A stretch of DNA of 42,599 nt from a virus, in the IMG/VR virus record IMGVR_UViG_3300032304_000621, positions 1 through 42,599 of that record. The stretch is one strand, 5' to 3'. The number at the start of each line of letters is the position of its first letter. Within the stretch, counting starts at the first letter, position 1. Of this stretch, positions 1 to 42,599 are shown piece after piece. The notes beneath the pieces were generated by a model, which saw only the letters and a list, made by a program, of their open reading frames with translations, did not search any database and had not been told where the DNA came from. The position numbers and the translations under genes are program-made.

Positions 1-2
1 GT

Positions 3-1817
3 GGTAGCCGTGAAGCAATCATGGCCGCTGAAAATGAGCGCAACCGCAACATGGGCCTGCAAAACATCATTGGCCAAGGCTACAACACTGCGTTTAACCA
101 AGCGCAAAACCAATACAACCAGTCACAGCAAGCTCAACTGCAAGGTTTGAATACAGCCCTGCAAGGCGCAGGTCAGCTCGGTGCGTTGGGTGGTCAGCAG
201 TTCCAGCAAGGCATGGACATCAACAAGCTGCAAAATGCTTACGGTGGCCAACAACAAGCCCTGCGTCAACAAGGTCTGGACCAAGCGTACCAAGACTTTC
301 AGAACCAGCAGAACTACCCATACAAGCAGTTGGGCTTCATGTCCGACATGATTCGTGGCCTACCACTGGGCCAGCAGTCTGCACAGCAGATGTATCAAGC
401 CCCCGGCAGTGCGTTGGGTCAGCTTGGTGGTCTTGGCTTGGGTGTGTACGGCCTGAGCAAATTCATGGCCGATGGTGGCTTGGCCTACGAGGAGGGTGGT
501 GTTACCCGTGCCTTGAACGATGACGGCGCGTTGGCAGCAGCTATGGACAAGCTCACTGATGAGCAGTTGCAGCAAATCATCCAGCAGCCAACAACAAAGG
601 CGCAGCTTGAAGCCGCCCAAGAAGAACTTGCTATGCGTGCATCTGAGCGCGGTGGTATGGCCAGCGCGTATAACCAACTCGGCCCACAACAGCAGCAGGG
701 TGTAGTAACCGCCGCAAAGGGTGGCATCTTGGCGTTTGCAGATACGGGATTGGTAACTGACCCAATGGGTAACGTGGTGTCTACTGATTCTGGTGGCTCC
801 TCTGATGACCGCACCATCATGGAGAAGCTGGGCATTTTCAACCCAGAAAACCGCCGTGCATTGGAAGCCGCAAACAAACCATCCCCCAAAGCTGACAAAG
901 TTGAATCCCTTGCAGATACTGGGAGGTTTGACCGTTCCACGGCAACGCGCCGCGAAGACTTCATCCCCAGAGGTGAGCCAAAGATTAAGCCTCAAGTTGC
1001 TTCAAACCTCAACAAGTTGGCTAAAGATACTGGCACACCTACCAGCTCGTTGATGGATGAGTACACCAAGATGCGTGACATGTTGCGTGGTGAAAGTAAA
1101 GGTGAGTTGGAAGCGTTGAACAAACTGGTGGCGCAGTCCGCTGGCCGTGCAGACGAAATCAAAAAGCAAGGCTTAGGGAAAGCCCTAGCTGAGTACGGTT
1201 TTAATATGGCGGCTCAAGCCGCTAAACCCGGCGCACGCTTTATTAGTAGCGCCGCCGCTGCATCTCCAGCACTGGCCGCTTCTGCTTCTAAGACAGAGGA
1301 ATTAGCGCAGGCTGCTCAAGATAACCACCAGAAACTCGCCCTGTCCATGAAGCAGTTTGAGTTGGCACAACGCAAGGGTGACACTACTGCGGCTCTAAGC
1401 TGGGCGCAGCAAGTGCGCCAACTGCAACAGGTGGACAAACAAATTGCAATGCAGCGCGAACATTACGCATCGCAGGCTGGTCTGGGTGCCGCACAACTGG
1501 CGCAACGTGAGAAACAGTTTGGTGAGATGATGGGCTACCGCAATAAGGTTGCAGATGCCCAAGGTCTTGCGTCTCAAGCACGTATTGTGGGTGAACGCCG
1601 TAAAGCCATGCTTGATTTTGACAACGCCAACCGCCGCAAGGAAGCGGAACTCATCAAACAGTATGGTCCTGTACAGGGTAAGTACCAGTACAACCAGTTA
1701 CGTAATAGCTACATCAATGACGTATTGCAAACTTCACGCGATCAACGTGGAGATATGTCTTCCGCAACGGGCGGTGGTGGTGCAAAATCGGTGTTTGATC
1801 TGCTCGACGAAAGCTAA
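3..1817 (+). CDS. Virion structural/internal protein, 5' partial
   Basis: The frame is open to the left edge of the window, so the gene probably begins upstream; the first internal ATG is at 21. The visible part (about 605 residues) is very rich in Gln, Ala and Gly. Its first 150 residues are a Q/N-rich helical stretch, followed by a Gly-rich hydrophobic patch (LGQLGGLGLGVYGL, near residue 140 from the ATG) and a charged, probably coiled-coil C-terminal half. This composition is common in internal or ejected virion proteins of short-tailed phages. No enzymatic motif is visible. It is followed two bases later by the giant virion protein gene at 1820, so the two are probably co-transcribed late genes. 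Function is inferred from context and composition only. Confidence 0.6.
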   Translation, partial: GSREAIMAAENERNRNMGLQNIIGQGYNTAFNQAQNQYNQSQQAQLQGLNTALQGAGQLGALGGQQFQQGMDINKLQNAYGGQQQALRQQGLDQAYQDFQNQQNYPYKQLGFMSDMIRGLPLGQQSAQQMYQAPGSALGQLGGLGLGVYGLSKFMADGGLAYEEGGVTRALNDDGALAAAMDKLTDEQLQQIIQQPTTKAQLEAAQEELAMRASERGGMASAYNQLGPQQQQGVVTAAKGGILAFADTGLVTDPMGNVVSTDSGGSSDDRTIMEKLGIFNPENRRALEAANKPSPKADKVESLADTGRFDRSTATRREDFIPRGEPKIKPQVASNLNKLAKDTGTPTSSLMDEYTKMRDMLRGESKGELEALNKLVAQSAGRADEIKKQGLGKALAEYGFNMAAQAAKPGARFISSAAAASPALAASASKTEELAQAAQDNHQKLALSMKQFELAQRKGDTTAALSWAQQVRQLQQVDKQIAMQREHYASQAGLGAAQLAQREKQFGEMMGYRNKVADAQGLASQARIVGERRKAMLDFDNANRRKEAELIKQYGPVQGKYQYNQLRNSYINDVLQTSRDQRGDMSSATGGGGAKSVFDLLDES

Positions 1818-1819
1818 TT

Positions 1820-4800
1820 ATGATTGTTACACTGCCCAAAATTGGGGATGTTGAATTCCCAGACAACCTAAGTCCAGAGCAGTTTGACAGCTTAGTTGGT
1901 AGATTGGCTACGAAGTACAACTTCAGCCTTCCCAAACCAGACGTAGGATTGGGTGAAATTGCCAAGCGTGGTTTCATGCGTAGCTTGGGAGAAACAGGTA
2001 TCGCTTTGGGCGATACCATCCCAGCGGCCATCTCAAGCGCGTTTGTGCATGGAGGTGGTGACTACGCCAAGCGCCAGATGGCTGAAGCAGAAGCCAGTCG
2101 TGCGGAGCTGCAACAGAAGTACCCCACACGCTTTAAGTCGTACAAAGACATCAACAGCCCATTTGAGGCGCTTGAGTACGGTGCGGAAACCATTGGTGAA
2201 CTTGCACCCAGTGTTGCTACATCCATCATCCCCGGCGTAGGGGGCACCATGTTAGGCGGGCGCTTGGCTGGCCAAGCTGCGTTCAAAGCGGCATCTGCCG
2301 CTGGCCCTGCCTCCCGTGCTGCATTGGCTGGTGTGGAGAAAGCTGCTGAAGTTGGGGCCAAGCGTGGCATGTATGGCGGCGTGTATATGGGTTCGTTTGC
2401 CCAGAACACCCCTGAGATTTTTGAAAACATCTACCAAGAGACTGGTAAGTTTGAGCCCGGTGTTGCTGCCCTTGCTGGTGGCTTCAGTGCTGTGCTGGAT
2501 TCCGCACTGCCAGCAGGTGTGCTCAACTCATTGGGTAAAACTGGCAAGTTGAAAGTCATCGAACAGATGGCTAAAGAGTCTGGTGCCGCACCAAAAGTTT
2601 GGAAGTACCTTGGTAAAGAAGTTGGTAAATCTGCCGCTACTGAAGGTCTGACCGAAAGCGCACAAGAAGCCGTCAGCGCGTATGCCGCACAAGTTGCTGG
2701 CAGTGCCAAAGGTTTGCTCGACCCAGAGAACATCCAAAAGTACAAAGAGGCGTTCGTCAAAGGTGCTGTGGGTGGCGCTGCGTTTGGTGTCCCCGGTGGG
2801 GTGGTCGCTGGCCGCACTGCCAAGAAAGACTTTGCCAATACCCAAGAAGCCAACGAAGCGTTGAGGCTACAGGCCGCGCAGGAAGAACTGGCTCGTTTGC
2901 AGCCCACTGGGATGCAGACCCAAATCGAAGGACAGTTCCCCAGAGCAGGCAATACGCAGGCTGACATGGAAGCCGCCCTTGCTGACAACGATGCACGCAA
3001 GGCGCGTGAGGTTGAGCTCAATGCTTTGTCGGCCCGCATGGACGAGTTGCGTCCCGGCTCACAAGCCTACGCTGATTTGGAAGCCCAAGTCCAGAAAGCC
3101 AAGGACGACATTGCCGCGCTTGACGCCAAGAAAGCCGAACAAAGTGCGTTCTCCACTGCCAAGCCAACACCCGGTACGGGCGGCATGTTTATGCCCGGAG
3201 TTGAGAAGGCGCGTATTGAGAAGAAGATTGACCAAGAGCAAGGTATGCGTGGGTTCGCCTTTGGCGATATGGGCGCGACAAACGCGCCTGCTGACCCCGT
3301 GACAGAGCAAGTTCTCAAGGCACTGCGTATTCCTGCACGTTCCAGCCTTGCTGTTGACCTGCTTGGCATCGACATGGCTACGCCCGAAGGCGTGCGCAAG
3401 TTCATCCAGACAATGGAAGACCCCCAGAAAACGGGCACCATCAACATCAACGAAGACAACTACCAGACTGTGCTCGACAGCCTCTATGCTGATGGCCGTG
3501 GTGGTGAAGTAGAAGCCGCACGTGCGGAAATGAAAGCGGAGCCTACCTCTGAGAAAACACAGAAGCAACAGTCAGCCACCCGTCAATTCGCCTTTGGAGA
3601 TAACAGTGCTGGACAAACTAACACCACAACAGGTGGAGCAGGCCCTGCTGTGGCTCCACCAACCCGTAAGAGAAGCACCACCGGAGGAGCTGAAACATCT
3701 ACACGAGATGGAATGGTATCTACTGAGCCGGATGCTGGACTGCCTGCTGGTGGAGAAAGCCAGCCAGCCGCTACAGTAACGGAAGACCAAAATGCGCCTG
3801 CCCCTGCTCCTACTGCTGGTGAGTCTGCTCCTGCTCCTGCACCTCGTAAGGGACGAAAGAAGACTCCTCGCAAGGCTTCTGAAATTTCCTTTACCGAAGA
3901 AGATAAAGCACCGGCTCCTGCTGCGGCTACTAAAACTGTAGCAATGCCGTTCAACCAAGACTTCGGTGTAATCGGAGAAAAACTTGGTGATCAAGCCGCA
4001 AAACGCGGCCTGCGTGAAAAAGAAAAAGATGCCCGTGCTTATTTCGGTCGGTCTACTGTGCCATTCGCACTCCGTGCCATCGCCAACGACTTGGTGTATC
4101 AACCCACTGCATATCGCAACTCAAAGATGAAATCCTTTGAGGGTAAGGGTGAGCCAGAGACTTACTTTGCATCCGAAGCAGAGGCCAACCAGTTCAAAGG
4201 CCAAGGTGGTATCCACGCCAAGAACGCCGCAGATTGGGTGTACAACAACATGTCCCCAGAAGCCATCCTGTACATGGATGAGTGGGTTGCCAAGTACGAG
4301 AAAGAAGCTGGCCGTTCGGAAGCTGCGTTGAAGAAGCTCAATATCAAGCAAGAGTCAACTGCCGCGTTCAATGAGCAGATGGAAGCCGACAATGCGGCTG
4401 ACGCCCAAGCCAAGGCAGAGAGTAAAGCCAAGAAGAAGGCTGAGAAAACCAAGGCCAAGAAGGAAAGCAAGAAGGCCAAGAAAGCCCCATCGGTGCAGGA
4501 CGCTGTGAGTGATGTGTACTACGACCAGCACGTAGATGATGACTTGGACGGTATCGTCAACTCTGCCGATGATCGCTTCAACGCATCTGAAGAAACCGCT
4601 GCCCTGCATGGCGAAGCGCATCCGTTTGTACTCCAAGCCTTGGAGCAAGGTGACTTGGTTGGCGCTGTGCAAGGTGTTGCTGATTCCAGCACCAGTTCGA
4701 TTGCCCAAAAGGTTGCCAATATCTTGGTGCCATACCTCAAAGGTGTTAAGTTGGTATACGGCGCTGAGAAAGCCCAGTACGACCCAAAGACCAACACCAT

Positions 4801-7800
4801 CTACTTGCCTAATAACGCCAGTGAGTATGAGATTCTGCATGAGGCTTCTCATGCCGCACTGTCACATGTTTTGGCAAACCCATCACACCCCATCACCAAG
4901 CAGCTTTTGCAGATTTTCAATCAGGTGAAAGGCGACATTGACGGTGCCTACGGCGCTACGGACTTGCAAGAGTTCGCCGCTGAAATCTGGAGTAACGAAG
5001 CCTTCCGTAGCCGCTTGAAGGAAATGCGCACCGACTCCCCCACCCTGTCAGTGTGGGACAAGATTATGAATGTCGTGCGCAAGATGTTTGGCTACCCACC
5101 CAAGCAGACCAACGTGACCGATGCCGTTGACCGCCTGCTGAATGAGATTGTTGGTGCACCGCCTGCTGAACGCATTGGTGAGACTATGTATGCGCAGTCC
5201 ATCAATAAGCCAAACATCGCACAACAAGCTATGACAAGCATGGGTAACACCATCACGAGCCTGCCTGTGATGAACAGCGAACGCGCAGTGAATTTCCTTG
5301 CCGCTACTGAACGCATGGGTATCAGTTTCCGTGAGGCTACTCAACGTTTCCTGAACTTGTCCGCCTTGGGTGAAGTTGGTGAGAAGATCGTGGGCAAGGA
5401 CTCGATTGAGTTTGCCCGTTCTGTGGACGGCATGGTGGGTTACCGTGAGCAGCTTCGTGAGAAGCTGAAGCCAATTGCTGACCGCCTGAACAAGTACCGT
5501 CAGAACGCCAACTACGACACATGGTCGCGCCTTGTGCATGAGACGTCACGCATGGACGTGAATCCAGAGGCTCCCTTGAGCCAGTACAAAGGTGCGCCAG
5601 ATCGTGAAGCCGCATGGAAACAATACAACGCTGAGTTCAACAAGCTGACCCCAGAGGAAAAGCAGTTGTACCGTGATGTGTTCGGTGCGTACAAAGGTTT
5701 GTTCAAAGAGTTGAAAGCATCTCTGTACAGCAGCTTGCAGGAAACATTCCCTGATGAGGCCCAAGCACTGTCTGCGTACAACAAGATCATCGACCAGATC
5801 ACGAAGATGGGCATTGACCACTACGTGCCTTTGTACCGTCAGGGTGACTACTGGTTGACCTACACTGACAAGTCGGGTGATGCCGTATCTGAGTTGTACA
5901 ACAGCCAAGCTGAACGTGACTTTGCACGCCGTAAGCTGGAAGCCGAAGGCAACACAGGCTTTGATGAGTTCTCCCGCATTGAGCAGTTCACCCACAAGAA
6001 TGTTCCACGTGGAACAATGGCCGCGCAGATCGTGAAGATCATGCGTGAAGGCAACGCCGATGATGCCGCTGTCGATAAGTTCTTGCAATTGATCGTGGCC
6101 GCTATGCCAGAGGCCAGCTTGCTCAAGTCGTTCCAAACACGTAAAGGCACCGCTGGTTATGTAAATGATGTGGCTATGGCTTTTGGCAACGTGACCAACA
6201 ACGTCACCCGCCAGTTGTCCTTGATGCGCTACGGTGATCGTATGCGCCGCCTGTTGTCGAACATGAAAGAGACTGCCGCAGGACTGCGTGGTGATCAGCA
6301 GAACCGTGCCGTTGAGTTGGTTCGTGAGTTTGAAGACCGCCAGAACTACGCCATGAACCCCAAGGTCGCTGACTGGGCACGCTATGCCAGCACGGGTTCG
6401 TTCTACTTTAACTTGGCTGGTAACGCATCATCCGCCGTGGTCAACACGTTGCAGACTCCAATGATTGTCTACCCGCTTTTGGGTGGTCAGTATGGCTGGG
6501 TTGAGTCAGGCCGTGCGTTGCTGAAGGCATTGAAGCTGTACAGCAGTAGCGGTGCGAAGCGCGAAGTGACCGACATAAACGGTAACAAGGTGGTAGAGGA
6601 TAGCTGGCTGGACATTGGCCCATCCGTTGCAAACGCTACCAGTATGGGCAGGTCGCCTGAGTACGCCGCACTGATGCAGAAACTCAAAGACCTTGGCTTC
6701 TTGCAGTCTTCAATGGCCTATGAAGCCTTGGGTGTGAACGACAAGACTGGCAAAGAAGTTACCACGGCGTCTAACTTAGGCCACAAGACTGCCGTTATTT
6801 CTACCTACATGTTCCACCATGCAGAGCGCATGAACCGTGAAGTCACGGCGATTGCCGCCTACGATTTGGAAATGCAGCGTCTGGCTAAAAAGGGCATCAA
6901 AGGCGAAGCCGCGCAAGCACAAGCCATCGAAGCCGCAGTCAAGCTCGTCCAGTTTGCGCACGGTGCTGGTCATACTGAATCCGGGCCAAGCATCGGTCAT
7001 TCAGACATTGGTAAAGTTCTTACCGTGTTCAAGCGTTTCGGCTTCACGATGTATAACATGTTGTTCACCACCATGTTCAAGGCGCTGCCGGTTGAAGGTG
7101 CTACGGGTCAACAACTTGAAGAAATCAAAGCCGCACGCCGCCAGTTGGTTGGTATCTATGGCACAGCGGCGTTCTTTTCTGGTGCCAAAGGTCTACCCCT
7201 GTACTGGATTGCTGAACTGGCGTACAACATGGCAAACGATGATGACGAAGATGACTTCGACACTGTCATGCGTAAATATCTTGGTGAGTTCGCGTTCAAA
7301 GGTCCAGTCAACTACATCACCAACCTCGGCATCGCTGATCGTGTGGGTTGGACTGACTTGGTGTACCGTGAGAACAAAGGCGACAAAGCTGACGCCAGCG
7401 CACTCAGCCAGATTACGGAAGCCATCTTTGGTGCGCCGTATGCCATCATCAACAACATGTTCCGTGCGCAGGAACTTGCCAACGATGGGCACATAGAGCG
7501 TGCGATTGAAGCTGCCCTGCCTATTGCGCTACGCAACGTGTTGAAGGGTATCCGCTACGCCACTGAAGGTGTAAACACTCTGCGTGGTGACCCAGTGATG
7601 GGTGAGGTAAACGGCTACAACGCAGCGATGCAGGTCTTAGGTTTTGCACCTGCTGACTTGTTGGCTCAGTATGAAACCAATGCGATTGCGAAGAAGCAGG
7701 GTGACACGATCACCAAGATGGAGCAGAACTTGCTCAAGAAATACTACGTGGCTCAACGTGAAGGCGACTACGAGCGTGCGGATGAACTTGAGGCAAAGCT

Positions 7801-7966
7801 GTTTGAACTTGGTGACAAGTATCCTGAACTCAAAATCACAGGTGCAACATTAACCAAGTCGGTTAAGGCACGGGACAAAATCTCGGAAGACATGTACCAC
7901 GGGGTGCAGTTGAACAAGAAGTTGCGCCCCCTGATTGAAGAATCAATCCGACAACTTGAGGACTGA
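1820..7966 (+). CDS. Giant internal virion / polyvalent protein with HExxH motif
   Basis: A 2048-residue protein, by far the largest in the window. The N-terminal third has Gly/Ala-rich amphipathic or hydrophobic stretches (for example GVGGTMLGGRLAGQAAF) that could interact with membrane. Around residues 600-700 there is a low-complexity Pro/Ala/Lys linker (APAPAPTAGESAPAPAPRKG), and near 870-900 a Lys/Ala-rich segment. A zinc-metallopeptidase signature, HEASH, lies at residues 1007-1011, followed by LQEFAAEIW, which may supply a third ligand. The remaining ~1000 residues are mostly helical. Very large, multidomain, ejected proteins with zincin-like segments are known among phage polyvalent proteins. 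The proposed role is an internal core protein delivered into the host with the DNA, with peptidase activity against host or virion protein. The virion assignment is inferred from size and from being next to another structural gene. Confidence 0.7.
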   Translation: MIVTLPKIGDVEFPDNLSPEQFDSLVGRLATKYNFSLPKPDVGLGEIAKRGFMRSLGETGIALGDTIPAAISSAFVHGGGDYAKRQMAEAEASRAELQQKYPTRFKSYKDINSPFEALEYGAETIGELAPSVATSIIPGVGGTMLGGRLAGQAAFKAASAAGPASRAALAGVEKAAEVGAKRGMYGGVYMGSFAQNTPEIFENIYQETGKFEPGVAALAGGFSAVLDSALPAGVLNSLGKTGKLKVIEQMAKESGAAPKVWKYLGKEVGKSAATEGLTESAQEAVSAYAAQVAGSAKGLLDPENIQKYKEAFVKGAVGGAAFGVPGGVVAGRTAKKDFANTQEANEALRLQAAQEELARLQPTGMQTQIEGQFPRAGNTQADMEAALADNDARKAREVELNALSARMDELRPGSQAYADLEAQVQKAKDDIAALDAKKAEQSAFSTAKPTPGTGGMFMPGVEKARIEKKIDQEQGMRGFAFGDMGATNAPADPVTEQVLKALRIPARSSLAVDLLGIDMATPEGVRKFIQTMEDPQKTGTININEDNYQTVLDSLYADGRGGEVEAARAEMKAEPTSEKTQKQQSATRQFAFGDNSAGQTNTTTGGAGPAVAPPTRKRSTTGGAETSTRDGMVSTEPDAGLPAGGESQPAATVTEDQNAPAPAPTAGESAPAPAPRKGRKKTPRKASEISFTEEDKAPAPAAATKTVAMPFNQDFGVIGEKLGDQAAKRGLREKEKDARAYFGRSTVPFALRAIANDLVYQPTAYRNSKMKSFEGKGEPETYFASEAEANQFKGQGGIHAKNAADWVYNNMSPEAILYMDEWVAKYEKEAGRSEAALKKLNIKQESTAAFNEQMEADNAADAQAKAESKAKKKAEKTKAKKESKKAKKAPSVQDAVSDVYYDQHVDDDLDGIVNSADDRFNASEETAALHGEAHPFVLQALEQGDLVGAVQGVADSSTSSIAQKVANILVPYLKGVKLVYGAEKAQYDPKTNTIYLPNNASEYEILHEASHAALSHVLANPSHPITKQLLQIFNQVKGDIDGAYGATDLQEFAAEIWSNEAFRSRLKEMRTDSPTLSVWDKIMNVVRKMFGYPPKQTNVTDAVDRLLNEIVGAPPAERIGETMYAQSINKPNIAQQAMTSMGNTITSLPVMNSERAVNFLAATERMGISFREATQRFLNLSALGEVGEKIVGKDSIEFARSVDGMVGYREQLREKLKPIADRLNKYRQNANYDTWSRLVHETSRMDVNPEAPLSQYKGAPDREAAWKQYNAEFNKLTPEEKQLYRDVFGAYKGLFKELKASLYSSLQETFPDEAQALSAYNKIIDQITKMGIDHYVPLYRQGDYWLTYTDKSGDAVSELYNSQAERDFARRKLEAEGNTGFDEFSRIEQFTHKNVPRGTMAAQIVKIMREGNADDAAVDKFLQLIVAAMPEASLLKSFQTRKGTAGYVNDVAMAFGNVTNNVTRQLSLMRYGDRMRRLLSNMKETAAGLRGDQQNRAVELVREFEDRQNYAMNPKVADWARYASTGSFYFNLAGNASSAVVNTLQTPMIVYPLLGGQYGWVESGRALLKALKLYSSSGAKREVTDINGNKVVEDSWLDIGPSVANATSMGRSPEYAALMQKLKDLGFLQSSMAYEALGVNDKTGKEVTTASNLGHKTAVISTYMFHHAERMNREVTAIAAYDLEMQRLAKKGIKGEAAQAQAIEAAVKLVQFAHGAGHTESGPSIGHSDIGKVLTVFKRFGFTMYNMLFTTMFKALPVEGATGQQLEEIKAARRQLVGIYGTAAFFSGAKGLPLYWIAELAYNMANDDDEDDFDTVMRKYLGEFAFKGPVNYITNLGIADRVGWTDLVYRENKGDKADASALSQITEAIFGAPYAIINNMFRAQELANDGHIERAIEAALPIALRNVLKGIRYATEGVNTLRGDPVMGEVNGYNAAMQVLGFAPADLLAQYETNAIAKKQGDTITKMEQNLLKKYYVAQREGDYERADELEAKLFELGDKYPELKITGATLTKSVKARDKISEDMYHGVQLNKKLRPLIEESIRQLED

Positions 7967-7998
7967 AAAAAACCCCCCCAACCTTTCAGTCGGGGGGT
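7966..7998 (-). terminator. Rho-independent terminator of the leftward gene block
   Basis: A C6/G6 stem (7973-7978 with 7992-7997) encloses a CAACCTTTCAGTC loop. On the minus strand it is followed by seven T residues that overlap the stop of the plus-strand gene ending at 7966. No T-run follows on the plus strand, so it is directional and ends leftward transcripts after the gene at 8061. The loop shares CAACCTTTC(A/G)GTC with the terminator at 31257-31288. Confidence 0.8.
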
Positions 7999-8060
7999 AA
8001 GGAGAACAGCAACCACAAGAGAGAGAGGAGATCAGTTGCTAGGCGAACTCTAGCACAAGA

Positions 8061-8264
8061 TCATTTGACACGCCAGAACCTCACTCCATGTGTGTTGCCC
8101 TCCACGCAAAAACGGTATTTAAGTTTCATCCCTCGCTGCCGCGCAGACTTGTCTATTTCTTCTGATAACACATTGGGTGTTAGCGTTGGGATATAGAAAG
8201 AACTACCGACAACGAACTTATGCCATTCAATAACAACAGGTACGCCGCTATTATAAATCGTCAT
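8061..8264 (-). CDS. Small conserved-looking phage protein, unknown function
   Basis: A 67-residue protein starting MTIYNSGVPVVIEWHKF and ending with a basic/aromatic tail (HGVRFWRVK). The ATG at 8264 was chosen because it overlaps the end of the primase gene by 14 bp, as expected for a translationally coupled final gene of the leftward block; a longer in-frame extension to 8339 would overlap the primase more and has no ribosome site. The leftward terminator follows about 60 bp after its stop. No family is recognised. The high Lys/Arg content and aromatic residues near the C-terminus would suit a small nucleic-acid-binding protein, but that is only a suggestion. Confidence 0.6.
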   Translation of the reverse strand: MTIYNSGVPVVIEWHKFVVGSSFYIPTLTPNVLSEEIDKSARQRGMKLKYRFCVEGNTHGVRFWRVK

Positions 8265-11124
8265 CGCTAGGCGAAGCGGGTGGGGTGTTGTCTTCAGGGT
8301 CAAGGACTGTTGCCTTCGCACAATCCACCACCAATGCACTCACAGGCGGAGTAGACATTGCAGACCCACGGGACATGGATTTCTTCAGGGTGCCAGCACA
8401 GGCACCCATGCGTTGCAGGTCATCGACCAGCCCTTTGTACGACACTTGGTTTTCACTGCACCACTCACGCAAGAGCTTGACGGTGATGAACAACTGCTTC
8501 GTGTCGGGTTCATATCGTGTGATGAGTTCCCCACGGGGTTCTCTGATTGGCGCTTCGGTAAGCCCAGAGCGTTTGTCCACGGTGCTGTTGATGACCAGCA
8601 TATTGTTGTTGTGCTCATTAAGAAATAATCCCAAGTGAGCAAGAGGGCCAGCCACCCCGGGGCGCACTTCAACGCGCATCCTACCAATTGTTTCCACAGC
8701 CCATGCGTAGATGTTCTCAACCGGTATGTTGTGTAGACCCAGTTTCTTGGTAATCACGCCTGACGTGATGGCACATGCCGCAGTAGCAGACCAGAACCGT
8801 TCACGCTGAGTGAGGCCAGCCGCTTTGTCAAACTTACGCTGGATTTTCTCCAACATCTTTTTCACTTCGGGCAGGTTGGCAATCACGTAGCGGATGAACA
8901 CTTCACCAGCCACGCCGTAGTTATCGTACATGCCGTTGAACGCATTGTCGGACTCAGCCTTGGTCATGTCATCCGTCTTGGAAACGTTGAACTCCAAGAT
9001 ACGCATCAACTCACCTTCGGGAAAGTCTTTCAGGTTGTACAACTGATCGTACAAACTCTTGTTGCCTGACGTAATGGCGATCATGGCCCAGCGTAGTACG
9101 TTGCTTCGTTCAGCGTTCACTTGGGACTGCATACGGTTGCGGCCTCGACCGTGCGTAATACCGTAGCCCATGTTACTGACTTCCTCGTCAGCCATGTTGG
9201 TCAGTTCGTCAATCGTCACCGAGATGTTGCCAAGCACAGAGATACGGTGCATACGCGCAAGGTACTTGTCTTCTTGGTTCATCAACGTCTCAACGGGGCG
9301 ACCCCAGATACTGTTGACCATGTGCTGAATGGTTGTCTTACCCACACCAGAACCGTTGTTGGTCAGGTGGATGATCGAGCCACTCAGCTTAGTGAACTTG
9401 AACAGCGCAGAACCAAAGCCAGCGAACAGCGTGAACGCACGGACTTCGTTACCAGCACGTGCGTAGTTGTTGGCTACCTTCGCCCACTCGTTGACATTGC
9501 CTTTCTTGGTGTACAGCGTGGCTAGTTCAGCGGTTGCCGCTGACGATGGACTGTAATTGACGCCTGACGCCGTGATCTCACGGTTGCCTACTACGAACTT
9601 AGTGTCGTCTTCACACCAGCCAAATTGTTGTCGTGCCTTCTCAGCTTCGGACAGTTGTTGCAGTTCACTCACCCAACGTGTTACATATCCCATAAGTGCA
9701 TCCAGTTTCTTGTTGTACGCAGTCACGCCCTGAAAGGCGATGACTTCCCTAAATTTATCTTTCGACAGAACGCTCGACAGTGGGCACGAAAACTCACGGA
9801 TGCCATCCTTCGGCATGTGCAAGCGCATCCACAAAGATTCACCAGCATCTGGGTCAGTCAGCCGTTTGACCACATAGAAGTCGTACTCGTACACCAGCGT
9901 GTCGCGTTCTTCCTCATCGTCCTCATCATCTTTTTTCTTCTTGCCCTCAGAAGGCAAGCCCCGTTTGTAGACCCCACCGTTTTTTCCACGGAAATATGGA
10001 AACGGGTATTCAGGAATCTCAACCGTGATTTCTTCTTCCAGCGTAGCGTTGCGCATCACCACGATGTTGTCTTCTGCTTTGGCTTCCGCAATCTGTGCGC
10101 CAATCTGGATGGGCGAAGTAATCTTGTTGCGGTTGGGGCAGTCAACACAGCCTGTGGGGTTCAGGCTATTAAAGGTCGCGCACTTATACGGTTTTCCGAA
10201 TAAAGAGTCAGCTTTTGTTTTGGTGTCACGTGGGTCGTATTCCTCATGCGCGTGGGAAATTTTATGGATGGCAAGTTCACCGTCTTCACAGTTCACCGCG
10301 ATTGAAAGGCCCGCCCTCCACAGTGGCTCCTCAACTTCTTGCTGATTGCGGTATATGTGGACCAATTGAGCACAGCCCTTACCCTGCGCACTTTTGCGCA
10401 TGATCGTGCCAAACCTTGACACGCTGTTACCCATCAAGGCGCGGGTGGTTGCGTCTATTGGTCGGCGGTGCGTGGGCACAGCGAAGCCCAACTCATCATT
10501 CACGGCTTCTTCAGTACCTGCACCCACAATCGCTTGGAACTTCTCAAACTCCATAGAGCCTGACATGAGAATCACATCAACTTTGGCAGGGGGTGAGTCT
10601 TTGTGGTTCAGCGTCTCAGGGATACGCAAGATACGTGCGGCATCCGCAGTCACTGCGGGGTCAGCTTTGAGGTCGTATGCGGCGCAGAACTTCTTGAACG
10701 CTTCAGCCGTGGGCTTCCAATCGTTGTAGAAAATTGCTTTGGTGAGTGTCCAGTAGGCGTGTACGCCACGGCCTGAGTTCACTATCGTTGGGCGTGGTAG
10801 CCCTGTGTCTTTAACAAACTGCTTGAGTGCATCTAAAGCAACAGCTTGGTTTTCGTATGGCTTGTTCTCGCCGCAGTCAAGGTCAACCCAAAATGATTTG
10901 AACCACTTTGCGTTTTGTGCGACACGCCCTTCTGAGGCGTTTAAATATTTGGCGCAACCGAAGTACGCATCGTACCCCTGTGCCAACAGCCCATCTACTA
11001 CACCGTCTATTTCTTCAATTGTCTCTACAAAAGTCTGCCTCGGAGCACCCTTCTTGAGTCCCACTACACAATACATGCCTTCGTCAGCAAGCACTGCGGA
11101 GAGGAAAGGAATCCTTGAGGTCAT
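8251..11124 (-). CDS. PrimPol-type primase with DUF927-like helicase domain
   Basis: A 957-residue replication protein. Residues 1-200 look like an archaeo-eukaryotic primase domain: catalytic VDLD (D81, D83), the SGRGVH motif with H122, and a downstream DAARILRIPETLNH motif. A Cys cluster at about 315-329 (C315, C326, C329) may bind zinc, and an acidic/Lys linker lies near 395-407. The C-terminal half has a P-loop NGSGVGKTT at 590-598 and a Walker B VTIDE (D639, E640), matching the helicase fold found with DUF927 in phage primases. It probably makes primers and unwinds DNA for the family A polymerase at 16685-18520. A small protein gene overlaps its 3' end. It is the last large gene of the leftward block. 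Confidence 0.85.
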   Translation of the reverse strand: MTSRIPFLSAVLADEGMYCVVGLKKGAPRQTFVETIEEIDGVVDGLLAQGYDAYFGCAKYLNASEGRVAQNAKWFKSFWVDLDCGENKPYENQAVALDALKQFVKDTGLPRPTIVNSGRGVHAYWTLTKAIFYNDWKPTAEAFKKFCAAYDLKADPAVTADAARILRIPETLNHKDSPPAKVDVILMSGSMEFEKFQAIVGAGTEEAVNDELGFAVPTHRRPIDATTRALMGNSVSRFGTIMRKSAQGKGCAQLVHIYRNQQEVEEPLWRAGLSIAVNCEDGELAIHKISHAHEEYDPRDTKTKADSLFGKPYKCATFNSLNPTGCVDCPNRNKITSPIQIGAQIAEAKAEDNIVVMRNATLEEEITVEIPEYPFPYFRGKNGGVYKRGLPSEGKKKKDDEDDEEERDTLVYEYDFYVVKRLTDPDAGESLWMRLHMPKDGIREFSCPLSSVLSKDKFREVIAFQGVTAYNKKLDALMGYVTRWVSELQQLSEAEKARQQFGWCEDDTKFVVGNREITASGVNYSPSSAATAELATLYTKKGNVNEWAKVANNYARAGNEVRAFTLFAGFGSALFKFTKLSGSIIHLTNNGSGVGKTTIQHMVNSIWGRPVETLMNQEDKYLARMHRISVLGNISVTIDELTNMADEEVSNMGYGITHGRGRNRMQSQVNAERSNVLRWAMIAITSGNKSLYDQLYNLKDFPEGELMRILEFNVSKTDDMTKAESDNAFNGMYDNYGVAGEVFIRYVIANLPEVKKMLEKIQRKFDKAAGLTQRERFWSATAACAITSGVITKKLGLHNIPVENIYAWAVETIGRMRVEVRPGVAGPLAHLGLFLNEHNNNMLVINSTVDKRSGLTEAPIREPRGELITRYEPDTKQLFITVKLLREWCSENQVSYKGLVDDLQRMGACAGTLKKSMSRGSAMSTPPVSALVVDCAKATVLDPEDNTPPASPSDDDL

Positions 11125-11172
11125 TGTTCGCTCTTTTGAAAAACCGAAAGTTTGCTGGCGACAAACTTGCGA

Positions 11173-11418
11173 TTACGATTTATTGGATTTGAGTGTCTTG
11201 ATCAACTCACGGATGGTGTCGCGCATAGCGGGGTGAGGAAGCGACTTCCCCAAGAACCACATGTAAACAGCTTGCCGTGAGACTGACAGATACTCCGCTA
11301 CATCTTGCACTGGGATGTCTTTGGACACGCAAATGCGCCCAAGCATCACCCCAATGTGCTCGTTGTCAGCCGCTTTGTTCGCTTGCACGAACTTGCGTGA
11401 GTAACCTTTGTTGTTCAT
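11173..11418 (-). CDS. Small helix-turn-helix DNA-binding protein (XRE/Cro-like)
   Basis: An 81-residue basic protein. The segment IPVQDVAEYLSVSRQAVYMWFLG (about residues 35-57) is a typical helix-turn-helix of the Cro/C1 or XRE type, with a recognition helix VSRQAVYMW. The short length and lack of any other domain fit a phage repressor or Cro-like regulator. It sits between the primase gene and an intercistronic hairpin. It is one candidate for the protein that binds the 17-bp palindrome repeated at 24-32 kb, because dimeric regulators of this family bind such sites; nothing in the sequence proves the link. Confidence 0.7.
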   Translation of the reverse strand: MNNKGYSRKFVQANKAADNEHIGVMLGRICVSKDIPVQDVAEYLSVSRQAVYMWFLGKSLPHPAMRDTIRELIKTLKSNKS

Positions 11419-11426
11419 ATTATTGT

Positions 11427-11453
11427 GGGGTGGGCGAACCCACCCCCTTTTTT
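11427..11453 (+). terminator. Plus-strand terminator-like hairpin within a leftward operon
   Basis: A perfect 8-bp stem GGGGTGGG/CCCACCCC (11427-11434 with 11439-11446) has a CGAA loop and is followed on the plus strand by C and TTTTTT. As read on the plus strand it is a canonical intrinsic terminator, but all genes nearby are on the minus strand. On the minus strand the loop becomes TTCG and no T-run follows, so there it would act as a stable intercistronic hairpin rather than a terminator. Confidence 0.6.
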
Positions 11454-11586
11454 ACCGTTTCAGTTTCCAACGAACCCAGTCAACTATGTCGTTCAACTTC
11501 CAACCGACCCATACGCCGATCACAAGCGCCAACCCCATAGCAACGAGAACGTCACCACGTCCTGCGAAAATACCCACGGTGCTCAT
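11452..11586 (-). CDS. 44-residue single-pass membrane protein
   Basis: The ATG at 11586 overlaps the stop of the lipoprotein gene (ATGA), so it is translationally coupled. The 44 residues contain one strong hydrophobic segment, DVLVAMGLALVIGVWVGW (residues 12-29), with a basic, Trp-rich C-terminal tail (DWVRWKLKR). That layout is a small inner-membrane protein with a cytoplasmic positive tail. Its position after a lipoprotein gene could suggest a membrane-active role such as a holin or spanin-like partner, but it lacks the features needed to assign either. Confidence 0.6.
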   Translation of the reverse strand: MSTVGIFAGRGDVLVAMGLALVIGVWVGWKLNDIVDWVRWKLKR

Positions 11587-11993
11587 TGCTCAATCTTCTT
11601 CAGCGTCTTGGGGATTTCCAAATTGCAGGTGTTCTCCTGTTTAGCCAAGACAGCACGTGCTTTGAAGTCTTCGTCTTTGTAGCAACCAAGGTTGCCCGAA
11701 ACTGTTGAGCATTTGAGTTTGATCTCGGTAGCCTTCGATTGTGCGTTGATCAAGTCAACACTCGCCCAACCGTCTCCTTGAGGGCAGGATGCCTGCTGTG
11801 TACTATCACCACGGGACAAGATATTATTTTTCTCATACCCGTTTTCAGCACGCCACTTTTGCGCGTTGTAGCGGCTGTTGTCATTGGCGATAGCGCGTTG
11901 AGTTTCGAGGGTGTCGAAAGACACTTTCTCATCTTTGCACCCTGTGAGAAGTGCGGCGGAAATAGCGATAGTTGTAACGATCAATTTTTTCAT
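11583..11993 (-). CDS. Phage lipoprotein
   Basis: A 136-residue protein. The N-terminus MKKLIVTTIAISAALLTGC is a textbook lipoprotein signal with an LTGC lipobox, so the mature protein should start at Cys19, be lipidated and be anchored in an envelope membrane. The remainder is hydrophilic with four further cysteines (SCPQ, LKCS, LGCYK, NTCN), which could form disulfides in the periplasm. It is coupled to a downstream 44-residue membrane protein by an ATGA overlap. Phage lipoproteins are known in superinfection exclusion and in spanin complexes; neither role is specifically indicated here, although early-region expression would suit exclusion. Confidence 0.7.
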   Translation of the reverse strand: MKKLIVTTIAISAALLTGCKDEKVSFDTLETQRAIANDNSRYNAQKWRAENGYEKNNILSRGDSTQQASCPQGDGWASVDLINAQSKATEIKLKCSTVSGNLGCYKDEDFKARAVLAKQENTCNLEIPKTLKKIEQ

Positions 11994-12008
11994 GGTTCTC
12001 TCCTGTGA

Positions 12009-12257
12009 TTAGATACGGCTCATTGTTGTTGGGATGGGTACGATGTAACCAGCCATTGGAATGTTTCCACTCTTGGCGTTTGGTTGGTTGTAGAAGATGC
12101 GTGTGTCCAACGTTTTAGATGTGTGAAAACTTTTCGGGGCAGCCGACATCACATCTGCAATCGCGTTGTCCAATACATCTGTACGGCCTGTCTCTGCCGC
12201 TGTCATCAAGTTGTGTTGCAGTTGAATTGGCAACATGCTGTGGTATTTGTGTTTCAT
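12009..12257 (-). CDS. Small hypothetical protein
   Basis: An 82-residue protein beginning MKHKYHSMLPIQLQHNLMTAAETG, with a good ribosome site (AGGAGAACAC) before the ATG at 12257. It has a predicted helical N-terminal half and a Pro/Gly-rich C-terminus (GNIPMAGYIVPIPTTMSRI). There is no signal peptide or membrane segment. No family is recognised. It lies between the ssDNA-binding candidate and the lipoprotein gene in the same leftward operon, with a TTCG-loop hairpin just upstream. Confidence 0.55.
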   Translation of the reverse strand: MKHKYHSMLPIQLQHNLMTAAETGRTDVLDNAIADVMSAAPKSFHTSKTLDTRIFYNQPNAKSGNIPMAGYIVPIPTTMSRI

Positions 12258-12272
12258 GTGTTCTCCTGAAGT

Positions 12273-12288
12273 GGGGGCCGAAGCCCCC
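12273..12288 (-). other. Intercistronic TTCG-loop hairpin
   Basis: GGGGGC-TTCG-GCCCCC on the transcribed (minus) strand, between the genes ending at 12298 and starting at 12257. No T-run follows on either strand, so it is more likely an mRNA-stabilising or processing hairpin than a terminator. The same stem and loop with a T-run occurs as a real terminator at 42149-42170. Confidence 0.6.
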
Positions 12289-12297
12289 GTGTGTTAA

Positions 12298-13179
12298 TTA
12301 CTCTGCCCAATCGTCCAAGATTTCGCTCACATCTTTCGGTGCGGCTTTCTTAGCGCGTTTGGTTGGTTCAGCTTCTTCGGCTTCAGCTTCGTTCACCACC
12401 TTTGCGGCAGGTTTGACTTCTGAAGGGGCGGCTACTGCTTTTGGCTTCGCGCCGTCCAAAGTTGCGGGTGTGCTGGCGATAGCGGCCTTGGCTTCTGCTG
12501 ACTGACCCTTCTCTTGGGCTACTGCCATCTCGTCAGCTTCCAATGGGCGCAGTGCCTTGAACGTCAGCTTGGGTGTTGCACTGGCTGTGTCGAAACGCAT
12601 CTCGGTCACGACCGCTGTGATGGGCAAGCCGTGGCTACCCAAGAACTTAGCGTATGCCTGCAAAGGCATTTTGCCGTTCTCAACGTTGCCGAAGATTGAC
12701 TGAGCAGGGAGTGTCAGTTGGTACACATCGCCTTTGAGGTCGTTCTCAAGGGTGACTGCCAATCGTTGGCTGTAACGGCAAGCACGACCTGTGCCCTGTG
12801 GGGCAGAGCCTGCGATGTTCTGTGGGCATGTGGCGCACTTACCAGATTGAGGTTCGCTGACTTTGGAGTCTGGGGAGACACCATCGTTTGACCAGCATGA
12901 GGGGGCAAGGATTTGTCCTTCAACATAAGTGTCTGCATAGTAACTACGGGATACGTGGGCGTTAGCCGCAACGATAACAATGGGCATGGCGCGGTCTTCG
13001 TTTTGTGCGATTTCTTTGCCGTCAACGATCATGCGGAACACACCGCCCTTGATTGAGATACGCTTGCCTGAGCCACCACCTGAACCCATAAGGGCTTTGG
13101 TCGTGTCGTCCAGTTCAAGATTACGCAAGTGTGCGGGGAGGGTGTTGCCGCCTTTGGCGAATAAAGTCATTTCAGTCAT
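12298..13179 (-). CDS. Putative ssDNA-binding protein with zinc-binding cysteines
   Basis: A 293-residue protein. The central region carries C95, C115, C118 and C134 in a context (CATCPQN...GRACRYSQR) that suggests a structural zinc site, flanked by beta-rich sequence that could be an OB-like core. Residues 210-280 are a flexible Ala/Glu/Lys/Pro linker, and the C-terminus is acidic and aromatic (SEILDDWAE), like the protein-interaction tail of SSB proteins. The gene follows a small HTH gene with a TAATG junction, in an operon with the SNF2 helicase and polymerase genes. The role is inferred from the tail, zinc cysteines and context rather than a recognised SSB motif. Confidence 0.6.
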   Translation of the reverse strand: MTEMTLFAKGGNTLPAHLRNLELDDTTKALMGSGGGSGKRISIKGGVFRMIVDGKEIAQNEDRAMPIVIVAANAHVSRSYYADTYVEGQILAPSCWSNDGVSPDSKVSEPQSGKCATCPQNIAGSAPQGTGRACRYSQRLAVTLENDLKGDVYQLTLPAQSIFGNVENGKMPLQAYAKFLGSHGLPITAVVTEMRFDTASATPKLTFKALRPLEADEMAVAQEKGQSAEAKAAIASTPATLDGAKPKAVAAPSEVKPAAKVVNEAEAEEAEPTKRAKKAAPKDVSEILDDWAE

Positions 13180-13370
13180 TACAGTTCTCCTGTGGTTTCG
13201 GTTGGTTTATTGGTGTTGGTCATGGCTACAAGGTCTGTGCGTTTCACACGCACCTTGGTGCCTACTTTGAAGTGCGGGATTTTCCCCGCTTTGATTAGGG
13301 TGTAAACCGTTTGGCGGGAAACGCGCAAATACTTTGCGACTTCCTCAACGGTCATGGTTTCAGCTTCCAC
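13179..13370 (-). CDS. Excisionase/MerR-like helix-turn-helix protein
   Basis: A 63-residue protein. TVEEVAKYLRVSRQTVYTLI followed by KAGKIPHFKVGTKVRVKRTDL is the standard winged-helix HTH of the excisionase (HTH_17) type. The GTG at 13370 was chosen because AAGGAG lies 8 nt upstream; an ATG at 13355 is the alternative. It overlaps the upstream gene by 11 bp and touches the ssDNA-binding candidate gene (TAATG). Since no integrase is visible, it is more likely a DNA-binding regulator or replication accessory than a true excisionase. Confidence 0.75.
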   Translation of the reverse strand: MEAETMTVEEVAKYLRVSRQTVYTLIKAGKIPHFKVGTKVRVKRTDLVAMTNTNKPTETTGEL

Positions 13371-13767
13371 TTGTGCTTCTCCTTACAGTTACTGAATATT
13401 TGCTGTCTACATTGACGCCGGGGGGCATCATGTCTGGGTTCTCATCCAAAAGTTGTTTCAGTGTGGACTGACTAATGCGCTTTTCCAGAAGGTCAGGCAT
13501 TTGGTGTTCCAAAATGAATTTGTGCATGGATGCCCAATCACTCGTCCAGTAGCGGGTTTTGACACCGCGCATAACCGTACCGTGCTTGGTCTTTAGGCTA
13601 TCGGCACCTACGGACTTGCAGAGTTCAAGCAACTTGGCCTCTACCAATTCCATCTGTGTCTTCACGCCACCGTCAGCGTCTTCGTACTCGCGTAGAAGTT
13701 CTGCTCGTCTGTCGCGCATCTTGATGTAAGCGGCGACAAGTTTGTCTGCTGAAATTTCTTCAGTCAT
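13360..13767 (-). CDS. Hypothetical coiled-coil protein (possible Gam-like)
   Basis: A 135-residue protein with a helical first half (MRDRRAELLREYEDADGG, VEAKLLELCKS), then a folded segment SLKTKHGTVMRGVKTRYWTSD and a charged C-terminus. The layout is like small phage proteins found beside ssDNA-binding and recombination genes, but no Gam or Gp157 signature can be claimed. It is the first gene after a recognisable promoter at 13795-13822, with GGAGAACGAT before its ATG, so it probably leads the operon of the small HTH and ssDNA-binding genes. Confidence 0.6.
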   Translation of the reverse strand: MTEEISADKLVAAYIKMRDRRAELLREYEDADGGVKTQMELVEAKLLELCKSVGADSLKTKHGTVMRGVKTRYWTSDWASMHKFILEHQMPDLLEKRISQSTLKQLLDENPDMMPPGVNVDSKYSVTVRRSTSGS

Positions 13768-13794
13768 ATCGTTCTCCTTCTCTCTAGTGCTGTT

Positions 13795-13822
13795 AATGTA
13801 CCATCAAACTTTACAAAGTCAA
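13795..13822 (-). promoter_or_regulatory. Sigma-70-type promoter (TTGACT-16-TACATT, extended -10)
   Basis: On the minus strand TTGACT (13817-13822) is separated by 16 nt from TACATT (13795-13800), which is preceded by TGG, giving an extended -10. It lies about 28 bp upstream of the start at 13767, in the short gap after the SNF2 helicase gene, and would drive the genes from 13767 leftward. Confidence 0.6.
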
Positions 13823-13828
13823 GTATTG

Positions 13829-15376
13829 TTAACTCAGTATTTCCCCGTACAGATCAATAATTTTGTTATGAATATCGACTTTGTTATACAACATGGTGTA
13901 CATGCGTCTCTCTACACCACTTCCTTGCAAGTGCACAACAACGGATGGGTTCTTTTGTCCTGCCCTGTGAACCCGTGCATTGCATTGCAAGTATGTCTCT
14001 ACGGACATTACTGGACTCCAATACACAATCGTGTTGGCGGCATGGAGTGTGACTCCATGTGACGCCGCTTGCGGCTGTATGACTAACACTTGTGGGCTGT
14101 CGGTCGTTTGGAATCTCTCAAAAATTTCTGTGCGTTTACCTGCGGATACACCGCCATGAATGACTGCTGTGGAGTAGCCGTGCTTCTTGAGGTCTTCTGC
14201 TACCAACTCAATCGCATGACGGAATGGCACAAACACCAGCACCTTGTGGCTGGACTCCTCAATCACTTCCCGCAGAATCGCCAAGCGGTTGCTGGCATCG
14301 AACTGCACAACTTCACCTGTGTCGGAATACACCGCGCCACCTGACAGTTGTAGTAACTTGTTGAGGTTTGCCGCCGCATTGACGGTTGTGATTTCTTCGC
14401 CTGCCGCTTGCACGATTAACTGACGGCGGAGTAACTCGTAATATTTTTCCTGCTGTGCACTGAGTGGTACGTCACGGGTTACGTAGGTCATCTCTGGTAA
14501 GTCCAGACATTGTTCCTTGGTAAAACGTACTGCTGGTTGTAGCGCCTTGTGCACCACATTGTTGGCGTCTGGTTTGGGCACCCACTTGAACTGCGTAACC
14601 TTGTTCATCACTTGGTCTCGGAATCCACCAAAGAACCGTGGCACGTTGTTGGGGTTGACCAGTTTGGCAATTCCATACGCATCGACCGGCGACTGTGAGG
14701 CTGGCGTTCCTGTCAACATCCATAGCCATGTCTCAGGAAGGATGAGCTTACTCAATACTTTCCACCGCTTCGTCTGAGGATTTTTATAGGCGTTCGCTTC
14801 ATCCACGACGATCAAATCAAAGCCACCGTTGGCAACGGCTTCCGACACGATCTCCAAGCCGTCAAAGTTGATGATGACGAACTCAGCATCACCCGCAATA
14901 ATGTCACGGCGCTTCTCTGGCTTGCCGTATGCAACATCTACCCTGCGGTGCATAGCAAACCTGAACAAGTCATTACGCCATGCAGAGTCCATGATGGACA
15001 AGGGGCAGATCACCAACACACGTTTGATGATCTTTTGCGTCATCAGATAGTCAGCCGCCCAGATTACCGATGCTGTCTTGCCTGTGCCCTGCTCGTTGAA
15101 GCAGAAGCCACGGCGGTGCATGGTGAGGAATGACGATGTAACTTTTTGATGGTCGAACGGTTTATACAGTCCCGGCCACTTGTACGTACCGTTGATGGGT
15201 GATGGCACGTCAATACGTAAATTCTTGAGCACGATGGATTCTTCCAAGCCCCAGTTCACCAACACACTGGCGGTCTGCCCATCATCCTCAATGACTTTGC
15301 TCTTTGGAATCACCGTGGTGATTCGATCAGGGTTGCGTACCTTGAGCAATAGTGCTCTGTTCTCAATGATCTCCAT
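13829..15376 (-). CDS. SNF2-family DNA helicase/translocase
   Basis: 515 residues from the ATG at 15376, which has GGAGAG five bases upstream; a TTG at 15403 would add nine residues. Motifs in order: Walker A NEQGTGKTA (about residues 94-102), motif Ia VICPLSI, motif II VVDEANAYKN (DEAN instead of the usual DEAH, about 192-195), motif III LTGTPASQ, motif V-like SHGVTLHAANTIVYW, and motif VI QCNARVHRAGQ. These identify a helicase superfamily 2 SNF2/Rad54-like ATPase, complete with both RecA lobes. Phage versions assist replication, recombination or removal of bound proteins from DNA. It precedes a promoter and lies downstream of the nuclease and polymerase genes. Confidence 0.85.
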   Translation of the reverse strand: MEIIENRALLLKVRNPDRITTVIPKSKVIEDDGQTASVLVNWGLEESIVLKNLRIDVPSPINGTYKWPGLYKPFDHQKVTSSFLTMHRRGFCFNEQGTGKTASVIWAADYLMTQKIIKRVLVICPLSIMDSAWRNDLFRFAMHRRVDVAYGKPEKRRDIIAGDAEFVIINFDGLEIVSEAVANGGFDLIVVDEANAYKNPQTKRWKVLSKLILPETWLWMLTGTPASQSPVDAYGIAKLVNPNNVPRFFGGFRDQVMNKVTQFKWVPKPDANNVVHKALQPAVRFTKEQCLDLPEMTYVTRDVPLSAQQEKYYELLRRQLIVQAAGEEITTVNAAANLNKLLQLSGGAVYSDTGEVVQFDASNRLAILREVIEESSHKVLVFVPFRHAIELVAEDLKKHGYSTAVIHGGVSAGKRTEIFERFQTTDSPQVLVIQPQAASHGVTLHAANTIVYWSPVMSVETYLQCNARVHRAGQKNPSVVVHLQGSGVERRMYTMLYNKVDIHNKIIDLYGEILS

Positions 15377-15427
15377 GCTCTCTCCGATAGTTATGCTCTC
15401 CAAACACGGTGTGTGGTTGGAGGGGTC

Positions 15428-15444
15428 GGCACCTTGCGGGTGCC
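15428..15444 (-). other. Hairpin in the leader of the SNF2 helicase gene
   Basis: The gap 15377-15569 has no convincing gene. It holds a perfect 6-bp stem GGCACC/GGTGCC with loop CGCAA on the minus strand, and a weaker GGGG/CCCC hairpin near 15510-15524. Neither is followed by a T-run. They may stabilise the mRNA or shape translation of the helicase gene; no known riboswitch was recognised. Confidence 0.4.
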
Positions 15445-15569
15445 AGTCGGCTAAATCACTACCCCCAGAAAGGTAACGGATAGCTTTAGCTGGTGCGGTT
15501 GGGTCTCATGGGGGCCAAACCCCGTACTGTGTCTACTACTCACACCTTACATTGACACAGCACAACAGA

Positions 15570-15830
15570 TTACTTCATTGATCTATCAGGGTTACGCTTG
15601 AAAGATCGGTTCTTTGATGGGGCTTGCAGGGTGTAGCCTTCCTTGTTGCTACCACCCTTACTCAGTGCAACCTTGTGGGCAACATCTTTACCCTTGCGGT
15701 CAACACCTTTTTTATCTAACGCTCTACGCGCACGTTGGCGTTCCATACGTGCTTCGTGTGCACCTGCACGTTTCTTTTCCAATTCCCACTCATGCTTCGC
15801 ATCGCGGTCTGATTTGTTCTTGTACGGCAT
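15570..15830 (-). CDS. Small basic protein with HNH-like core
   Basis: 86 residues from the ATG at 15830, which overlaps the stop of the nuclease gene (TAATG). The protein is highly charged, with Lys/Arg-rich helices in the first half. The C-terminal segment DVAHKVALSKGGSNKEGYTL, followed by NRSFKRNP, resembles the beta-beta-alpha metal finger of HNH nucleases (an H, then LSKGGSN, then N), but the usual paired cysteines and final His are absent. It may be a small or degenerate HNH nuclease or a nucleic-acid-binding protein derived from one. Confidence 0.6.
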   Translation of the reverse strand: MPYKNKSDRDAKHEWELEKKRAGAHEARMERQRARRALDKKGVDRKGKDVAHKVALSKGGSNKEGYTLQAPSKNRSFKRNPDRSMK

Positions 15831-16516
15831 TAGGCTTTCCTTCCGTTGTGATGACAATCTAGCACGGGACACCATCCCTTGCAAGTGAAATTCTGTTTGG
15901 GGTTGAACACCCCTGTGGCATACGCTGTCTCTCTAGACACAAGTGCGTTGTCCAACTGCGAAAAAATGTTAAACCCAGTATCTGCTTTGTACTGCGCTTT
16001 GATGAAGTCACCGACCACTACGAACAACAAGCCACCCTTGACGGTTTGAACATCAGGGAAGTGCACGAACACACAAGCCGCCATCAGTGCAAGCTGTTTA
16101 GGGTCAGCGTAGCGACTGCTCTTGCCTGTCTTGTAGTCAACAACACGGGCTTCTTTCTTGTCCTTGTTGATGATGATCAGGTCAGCCACCCCACGGTACC
16201 AAACATCTTTGGCAAAGAAGTCGCAGGGCACAAGGCGTCCGTCTTCCTTCTTAATGCCCATCTTCATCTCGCAGTGCTTCTCACCTTCAATGGCGTTCAG
16301 CTTGTCCAACATCGGCACCATGTAGTTGTACTTGGCGGGGACTGGTTTGCCATCACGGATGTATTCTTCTGCGGCAAGGTGTACGTCCTTGCCATACATC
16401 ATCGCTTCGCTCTCAGGCTCCTTAATATCTTTCAGCACCCGCAGGTGGTGATACTTCTTAGGGCACTGATCAAACAGCGTGATGCTGGAATAACTCCATG
16501 CTGGCACTTTGGTCAT
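15830..16516 (-). CDS. PD-(D/E)XK exonuclease, Cas4/RecB-like with Fe-S cysteines
   Basis: A 228-residue protein. The PD-(D/E)XK nuclease core is visible as GKDVH (H46), RGVADLIII (D112) and VVDYKTGK (D127, K129). One cysteine near the N-terminus (C18, in DQCPKKY) and three near the C-terminus (C212, C216, C221 in CKGWCPVLDC) are spaced like the [4Fe-4S] ligands of Cas4 and AddB-type nucleases. A 5'-3' or bidirectional ssDNA exonuclease role in recombination or end processing is likely. It overlaps neighbouring genes by 1-4 bp, so it is translationally coupled with the polymerase operon. Confidence 0.8.
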   Translation of the reverse strand: MTKVPAWSYSSITLFDQCPKKYHHLRVLKDIKEPESEAMMYGKDVHLAAEEYIRDGKPVPAKYNYMVPMLDKLNAIEGEKHCEMKMGIKKEDGRLVPCDFFAKDVWYRGVADLIIINKDKKEARVVDYKTGKSSRYADPKQLALMAACVFVHFPDVQTVKGGLLFVVVGDFIKAQYKADTGFNIFSQLDNALVSRETAYATGVFNPKQNFTCKGWCPVLDCHHNGRKA

Positions 16517-16698
16517 CGCTTTGTTTCTTTCATGTGGATGATGGCGTTATACATCATCTTTGTTTCAACAATCGCTTCCAAGGCGGCGGTAAGTGCTTCG
16601 TCATACTTGTTGTGCAACATCGCTTGGTGTGCGCGTTCAAGTGCATCCTCAGCCTTCATGCACGGTTGCGCGTAGTCAATCAACTCAACAGTCCCCAT
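16513..16698 (-). CDS. Small helical phage protein
   Basis: 61 residues from the ATG at 16698, chosen because GGAGAG precedes it by 4-6 bases; two earlier ATGs would enlarge the overlap with the polymerase gene. The protein is almost entirely alpha-helical (AEDALERAHQAMLHNKYDEA then LTAALEAIVETKMMYNAI), and small proteins of this type recur beside phage replication genes. No enzymatic motif is visible. It overlaps the polymerase 3' end by 14 bp and the nuclease start by 4 bp, so it is probably an accessory factor made with them. Confidence 0.65.
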   Translation of the reverse strand: MGTVELIDYAQPCMKAEDALERAHQAMLHNKYDEALTAALEAIVETKMMYNAIIHMKETKR

Positions 16699-18520
16699 AA
16701 CTCTCTCCATATCCTGCTTCACAGTTCAGCGGAATACCTTTTGCCCATTTGGGCACGTGCCTCATACACTGCATCACGTAGTCCATAGCTTCTTGTGCTT
16801 CTTCCTTGGGAGCCACACACGCCACAGCATCGTGAACAGTCATTACTACACGGTACTTCTTCGCTATCAATAACATCTGCTCACCAATGATGATACGTGC
16901 CAAGCCCTGACAAATGTTCTCTGTCAACTTGCCGCCGTACAACTTCACTGGCCCTTTTCGTGAGTCATAAATATACTGCAATTTACCCTGCGGGTCTACC
17001 ATTTTTCGCAGGTTTGGGTACCGCTGGTACAAACCATTAGGCATCAAGATTCCCGCCTTGTGTATCTCAATACAACCGTTGCCCCACCGTGCGGTTTGCC
17101 CTGCGGCTAGAGCACTAATTGCCGTGGAGCCTGCCTGCCACAAAGCAGGGATGTAGGGGTAAGTGTCGCGGTAGGTCTTGATGATTCCAGCGGCTTCTGG
17201 TTCACTGACCTGCACACCGAAAGTCTTGAGTTGCGCTTGGAACTTCGTACCGCCCATGCCATAGCCTGCGCCAAGAATCGTTGTTTTCCCAACGAAACGC
17301 TCTTGCGCCGATATATCTTCACGCGCTTTGTTGTAGATCGCTGACGCCATGATCTTGTACACATCTTCACCATTGGCAAATGCCTCCACCAAATCTGTTT
17401 GTCCTGCAAACCATGCAAGCACCCGTGCTTCAATCTGTGATGAGTCGCAGTCAATCACCACGTAACCCTCTGGTGCAAGGATGGACTTCTTCAACTTGTT
17501 CGCGTTCTCACCACGTGATGGGAAGTTTTGGAAATTGAGTTTGTCCGACCCACCCCACCGTCCCGTGTGGGCGGCGTAGTAAGCGAGAGGTACAGGTATC
17601 AAGCCACGGGTGGCAATCCCAATCAGGCGCTCGGTTCTGGTTTCCTCCAACGTAGTTTTGTTACCCAATCGTGCGGCAACAAGTGTCTGCACACGTTCAT
17701 CAGGGTGTTCAGCCAGCGCCTTGAAACCTTCGTCACTCTTAGCCAGCGCCAACGCTTCCTTGCCCGTAGTCGGACTGATCTTCATGGGCGGTTCAACACC
17801 AAGCCCACGTAGTAGTTCTGCAAACTTGTTGTTGGACATGAGGTCTTCCAACTGTGCGCCTGCCGCCGTAAGAAGTTTGGACTTCCTATCACGTACTTCT
17901 GTGAGATGGTTTTCAAGTAGTTCTGGATCGAGCCTCAAAACAGGTTCTGTAAACATCCTGATAGTGAGGTCAATCAGCTTGAGTTCCAGCTTCGATGTAG
18001 AAGCCGCCAGCATTTCGTTCAGCAGGATGATGAACAACTTGTAGGTCAACTCCACATCGTTCTTGCAATACAAACCGTATTGACGTAGTTCGCTTGGGGA
18101 AAAGTCCTCGCGCTTCATGTTGATCGCCCACACGGTGTCATCACCCTTCTGACCAAGCCCGTAGTGCTGTGTCAGCTTGTGTAGGCTACCGCCAACTTCC
18201 GTACCGTGAATGGCACGTGCCATGCTCAACGTGTCACCGATTGCCATAGGCTTGATGTTGAAGTGCCAACTCAGGATTGCCATGTCAAACATTGCATTGT
18301 GTGCAACCGCCATGCTGTTAGCCCAATCGAACGTCTGCAAGTAGCTGTACGTCTCAAGGTAGTCGCCACTAAACCAATCTGCGGGTTCATCGTTGACTTT
18401 GACGGACACACCAATCACATGAAAGCGCGGGTCACGAACGTACTCCTCTGTCGTTTGCTTCTTGAAACCCAAGTCACCATTGGTGAAGTACGTCTCAAAG
18501 TCCACTGTTATTACGTTCAT
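16685..18520 (-). CDS. Family A DNA polymerase with 3'-5' exonuclease
   Basis: 611 residues, similar in length to phage Pol I-like replicative enzymes. The exonuclease domain is intact: ExoI VDFETY (D7, E9), ExoII AHNAMFDM (D79) and ExoIII YCKNDVEL (Y151, D155). The polymerase domain has motif A VIDCDSSQIEARVL (D357, E364), motif B GKTTILGAGYGMGG (K412, Y420), and motif C VHDA (H563, D564). It should copy the phage genome with proofreading, primed by the PrimPol at 8251-11124. No 5' nuclease domain is present. An Rz-type upstream leader is not evident; it follows the tandem small-gene array in the same direction. Confidence 0.9.
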   Translation of the reverse strand: MNVITVDFETYFTNGDLGFKKQTTEEYVRDPRFHVIGVSVKVNDEPADWFSGDYLETYSYLQTFDWANSMAVAHNAMFDMAILSWHFNIKPMAIGDTLSMARAIHGTEVGGSLHKLTQHYGLGQKGDDTVWAINMKREDFSPSELRQYGLYCKNDVELTYKLFIILLNEMLAASTSKLELKLIDLTIRMFTEPVLRLDPELLENHLTEVRDRKSKLLTAAGAQLEDLMSNNKFAELLRGLGVEPPMKISPTTGKEALALAKSDEGFKALAEHPDERVQTLVAARLGNKTTLEETRTERLIGIATRGLIPVPLAYYAAHTGRWGGSDKLNFQNFPSRGENANKLKKSILAPEGYVVIDCDSSQIEARVLAWFAGQTDLVEAFANGEDVYKIMASAIYNKAREDISAQERFVGKTTILGAGYGMGGTKFQAQLKTFGVQVSEPEAAGIIKTYRDTYPYIPALWQAGSTAISALAAGQTARWGNGCIEIHKAGILMPNGLYQRYPNLRKMVDPQGKLQYIYDSRKGPVKLYGGKLTENICQGLARIIIGEQMLLIAKKYRVVMTVHDAVACVAPKEEAQEAMDYVMQCMRHVPKWAKGIPLNCEAGYGESYGDC

Positions 18521-18527
18521 AAATCCC

Positions 18528-18707
18528 TTAAAAGTTCAGCCCAAAGAACGATGATACATACGGTATGAATTCGTCCTTCCTGAACGTACCCATTTCGCCC
18601 GTCACGTTGTGCGTGATGCCAAACCTATCTTCATCCACGTTCCACAACCGATAGTCACCTATCTCTATCCATGCACGTTTTGCTTCGTATGCTTCTTGTT
18701 CAGTCAT
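18528..18707 (-). CDS. Small hypothetical protein
   Basis: 59 residues from the ATG at 18707, coupled to the upstream gene by an ATGA overlap and preceded by GAGGG. It reads MTEQEAYEAKRAWIEIGDYR and continues with WNVDEDRFGITHNVTGEMG, a mixed alpha/beta domain with no recognisable family. The last part, EFIPYV, is encoded by a degenerate copy of the 17-bp palindrome. It lacks the WxxxxxP motif of the six genes upstream, so it does not seem to belong to that family. Confidence 0.6.
   Translation of the reverse strand: MTEQEAYEAKRAWIEIGDYRLWNVDEDRFGITHNVTGEMGTFRKDEFIPYVSSFFGLNF
18554..18570. promoter_or_regulatory. Degenerate copy of 17-bp palindrome (14/17)
   Basis: ATACATACGGTATGAAT matches TTTCATACGGTATGAAA at 14 of 17 positions, with the CATACGGTATG core intact. 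It lies inside the coding sequence of the gene at 18528-18707. It is the only copy outside 24-32 kb and may be chance or a decayed site. Confidence 0.3.
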
Positions 18708-18979
18708 TTGCTTGCCCTCGCTATATCTGCTACTGCGTAGTACTGCTTGATAACATCTGGATGCGCGTCTGCTATCCACAATAACAACGCCTTCATGTCT
18801 TCAAGGTCTTTCCTCAACTCGTCAATGCGTATGGCATGGTCATTGGTCACTTGCCCAATGTTCACCAGTGAGTCAACGGTCAGGTTTAATTGATTGTTAA
18901 TTTGGCTTTTTACGCTGTACATATCCATTGGGCGCATCGCTGGTGGCTTTGAATATACGTGGTTGTCTTGGTGGTTCAT
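18704..18979 (-). CDS. Tandem family member 1: coiled coil plus W...P...QY motif
   Basis: 91 residues from the ATG at 18979, with ATGA overlaps at both ends. After a 40-residue N-terminal part, the segment DHAIRIDELRKDLEDM begins a heptad-like coiled coil, and the C-terminus is LLWIADAHPDVIKQYYAVAD followed by IARASK. It is clearly paralogous to the next gene upstream, which has DHANIIDALKQQLKDM and then a matching W...HP...EY tail. No enzyme motif is visible. A scaffold, adaptor or oligomerisation role is possible but unproven. Confidence 0.7.
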   Translation of the reverse strand: MNHQDNHVYSKPPAMRPMDMYSVKSQINNQLNLTVDSLVNIGQVTNDHAIRIDELRKDLEDMKALLLWIADAHPDVIKQYYAVADIARASK

Positions 18980-19260
18980 CTGCTGGCCTCCGTTAAATCT
19001 CCTATTGCGTTGTATTCCGCAAAGATAGTTGGGTGTGTGGTGGTTGCCCAATCCATGAATCCCTGCATGTCTTTGAGTTGTTGCTTCAACGCATCAATGA
19101 TGTTGGCATGATCACTCAGCATAAGCATCACATCTGCCATCAGCTTGTCCTGCTCTTGCGCCAAGTCGGTCATACTGCTTATGCGGTCACCGTTCTGTAT
19201 CTTTGGTCGTGCGGCAGGGCGGTCACGGTACCTCTCCCATGCTGTTGGTGCTTTACTCAT
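18976..19260 (-). CDS. Tandem family member 2: coiled coil plus W...P...EY motif
   Basis: 94 residues, ATG at 19260 with AGGAGAG upstream. An N-terminal basic region (WERYRDRPAARPK) leads into a long helix (DHANIIDALKQQLKDM) and the family tail MDWATTTHPTIFAEYNAIGD followed by LTEASR. It resembles member 1 most closely, sharing D-H-A, I-D-x-L, the D-M before the tail, W, HP, Y and the final A-S-(K/R). ATGA overlaps couple it to its neighbours. Function unknown. Confidence 0.7.
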   Translation of the reverse strand: MSKAPTAWERYRDRPAARPKIQNGDRISSMTDLAQEQDKLMADVMLMLSDHANIIDALKQQLKDMQGFMDWATTTHPTIFAEYNAIGDLTEASR

Positions 19261-19595
19261 CTGTTCTCTCCTGCTTCGGTTATGTCCAGCAAGGCTTTGT
19301 GTTGCGATTGCAGTTCCTCATAGTTCTCCACAGTACGTTGCAGGATGTACCGCAACTCCTCTACTTCCTTCTTCAACTCCATCATTTCACCCCACGGTGT
19401 CATCGCCCCTTGTGTCCACGTTCGTGGGTTTGGGTTGTTCAGTATGGTGTTGTGCTGTTGTAGGATTGAATTTTGAAGCTGTGACGGGTGCACGTTGTTC
19501 CATCCCCCCGCCTGTTGTGCGGGGTTCGTGTTGGTAGTTGTTGTGGTGTGGGTCAGACCACTCTGCCCACCAAGGATGCCGTCAAATATCCCCAT
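19257..19595 (-). CDS. Tandem family member 3 (divergent)
   Basis: 112 residues. The N-terminal half is unlike the others: a Gly-rich start (MGIFDGILGGQSG), a Thr/Asn run (THTTTTTNTNPAQQAGG) and a Q/N-rich segment. It then has a coiled coil (MMELKKEVEELRYILQRTVE) and a C-terminus ENYEELQSQHKALLDITEAG, which aligns with the family tail although the W and P are lost. It overlaps its upstream neighbour by 14 bp and has GAGGT before the ATG. It is probably a family member that gained a new N-terminus. Confidence 0.6.
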   Translation of the reverse strand: MGIFDGILGGQSGLTHTTTTTNTNPAQQAGGWNNVHPSQLQNSILQQHNTILNNPNPRTWTQGAMTPWGEMMELKKEVEELRYILQRTVENYEELQSQHKALLDITEAGENR

Positions 19596-19929
19596 TGCCT
19601 ACCTCGTACTTCACCGCTTGGCCTGACGCTTTGACTTGTGCCGCCCCGTACCCCCGCGCCATTTTTTCCCACTCATTGGTTTTACCCAACTCCTCCAACT
19701 CGCGTATGGATACGTATTGCTCCAACAACTCAGGGTGCGTTTCTTTCACCCACTCGTGAAATTTATCCAAGGGTCTCATTCGATTCCATATAGCTTCCAT
19801 CGTGTTGTTTTGGGATGTGAGTCGGTCATGTAGGGTATTGATTTGTTTCATAACAAACGGGTGGATGAGCGCTTCCTTATCCACAACTGCCCCAGTTAAT
19901 TCAAGTCCAGTATCTTCTTGTTCAATCAT
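19582..19929 (-). CDS. Tandem family member 4: W...P...QY motif, extended C-terminus
   Basis: 115 residues, ATG at 19929 preceded by GGAG and overlapping the upstream stop (ATGA). A helical region with MKQINTLHDRLTSQNNTMEA leads into the motif FHEWVKETHPELLEQYVSIR then ELEELGK, the best example of the W-x5-P-x5-QY pattern. Unlike members 1 and 2 it continues about 30 residues further (NEWEKMARGYGAAQVKASG). The N-terminus is acidic. Function unknown. Confidence 0.7.
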   Translation of the reverse strand: MIEQEDTGLELTGAVVDKEALIHPFVMKQINTLHDRLTSQNNTMEAIWNRMRPLDKFHEWVKETHPELLEQYVSIRELEELGKTNEWEKMARGYGAAQVKASGQAVKYEVGNGDI

Positions 19930-20180
19930 TTAATTTCTCCAAAAAATTTGTGTTTAGCTTCGTACTCTGCCGCTTCAATTTCTTTGACTGCGTTGTACTG
20001 CTCGATGATTTCGGGATAGGTGTCCTTAATCCACCCTAGTGCCTTGCGCGTATGTTGACTGGTGATGATTTCCGTCTTCAAGGCGTTCTCCAATTCAAGA
20101 ATCTTCTGCCGCACCTGTGGGTCAAGGAATGGGTTGCTACGCCACTCACCAAGTTCTTGTTCTTTAGGTTCGTTACTCAT
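19926..20180 (-). CDS. Tandem family member 5: W...P...QY motif
   Basis: 84 residues from the ATG at 20180, preceded by GGAATTAGGA and coupled by ATGA overlaps on both sides. A short N-terminal part (LDPQVRQKILELENALKTE) forms a helix, followed by LGWIKDTYPEIIEQYNAVKE then IEAAEYEAKHKF. The motif is nearly identical in pattern to member 4 (W-[IV]-K-[DE]-T-[HY]-P-E-[IL]-[IL]-E-Q-Y). Function unknown; the C-terminus is basic. Confidence 0.7.
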   Translation of the reverse strand: MSNEPKEQELGEWRSNPFLDPQVRQKILELENALKTEIITSQHTRKALGWIKDTYPEIIEQYNAVKEIEAAEYEAKHKFFGEIK

Positions 20181-20473
20181 ATTCCTAATTCCCTTTTTAG
20201 TCTGTTTGGTTCTTCTGACGCTTTCTGCAAGTCCATCAACGACTTGTACTGCACGTATGTTTCGGGGTACACCTCCAGCAACCATGTATAAAAGCCATTG
20301 ATGTGTTCGATTTTTTTCTTGGCGTGGCGCACCTCTGCACGTAAGTCATTCATGTCTGCCTTATGTTCCGCGCCTGCCTCGGCCAAAGCCTGTTTTACTT
20401 CCCGCAAAAGCTTCGATTCAAACCCATCACGCGCCCAATCTTCGATGCCACTTGGGGGTCGGTTGTACGCCAT
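20177..20473 (-). CDS. Tandem family member 6: W...P...QY motif
   Basis: 98 residues from the ATG at 20473, one base after the upstream stop; a TTG at 20485 is possible. The long helix LLREVKQALAEAGAEHKADM continues as NDLRAEVRHAKKKIEHI, then comes the family tail FYTWLLEVYPETYVQYKSLM followed by DLQKASEEPNRLKREL. It is the first of the six related genes to be translated after the 203-residue DNA-binding candidate upstream. Confidence 0.7.
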   Translation of the reverse strand: MAYNRPPSGIEDWARDGFESKLLREVKQALAEAGAEHKADMNDLRAEVRHAKKKIEHINGFYTWLLEVYPETYVQYKSLMDLQKASEEPNRLKRELGI

Positions 20474-20474
20474 G

Positions 20475-21086
20475 TCAGCCACCAAAGATTTGCTTCAGTT
20501 CAATATACAACTCACGCGCCTGCAATACGCTCAGACCATCCAACGCTTCTTTGGCAGTCCATGTGGATTTGATGGTGGGTGCAGTGTTGTGGGTAGCTGT
20601 GGTGGGTATGGGTTGTGGCACTAAGTCACTGATACCAAGCTGTACCCCCACCGATTCGCGCTCTGCGGCCTTCGCCGCTTTTGCGGCACGGGCTTTCTCT
20701 GCACGGGCAACTGCGGCTTTGTAGCGTTCCTTCGCGGCTTTCTTATGGGCTAACCGTACTTCGTCAGGCACTGCTGTGTAGTTGTATGTAATGTGTCCCT
20801 TCTCAGGCACTGCCGCTTCTCGCGTAACGTGGTATGAATCTGTAACCTGCTTGAGTGTTGAAGAGATATATGATTCTTGTATCTCTGGGTACTTTGCCAA
20901 AACACGTTTACGTATCTCAAGGCTATTGATACCGGGGTTTGCTACGATAAATTCCATTACCTTAGATACTGTTGTGCGTTTCTTTTCCATTGTGTTCTCC
21001 TGTGGTTGATTTGCTTGTGCGTCTTGGTTGTCCCATTCGGTCAGGACTGCTTTCACTTTCGACATTTCCTCTGCTAGTGTTCCCAT
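20475..21086 (-). CDS. Putative winged-helix DNA-binding protein with Ala/Lys-rich linker
   Basis: 203 residues from the ATG at 21086, chosen because GGAGGA lies 5 nt upstream, inside the end of the nuclease gene. Residues about 30-100 (KVMEFIVANPGINSLEIRKR then VLAKYPEIQESYISSTLKQV) look like a winged-helix domain, with helices, a recognition helix and a beta hairpin (HITYNYTAV). A long Lys/Ala/Arg helix follows (about 110-145), then a Pro/Thr linker and a short C-terminal helix pair ending QARELYIELKQIFGG. A DNA-binding regulator or replication accessory is likely. It directly precedes the tandem family. Confidence 0.6.
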   Translation of the reverse strand: MGTLAEEMSKVKAVLTEWDNQDAQANQPQENTMEKKRTTVSKVMEFIVANPGINSLEIRKRVLAKYPEIQESYISSTLKQVTDSYHVTREAAVPEKGHITYNYTAVPDEVRLAHKKAAKERYKAAVARAEKARAAKAAKAAERESVGVQLGISDLVPQPIPTTATHNTAPTIKSTWTAKEALDGLSVLQARELYIELKQIFGG

Positions 21087-21087
21087 T

Positions 21088-21390
21088 TCATCCTCCATAA
21101 GTTGCGATACTGTCTAACATGGCCTCCACGTCATGCAGGTTGTCTTCCCGCACAACAATGGCTCGACCTCCCGAATCCCTGATTTGCTTCAGGTTCTTCT
21201 CCTGTAACGCAGTGGTCTTACCCTTACCTGCCTTACATTCGATTGCGAAAAACACTCCGTTGTAGCACCCAACAATGTCGGGTATACCTGCTGAACCAAA
21301 CCCACCCGCCACGGGGTAGAAGTAGTACAAGCCAAAGTGCTCTTTAAGAATCTTCACGACTGCTGTTTTAACTTTCTTCTCTGGTGTCAT
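21088..21390 (-). CDS. VRR-NUC domain nuclease
   Basis: 100 residues from the ATG at 21390 (MTPEKKVKTAVVKIL). It has the pattern of phage VRR-NUC proteins, a PD-(D/E)XK branch: GSAGIPDIVGCYNGVFFAIE then CKAGKGKTTALQEKNLKQI and SGGRAIVV. Predicted catalytic residues are D in GIPD, then E and K in IECK. Such single-domain nucleases can act on branched DNA such as Holliday junctions, so it may resolve recombination or replication intermediates. The downstream gene's ribosome site lies inside its last codons. Confidence 0.85.
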   Translation of the reverse strand: MTPEKKVKTAVVKILKEHFGLYYFYPVAGGFGSAGIPDIVGCYNGVFFAIECKAGKGKTTALQEKNLKQIRDSGGRAIVVREDNLHDVEAMLDSIATYGG

Positions 21391-21403
21391 AACAATGCCT
21401 CGC

Positions 21404-21817
21404 CTACTTCTTCGACTTCCCTTTGTCTTTCCTTGCGGTGCGCCGCTTCGAGTTGTTTGCCATCGACTCTCGTAAAAGGCCAGCACGTCTTGAAGGTACG
21501 CCCATCTGCTTGGCTATGTGGCTCACCATGTTGTCGCTCAGTCCGTAGTCCATTGCGACTGACGCATGTTTCTCTCCCGTCAACAACCTCTTGCATATCG
21601 CCTCGTTGCGTTGGTGTCTTATCCTCTGTCTCTCCACCGCATCTGCGTGTGCGGGTATGTGTTTCTGCATCGTTCTCCATAGTCCATCTCCAATCTCGTA
21701 TGTGTTGTACTTGTATGCACATGTTGTGCATGATCTCTTGCGCCTGTTGACCGTATCGGAATACAGATCACGTGTCTCAAGCACCGTGGTCAGGCTGTTG
21801 CACTTCGGACACTTCAT
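21404..21817 (-). CDS. Zinc-ribbon (NrdR-like N-terminus) plus HTH protein
   Basis: 137 residues from the ATG at 21817. The N-terminus MKCPKCNS...RRKRSCTTCAYKYNTYE resembles the zinc ribbon of NrdR regulators, with C3, C6, C30 and C33 as ligands. A second half (ICKRLLTGEKHASVAMDYGL followed by SDNMVSHIAKQMGV) looks like a helix-turn-helix, and the C-terminus is strongly basic (SKRRTARKDKGKSKK). It lacks the NrdR ATP-cone, so it is not NrdR itself. It is probably a phage transcription regulator. It overlaps the next gene upstream by 41 bp. Confidence 0.7.
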   Translation of the reverse strand: MKCPKCNSLTTVLETRDLYSDTVNRRKRSCTTCAYKYNTYEIGDGLWRTMQKHIPAHADAVERQRIRHQRNEAICKRLLTGEKHASVAMDYGLSDNMVSHIAKQMGVPSRRAGLLRESMANNSKRRTARKDKGKSKK

Positions 21818-21989
21818 CTTCAAAGATTTCCTTACCCGTTTCTACGATGCCACCCTCCATCATCTTCCGCACGACTGCCATTTGTGATGCGTTCACAATC
21901 AACCTTGTGGGTTTGTCTTGTATGGTTTCGTCTTTGAACATGTCCTGCATTTGCGTTAGCACATCTTCTATGCTTAGTTGTTTAGTCAT
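21777..21989 (-). CDS. Small hypothetical protein
   Basis: 70 residues, ATG at 21989, overlapping both neighbours: 8 bp with the 46-residue gene upstream and 41 bp with the zinc-ribbon gene downstream. The sequence MTKQLSIEDVLTQMQDMFKD then ETIQDKPTRLIVNASQMAVV is a helical, acidic domain with one beta-strand. No family recognised. The long overlap with the zinc-ribbon gene is unusual but both products look protein-like. Confidence 0.5.
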   Translation of the reverse strand: MTKQLSIEDVLTQMQDMFKDETIQDKPTRLIVNASQMAVVRKMMEGGIVETGKEIFEDEVSEVQQPDHGA

Positions 21990-22122
21990 TCTTTAACCCC
22001 TTGATAAACACCGCAAAGCTATTTACCGTGTCTGCGCCAAACGCCCATGTAAACCGTTGCAACTCAGTCACTATCTCGTCAATAGTTTCGTTACGCACCG
22101 CACGTTTCTCTTCATCAGTCAT
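21982..22122 (-). CDS. 46-residue hypothetical protein
   Basis: ATG at 22122 with AAGGATTGAC upstream (the end of the membrane-peptide gene before it). The product begins MTDEEKRAVRNETIDEIVTE and ends QRFTWAFGADTVNSFAVFIKGLKND. It is an amphipathic helical peptide without a clear membrane segment. Overlaps with both neighbours and a good ribosome site support it as a real gene. Confidence 0.5.
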   Translation of the reverse strand: MTDEEKRAVRNETIDEIVTELQRFTWAFGADTVNSFAVFIKGLKND

Positions 22123-22123
22123 G

Positions 22124-22255
22124 TCAATCCTTTAAGTACCAAGTTTCTAAAAAACTGCTGATAGCTAGATAGCCAAACAACACTACTACCAACGTCACCA
22201 CACCTACCCCCATCAGTAGGCATATCAATCCAATGTTTGCTAAATCAGAGTCCAT
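22124..22255 (-). CDS. 43-residue single-pass membrane peptide
   Basis: ATG at 22255 preceded by GAGGTGAGGT. The product has a hydrophobic segment LICLLMGVGVVTLVVVLFGY (residues about 10-29) and a short C-terminal tail (FLETWYLKD). It looks like a small inner-membrane protein. The stop is one base from the next start. Role unknown; small holin-like or regulatory membrane peptides are possible. Confidence 0.55.
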   Translation of the reverse strand: MDSDLANIGLICLLMGVGVVTLVVVLFGYLAISSFLETWYLKD

Positions 22256-22263
22256 ACCTCACC

Positions 22264-22335
22264 TCAATTCTGTGCAAGGTAGTACGCCGCACACACAATC
22301 AGCAAGACAACAAGCAAAGGCCATTGTGGTTTCAT
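22264..22335 (-). CDS. 23-residue hydrophobic microprotein
   Basis: The start overlaps the stop of the gene ending at 22332 (ATGA), and the stop lies 8 bases before the next start, with that gene's ribosome site between. The product MKPQWPLLVVLLIVCAAYYL plus AQN is a single predicted membrane helix with a Lys at the N-terminus. Its close fit between two coupled genes argues for translation. Too short for family assignment. Confidence 0.45.
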   Translation of the reverse strand: MKPQWPLLVVLLIVCAAYYLAQN

Positions 22336-22715
22336 TCTTCACCTCTCTTTTCGTTTATGTAATACAAACTGTCGTTGACTTTGAAGCCAACCTCTCTCAC
22401 GTACACACCTTCATCTGTGATACGCAACATGGATACGGCTTCCATCACCCACTTAGACACATCTGCCTGTGGTATGTTTGTTTGTAGCCTATCACCAGAA
22501 CTTGGCAATGTAAAGTCTACTACATCAAACGTACCATCGGGGTTGATAGATACCCTAAGAACATCTTGTGTTGGTAGGTTTGTTGTCATGTAGTAGGCTT
22601 GGTGGTAACGCTTGGTGAAGCGTAGGTCAAGAAAGATTGACTGCGCCAATGCGTCATTAGAATCCGCCAATCGTTTCTGAAACCGCTCCCAATCTAGGAA
22701 GTCAGGTGCGCTCAT
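22332..22715 (-). CDS. Hypothetical protein, paralogous C-terminus to the next gene
   Basis: 127 residues, ATG overlapping the upstream stop (ATGA). Helical N-terminus (FLDWERFQKRLADSNDALAQ), a beta-rich middle (LRVSINPDGTFDVVDFTLP), and a C-terminus VSMLRITDEGVYVREVGFKV then NDSLYYI that resembles the last 35 residues of the 293-residue protein made just before it. The shared segment suggests a duplicated domain, perhaps a self-interacting or partner-binding unit. Function unknown. Confidence 0.6.
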   Translation of the reverse strand: MSAPDFLDWERFQKRLADSNDALAQSIFLDLRFTKRYHQAYYMTTNLPTQDVLRVSINPDGTFDVVDFTLPSSGDRLQTNIPQADVSKWVMEAVSMLRITDEGVYVREVGFKVNDSLYYINEKRGEE

Positions 22716-23593
22716 AGAAACACCCAGTACAACGTACTGTTGATCTTCACACCCACATCCATGATGGAACTACCTGCGTTGCCAATCTGCAGTACGGCAA
22801 CCTTGTCTGATATTTCTTGTGGCACATCGGCCAAGTCATACACCACCTTGCGTTCCTCCCCATCAATCTGATACTCAACTGAGTTTGGTTTAGCCCAAAC
22901 AAAACATGTGCGCGGCTTGTATGCTGATACTTGTTTGAGCATCTCGTCTTCTGCGGCAAGCAACTGCACACCTGCGGTGAACTCCTTGGTCAACGGTACA
23001 TACCCTGTGCGAATCATGTTACGCATCTCGTCCAGTATGGTGCTTCGATCTATACGTGCCGCACCTATCAATCTGTCACCCGCAGGTTCACGGATAGTGT
23101 TCAACGCCACACCTAAGTCACCCATCTTGTCTGCTCTCAATTCCTCAAACAGTATGGGCTTCAAGAACTGCATAGCGTTCTTGATCGCGTTGGAAAAGTT
23201 TTTGGTCTTCTTGGACTTGTAGCCCTCGCTGTATGACGCGAACTTCTCGTTCTGAATACGCTGTGACTTCACCACATACAAAATATCTTTGTTGTTGTCA
23301 GCCATCTCCATACCAATCGTACCCACACCCATGTCGGGCGCATCCTTGTAGGCAATACCCACATCTGCATACACACGGTAGCCTTTACCGTTGTACCAAG
23401 CAGGGCGGTGATCAAGGCGCAACACAACATCTGAACGCTTGTGCTTCATCTCATTCCAAAACTTAATCAACCCTTGCGTGACGGGAACCTCGTCACACAA
23501 CCAATGTGGGTGGCTGTTGGCCTTGGCTTCGTTCACGGCGTGAACGTAGTCGGTGTACCTTGTAGTACCTAAAAAATCTTCCTGTTTAATCAT
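22712..23593 (-). CDS. Hypothetical 293-residue protein of the AAA+/VWA operon
   Basis: ATG at 23593 with AGGAGTGAA upstream. The protein has a helical N-terminus, a beta-rich region (RPAWYNGKGYRVYADVGIAY, MGVGTIGMEMADNNKDILYV), a Lys-rich helix (YKSKKTKNFSNAIKNAMQFL), and a C-terminal beta module ending VAVLQIGNAGSSIMDVGVKI then NSTLYWVFL. That module resembles the C-terminus of the next gene downstream (VGFKVNDSLYYI). No catalytic motif is recognised. It lies downstream of the DUF3150, AAA+ and VWA genes and probably belongs to the same transcript. Confidence 0.65.
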   Translation of the reverse strand: MIKQEDFLGTTRYTDYVHAVNEAKANSHPHWLCDEVPVTQGLIKFWNEMKHKRSDVVLRLDHRPAWYNGKGYRVYADVGIAYKDAPDMGVGTIGMEMADNNKDILYVVKSQRIQNEKFASYSEGYKSKKTKNFSNAIKNAMQFLKPILFEELRADKMGDLGVALNTIREPAGDRLIGAARIDRSTILDEMRNMIRTGYVPLTKEFTAGVQLLAAEDEMLKQVSAYKPRTCFVWAKPNSVEYQIDGEERKVVYDLADVPQEISDKVAVLQIGNAGSSIMDVGVKINSTLYWVFL

Positions 23594-23786
23594 GGTTCAC
23601 TCCTATACTGGTTAGTCTTGCTCTTGTTACAACTGCCTCTGCTATCAACCCATACGCGCGTTCAATGTGTTCTTCTTCTGCGGTTGGCATGTTGATAACC
23701 TCTACCAACGATTTAATCGTCATCTCCACGAACTGCAATGCGTTTTCGTACTCTGCTTGTGTCATCGGTTTAAGAACTCTCGCCAT
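23586..23786 (-). CDS. Small helical protein
   Basis: 66 residues from the ATG at 23786, with GGGGGTG upstream. The product is helical throughout (MTQAEYENALQFVEMTIKSL then VEVINMPTAEEEHIERAYGL), without cysteines or a membrane segment. It overlaps the next gene by 8 bp and follows the 330-residue protein gene by one base. Possibly a small partner of the neighbouring large hypotheticals. Confidence 0.55.
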   Translation of the reverse strand: MARVLKPMTQAEYENALQFVEMTIKSLVEVINMPTAEEEHIERAYGLIAEAVVTRARLTSIGVNHD

Positions 23787-23787
23787 A

Positions 23788-24780
23788 TCACCCCCTTCTG
23801 TGGTTGTCTGCAAACGCTACGCCTAGTGGCACATCAATCTGTCTCCAAGGACGCACCATCCTATAAAACTGTTCGCCTGTCATCTTGCTACGTAGGTAAT
23901 CTACTGTTGGTATGGTGTACTCGTACACCCAATGTCCTACTCTGCCGCCACTAGGCAACTCTGACTCAGTTTCATACCTACCATGTGATTGTGTGTACGC
24001 TTTGTGGAACGCAGAAATTGCATCTACCCACTTCTCGCCGTATTCCTCACCCTCGGCACGAACTAACCAATCAGTGTCCTGCAAGAACTGTTCACCATCG
24101 TGACGGTCACGCCATGTGTGATTTGCTTTTGGGTCATAGCCAATCATGTCAGCCATTGGTTGGTAGTAGTCCAAGAACGCTTGCCATTCAACTACGGCTT
24201 TCTTGGCTTTCTCGCGGTCAATCAAAAACTTGCTCTCACGAACTACGCCTTGCCCCACTTCGTAATACTTCACACCATCTTTTTCATACGGTATGAAAGT
24301 CATAGTAAGCCCATCGTTGCGGTAGTACATAGGCTCACCATCAGGGCGTGACACCTTGAAATACTTTTTAGCGCCGTACTTCACGAACTTGATACCGTCA
24401 GGCAACAACGCAGACAACATCTCCCATGTAGAGAAGCTAGTCATCCACTCAGGTGTGAACCGTAACACGCCATGCTCGTTGATCATCAAGAACGGTTTGA
24501 CCTCATCAGTAAAGCCTGTTGTGTCGTACTTGTTTGTCTTGTTGTTGAATGTACGTTGGGGATAGCTTCTACGGAACGCCATGCCAACCCATCCATCCTT
24601 CTCGTACCAAGATTCCCATGTGCGTCTACGCACAGACAACGGGCGCAACTCGATGCCCCATGTCTTACGCGCACCACCAATCGGTTTGGTGTTGTCGTGT
24701 TGCTCTTTGATGGTTGCGTAGTTGTTCATGCGGATGTTGAACCCGTACCAATGACGTATGTTGTATTCACGTTTTGCCAT
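23788..24780 (-). CDS. Hypothetical 330-residue protein linked to AAA+/VWA module
   Basis: ATG at 24780 with GAAAGGG upstream. The product is rich in Trp, Tyr, Lys and Asp (for example HWYGFNIRMNNYATIKEQHD, RRRTWESWYEKDGWVGMAF) and has a basic N-terminal half, a central helical region (KAKKAVVEWQAFLDYYQPMA) and a C-terminal segment GHWVYEYTIPTVDYLRSKMT. No family or catalytic motif was recognised. It contains a perfect 17-bp palindrome in its coding sequence (24282-24298, coding FIPYE) and a half-site at 23970-23977. It follows the VWA gene by 28 bp, which suggests it belongs to the same module as substrate, adaptor or effector. Confidence 0.6.
   Translation of the reverse strand: MAKREYNIRHWYGFNIRMNNYATIKEQHDNTKPIGGARKTWGIELRPLSVRRRTWESWYEKDGWVGMAFRRSYPQRTFNNKTNKYDTTGFTDEVKPFLMINEHGVLRFTPEWMTSFSTWEMLSALLPDGIKFVKYGAKKYFKVSRPDGEPMYYRNDGLTMTFIPYEKDGVKYYEVGQGVVRESKFLIDREKAKKAVVEWQAFLDYYQPMADMIGYDPKANHTWRDRHDGEQFLQDTDWLVRAEGEEYGEKWVDAISAFHKAYTQSHGRYETESELPSGGRVGHWVYEYTIPTVDYLRSKMTGEQFYRMVRPWRQIDVPLGVAFADNHRRG
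24282..24298. promoter_or_regulatory. 17-bp palindrome, perfect, inside a coding sequence
   Basis: TTTCATACGGTATGAAA, symmetric about a central G, inside the gene at 23788-24780, where it encodes F-I-P-Y-E on the minus strand. It matches the consensus at all 17 positions. Its place in a coding region favours a DNA roadblock, silencing or looping role rather than simple promoter occlusion. Confidence 0.65.
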
Positions 24781-24808
24781 GATTTGCCCTTTCTCTGATA
24801 CCTGTAAC

Positions 24809-25987
24809 TTAGTCGATATAGATAGCCGCGCCCACCGTAGGCGTAGGCTTGTACCCACCACAGATTGCCCACAGTACGGGGTGTTGCCACGTACCCCACC
24901 CGCCAACATATCCGTCAGTCAGCACGATGACGCACTCAGGCTTGAGTTGTTTGTCTGCAATGTATTGAGGGATACACGCAGGGTCAGTACCCCCACCACC
25001 CGCAGGTTTGGTTGACTTCACCAAGTTACCCAATTCCTCACGCCCATACACCTCATGTGCCGCCACCTCGGTGTCCCAGTACAACAAGTCCACCAACTCA
25101 GGTTGCACGTTCATGCAGATCGCCTGTACCTCAGACAAGAACTCGTTTAGTTCACGCCCACCGATAGAACCCGATGTGTCAATGGCAATCACCACACGAC
25201 CCATTGATTCACTCACGGTGCTAGGCATGTACATGTCATGCTGTAACCAGCGACGGTTGACACGTTGCCACGTGGAAATATCTTTACCGTCAGCCAATGA
25301 ACTCACGTAGTCACGCAACTGCTCACGCCAATCAACCTTGGGTTCAAGCAACTCACCCAACTCACGCGACTGCTTGCCGCCCATCTTGCCTGCCATAAGC
25401 TGACCCTGACGGATAGCTTGGTTGACTTCCTTGACATGTTCCTCAATCTCTTGCTGTGACATGCCTGACGTATCCCAGTCGTGAACGTCCAAGCCACCGC
25501 CCTCACCTTCTCCATCACCGCCTTGGCCTTGGCCTTCATCCATCAACAACTTGAACACCTCTTGTGAGTCCATGCCACGGAAACGCTCATCAAGCAGACC
25601 GACCTTGGGCAACGTGACAAAGCCACTCGATGACTTCTCAATGTCCTTGATCAGCAGGTTGATCACGTAGTCACACGCCATGTTCGCGCATCGTGCGTTT
25701 TCCTCATACAGATGCTTCCACAGAAACGTATGTTGGAAAGTCTTGTGCAGGTTCTCGTGCATGATCAGCCCGCGTAAGTCGCTGTCAGACAACTTACCTA
25801 CAAAATCTTTACCGTACATAACGTCAATGCCGTTGGTACATGCGGTTGGGATTTCCTCCATCACCTTGTACTTGCCGACCATGATGATGCTCGCATACTC
25901 CATAGTATCTTTGTGAGCCATCAATTCAACGTGCGCTCGCTCAATCCGCTTGATAGCGGGTAACTGTTGTGTTGCTGTTACAAACAT
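24809..25987 (-). CDS. VWA-like protein with N-terminal putative metallopeptidase domain
   Basis: 392 residues, with GAGAGGACG before the ATG. The N-terminal half carries HENLH (77-81) followed by an Asp/Asn-bearing helix (ACDYVIN, about 104-110), the layout of the DUF2201 putative metallopeptidase domain. A Gly/Glu linker lies around 150-165. The C-terminal half is a VWA-like domain with a MIDAS motif DTSGS (270-274), a Gly-rich loop with GGGGTDP and a late VLTDGYVGG. Such proteins partner with MoxR AAA+ ATPases, whose gene is directly upstream. The pair probably works as an ATP-driven chaperone or remodelling machine. The 17-bp palindrome sits 14 bp before the start codon. Confidence 0.8.
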   Translation of the reverse strand: MFVTATQQLPAIKRIERAHVELMAHKDTMEYASIIMVGKYKVMEEIPTACTNGIDVMYGKDFVGKLSDSDLRGLIMHENLHKTFQHTFLWKHLYEENARCANMACDYVINLLIKDIEKSSSGFVTLPKVGLLDERFRGMDSQEVFKLLMDEGQGQGGDGEGEGGGLDVHDWDTSGMSQQEIEEHVKEVNQAIRQGQLMAGKMGGKQSRELGELLEPKVDWREQLRDYVSSLADGKDISTWQRVNRRWLQHDMYMPSTVSESMGRVVIAIDTSGSIGGRELNEFLSEVQAICMNVQPELVDLLYWDTEVAAHEVYGREELGNLVKSTKPAGGGGTDPACIPQYIADKQLKPECVIVLTDGYVGGWGTWQHPVLWAICGGYKPTPTVGAAIYID

Positions 25988-26001
25988 ATTTACGTCCTCT
26001 C

Positions 26002-26018
26002 TTTCATACCGTATGAAT
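26002..26018. promoter_or_regulatory. 17-bp palindrome, 16/17, leader of the VWA gene
   Basis: TTTCATACCGTATGAAT lies in the 30-bp gap between the AAA+ and VWA genes, touching the AAA+ stop codon at 26018 and ending 14 bp before the VWA start. One mismatch at the outer base. A bound protein here could block elongation or lower VWA expression. Confidence 0.65.
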
Positions 26019-27103
26019 TACTTACGTGCAAACAAGTAGTTGTTGTCTGCCGCCCACTTAGCGAACTTGGGGTTGGTTGCCGCAACGCTACGCTTGGGAC
26101 ACAGATCGCTCATCACACTACGTGCAAACAAGCCTTGTGATTCCTTGCTCATGCGTGGCAGATAGTCCATCCATGAACCCATCGTGTCCTTCTCAATGCG
26201 CTGTACTGCCTTGGCAATCAACATACATGCCGCCGCCGCGCTCGTTGGTACGGTGGCAGTTGTTGGGTGCTTGACCAAGTCATCCCATGAAGTTAGTTGG
26301 GTATCCAACTTCACCATCGTCAACAAGTTGTGCATGGCTTTCTCACCGACTGCGCCCTTCAATGCGTGACACATAATGTCGTCACCCAAGATCATGGTGC
26401 GGTTGATAACGTCCGATGCAGTCTCAAGCGAACGGGGTGTAACGAATGACGAACGCACATCACGTGGGTCATAGATATACATGTTCTGCTCAGGCTTCTC
26501 GTAGTCCTCAAACGATGCCAACATCTCAGGGAACTCTTGTACCGTGGCAATGACGATGGGGTTGAAGTTGTTGTTGATAGCGAACGTAATGAATTCCTCC
26601 GATGTAGGCTTGGCTACACGGGTTTGAATCACACGGTTACGTGCATGGGGTGGCACGTTGTCGCCGATACCCTCGACACTCAAATTAGTTGTGGCAAACA
26701 CCACAGAATTCTTGTGCAAGTTGTAAGTGCCAAGCGAACGCTCTTGCATCAACCGCAGACAAGCGTTCATCACGCCGCCCTTGGCCTTGCCCAACTCGTC
26801 CAACATCATCACGATGGGGCGATCAGTAAAGTGCATACCGAATTCCTCGTTGGGAACAAAGCGACACACCTCGTTACCGTCAATGTCTTTGATCTTCGGA
26901 ACCATGAAGTCACCAACATCTTTAGTGGTGATATCTACGTAACAGAAGAAATGATCTTTGAACTTGGGGTTGTGCTTCAAGGCTTTGAGGATTGATGATT
27001 TACCAATACCCATTTCACCTTGCGCTAAGACAGTCCGCAGATCACCGACAGCGGCGATCAGATCAGCGGTTTGAGACAGAGACAGAGATTTAAACATTGA
27101 CAT
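26018..27103 (-). CDS. MoxR-type AAA+ ATPase
   Basis: 361 residues. Walker A GEMGIGKSS (29-37), Walker B VMMLDELGK (D102, E103), sensor 1 ATTN (N140) and Arg-finger candidates in PPHARNRVI (R155, R157) mark an AAA+ ATPase of the MoxR class. In MoxR systems the ATPase works on or with a VWA-domain protein to load cofactors or remodel complexes; the matching VWA gene follows 30 bp downstream and a DUF3150 gene precedes it. AAAGG precedes the ATG at 27103. A perfect palindrome lies 31 bp before the start codon. The target in the phage cycle is unknown. Confidence 0.85.
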   Translation of the reverse strand: MSMFKSLSLSQTADLIAAVGDLRTVLAQGEMGIGKSSILKALKHNPKFKDHFFCYVDITTKDVGDFMVPKIKDIDGNEVCRFVPNEEFGMHFTDRPIVMMLDELGKAKGGVMNACLRLMQERSLGTYNLHKNSVVFATTNLSVEGIGDNVPPHARNRVIQTRVAKPTSEEFITFAINNNFNPIVIATVQEFPEMLASFEDYEKPEQNMYIYDPRDVRSSFVTPRSLETASDVINRTMILGDDIMCHALKGAVGEKAMHNLLTMVKLDTQLTSWDDLVKHPTTATVPTSAAAACMLIAKAVQRIEKDTMGSWMDYLPRMSKESQGLFARSVMSDLCPKRSVAATNPKFAKWAADNNYLFARK

Positions 27104-27134
27104 GATGATTACCTTTCAAATTAAACAAACAAAC

Positions 27135-27151
27135 TTTCATACGGTATGAAA
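27135..27151. promoter_or_regulatory. 17-bp palindrome, perfect, leader of the AAA+ gene
   Basis: TTTCATACGGTATGAAA in the 69-bp gap between the DUF3150 and AAA+ genes, 31 bp before the AAA+ start. No -35/-10 pair is apparent beside it, so it looks like a site inside the transcript of the promoter at 28129-28157. Confidence 0.7.
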
Positions 27152-27172
27152 CCGCCCATTGATACTTGTAAC

Positions 27173-28042
27173 TCACAGCGAAAACTTATCCAGCAGGGCG
27201 TCAACCTTCTGCTTAGTCTGCTCACGCATGTGATCGCTCTCACGTAGTGATGACGCATCTACGTTACGCAGTGCATCCTCCAACTCCATCCGCATTGCTT
27301 CCATGCGAACGTCACCCGTGATGTTGAAGTGACGCAACAAACCGCATACCTCAATGGCGTTGTCAACCAGACTATCCCTAAAGATTTTCCGTTTGCCGTC
27401 CTCGGTATCCGACAGTCGCTCACTCATACGTGTAAGCACATCGTGTAGCCTGTCCCACGCATCTTGCATGGCGTCATTCACACGGGTACTCAGCACGTTC
27501 TCATAGTGGTCACGCATCTCACGCAACCCTTCCTCTCCAATGTCCACACGAAAATCCCCTGCCGTTGGCAACGGGCTAAACGCATAGCGGAAACCAAACT
27601 TGTCCACGATCTGCTCACGCAACGGGTAGTCGTCACGGTTGAACAAGTCGCCCAACTGAAACGCCGCCGCCGCAACCAATGTGTCGTACTCATTCAAGAA
27701 CGCATTGACTGCATTGGTGAACTGGTGCTCGTACTCGGTCAGCCGTGACTTGTAGTCGATGAACGATGCCATGTTCAACACACGGTCACCGTTGTCACCC
27801 CACGGTTGGGTCACCGTGTAGTGCCATGTACGCACAGCGTTGGCAACCTTGGTGATTTCCTCCAACTTACCCGAACCTGCCAACAGATTCTTGTGGTAGT
27901 TACCTGCCCGTGTCTTGGTTGACTTGGCTTGGTCAACTTCCTCAGACACACGCTTGTCCAACTTGCGCCCCGTCCATACAGACAATGACATGTTGACGAT
28001 AAGGGCAGAACCCGACAACTTAGATACAACAACTTCTTCCAT
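27173..28042 (-). CDS. DUF3150-family protein
   Basis: 289 residues. The N-terminal LIVNMSLSVWTGRKLDKRVS matches the start of DUF3150 proteins (a hydrophobic strand followed by WTGRK or WSGRK), and the rest is helical with long charged helices, ending QTKQKVDALLDKFSL. DUF3150 genes occur beside MoxR AAA+ and VWA genes in phages and mobile elements, and the same order is seen here: DUF3150, AAA+, VWA. Its role is not known; it may be an adaptor or substrate of the ATPase. It is the first gene after a consensus promoter, and a perfect palindrome lies 30 bp before its ATG. Confidence 0.75.
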   Translation of the reverse strand: MEEVVVSKLSGSALIVNMSLSVWTGRKLDKRVSEEVDQAKSTKTRAGNYHKNLLAGSGKLEEITKVANAVRTWHYTVTQPWGDNGDRVLNMASFIDYKSRLTEYEHQFTNAVNAFLNEYDTLVAAAAFQLGDLFNRDDYPLREQIVDKFGFRYAFSPLPTAGDFRVDIGEEGLREMRDHYENVLSTRVNDAMQDAWDRLHDVLTRMSERLSDTEDGKRKIFRDSLVDNAIEVCGLLRHFNITGDVRMEAMRMELEDALRNVDASSLRESDHMREQTKQKVDALLDKFSL

Positions 28043-28072
28043 GATGATTCCCTCTCAGATTGAATGTCTCAG

Positions 28073-28089
28073 TTTCATACCGTATGAAA
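28073..28089. promoter_or_regulatory. 17-bp palindrome, perfect, leader of the DUF3150 gene
   Basis: TTTCATACCGTATGAAA lies about 34-50 bp downstream of the expected start of transcription from the promoter at 28129-28157, and 30 bp before the DUF3150 start codon. This position suits repression of the whole module by blocking early elongation. Confidence 0.75.
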
Positions 28090-28128
28090 CCTCAACAACT
28101 TACACACAATACTAACTAACAAGCCTAT

Positions 28129-28157
28129 ATTATAACAGCTTTACACGTGGGTGTCAA
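28129..28157 (-). promoter_or_regulatory. Consensus sigma-70 promoter for the DUF3150/AAA+/VWA module
   Basis: On the minus strand TTGACA (28152-28157), a 17-nt spacer and TATAAT (28129-28134) match the host housekeeping consensus at all 12 positions. It overlaps the end of the gene at 28154-28342 and points left to DUF3150. A second promoter of the same quality is at 30546-30574. Confidence 0.85.
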
Positions 28158-28342
28158 GCCGTACCCTTTTGGTGTTCTTCAAACTCACGCACCATCTTGT
28201 CCCTCACTTCCTTATCTTCGATGAACTTGGTCAGCACATACCGCGCCATACGCGCATTGTTCCGCGCCTCCAACCACCATGCCGTGGCACAGACAGCCCA
28301 CACCAACAGCACCAACTCCAACACAGTAAAGTCCATAGTCAT
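28154..28342 (-). CDS. Small membrane protein
   Basis: 62 residues, ATG at 28342 with GGAGGATTGAT upstream. A single hydrophobic segment (VLELVLLVWAVCATAWWLEA, about residues 6-25) is followed by a charged helix (VLTKFIEDKEVRDKMVREFE). It would be an N-terminally anchored inner-membrane protein with a cytoplasmic helical tail. It is the last gene before the consensus promoter at 28129, which overlaps its 3' end. Role unknown. Confidence 0.55.
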   Translation of the reverse strand: MTMDFTVLELVLLVWAVCATAWWLEARNNARMARYVLTKFIEDKEVRDKMVREFEEHQKGTA

Positions 28343-28343
28343 A

Positions 28344-28511
28344 TCAATCCTCCATTACAAAGTTACGCAACACATACTCAAACTCGTTGGGGTATGCGTC
28401 ACCCATGTCCAATATCAACCGTGTGAACTGGTAGTCCACCGCCGCCTTGCCCTTGCATCGGCGCACGGTTTCAACCAAATATTCCCACACCACAATCGCA
28501 TGTTCATTCAT
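28344..28511 (-). CDS. 55-residue hypothetical protein
   Basis: ATG at 28511, with GGAGAAATGAT upstream from the end of the preceding gene. The product begins MNEHAIVVWEYLVETVRRCK and ends FTRLILDMGDAYPNEFEYVLRNFVMED. It is a compact helical protein, acidic in its C-terminal half. Its stop is one base from the next start. No family recognised. Confidence 0.5.
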   Translation of the reverse strand: MNEHAIVVWEYLVETVRRCKGKAAVDYQFTRLILDMGDAYPNEFEYVLRNFVMED

Positions 28512-28512
28512 A

Positions 28513-28677
28513 TCATTTCTCCCAGTTGTCTTCGTCTACTTCCCATGAGTCATACACATCGGGGTCGTTGGCAGTCGGGTCGAACCGTTCCAACCCAATG
28601 CGCTCGGCGTCCTCTTGCGTGTCAGCTTCCACCTCCACGCGCCCAATCACCGTCACCTCAACAATCCATTTCTTCAT
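28513..28677 (-). CDS. 54-residue acidic protein
   Basis: ATG at 28677 preceded by GAGGG. The product begins MKKWIVEVTVIGRVEVEADT and ends with an acidic tail (YDSWEVDEDNWEK). Two beta strands followed by a helix (QEDAERIGLERFD) suggest a small alpha/beta fold; the acidic, Trp-containing tail resembles DNA-mimic or protein-binding tails of small phage inhibitors, though this is only a resemblance. Confidence 0.55.
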   Translation of the reverse strand: MKKWIVEVTVIGRVEVEADTQEDAERIGLERFDPTANDPDVYDSWEVDEDNWEK

Positions 28678-28678
28678 A

Positions 28679-28903
28679 TCAATCCCTCAACATCTTTTGG
28701 TTTGTTTGTTTTAGTGTGGTACTTGCTGCCGCTTGTGTAACGAACATGTACCCACCCTTCCCGTACTCTTGCACCACAGTCCAGCTTCGGCGCTCTGCCC
28801 GTGCCATGTCTTCACCACACCACAGACAACACCGATAGCCCAACTGCCACCGTCCCAATGGCACATCATCCCCACACACGTTGCACTCTTTATATGTAGT
28901 CAT
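28679..28903 (-). CDS. Small zinc-finger-like protein
   Basis: 74 residues with GGGGAG before the ATG and an ATGA overlap with the upstream gene. CNVCGDD and RCCLWCGED give two CxxC-type pairs (C7, C10 and C26 or C25, C29) of a zinc ribbon. The following WTVVQEYGKGGYMFVTQ is a beta hairpin. Small zinc-binding proteins of this type are common in early regions of phages and often act as host-directed or regulatory factors. Confidence 0.65.
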   Translation of the reverse strand: MTTYKECNVCGDDVPLGRWQLGYRCCLWCGEDMARAERRSWTVVQEYGKGGYMFVTQAAASTTLKQTNQKMLRD

Positions 28904-29319
28904 GCGAACTCCCCTTTGTTTGCTCGTTCAATCAACCCGATGCCACCACTCACAGCCAGTATCCGCATGTCGTCAACACCACACTTCACCGTGTCCACAC
29001 CCGTAGGTCTGCACTGGTTACGGTGTCGTGATGTTGTCTGACTGAACTGACTTGCGTTCTCGTACCATGTGTCAGCCGTGTCGTCATACACGAACATCGG
29101 CCATGAGTAACGGTAGGAATACACCACGTACAACTTGTTGTCGTATGCGTTGACACTCCACTCGGCCCATGTGTTGCTACCTCGGAACGGCTTGCGCTCG
29201 TCCACCATGTCCCGTGCCTTACCATTTGCTATCATCTTTAATGACATATAGTTACCTTGTTTACCTTTCTGTTGCATTACCCACCTCAGATGCGCTGAGT
29301 CGTACTGCTTCTTGCCCAT
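28900..29319 (-). CDS. Hypothetical phage protein
   Basis: 139 residues. The middle (WAEWSVNAYDNKLYVVYSYR then YSWPMFVYDDTADTWYENAS) is beta-rich and aromatic, followed by FSQTTSRHRNQCRP, a pattern of Ser/Thr and Arg/His seen in phage proteins found with early genes. The first 40 residues are basic. No catalytic motif is evident. It overlaps the upstream 62-residue gene by 34 bp, which is long, but both reading frames look plausible. Confidence 0.6.
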   Translation of the reverse strand: MGKKQYDSAHLRWVMQQKGKQGNYMSLKMIANGKARDMVDERKPFRGSNTWAEWSVNAYDNKLYVVYSYRYSWPMFVYDDTADTWYENASQFSQTTSRHRNQCRPTGVDTVKCGVDDMRILAVSGGIGLIERANKGEFA

Positions 29320-29474
29320 TGGTCTGCCTCTCTTTCAAGTTTCAAGCGGTCACGTTCTTGGACTTTCATACGGTATGAAAGCGATTTCGTTTTTCCATCG
29401 TTAGTACTTTCACCCGTGTACATGCCAATCCACAACTTGTTGTCAGGTGTGTACTTACGATTCGATTTACTCAT
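29286..29474 (-). CDS. Small basic protein containing a palindrome in its coding sequence
   Basis: 62 residues from the ATG at 29474, with GAGGAGGACGGC upstream inside the preceding gene. Strongly basic with a long charged helix (MKVQERDRLKLEREADQW). The perfect 17-bp palindrome at 29364-29380 encodes S-Y-R-M-K in its middle. It overlaps both neighbours. A later internal ATG within the palindrome is possible but has no ribosome site. Confidence 0.55.
   Translation of the reverse strand: MSKSNRKYTPDNKLWIGMYTGESTNDGKTKSLSYRMKVQERDRLKLEREADQWARSSTTQRI
29364..29380. promoter_or_regulatory. 17-bp palindrome, perfect, inside a coding sequence
   Basis: TTTCATACGGTATGAAA inside the gene at 29286-29474, coding S-Y-R-M-K on the minus strand. 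This is a different reading frame from the copy at 24282, so the conservation is at DNA level, not at peptide level. Confidence 0.65.
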
Positions 29475-29631
29475 TGCCGTCCTCCTCATTCAATACTGCC
29501 CATGCCACACCACCAAGCAGGATGCCTGCAACGATGAAGCCCATCTCAAACAACGCGCCCTCTTGCCCGTGGCAAATCGTGATCAGCGCACTTGCCAACA
29601 ACGTATACAAAACAATCTCAATCTTGCTCAT
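29467..29631 (-). CDS. Small two-pass membrane protein (holin-like)
   Basis: 54 residues from the ATG at 29631, with GGAGAAACCAA upstream. Two hydrophobic segments (IEIVLYTLLASALITICHG, about 3-21, and FEMGFIVAGILLGGVAWAVL, about 28-47) are joined by a short loop (QEGAL), and the C-terminus is acidic (NEEDGNE). This two-helix layout is found in small holins, but it is also common in other phage membrane proteins. Its place among early genes argues somewhat against a holin. Confidence 0.55.
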   Translation of the reverse strand: MSKIEIVLYTLLASALITICHGQEGALFEMGFIVAGILLGGVAWAVLNEEDGNE

Positions 29632-29980
29632 TTGGTTTCTCCAGTTTCTTTGCCATGATTTCATCCAACAAGTCCATCGACCGTGGCTTTATGAATCCGC
29701 GCATTGCGGCATCGTGTTGTAGGAAACGATCTTCCTCCAACTCCTCTTGCGTGAACCAACTTATGTTTGGCCGACTCGCTTGCTGAATGTCACGCACCGC
29801 CTTGATCATCTCGTACATACGCTTCTGATACTCGCCCACCATCTCAGGATGTTGCTTGACCATCGCGCCGTAGAAACCCCACGCAATATCAAATATCTCC
29901 GCGCCTTGGTGCGCCTCACTCATCAGCGGGTACGCATCAACAACTAATGCTTCCGTATCTACTTTAATATCAACTATCAT
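29618..29980 (-). CDS. Hypothetical protein with HPE...EY motif, possible distant family member
   Basis: 120 residues from the ATG at 29980, coupled by ATGA and preceded by AAAGGA. The segment WGFYGAMVKQHPEMVGEYQK then RMYEMIKAVRDIQQASR contains a W, HP, E-Y and a final A-S-R in the order seen in the tandem family at 18.7-20.5 kb, but the spacing differs and the coiled coil is not in front of it. The C-terminal 45 residues are charged and helical. A distant relation to that family is possible. Confidence 0.55.
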   Translation of the reverse strand: MIVDIKVDTEALVVDAYPLMSEAHQGAEIFDIAWGFYGAMVKQHPEMVGEYQKRMYEMIKAVRDIQQASRPNISWFTQEELEEDRFLQHDAAMRGFIKPRSMDLLDEIMAKKLEKPNEQD

Positions 29981-30129
29981 GCCGCAGTCCTTTCTTTGCA
30001 TTTTGTTACCGTAACCAACCAGTCGCGCCTACCGAAACCCCACAGTAACGCCGCTTGTTTACGTGCGTCATCCTTGGTCGGTGCGGTCAACGTCATCATC
30101 AACCCTTTGCAATAGCAATCCCACATCAT
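29977..30129 (-). CDS. 50-residue hypothetical protein
   Basis: ATG at 30129 overlaps the stop of the next gene upstream (ATGA), with GGAGTG before it. The product MMWDCYCKGLMMTLTAPTKD then DARKQAALLWGFGRRDWLVTVTKC has a likely helix and strand, with three cysteines at C5, C7 and C44. Small domain of unknown function. A longer in-frame extension to 30360 overlaps the upstream gene fully and was not used. Confidence 0.5.
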   Translation of the reverse strand: MMWDCYCKGLMMTLTAPTKDDARKQAALLWGFGRRDWLVTVTKCKERTAA

Positions 30130-30467
30130 CGCCACACTCCCTTCAACACTTGTTGCTTGTCCACTTTCATACCGTATGAATGTTCGGGTACATACCACAC
30201 ATACTTGGCGTTCTCGTGCATGACCATCTGGTCTGCGTACTTGGTGTCGAGCCTGTCCACTTCGATCTCGATGTAGTGCAGAGCACTTGGCACATGGACG
30301 ATGTGCGTGTTTATGTCGGTGGATTTTGTCGTGCTTGGTACGCCAGACAAGTGCGCCCACTTCTTAGCCAGTATGACCAAGCTAGTGCGGGTTGACTTGT
30401 CGGCAACTTTGATGGTCGTCTGCTTGATGAGCGTATGACGATGGTATAACTTGAGATTGACCTGCAT
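30126..30467 (-). CDS. Hypothetical protein, first gene after promoter at 30546
   Basis: 113 residues, AAAGG before the ATG at 30467. Beta-rich N-terminus (MQVNLKLYHRHTLIKQTTIK), a helix, then IVHVPSALHYIEIEVDRLDT and a C-terminus with HSYGMKV encoded by a one-mismatch palindrome copy. It is the first gene read from the consensus promoter at 30546-30574 and is flanked by palindromes on both sides. No family recognised; being first in an early-type operon suggests an early regulatory or host-takeover role. Confidence 0.6.
   Translation of the reverse strand: MQVNLKLYHRHTLIKQTTIKVADKSTRTSLVILAKKWAHLSGVPSTTKSTDINTHIVHVPSALHYIEIEVDRLDTKYADQMVMHENAKYVWYVPEHSYGMKVDKQQVLKGVWR
30165..30181. promoter_or_regulatory. 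17-bp palindrome, 16/17, inside a coding sequence
   Basis: TTTCATACCGTATGAAT near the 3' end of the gene at 30126-30467, coding H-S-Y-G-M-K on the minus strand. One outer mismatch. Confidence 0.6.
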
Positions 30468-30495
30468 GTAATGCCTTTCTGTTTGGTCGTTCGGT

Positions 30496-30512
30496 TTTCA
30501 TACCGTATGAAA
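30496..30512. promoter_or_regulatory. 17-bp palindrome, perfect, downstream of early promoter
   Basis: TTTCATACCGTATGAAA about 28-44 bp into the transcript of the promoter at 30546-30574 and 28 bp before the start codon at 30467. Its centre is 94 bp from the centre of the copy at 30590-30606, about nine helical turns, so proteins bound to both would face the same side of DNA. Confidence 0.75.
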
Positions 30513-30545
30513 GCCGTCATTTGGTTTTGTTCCGAATGAGCCTTA

Positions 30546-30574
30546 ATTATATCAACTTTACGTTACCTTGTCAA
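30546..30574 (-). promoter_or_regulatory. Consensus sigma-70 promoter for the small-gene operon
   Basis: Minus-strand TTGACA (30569-30574), a 17-nt spacer and TATAAT (30546-30551), a full 12/12 consensus match. It is flanked by perfect palindromes at 30496-30512 and 30590-30606. It should drive the genes from 30467 leftward through 28154. Confidence 0.85.
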
Positions 30575-30589
30575 GCTGTTACTGTGTGG

Positions 30590-30606
30590 TTTCATACGGT
30601 ATGAAA
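30590..30606. promoter_or_regulatory. 17-bp palindrome, perfect, upstream of early promoter
   Basis: TTTCATACGGTATGAAA starting 15 bp upstream of the -35 element of the promoter at 30546-30574. Together with the copy at 30496-30512 it brackets the promoter, suggesting looped repression or, for this site, activation. Confidence 0.75.
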
Positions 30607-30652
30607 GTGAGTGATATGGTGTATTGTCTCAAACCTCTTATATTTTTAAAAG

Positions 30653-30907
30653 CGGGAATAATGTTAAGTCCTTGATTCCATTGGGTTTTTTGCCCTATTA
30701 TTCTATTATTCCAATATTCCGTGTTTTTTTGTATAACTGCAAACACAGACAAGCGAACACCACAACAAGTGAAAAAGCCCAAGAAAAAGGGCTTAGAGAG
30801 TGTAAAAAAATTTAGTCTTCATATATTTTATTTTTAGAGAATAATAGAATAATAGGGGGAAAGAACAATGCAAGTGCTTGATTTCATTGGGTTTTGTATT
30901 ATTCCCG
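30653..30907. repeat. Nested inverted and direct repeats, AT-rich (candidate origin or ncRNA)
   Basis: The block has outer arms CGGGAATAAT (30653-30662) and ATTATTCCCG (30898-30907). Inner arms 30693-30711 and 30839-30857 are a perfect 19-bp inverted repeat (CCCTATTATTCTATTATTC). A 19-bp direct repeat, CTTGATTCCATTGGGTTTT at 30671-30689, recurs with one change at 30877-30895. Between the arms the DNA is AT-rich and includes a leftward terminator-like hairpin. No convincing gene lies here. A replication origin, a structured RNA or a small inserted element would each fit; no target-site duplication is visible. Confidence 0.55.
30770..30794 (-). terminator. Terminator-like hairpin within the repeat block
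   Basis: On the minus strand AAGCCC (from 30794-30789), loop TTTTTCTT, GGGCTT (30780-30775), followed by TTTC: a short stem and partial T-run. It could end a small leftward transcript from within 30800-31250, but no promoter for one was identified. Confidence 0.35.
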
Positions 30908-30984
30908 ACTGCGGAAGTTTGCAGAACTAAATAGAGGTTTACAGTCAGCGTATCACGCAACACGGCGCATCACCAGCTTAACAT

Positions 30985-31124
30985 GTACGGCCAACTTCGA
31001 GGATACAGGTTTCAGGGTTTCATACGGTATGAAAGTAAAGATGTAATAAGGAGTAGTATGTGTAGCGTAACATGGTATAACTTGGCGCAACGCTGTACGG
31101 CCAGCTTCGAGGGTACAGGTTTCA
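30985..31124. repeat. 30-bp direct repeat, two copies 110 bp apart
   Basis: Copies at 30985-31014 and 31095-31124 begin GTACGGCCA(A/G)CTTCGAGG and end TACAGGTTTCA, with two differences in 30 bases. The 110-bp period is not a multiple of three, so the repeat is not kept at protein level. A related GATACAGGTATCAA lies at about 31224-31237. A palindrome copy lies between them at 31018-31034. Iteron-like or regulatory DNA is likely. Confidence 0.55.
31018..31034. promoter_or_regulatory. 17-bp palindrome, perfect, in non-coding block
   Basis: TTTCATACGGTATGAAA directly after the first copy of the 30-bp direct repeat. No promoter was identified beside it. Confidence 0.7.
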
Positions 31125-31150
31125 AAGGGTTAACGTGTTATATAAAGTGA
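31058..31150 (+). CDS. Possible 30-residue peptide, low confidence
   Basis: A good ribosome site (AAGGAG, four bases before the ATG) precedes a 30-residue frame starting MCSVTWYNLAQRCTASFEGT. It would be the only plus-strand gene between 8 and 32 kb. The frame overlaps the second direct repeat copy, and the sequence has no similarity that can be recognised, so the ribosome site may be chance. Confidence 0.2.
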   Translation: MCSVTWYNLAQRCTASFEGTGFKGLTCYIK

Positions 31151-31237
31151 TTAGCTAGTGTAAAAGCGGCACGCGTCAACGTGTTGTACGGTGTTCATGG
31201 TGGTGTTGGTCCTGGGGTATTGAGATACAGGTATCAA

Positions 31238-31256
31238 CGCCCAAGATATTTGGGCG
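31238..31256. other. Perfect hairpin next to terminator
   Basis: CGCCCAA-GATAT-TTGGGCG, a 7-bp stem with a 5-base loop, directly beyond the T-run of the terminator at 31257-31288. It has no T-run of its own in either direction. It may back up termination or bind a protein. Confidence 0.45.
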
Positions 31257-31288
31257 AAAAAAAAACCCCAACCTTTCGGTCGGGGTTT
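31257..31288 (-). terminator. Rho-independent terminator of the 174-residue protein gene
   Basis: Minus strand AAACCCCGACC-GAAA-GGTTGGGGTTT with one internal mismatch, followed by a run of nine T in total. It ends the leftward transcript of the gene at 31304. The core CAACCTTTC(A/G)GTC matches the terminator at 7966-7998. It overlaps a palindrome copy (31286-31302). Confidence 0.85.
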
Positions 31289-31302
31289 CATACGGTATGA
31301 AA
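31286..31302. promoter_or_regulatory. 17-bp palindrome, perfect, at a terminator
   Basis: TTTCATACGGTATGAAA starts within the outer stem of the terminator and ends one base before the stop codon of the gene at 31304. Its function so close to a terminator is unclear. Confidence 0.65.
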
Positions 31303-31303
31303 G

Positions 31304-31828
31304 TTATTCGGCTTCGCCTTCTTTCAACGCGCCATTCAAGATCAGGTAGCTTTCGACACCTTCTAGCAGGTTGTCGATTTCACCGTTGTCCCAAGATGCC
31401 TGCAGGTCTTGCAGGAAAGCCGCAAACCCTGCGTCACGGAAAGCCGTGGCTAGCTTTTGTGCCAACGTCTTGCCGTTGCCTTCGGCCTTGGCCTTCGCGG
31501 CCTTGGCCTTGGCGCGTTGCATATTCCAATCCGTCACAGGCTTGCCACTTGCAACGTGCGCCTTGAATGTAGGCAAGTAAACCTTTTGCGCGGTACTTGC
31601 CGACACATTGGCCGACACGCATCCGTCAATAAAGGCCGTTGCCAAGGCGCATCCCGTGCCGTCCTTCTTATACGTGCCGATCTTGGCTTTGGCATTGTGC
31701 AAGGCCGCGATGTTCTTATTCGCCGCCTCACGCAAAGCCGCCGCTTTGTTTTCAAGATCGTTGACTGCACCAACTGCAACGCCAACTTGTTGAGCCAAAG
31801 AAACCAAAGAGAGAGAAGATTTAGTCAT
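31304..31828 (-). CDS. Ala/Lys-rich helical protein, unknown function
   Basis: 174 residues from the ATG at 31828, with AAAGGATTCATC upstream. The protein is helical: an N-terminal VAVGAVNDLENKAAALREAA helix, a middle part with GTGCALATAFIDGCVSANVS, a very basic Ala/Lys stretch (MQRAKAKAAKAKAEGNGKTL) and an acidic C-terminus. This is the composition of a DNA-binding or nucleoid-like protein, but no fold is recognised. It forms its own transcription unit, with a terminator right after and a palindrome 112 bp before the start, consistent with strong and controlled expression. Confidence 0.65.
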   Translation of the reverse strand: MTKSSLSLVSLAQQVGVAVGAVNDLENKAAALREAANKNIAALHNAKAKIGTYKKDGTGCALATAFIDGCVSANVSASTAQKVYLPTFKAHVASGKPVTDWNMQRAKAKAAKAKAEGNGKTLAQKLATAFRDAGFAAFLQDLQASWDNGEIDNLLEGVESYLILNGALKEGEAE

Positions 31829-32274
31829 GATGAATCCTTTCAGATGACTACTGGCAAACAATCAATGCGTTGTCTGAACCAGTGCCTATAATGTACTTCA
31901 AATCGTACCGTCTTGCACGGGATAGCTTGGAATTGACAACTTTCATACCGTATGAAAGCGGGGACGGATACGGAGACCCCACCCCCCAGATTTATGAATG
32001 GGTCCCATGGGCGGGTACTGCTACTCGAATCCGCTCATTAGAAGACCAACTTTTGAGAATAGGTACTCCAGATCGACATATCTCTACACTTCGTGAGTCC
32101 TAGTAATCACACACCAAAAGATGTTGTAGGGGGAGGGGGTTATGCTTTTCCGGATTACTCCGACGCAAAGACTTTCCAGAAACACCCCCCGGGTCCTTTT
32201 TTATTTGGGTTCCCATGCCCCCATATATTTTTTGTGTTACATTTCGGTCAACTTCGGAGTGCCATCTTCCTCCT
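31829..32274. promoter_or_regulatory. Divergent intergenic region with control elements
   Basis: The 446 bp between the leftward gene at 31828 and the rightward terminase gene hold no convincing gene. It contains a perfect TATAAT on the plus strand at 31887-31892 without a good -35, which would suit an activator-dependent late promoter, and a palindrome copy at 31941-31957. The DNA from 32170 to 32240 has C- and T-rich stretches. No tRNA cloverleaf could be formed. Confidence 0.5.
31941..31957. promoter_or_regulatory. 17-bp palindrome, perfect, in divergent region
   Basis: TTTCATACCGTATGAAA about 50 bp downstream of the plus-strand TATAAT at 31887-31892 and 112 bp upstream of the leftward gene start. 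From here a regulator could act on both early leftward and late rightward transcription. Confidence 0.7.
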
Positions 32275-32892
32275 ATGATTCTTGTTACACCAGAACTAAA
32301 CGTTCCACCTCCCTTCCGCATGACGGACGAGGAGATCACAGACATACGTGAGAAAGCTATACGAGCTTTCAATACCGTAGAGTTTTTGCGTGCGAACGGT
32401 CTGGACGATGCAGAAACTGTCGTCACCCAAGAAGACAGGAAGACCGCACGTTCTGTGATGATGGACAACCCCACCACGACATTGGCAGACATCAACACGC
32501 CGGGCAAGGCACTGATGTTGAAAGCACTGCTGAATGAGTACGATTTCGAGGTGGTGCGTAACGCACAGCAGCTCCGCTCATATATCAAGCTCAAGTTGCT
32601 TGAGAAGTCAGACTGCGGCGACCCCAAGATTGAGATGAAGGCGCTGGACATGTTGGGCAAGCTCAGTGACGTGGGCGCGTTCACCGAACGCGTTGAGATC
32701 AGCGTCACCCACCGCACGACTGAAGAGTTGGAGAATGAGCTGGCCAGTAAGTTGGCGCAGTACATGACCGACATCATCGACGTGGAGGCCAAACCACCGA
32801 CAAATTCGGACCCGTTGCCCAAGGCACCCGCGGTGCAGGTAATAGATATAGACGCTGAGTTGGGTTTCGTGGGAGGTGAGCTCGGTGAGTGA
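32275..32892 (+). CDS. terS: Terminase small subunit (candidate)
   Basis: 205 residues from the ATG at 32275, which lacks a Shine-Dalgarno site; an ATG at 32320 is the alternative and is no better. The helical protein has a DNA-binding-like N-terminal half (EEITDIREKAIRAFNTVEFL), a middle with IKLKLLEKSDCGDPKIEMKA then LDMLGKLSDVGAFTE, typical of phage small terminases that recognise the packaging site, and an acidic C-terminal tail. The gene directly precedes and overlaps the large terminase gene, which supports the call. Confidence 0.7.
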   Translation: MILVTPELNVPPPFRMTDEEITDIREKAIRAFNTVEFLRANGLDDAETVVTQEDRKTARSVMMDNPTTTLADINTPGKALMLKALLNEYDFEVVRNAQQLRSYIKLKLLEKSDCGDPKIEMKALDMLGKLSDVGAFTERVEISVTHRTTEELENELASKLAQYMTDIIDVEAKPPTNSDPLPKAPAVQVIDIDAELGFVGGELGE

Positions 32893-34450
32893 AGCCCGCG
32901 ACATGCTCAAAAGCCCCAAGGTGATTGAAGCGATACAGCAGATGTCACCGGTGCAGTTGTCGGCGCTCATCAAACGGTTCCCAAAAGACGAGCAAGGTGC
33001 GATCACCGAGATTTTGGAAGAGTTGCGGACCCGAAAAGTGCGGGTAAGGGCCACTGATGACTTCATGGAGTTCGTCCATGTGGTCTGGCCTACGTTTATT
33101 CACGGTCGGCACCACGAGAAAATGGCCCAAGCGTTCGAGTCGGTGGCCAATGGGGAGTGCAAACGGCTGATTATCAACATGCCACCCCGTCATACGAAGT
33201 CAGAATTCGCGTCTTACCTGCTCCCAGCTTGGTTTTTGGGCAAATTTCCGCACAAAAAGGTCATTCAGACGTCCCATACAGCCGAATTAGCCACTGGTTT
33301 TGGCCGAAAAGTCCGAAATTTGGTCGATTCTGAGCCATATAAGAAGGTGTTCCCCCAAATTGAACTACAAACAGACTCTAAAGCGGCTGGTCGATGGAAC
33401 ACAAACTTTGGCGGTGATTATTTTGCTATCGGTGTCGGCGGTGCTGTTACTGGTAAGGGTGCTGACATCCTCATTATTGATGATCCTCACTCGGAACAGG
33501 AAGCCGCGATAGGCGCGTACAACCCAGAGGTGTACGACAAGGTGTATGAGTGGTACACGTCCGGCCCGCGTCAGCGTTTGCAGCCCGGTGGGGCGATTGT
33601 GATTGTGATGACACGTTGGTCGCTGAGAGATTTGACCGCTCAGGTGCTGAAGTCCGCCGCCAACCGTGGTGGTGAGGAGTGGAAAGTCATCGAGCTGCCT
33701 GCGATTCTGCCTAGTGATAAACCCTTATGGCCAGAATTCTGGTCGGAGAAGGAACTCAAGGCGCTCCGTGAAGAATTGCCGTCAGGCAAGTGGATGGCGC
33801 AGTACCAGCAGCAGCCTACCTCGGATACCAGCGCGATCATCAAGCGTGACTGGTGGAAGTGGTGGGAGGGAGAGCGCCCGCCAGCTTGCGAGTTCATCAT
33901 CCAGTCGTGGGATACGGCACACGAGATGAAGAAAGTCAACGACTACTCCGCGTGTACCACGTGGGGTGTGTTCTATAACGACGAGGACCGCGGTCTGCCA
34001 AACATCATCCTGCTCAACGCGGGCAAGAAGCGCGTGGAGTTCCCTGAGCTCAAGAAGTGGGCGTTTGAGGAGTGGGAAGAGTGGGAGCCAGATTCGTTCT
34101 TGGTGGAGAAGAAGGCGGCGGGTGCGCCGCTCATCCAAGAGTTCCGAGCGATGGGTATCCCGGTCCAAGAGTACAGCCCCGGCAAGGGCCAAGATAAGAT
34201 CACCCGCTTGAATAGTGTTGCGGATTTGTTTGCATCGGGTAAAGTATGGGCACCGCAGACACGCTGGGCGGAAGAACTCGTGGACGAGGTTGCGTCCTTC
34301 CCATCCGGTGAACACGACGACTTGGTTGACTCAATGACACTGGCACTGATGCGCTTTCGCTCAGGCGGTTACTTGCGTTTGCCCAACGATGAAGAAGATG
34401 AGATCAAGTACTTCAAAGGCTACCGCCGTGAAAAATACTACACAGTGTAA
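32885..34450 (+). CDS. terL: Terminase large subunit
   Basis: 521 residues from a GTG at 32885, chosen because GGAGG lies 8 nt upstream; a GTG at 32876 would place the ribosome site over itself. The ATPase part has a variant Walker A NMPPRHTKSE (about 98-107) and Walker B ADILIIDDPHSE (D199, D200). The C-terminal nuclease domain has IIQSWDTAHEMKKVNDYSA, LVEKKAAGAPLIQEF and a final HDDLVDSMTLALMRF, the three acidic motifs of phage terminase nucleases. It cuts and packages phage DNA into the prohead together with the portal. It overlaps the small terminase by 8 bp. Confidence 0.95.
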   Translation: MSEARDMLKSPKVIEAIQQMSPVQLSALIKRFPKDEQGAITEILEELRTRKVRVRATDDFMEFVHVVWPTFIHGRHHEKMAQAFESVANGECKRLIINMPPRHTKSEFASYLLPAWFLGKFPHKKVIQTSHTAELATGFGRKVRNLVDSEPYKKVFPQIELQTDSKAAGRWNTNFGGDYFAIGVGGAVTGKGADILIIDDPHSEQEAAIGAYNPEVYDKVYEWYTSGPRQRLQPGGAIVIVMTRWSLRDLTAQVLKSAANRGGEEWKVIELPAILPSDKPLWPEFWSEKELKALREELPSGKWMAQYQQQPTSDTSAIIKRDWWKWWEGERPPACEFIIQSWDTAHEMKKVNDYSACTTWGVFYNDEDRGLPNIILLNAGKKRVEFPELKKWAFEEWEEWEPDSFLVEKKAAGAPLIQEFRAMGIPVQEYSPGKGQDKITRLNSVADLFASGKVWAPQTRWAEELVDEVASFPSGEHDDLVDSMTLALMRFRSGGYLRLPNDEEDEIKYFKGYRREKYYTV

Positions 34451-34459
34451 GGACTGAAA

Positions 34460-36958
34460 ATGGAAAAAAGTTTGTACGCAGCGCCTATGGGCTTGTCGGA
34501 ACTCGCAGAACCAGCGATTGAGATCGAGTTGGAGATTGAGCCGACTGACGACGACCTGATGGAAGACGAGGCCAAAGAAGGCACGGCGGATGACTTTGAT
34601 GCCAACTTAGCTGAGTTTATGGACCCTGATGACTTGCAGTCGTTGGGCGAAGACTTGGTGTCGGACTTCGACAAAGACATTGGTGACCGCAAGGACTGGA
34701 TGCAGACTTATGTGGACGGCCTCAAACTGTTGGGTCTGAAGTACGAAGAACGCACGGAACCTTGGAACGGCGCGTGCGGGGTGTTCCACCCCATGCTGAC
34801 TGAGTCTGTGGTGCGCTTTCAGTCTGAGGGAATTACGGAAACATTCCCAGCCGCTGGTCCTGTAAAGACGCAGATCATTGGCAAAGAGACACGTGACGTC
34901 GAAGAAGCAGCAGCTCGCGTGCGCGACGACATGAACTACCAGTTGACGGAAGTGATGTATGAGTACCGTCCAGAGCACGAGAAGATGCTGTGGAACTTGC
35001 CCATCACTGGTAGCGCGTTCAAGAAGGTGTACTTCGACCCAAGTAAAGGTCGTCAGATGGCGGTGTTCATCCCCGCCGAAGACATCGTGGTGCCATACGG
35101 CGCGAGTAATCTTGAGACCGCCGAGCGTGTAACGCACGTGATGCGCAAGACGGAGAATGAGATTCTGCGCTTGCAAGAAGCTGGGTTCTACGCTGACATT
35201 GAGTTGGGCGAGCCCACATTTGAGTTGGACGACATTGAGAAGCAGAAGGCTGAGGAGACTGGCCTGACTGCGACGGAAGACGACCGTTACCGCATCCTTG
35301 AGATGCACGTGGACTTGAACCTCAAAGGGTTTGAGCACAAGAACAAGAAGGGTGAGGAGACCGGCATCGGCCTGCCATACGTCGTGACGTTGGAGAAGGG
35401 CACTCGTAAGATTTTGGCCATCCGCAGGAATTGGTATGAAGAAGACAAACTCCAGCTCAAGCGCCAGCACTTTGTGCATTACCAATACATTCCGGGGTTC
35501 GGTTTTTACGGCTACGGACTCATTCACCTCATCGGTGGTTACGCGAAATCGGCAACCATGCTCATTCGTCAACTCGTCGATGCTGGTACGCTCTCTAACT
35601 TACCGGGGGGTCTTAAATCTCGCGGACTGCGAGTTAAAGGCGATGACACACCAATCGCGCCCGGTGAGTTCCGCGACGTAGACGTCCCAAGCGGTTCCAT
35701 CCGCGACAACATTCTCCCCCTGCCTTACAAGGAACCAAGCCAAGTTCTGTTTGCGCTGTTCCAGCAGATCGTGGAAGAAGGCCGTGCGTTTGCCTCCAGC
35801 GGTGATATGAACGTGTCCGACATGAGTGCTCAGGCACCCGTGGGCACCACACTGGCTATTCTGGAGCGAACCCTCAAAGTGATGGGCGCTGTTCAGGCAC
35901 GGATGCACTTTACGATGCGCCAAGAGTTCAAGCTCTTGAAGGTCATCATCGCTGACTACACACCTGATGAGTACGACTACGAGCCAGTTGATGGCAGTCG
36001 CAAGGCCAAACGCAGTGACTACGACTTGGTGGACGTGATTCCAGTGAGCGATCCCAACGCGTCAACGATGGCGCAGAAGATCGTGCAGTACCAGTCTGCG
36101 CTCCAGCTCGCTCAGTCCGCGCCCCAGTTGTATGACCTGCCCTTGTTGCACCGCCAGATGTTGGAGGTGTTGGGCATCAAGAACGCCAACAAGCTCATCC
36201 CGACTGAGGACGACGCCAAGCCGATTGACCCCGTGCAGGAGAACATGAACATCCTGACGATGAAGCCGGTCAAGGCGTTCCTTGAGCAGAACCACCAAGC
36301 GCACATCGGTGTGCACATGGCTGCGATTCAGGACCCCAAGATTCAGCAGATGATGCAGAACAACCCGCAGGCTCAAGCGATCATGGCCTCGGCGATGGCT
36401 CACATCAACGAGCACGTTGCGTTCGAGTACCGCTTGCAGATTGAGCAGCAGATGGGTATGTCGTTGCCTCCGATGGAGAAGAAGGACGAAGACCACCCAC
36501 CAGTGCCAGCAGAAATGGCGGACATGATCGCCATGCGTGCGGCGCAGGCGTCCCAGCAGTTGTTGGGGCAGCACCAGCAGGAAGCTGCCGCAGCCGCTGC
36601 ACAGCAGAAGGCACAGGACCCGATTGTTCAGATGCAGCAGCAGGAGCTCCAGATCAAGATGCAGGAGTTGCAGCTCAAGCAGCAGAAACAGCAGATCGAC
36701 GCTGTGGCCAAGGCCGACCAACTCGAAATCGAGAAGGCCCGCATCGAAGCACAAAAAGAAATCGCCGCCATGCAGGTGGCCGCAAACTCTGCTGCACAGA
36801 AAGATAAAGCTCAACGCCAACAGGAGACTGAAGGCACACGCATGGGAATTGACGCTGCCAAACACCGCGCTCAATTGGCCATGCAAGCCCGCCAACAAGA
36901 GCAACAACGTGCTGCACAAAATCGCACGCCACGCTCTCAGCGAAAGGACGATAAGTGA
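34460..36958 (+). CDS. Portal protein
   Basis: 832 residues with AAGGA before the ATG. It follows the terminase genes as portal genes normally do. The N-terminal 70 residues are acidic, followed by a portal-type core (KYEERTEPWNGACGVFHPML, FQSEGITETFPAAGPVKTQI, ITGSAFKKVYFDP). Long C-terminal helices from about residue 690 are extremely Gln/Ala-rich (QQQELQIKMQELQLKQQKQQ), similar to the barrel/tail extension of portal proteins of short-tailed phages. It forms the dodecameric DNA entry channel. The 3' end overlaps the next start by 4 bp (GTGA). Confidence 0.9.
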   Translation: MEKSLYAAPMGLSELAEPAIEIELEIEPTDDDLMEDEAKEGTADDFDANLAEFMDPDDLQSLGEDLVSDFDKDIGDRKDWMQTYVDGLKLLGLKYEERTEPWNGACGVFHPMLTESVVRFQSEGITETFPAAGPVKTQIIGKETRDVEEAAARVRDDMNYQLTEVMYEYRPEHEKMLWNLPITGSAFKKVYFDPSKGRQMAVFIPAEDIVVPYGASNLETAERVTHVMRKTENEILRLQEAGFYADIELGEPTFELDDIEKQKAEETGLTATEDDRYRILEMHVDLNLKGFEHKNKKGEETGIGLPYVVTLEKGTRKILAIRRNWYEEDKLQLKRQHFVHYQYIPGFGFYGYGLIHLIGGYAKSATMLIRQLVDAGTLSNLPGGLKSRGLRVKGDDTPIAPGEFRDVDVPSGSIRDNILPLPYKEPSQVLFALFQQIVEEGRAFASSGDMNVSDMSAQAPVGTTLAILERTLKVMGAVQARMHFTMRQEFKLLKVIIADYTPDEYDYEPVDGSRKAKRSDYDLVDVIPVSDPNASTMAQKIVQYQSALQLAQSAPQLYDLPLLHRQMLEVLGIKNANKLIPTEDDAKPIDPVQENMNILTMKPVKAFLEQNHQAHIGVHMAAIQDPKIQQMMQNNPQAQAIMASAMAHINEHVAFEYRLQIEQQMGMSLPPMEKKDEDHPPVPAEMADMIAMRAAQASQQLLGQHQQEAAAAAAQQKAQDPIVQMQQQELQIKMQELQLKQQKQQIDAVAKADQLEIEKARIEAQKEIAAMQVAANSAAQKDKAQRQQETEGTRMGIDAAKHRAQLAMQARQQEQQRAAQNRTPRSQRKDDK

Positions 36959-37149
36959 ACCAAACAGCGTTCGAGTACTTAGCCACGGAGATTGACAAGC
37001 TCCGTAGCGACCAAGTTTCCCACCTTGCCCAAGGTGGTGCCAAAACGTTTGACGAATACCGTCACGTCTGTGGAGTCATCCGAGGTCTGACTCATGCAGA
37101 AACCCTTGTCAAAGACCTTGTGCAAAAAATGGAGTATTCCGATGAGTGA
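36955..37149 (+). CDS. Small helical protein downstream of portal
   Basis: 64 residues starting with GTG at 36955, overlapping the portal stop (GTGA), with AAAGGA upstream. It is a helical protein (FEYLATEIDKLRSDQVSHLA, VCGVIRGLTHAETLVKDLVQ) without cysteine pairs or a membrane segment. Small helical proteins at this position in phage genomes are of unknown function and may be assembly factors. It overlaps the GroES-like gene by 8 bp. Confidence 0.65.
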   Translation: MNQTAFEYLATEIDKLRSDQVSHLAQGGAKTFDEYRHVCGVIRGLTHAETLVKDLVQKMEYSDE

Positions 37150-37552
37150 ATTTGATGTGTCCGCTGTGGACTTGTCCGGCATCCTTAACACGACCGCCGA
37201 AGAAAAAGCCAAACAGTTGCCCGACCCCAAGACGTTCCACTTACTTTGTGTGGTTCCAGAGGCGATGGAGGAATATGCTGACAGTGAGATTGGCATCATT
37301 AAGTCCAGCCAAGCTATGCACTATGAAGAAGTACTGACCCCAGTGCTGTTTGTGGTGAAGTTGGGTCCAGATGCGTATTCGGACGAAACCCGGTTCCCAA
37401 GCGGACCGTCGTGCAAACCCGGTGACTTTGTCATCTGCCGCCCCAATTCAGGCACCCGCTTGAAGATTCATGGCCGTGAATTCCGCATCATCAACGATGA
37501 CTCGGTTGAAGCGACTGTGCAAGACCCGAGAGGCATAACGAGAGCGTCATGA
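37142..37552 (+). CDS. GroES-like co-chaperonin domain protein
   Basis: 136 residues from the ATG at 37142. Residues about 25-130 look like the beta-barrel Cpn10/GroES fold: YADSEIGIIKSSQAMHYEEV (in the place of the mobile loop), VLFVVKLGPDAYSDETRFPS, KPGDFVICRPNSGTRLKIHG and REFRIINDDSVEATV. Phages use GroES-like proteins with the host GroEL to fold the capsid protein, as in T4 Gp31. It lies in the head module between portal and scaffold, which agrees with that role. The mobile loop is short, so interaction with host GroEL is not assured. Confidence 0.8.
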   Translation: MSEFDVSAVDLSGILNTTAEEKAKQLPDPKTFHLLCVVPEAMEEYADSEIGIIKSSQAMHYEEVLTPVLFVVKLGPDAYSDETRFPSGPSCKPGDFVICRPNSGTRLKIHGREFRIINDDSVEATVQDPRGITRAS

Positions 37553-38073
37553 AAACATGCTCCAAATGCGGGGTAGAAAAACCCACAGACCAGTTTGTAC
37601 GGGCGCAATGCAAGCCGTGTCGTAATCAAAAAATTATGGACTGGCGCAAAGCAAACCCAGACAAATGCAAATCCGCAAAACAGAAGTATTACGCTTCTGA
37701 AAAGGGTAAAGCACAAAAACGTAAAGAAGAGGCTGCGTATGCAACGTCTGGTGGTAGAGCCATCTCTGAACGTAAACGCGCAGAGCGTCCTGTGTCTGAG
37801 GCAAGAAAACAAGCCAGATTACGGTATCAATTGATGCGTAGTTCTGGTGAAAAAGTACTTAACCAGTTTGATGCTTGGGTATTGAAAGAAGCTGTTGAGC
37901 TCACTCGTTTGCGTAAGCAAGTATGCGGTGGTGAGTGGCATGTGGATCACATTACCCCAGTCAGCAAAGGCGGGTTATGCACCCATGACAATTTACAAGT
38001 TGTCCCGGCTTATTGGAACCGGTCAAAATCCAACAAACATACCGAGCGATTTTTCGCTTGTGCTAAGGAGTAA
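37549..38073 (+). CDS. HNH homing endonuclease
   Basis: 174 residues, ATGA overlap with the GroES-like gene. The N-terminus CSKCGVEKPTDQFVRAQCKP then C gives a zinc finger (C4, C7, C20, C23) and the C-terminus carries the HNH motif WHVDHITPVSKGGLCTHDNL followed by VVPAYWNRSKSN. The middle is Lys/Arg-rich. Free-standing HNH endonucleases of this type are usually selfish genes inserted between structural genes. Its DNA appears more AT-rich than the flanking head genes, which supports recent arrival. Confidence 0.85.
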   Translation: MKTCSKCGVEKPTDQFVRAQCKPCRNQKIMDWRKANPDKCKSAKQKYYASEKGKAQKRKEEAAYATSGGRAISERKRAERPVSEARKQARLRYQLMRSSGEKVLNQFDAWVLKEAVELTRLRKQVCGGEWHVDHITPVSKGGLCTHDNLQVVPAYWNRSKSNKHTERFFACAKE

Positions 38074-38076
38074 AAC

Positions 38077-39078
38077 ATGCCATTACCAAAATTTGAAGAC
38101 GCCAGTTTTGAGTTTCCTGACGAGAAGGAAGAAAAGGCCAAAGCGAAAGCTGAGGCTAAGAAAGACGACGATTTCCAATTGGAGATCGAAGACGACACCC
38201 CACCCGAAGATCGTGGCCGTAAGCCTGCTGCTACTCCGCCCGAAGACCCAACTGAAGATGAGCTCGCCTCATACGACGAGAAGGTTCAAGCGCGTATCAA
38301 GAAGTTCACACGTGGCTATCACGATGAGCGACGCGCCAAAGAGTCGGCTGAACGTGAGCGCGAAGCTGCTGAGGAGTTCGCACGCCAAGTGTTTGAAGAA
38401 AACAAACGCTTGCAACAGCAGTTGGCCACTGGCAGTAAAGCGTTCATTGAGACATCCAAGTCTGCTGCTGAGGTGGAGCTGGAAGCCGCTCAGAAGAAGT
38501 ACAAGGATGCCTACGAAGCAGGCAATGCAGATGAGTTGGTAGCCGCGCAAACCGCGATTGCCAAAGCAACTCTCAAGCTGGACAAAGCTGAGGGCATGAA
38601 GCCTATTGAGGTGGAAGAACGGGAATTCAAAACTGCCCCCAAATCAGATGAGCCCAAAGTCAGCCCACGCACAAAAGCGTGGTTAGAAACCAACAGTGAT
38701 TGGTTTGGTGCTGATGATGAAATGACAATGGCTGCTATGGGCCTTGACAAGCGCCTACAAAAAGAGTATGGTGCGGACTATATTGGTACAGAAGATTATT
38801 TCAAAACAATCGACCGTACCATGCGGAAAAGATTTCCTGAACACTTCGGTGAACAGAGCCATGAGGATGACGAACCTTCCAAAAAAGTCGAACCGGACGA
38901 GGATGAAAGTCCACGCCGTGCACAAAAACAATACGCTTCGCCAGTGGCCCCGGCCTCACGAAGCACCCCGCCTAACCGTATTAAGCTGAAGCAGTCTCAA
39001 GTTGCGCTTGCCCGCAAACTAGGGATTACCCCAGAGCAGTACGCTAAACAGGTTGCATTACTTACACGAGGTGAATGA
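38077..39078 (+). CDS. Scaffold-like head assembly protein
   Basis: 333 residues with TAAGGAG before the ATG. It is strongly charged: an acidic N-terminal half (KAKAKAEAKKDDDFQLEIED), a long central helix (HDERRAKESAEREREAAEEF then ARQVFEENKRLQQQLATG) and a Pro/Ser-rich, basic C-terminal part ending RIKLKQSQVALARKLGITPE. Acidic coiled-coil proteins between portal and capsid genes are typically scaffolds; the basic end would contact the capsid protein. Called from position and composition. Confidence 0.7.
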   Translation: MPLPKFEDASFEFPDEKEEKAKAKAEAKKDDDFQLEIEDDTPPEDRGRKPAATPPEDPTEDELASYDEKVQARIKKFTRGYHDERRAKESAEREREAAEEFARQVFEENKRLQQQLATGSKAFIETSKSAAEVELEAAQKKYKDAYEAGNADELVAAQTAIAKATLKLDKAEGMKPIEVEEREFKTAPKSDEPKVSPRTKAWLETNSDWFGADDEMTMAAMGLDKRLQKEYGADYIGTEDYFKTIDRTMRKRFPEHFGEQSHEDDEPSKKVEPDEDESPRRAQKQYASPVAPASRSTPPNRIKLKQSQVALARKLGITPEQYAKQVALLTRGE

Positions 39079-39079
39079 G

Positions 39080-39535
39080 ATGAGTCAACAAAACCGATTG
39101 AGCCGCGAGTTGGAAAACCGCGCTACAACACAACGTCAAATGGCGTGGCGTCCACCTGAGGCTTTACCGTCTCCGGACCCCCGCGATGGTGTCACACACC
39201 GCTGGGTACGCACCAGCATGATGGGTTCTGCTGACGCAGCAAACGTTTCGTCTAAGCTACGTGAGGGATATGAGCCCTGCAAAGCAGAGGATTATCCTGA
39301 GTTAATGATGCACGCCACTACTGAAGGTCGCTTTAAGGGCAACATTGAAGTTGGCGGGTTGGTGCTCTGCAAGATTCCAACTGAGTTTTTGAGACAGCGT
39401 GAACAGTATTACGCCAACCAAAACAAGTCTCAGATGGAGTCGGTGGACAACAACTTTATGCGAGATAACGATCCCCGAATGTCGAAGTTCTCTGAGAAAT
39501 CGACCAAGGTATCGTTTGGTTCTGGTTCTAAATAA
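39080..39535 (+). CDS. Head module protein of unknown function
   Basis: 151 residues from the ATG at 39080, following the scaffold-like gene by one base. The product is basic and polar with Arg-rich segments (NRATTQRQMAWRPPEALPSP, HRWVRTSMMGSADAANVSSK) and ends FGSGSK. A small beta segment (RFKGNIEVGGLVLCKIP) lies in the middle. Proteins of this kind sit between scaffold and capsid genes in related podoviruses. A minor capsid or assembly role is inferred from position. Confidence 0.65.
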   Translation: MSQQNRLSRELENRATTQRQMAWRPPEALPSPDPRDGVTHRWVRTSMMGSADAANVSSKLREGYEPCKAEDYPELMMHATTEGRFKGNIEVGGLVLCKIPTEFLRQREQYYANQNKSQMESVDNNFMRDNDPRMSKFSEKSTKVSFGSGSK

Positions 39536-39554
39536 ACTTTTCAAGGAGTCTTAA

Positions 39555-40397
39555 ATGGCTTATCCGACCATCTCAGCGCCTTACGGCCTGAAACCGATCA
39601 ATCTGATCGGCGGACAGGTGTTCGCAGGTTCTACCCGCGAATTACCCATCCAATACGGCTACGCAACAAACATCTTCTACGGTGACTTCGTTGTGTTGTC
39701 TCGTGGCTTCGCTACTCGCGCTGCCGTTTCCACTGGCACTGGTGTAAACCAAGTGACTGGTATTTTCTTGGGCTGTTCGTTCACGAACCCAATCACCAAG
39801 CAAAAGCAATTCCAACAGTTCTGGCCCGCAAGCACATTGGCTGGTGACGCTGTCGCTGTCGTCTGTGACGACCCTGACACCGTGTTCCGCGCCGCTGTTT
39901 GCTCGTCTGGCACTACTGTGGCTTCTGGCGCTTTGGCAATGGTTGGTACTAACCTGTCCATGATTGACACTGCTGGTAGCGTAACTACTGGTAACTCGTC
40001 TAACGCTGTGTTGGCACCCACCGCCACTCCAGTGTCTACGATTCTCCCAGTGCGTTGCGTGGGCGTTGTGCCTGATACTTCCTATAGCTTCAACGCTACA
40101 GGTAGTTCTTCGAGCACTACCATTACCCTGACTGGTTCTGGTACACCTCAAGCAATCCCAGTGGGCACCAACGTTGGTTATTTGGCCTCTAACGGTCAAT
40201 TGATCCAAACCAGCTCGTTCGTTGCCTCTGCCGCATCTGCTGGCGCTACTTCAATCACATTGAACGCAGCAATCGCAGTCCCCGGTGCAGTGACCGCCAT
40301 TCCAGCTTCTTCTACTGTTGTTTTCACGGTTTACCCTGAAATCTTGGTCAAGATGAACTTGTTGGTGCACGGCTACTACAGCTCGGCCACAGCCTAA
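39555..40397 (+). CDS. Head decoration-like structural protein
   Basis: 280 residues with AAGGAG before the ATG. The N-terminal YGLKPINLIGGQVFAGSTRE followed by YGYATNIFYGDFVVLSRG is typical of phage structural proteins encoded beside the capsid gene. The second half is a Ser/Thr/Gly/Ala-rich beta structure (GSSSSTTITLTGSGTPQAIP). It is probably a capsid-associated or decoration protein. Late-gene codon use looks optimised (frequent GCT, GGT, ACT), as in the capsid gene that follows. Confidence 0.7.
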   Translation: MAYPTISAPYGLKPINLIGGQVFAGSTRELPIQYGYATNIFYGDFVVLSRGFATRAAVSTGTGVNQVTGIFLGCSFTNPITKQKQFQQFWPASTLAGDAVAVVCDDPDTVFRAAVCSSGTTVASGALAMVGTNLSMIDTAGSVTTGNSSNAVLAPTATPVSTILPVRCVGVVPDTSYSFNATGSSSSTTITLTGSGTPQAIPVGTNVGYLASNGQLIQTSSFVASAASAGATSITLNAAIAVPGAVTAIPASSTVVFTVYPEILVKMNLLVHGYYSSATA

Positions 40398-40410
40398 TAA
40401 GGAGTAAATC

Positions 40411-41322
40411 ATGGCTATTTCACGCGCACAATTACTTAAAGAACTCTTGCCCGGCCTGAACGCTTTGTTCGGTTTGGAATATGCACGCTACGGCGAAGAG
40501 CACAAAGAAATCTACGAAACAGAGACATCTGAGCGTAGCTTTGAAGAAGAAACCAAACTCTCTGGTTTCTCTGCTGCTCCTGTCAAGAACGAAGGCTCTG
40601 CCATCGCTTACGACAACGCACAAGAAGCATGGACCACCCGTTACAACCACGAAACCATCGCTTTGGGTTTCTCGATCACTGAAGAAGCGGTCGAAGACAA
40701 CTTGTACGACAGCCTGTCTGCTCGCTACACCAAAGGTTTGGCTCGCGCTATGGCTTACACCAAGCAGGTTAAAGCTGCGTCTGTTCTGAACAACGGTTTC
40801 TCGTCTGCTTACGCAGGCGGCGACGGCGTTGCTTTGTTCAGCACTGCTCACCCCTTGATCAACGGCGAGCGTAACGCTAACACCCCATCTACTCAAGCTG
40901 ACCTGAACGAGACTTCCTTGGAAGCCGCCGTTATCCAGATCGCCGCTTGGACTGATGAGCGTGGTTTGCTGATCGCTGCTAAACCCAAGAAGTTGATCAT
41001 CCCACCAGCATTGCAATTCGTTGCGACTCGTCTGTTGGAAACCGAACTCCGCGTCGGTACCAACAACAACGACATCAACGCGATCAAGAACAATGGTGCC
41101 ATCCCAGAAGGCTACACCATTAACCACTTCTTGACCGACAACAACGCTTGGTTCTTGACAACTGACGTGCCTAACGGTTTGAAGCACTTCGTTCGTACAC
41201 CGCTGCAAAACAGCATGGACGGCGACTTCGACACTGGTAACGTCCGTTACAAGGCCCGTGAGCGTTATAGCTTCGGCTGGTCTGATCCTTTGGGCGTGTT
41301 CGGTTCTTCCGGCTCGTTCTAA
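40411..41322 (+). CDS. Major capsid protein
   Basis: 303 residues, AAGGAG before the ATG. Features of a compact HK97-fold capsid protein: LLPGLNALFGLEYARYGEEH, an E-loop-like FEEETKLSGFSAAPVKNEGS, GFSITEEAVEDNLYDSLSAR and a late domain LIIPPALQFVATRLLETELR then RVGTNNNDINAIKNN. It follows the decoration-like gene and is followed by a terminator, a typical place for the most abundant late transcript. The codon use is biased to common codons, in line with high expression. No maturation protease is recognised in the window. Confidence 0.85.
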   Translation: MAISRAQLLKELLPGLNALFGLEYARYGEEHKEIYETETSERSFEEETKLSGFSAAPVKNEGSAIAYDNAQEAWTTRYNHETIALGFSITEEAVEDNLYDSLSARYTKGLARAMAYTKQVKAASVLNNGFSSAYAGGDGVALFSTAHPLINGERNANTPSTQADLNETSLEAAVIQIAAWTDERGLLIAAKPKKLIIPPALQFVATRLLETELRVGTNNNDINAIKNNGAIPEGYTINHFLTDNNAWFLTTDVPNGLKHFVRTPLQNSMDGDFDTGNVRYKARERYSFGWSDPLGVFGSSGSF

Positions 41323-41326
41323 GAGT

Positions 41327-41356
41327 AAAAGGGGTTCCTTCGGGGACCCCTTTTTT
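41327..41356 (+). terminator. Rho-independent terminator after the capsid gene
   Basis: GGGGTTCC-TTCG-GGGACCCC (41331-41338 with 41343-41350) followed by six T, with four A before. The stem has one G-U pair and a TTCG tetraloop. It lies 9 bp after the capsid stop codon and would reduce read-through to the next gene. Confidence 0.85.
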
Positions 41357-41358
41357 AT

Positions 41359-41386
41359 TTGACAACACCATTATTTGGTGTATATT
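41359..41386 (+). promoter_or_regulatory. Sigma-70-type promoter after the capsid terminator
   Basis: TTGACA (41359-41364), a 16-nt spacer and TATATT (41381-41386). The spacer holds ACACCA...TGGTGT (41365-41370 and 41376-41381), an inverted repeat that could be an operator. A leader of about 80 nt precedes the gene at 41474. Confidence 0.7.
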
Positions 41387-41473
41387 TCAAAACATCTGGG
41401 TGATCTGCCTTACCGCCACTGCCCCAGCAGACGATGCAACGATTGGTAAGGTGCTTTTGCATAAGGAATTTTT

Positions 41474-42142
41474 ATGGCACGCTCCACATTTGAAGGCCCG
41501 ATTCTCGCGGGTGACAACCGTTTTGGCCCTCTGCGTAACGTTGGTTACACGCTTTTATCCCAGTCAGCGCAATTAACGTTGACAAACACAACCCCCAACA
41601 CTGCCGCATACGGTGGTAGTTCTGGTGTTTTTGTAGCTTCCAACGGTATCCCCAATTCCTCGGCTGTTGTTTACACCCCCGGCACTACCACCGCAGCTAC
41701 CATTACTGCCGATAGCGCCACCGCGCTTTTCCGTGGTGTTGTTTTCTATTTGCCAGTAGGAAGCTCAATTGAAAATGTGTTTATTGATACCGTGGTTGTG
41801 CCCACCAACGCAGGCGGCGCAATCACTGTAACTCCTTACATTTCCAACACTTTTGCCACGTCGGCTGGCACTATTGCTACTGCGGCTGCTATTAGCGCTG
41901 TCGGTCGTACAACTGCCACTTACACTGCGGCTCAAGCCCCTGTTGCTTATTCAACATCGTCAGATATTCCGGGTGTGAACGGCAACCCTGCCTTGTCTCA
42001 AGTGGTTGTAACAATTGCTATGACAGCAGGCAGCGGTTTGACTACCATTAGCGCAGGTCAGTTAATTGTGACGGTTCAGTACACACAAAACGATCCCAAC
42101 ATCGGCTCTGCAACAGCTTACCCATACGGTAACCTTGACTAA
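41474..42142 (+). CDS. Structural protein, Thr/Ala-rich beta-type
   Basis: 222 residues with AAGGAATTTTT before the ATG. After MARSTFEGPILAGDNRFGPL, a motif typical of virion proteins near capsid genes, the rest is Thr/Ala/Ser-rich beta structure (PGTTTAATITADSATALFRG, ITVTPYISNTFATSAGTIAT). No catalytic motif. Own promoter upstream and terminator downstream make it a separate transcription unit. A decoration, fibre or head-completion role is possible. Confidence 0.65.
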   Translation: MARSTFEGPILAGDNRFGPLRNVGYTLLSQSAQLTLTNTTPNTAAYGGSSGVFVASNGIPNSSAVVYTPGTTTAATITADSATALFRGVVFYLPVGSSIENVFIDTVVVPTNAGGAITVTPYISNTFATSAGTIATAAAISAVGRTTATYTAAQAPVAYSTSSDIPGVNGNPALSQVVVTIAMTAGSGLTTISAGQLIVTVQYTQNDPNIGSATAYPYGNLD

Positions 42143-42148
42143 TTAAGC

Positions 42149-42170
42149 GGGGGCTTCGGCCCCCTTCTTT
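42149..42170 (+). terminator. Rho-independent terminator
   Basis: GGGGGC-TTCG-GCCCCC followed by TTCTTT, 6 bp after the stop of the gene at 42142. The same stem and loop without the T-run is used between minus-strand genes at 12273-12288. Confidence 0.8.
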
Positions 42171-42187
42171 GGATTTAAGGAGTCTGT

Positions 42188-42514
42188 ATGCGCCCAGTCG
42201 TATTATCAATCACAGGGGTTGGAGCTTCCAACCCGTATGCCGTAGACACATACATTTCCCCAAGCAACATGGGCTTGGCGGTTATCGTGTCAGGAACAAT
42301 CACGTTCAAAGTGCAGTACACGTTTGATGACGTGTTCGCAAAAAACTATGTCGCATCTTCTGGCAATTGGTTTGACCATCCTACGCTTGTGGGGTCGGCC
42401 TCCGGAAACTCCAACATTGCGTACCCAGTTACAGGCATTCGTTTGCTCACAACCGCTGGGTCAGGCACTGCGACATTAACAATCATCCAAGCCGGTGGCG
42501 GGGGTAACGCATGA
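42188..42514 (+). CDS. Small structural protein
   Basis: 108 residues with AAGGAG before the ATG. Beta-rich with Gly/Ala/Ser/Thr (VVLSITGVGASNPYAVDTYI, LAVIVSGTITFKVQYTFDDV, LLTTAGSGTATLTIIQAGGG). It looks like a small virion or decoration protein of the same type as its neighbour. Its stop overlaps the next start (ATGA). Confidence 0.6.
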   Translation: MRPVVLSITGVGASNPYAVDTYISPSNMGLAVIVSGTITFKVQYTFDDVFAKNYVASSGNWFDHPTLVGSASGNSNIAYPVTGIRLLTTAGSGTATLTIIQAGGGGNA

Positions 42515-42599
42515 GTATCACTACTGACATCACAGGCGGCTCAGGCGCGTCCAATCAACTGTTGGACCTGTTGGCGGTCGTTGCAAACCCAGACGTCTA
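42511..42599 (+). CDS. Virion-type protein, 3' partial
   Basis: ATG at 42511 overlapping the previous stop (ATGA), open to the window end. The visible 29 residues (MSITTDITGGSGASNQLLDL, then LAVVANPDV) are not enough to assign a family. Position in the late rightward unit suggests another structural or assembly protein. Confidence 0.5.
   Translation, partial: MSITTDITGGSGASNQLLDLLAVVANPDV

Follow-up and report, generated by a model that had tools for sequence, protein, structure and literature searches.

The window analysed here is a 42,599-base IMG/VR virus record, taken at its full length, from an uncultivated phage. Six small genes, here named A to F, lie in a row on the minus strand and are read from right to left (20473–18704). 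The row is flanked upstream by a gene for a MarR-like winged-helix protein and downstream by a 59-aa open reading frame (ORF) followed by a family A DNA polymerase (PolA) gene:

20475..21086, minus strand: MarR-like winged-helix gene, 203 aa, directly upstream of the array; C-terminus QARELYIELKQIFGG
20177..20473, minus strand: gene A, 98 aa, array position 1; head GIEDWARDGFE, heptad helix, WLLEVYPETYVQY hairpin
19926..20180, minus strand: gene B, 84 aa; head EQELGEWRSNPFLDPQVR, hairpin WIKDTYPEIIEQY, tail FFGEIK
19582..19929, minus strand: gene C, 115 aa; hairpin WVKETHPELLEQY, long tail AQVKASGQAVKYE
19257..19595, minus strand: gene D, 112 aa; N-terminus MGIFDGILGG, T/N/Q-rich linker, hairpin QRTVENYEELQSQH lacking W and P
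18976..19260, minus strand: gene E, 94 aa; SDHANIIDALKQQLKDM coil, hairpin WATTTHPTIFAEY
18704..18979, minus strand: gene F, 91 aa; NDHAIRIDELRKDLEDM coil, hairpin WIADAHPDVIKQY
18528..18707, minus strand: 59-aa ORF ending in SSFFGLNF, between gene F and PolA
16685..18520, minus strand: PolA, 611 aa (PHROG_17, E 9e-92)

Overlaps of 4 nt (ATGA) join A to B, B to C, D to E, E to F and F to the 59-aa ORF, and C and D overlap by 14 nt. The end of the MarR-like gene is separated from gene A by a gap of 1 nt, and the 59-aa ORF from PolA by 7 nt. No promoter-like or terminator-like minus-strand sites were found within the array, and the simplest reading is therefore that the MarR-like gene, A–F, the 59-aa ORF and PolA would form one translationally coupled transcription unit, to which PolA is assigned because of the gene spacing.

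Related phage contigs (labelled L001, L002 and so on) were drawn from IMG/VR via PolA, and more were added by scans with alignments of the array members and of the MarR-like protein. The MarR-like gene marks the locus in these relatives. In an alignment of 20 divergent phages its product ends in a nearly invariant QARxLYDELKxIFGG, which looks like a docking peptide. An AlphaFold2 (AF2) model of the protein gave MarR-type matches in Foldseek with a probability near 1 (E 1.5e-3), and the protein matched no Pfam or PHROG family and no isolate phage. The 59-aa ORF belongs to a family of 59–99 aa with a conserved core and the C-terminus FFGLNF, found directly before PolA in many relatives and matching no known family; counterparts near PolA are present in L005–L008, L010, L088, L091–L093, L098–L101, L107 and L108. 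A small VRR-NUC/Hjc-like nuclease gene (21393–21088, minus strand; Pfam Hjc, 1.5e-4), also conserved in relatives, lies directly upstream of the MarR-like gene.

Homology and predicted fold of the six genes

The original prediction described six adjacent, overlapping and related genes at 18704–20473, for which a profile search was proposed as a check. All six ORFs are present there, and a profile built exclusively from family members of other phages, with no window sequence included, picks out A–F alone among the 382 ORFs of the window (A 4e-21, C 2e-15, E 7e-15, F 1e-12, B 2e-12, D 5e-10; no other ORF at E<=1). The shuffled control, with 50 shuffles per ORF, produced zero matches to this profile. 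Five of the genes are still recovered when their own subfamily is left out of the profile (A 9e-11, B 7e-11, C 1.5e-12, E 3e-15, F 2e-12), and gene D, recovered at about 5e-4 to 1e-3 by a profile without the D subfamily, is the weakest link in the family. Pairwise similarity among the window paralogues is modest, with identities mostly below 30%, and is clear for E/F (6e-10 with phmmer), B/C (9e-6) and C/E (about 5e-5). The gene tree places the six types in separate groups, several of them with modest support. The closest paralogue of E is F. A DHAxxID stretch had been noted in members 1 and 2, which were numbered from the left and correspond to F and E (member 3 being D), and this pair does share it. 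E-values for short coiled-coil proteins are to be weighed together with synteny and the non-heptad motif; the sequence comparisons confirm that the six genes are homologous, far beyond chance, with a tie to D that is weaker than the others.

The family signature is W-x5-P-x4-[EQ]-Y-x-[AS]-[LIV]-x-[DE]-[LI]. The previously described C-terminal pattern with its W, P and [EQ]Y is thus retained, with its spacing corrected from P-x5 to P-x4. In most members, hydrophobic residues in the stretch before the signature recur with a period of 3.5 (median z 2.5), a signal that is weak or non-significant in several B, C and D' sequences (D' genes are described below). In the AF2 model of gene A, a helix spanning residues 10–68 breaks at Tyr69-Pro70 and is followed by a second helix at 70–96 (mean pLDDT 76, pTM 0.35). 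Each protein is predicted to have a long helix that leads through a Tyr/His-Pro turn into a short second helix, forming a shared C-terminal hairpin, with a differing N-terminal head in front. Foldseek searches with the gene A model returned zero matches in the PDB and two weak, uninformative ones in BFVD, a set of viral structure models.

Between orthologues, conservation is usually highest in the 25-residue hairpin, and the heads vary. Head conservation is uneven, being weak in A, D and E and, as an exception, strong in B. The proposal of a shared C-terminal pattern in otherwise diverged genes is thereby supported in the form of a common hairpin with differing N-terminal heads. In the orthologue pairs measured, dN/dS values of about 0.1–0.65 indicate purifying selection, and orthologue pairs mostly evolve faster than PolA.

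Searches of Pfam and PHROGs with the array members and their relatives gave chance-level matches only, an A-type query found no homologue in isolate phage genomes, and scans of a genome collection with PolA or A-type alignments revealed no cellular or prophage relative. No description of such a family came up in literature searches. The family therefore appears to be new to Pfam and PHROGs and is undetected in isolate phage genomes with an A-type query. Sequence matches in the PDB to keratin and syntaxin (E 0.003–0.006) were judged likely to reflect coiled-coil composition, and the fold search with gene A gave no PDB match. Tit16 of the Xanthomonas pradovirus Titan-X, a promising candidate by its place just upstream of the polymerase, was likewise rejected (tblastn with an L018 protein, E 2), the protein being unlike the family.

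More distant members were identified in L111, L113 and L115, each with a single copy directly after the same MarR-like gene; the L115 match is weak, and that record holds two further tandem copies elsewhere. The L018 record, in which one protein first scored as borderline at 0.018, contains one clear and two weaker members, scattered. The membership of an L014 protein, borderline at 0.088, stays unsure. Single genes at unrelated positions had been named as a finding that would refute the original prediction; the distant relatives fit this in part, with single or scattered copies, and these indicate a wider family, not non-homology.

Other short genes near PolA also have shared ends. A 70-aa protein encoded upstream of PolA in L014 (3467–3679) ends in KTEPFVGEIKIP, like the B tail NTEPFFGEIK, and differs in its remainder. 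Short genes upstream of PolA in L001–L004, L007, L112, L116 and L117 either share a C-terminal AKLKEKN[TAG], in some cases with WVGLT(D/E)EE, or end in AIRARGQA, and make up another group of small proteins with C-termini in common.

Copy number, gene order and deletion joints

Most of the relatives' records are fragments; zero copies were scored only where the flanking genes adjoin, and genes in the relatives were called as a simple ORF chain. The copy-number comparison proposed in the original prediction reveals 0, 1, 2, 3 or 5 copies in relatives and six in the window, where they occupy the slot between the MarR-like and the FFGLNF/PolA genes. The same slot is empty in L006, L007, L098–L101 and L107, holds a single copy in L008–L010, L088, L092 and L093, three copies in L005 (A, D' and F) and five in L091 (A, a B/C hybrid, D', E and F). 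L001–L004 contain B and C (L001, L003) or B, C and D (L002, L004), followed by unrelated small genes, and L108 has one copy on the opposite side of the FFGLNF gene. No copies outside this locus were found in the records of close relatives.

The order A, B, C, D, E, F is kept wherever genes are shared between phages. Orthologues of A, the type that most often occurs alone, are present in L005, L091, L092, L093, L088, L008 and L010, those of B and of C in L001–L004, that of E in L091, and those of F in L005 and L091. The PolA tree groups the window with L001–L004, and L005 with L091. Even close kin by PolA differ in array content, with B and C in L001 and L003 as opposed to B, C and D in L002 and L004.

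Gene D had been described as having lost the W and P of the signature. This is correct, and the trait also occurs in the D orthologues of L002 and L004, whereas the D' genes of L005 and L091, which occupy the corresponding position, retain both residues. On this evidence the W- and P-less D is a stable subfamily with orthologues. The D' N-termini resemble that of D in their short, hydrophobic, G-rich stretch, but the gene tree does not group D with D'. Based on position and N-terminus, the D' genes of L005 and L091 are probable counterparts of D. Should D and D' be orthologous, the ancestor of the lineages concerned would already have had a broad gene set, which was then lost piecemeal.

Two joints between neighbouring copies were identified in the relatives:

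L001:6387-6414 and L003:5715-5742: C–D deletion joint, at which the 3' end of C runs into the final 23 nt of D
L091:6167-6433: B/C hybrid gene (L091 gene 2), B-type head and C-type tail

L001 and L003, whose PolA is near-identical to that of L002 and L004, lack gene D, and in their gene C the final 23 nt of D (ctaaagcggaggagaacaaatga) stand in place of the gene's own tail. An in-frame deletion of 301–310 bp has therefore taken D out of both. The joint retains the ribosome-binding stretch of the next gene and its ATGA start. The head of L091 gene 2 matches that of window gene B (z 11.7; at most 0.7 for the other paralogues) and its tail matches C (z 6.4). This hybrid fits a deletion between neighbouring B and C genes, but might alternatively reflect an ancestor in which the two were still undivided. 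Together, the two joints point to contraction of the array by deletion.

The claim of a gene expansion with diversification is thus supported by homologous paralogues, orthologue groups in fixed order, copy numbers from 0 to 6 and deletion joints. Judged by these comparisons, the locus is a lineage-specific tandem expansion, or gene accordion, trimmed by deletion.

Candidate roles and known systems

Because empty loci and subsets occur, the proteins are likely accessory, with no obligatory complex of all six, and the natural subsets show that members can function in smaller sets. A complex that requires all six parts is unlikely, since A alone, B with C, and A with D' and F all exist beside empty loci. 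The roles that remain are all candidates, among them the originally suggested interacting subunits and inhibitors or adaptors of host proteins, and were ranked as interchangeable early adaptors, anti-defence inhibitors, replisome accessories and regulators of the MarR-like neighbour.

The preferred explanation, held tentatively and at somewhat less than even confidence, is a tandem expansion within the replication operon which supplies interchangeable, individually dispensable adaptors with an early accessory role. The C-terminal coil or hairpin would self-associate or dock on one common phage partner, and the differing heads would recruit or block different partners and so confer specificity. 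It draws on the observed homology, shared slot and gene order, copy-number variation, deletion joints, purifying selection and hairpin conservation, and on the predicted helix break and coiled-coil periodicity. The low pTM (0.35) of the gene A model, its lack of a structural neighbour in the PDB, the weak heptad signal in some members, the weak tie of D to the family and the uneven conservation of the heads count against it. In a more specific and improbable version, the array would be an adaptor kit in which one docking hairpin carries six heads, each neutralising or recruiting a different host protein, and heads and tails are swapped by recombination between neighbours, as in the B/C hybrid. 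If true, phages would change their set of targets by adding, deleting or fusing genes.

It is also conceivable, though doubtful, that the array is an anti-defence or host-takeover set in which the paralogues each bind and block their own host target, a defence or metabolic protein, and array size follows the hosts met. Dispensability, copy numbers that vary among near-identical phages, divergent heads and evolution faster than that of PolA would all fit such a set. However, the family has no similarity to described ones in Pfam and PHROGs, the measured pairs are under purifying and not diversifying selection, and the genes keep a fixed position within the replication operon, not in a variable island.

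That the proteins act as accessory subunits of the replisome, with paralogues forming hetero-oligomers in one complex for replication or recombination together with PolA, the MarR-like protein or the FFGLNF protein, is unlikely. Their genes are translationally coupled, lie directly before the 59-aa ORF and PolA in a fixed order, and always have the MarR-like gene upstream at this locus; yet the empty loci combine a related PolA and the same flanks with zero copies, the sets {A}, {B,C} and {A,D',F} are incompatible with an obligate complex of six, and the A-type query is unmatched in isolate phages.

A slightly lower ranking is given to regulation of the MarR-like protein by the array proteins, which would act as anti-repressors or co-factors and tune early transcription through coiled-coil contacts. 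The start of gene A 1 nt after the MarR-like gene, the distant single copies directly after the same gene (L111, L113, L115) and the neighbour's predicted MarR-type fold are consistent with this role, but the MarR-like gene often occurs without any copy, as in all the empty loci, and distant records hold extra copies away from it. Finally, that the six are unrelated coiled coils alike by composition is very improbable: coiled coils do yield false matches, as with keratin and syntaxin, but the independent profile recovers exactly six ORFs and no shuffles, the conserved W-x5-P-x4-[EQ]-Y motif is non-heptad, orthologues are collinear and hybrid genes occur, and this explanation is ruled out for all but D by the profile search and synteny.

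Compared with MarR/SlyA-type winged-helix regulators, the likeness is confined to the predicted fold of the upstream neighbour. No DNA-binding domain is apparent in the array proteins, and the neighbour adds its near-invariant QARxLYDELKxIFGG tail. The SPO1 takeover module is a cluster of small early host-takeover genes, many of them overlapping and some interrelated. The array is similar in its many short, overlapping and related genes, but all six belong to one family in a fixed slot beside PolA.

Gene accordions and tandem paralogue expansions with varying copy number are found in viruses, for example in the amplification of poxvirus K3L. The phage locus resembles these in its tandem copies at one place, in near relatives that differ in number and in contraction by deletion. 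It displays the shared ancestry of adjacent same-strand genes (weaker for D), copy-number variation at the same locus and joints between copies that define an accordion. In contrast to recent identical amplicons, the array copies are highly diverged and fall into old orthologue groups. The natural series from 0 to 6 copies, with its orthology, fixed order and two joints, captures a compact phage growing and trimming one family of small genes within the replication operon. Should the heads differ in their targets, the array would serve as a ready panel for identifying the selection behind expansions of this kind.
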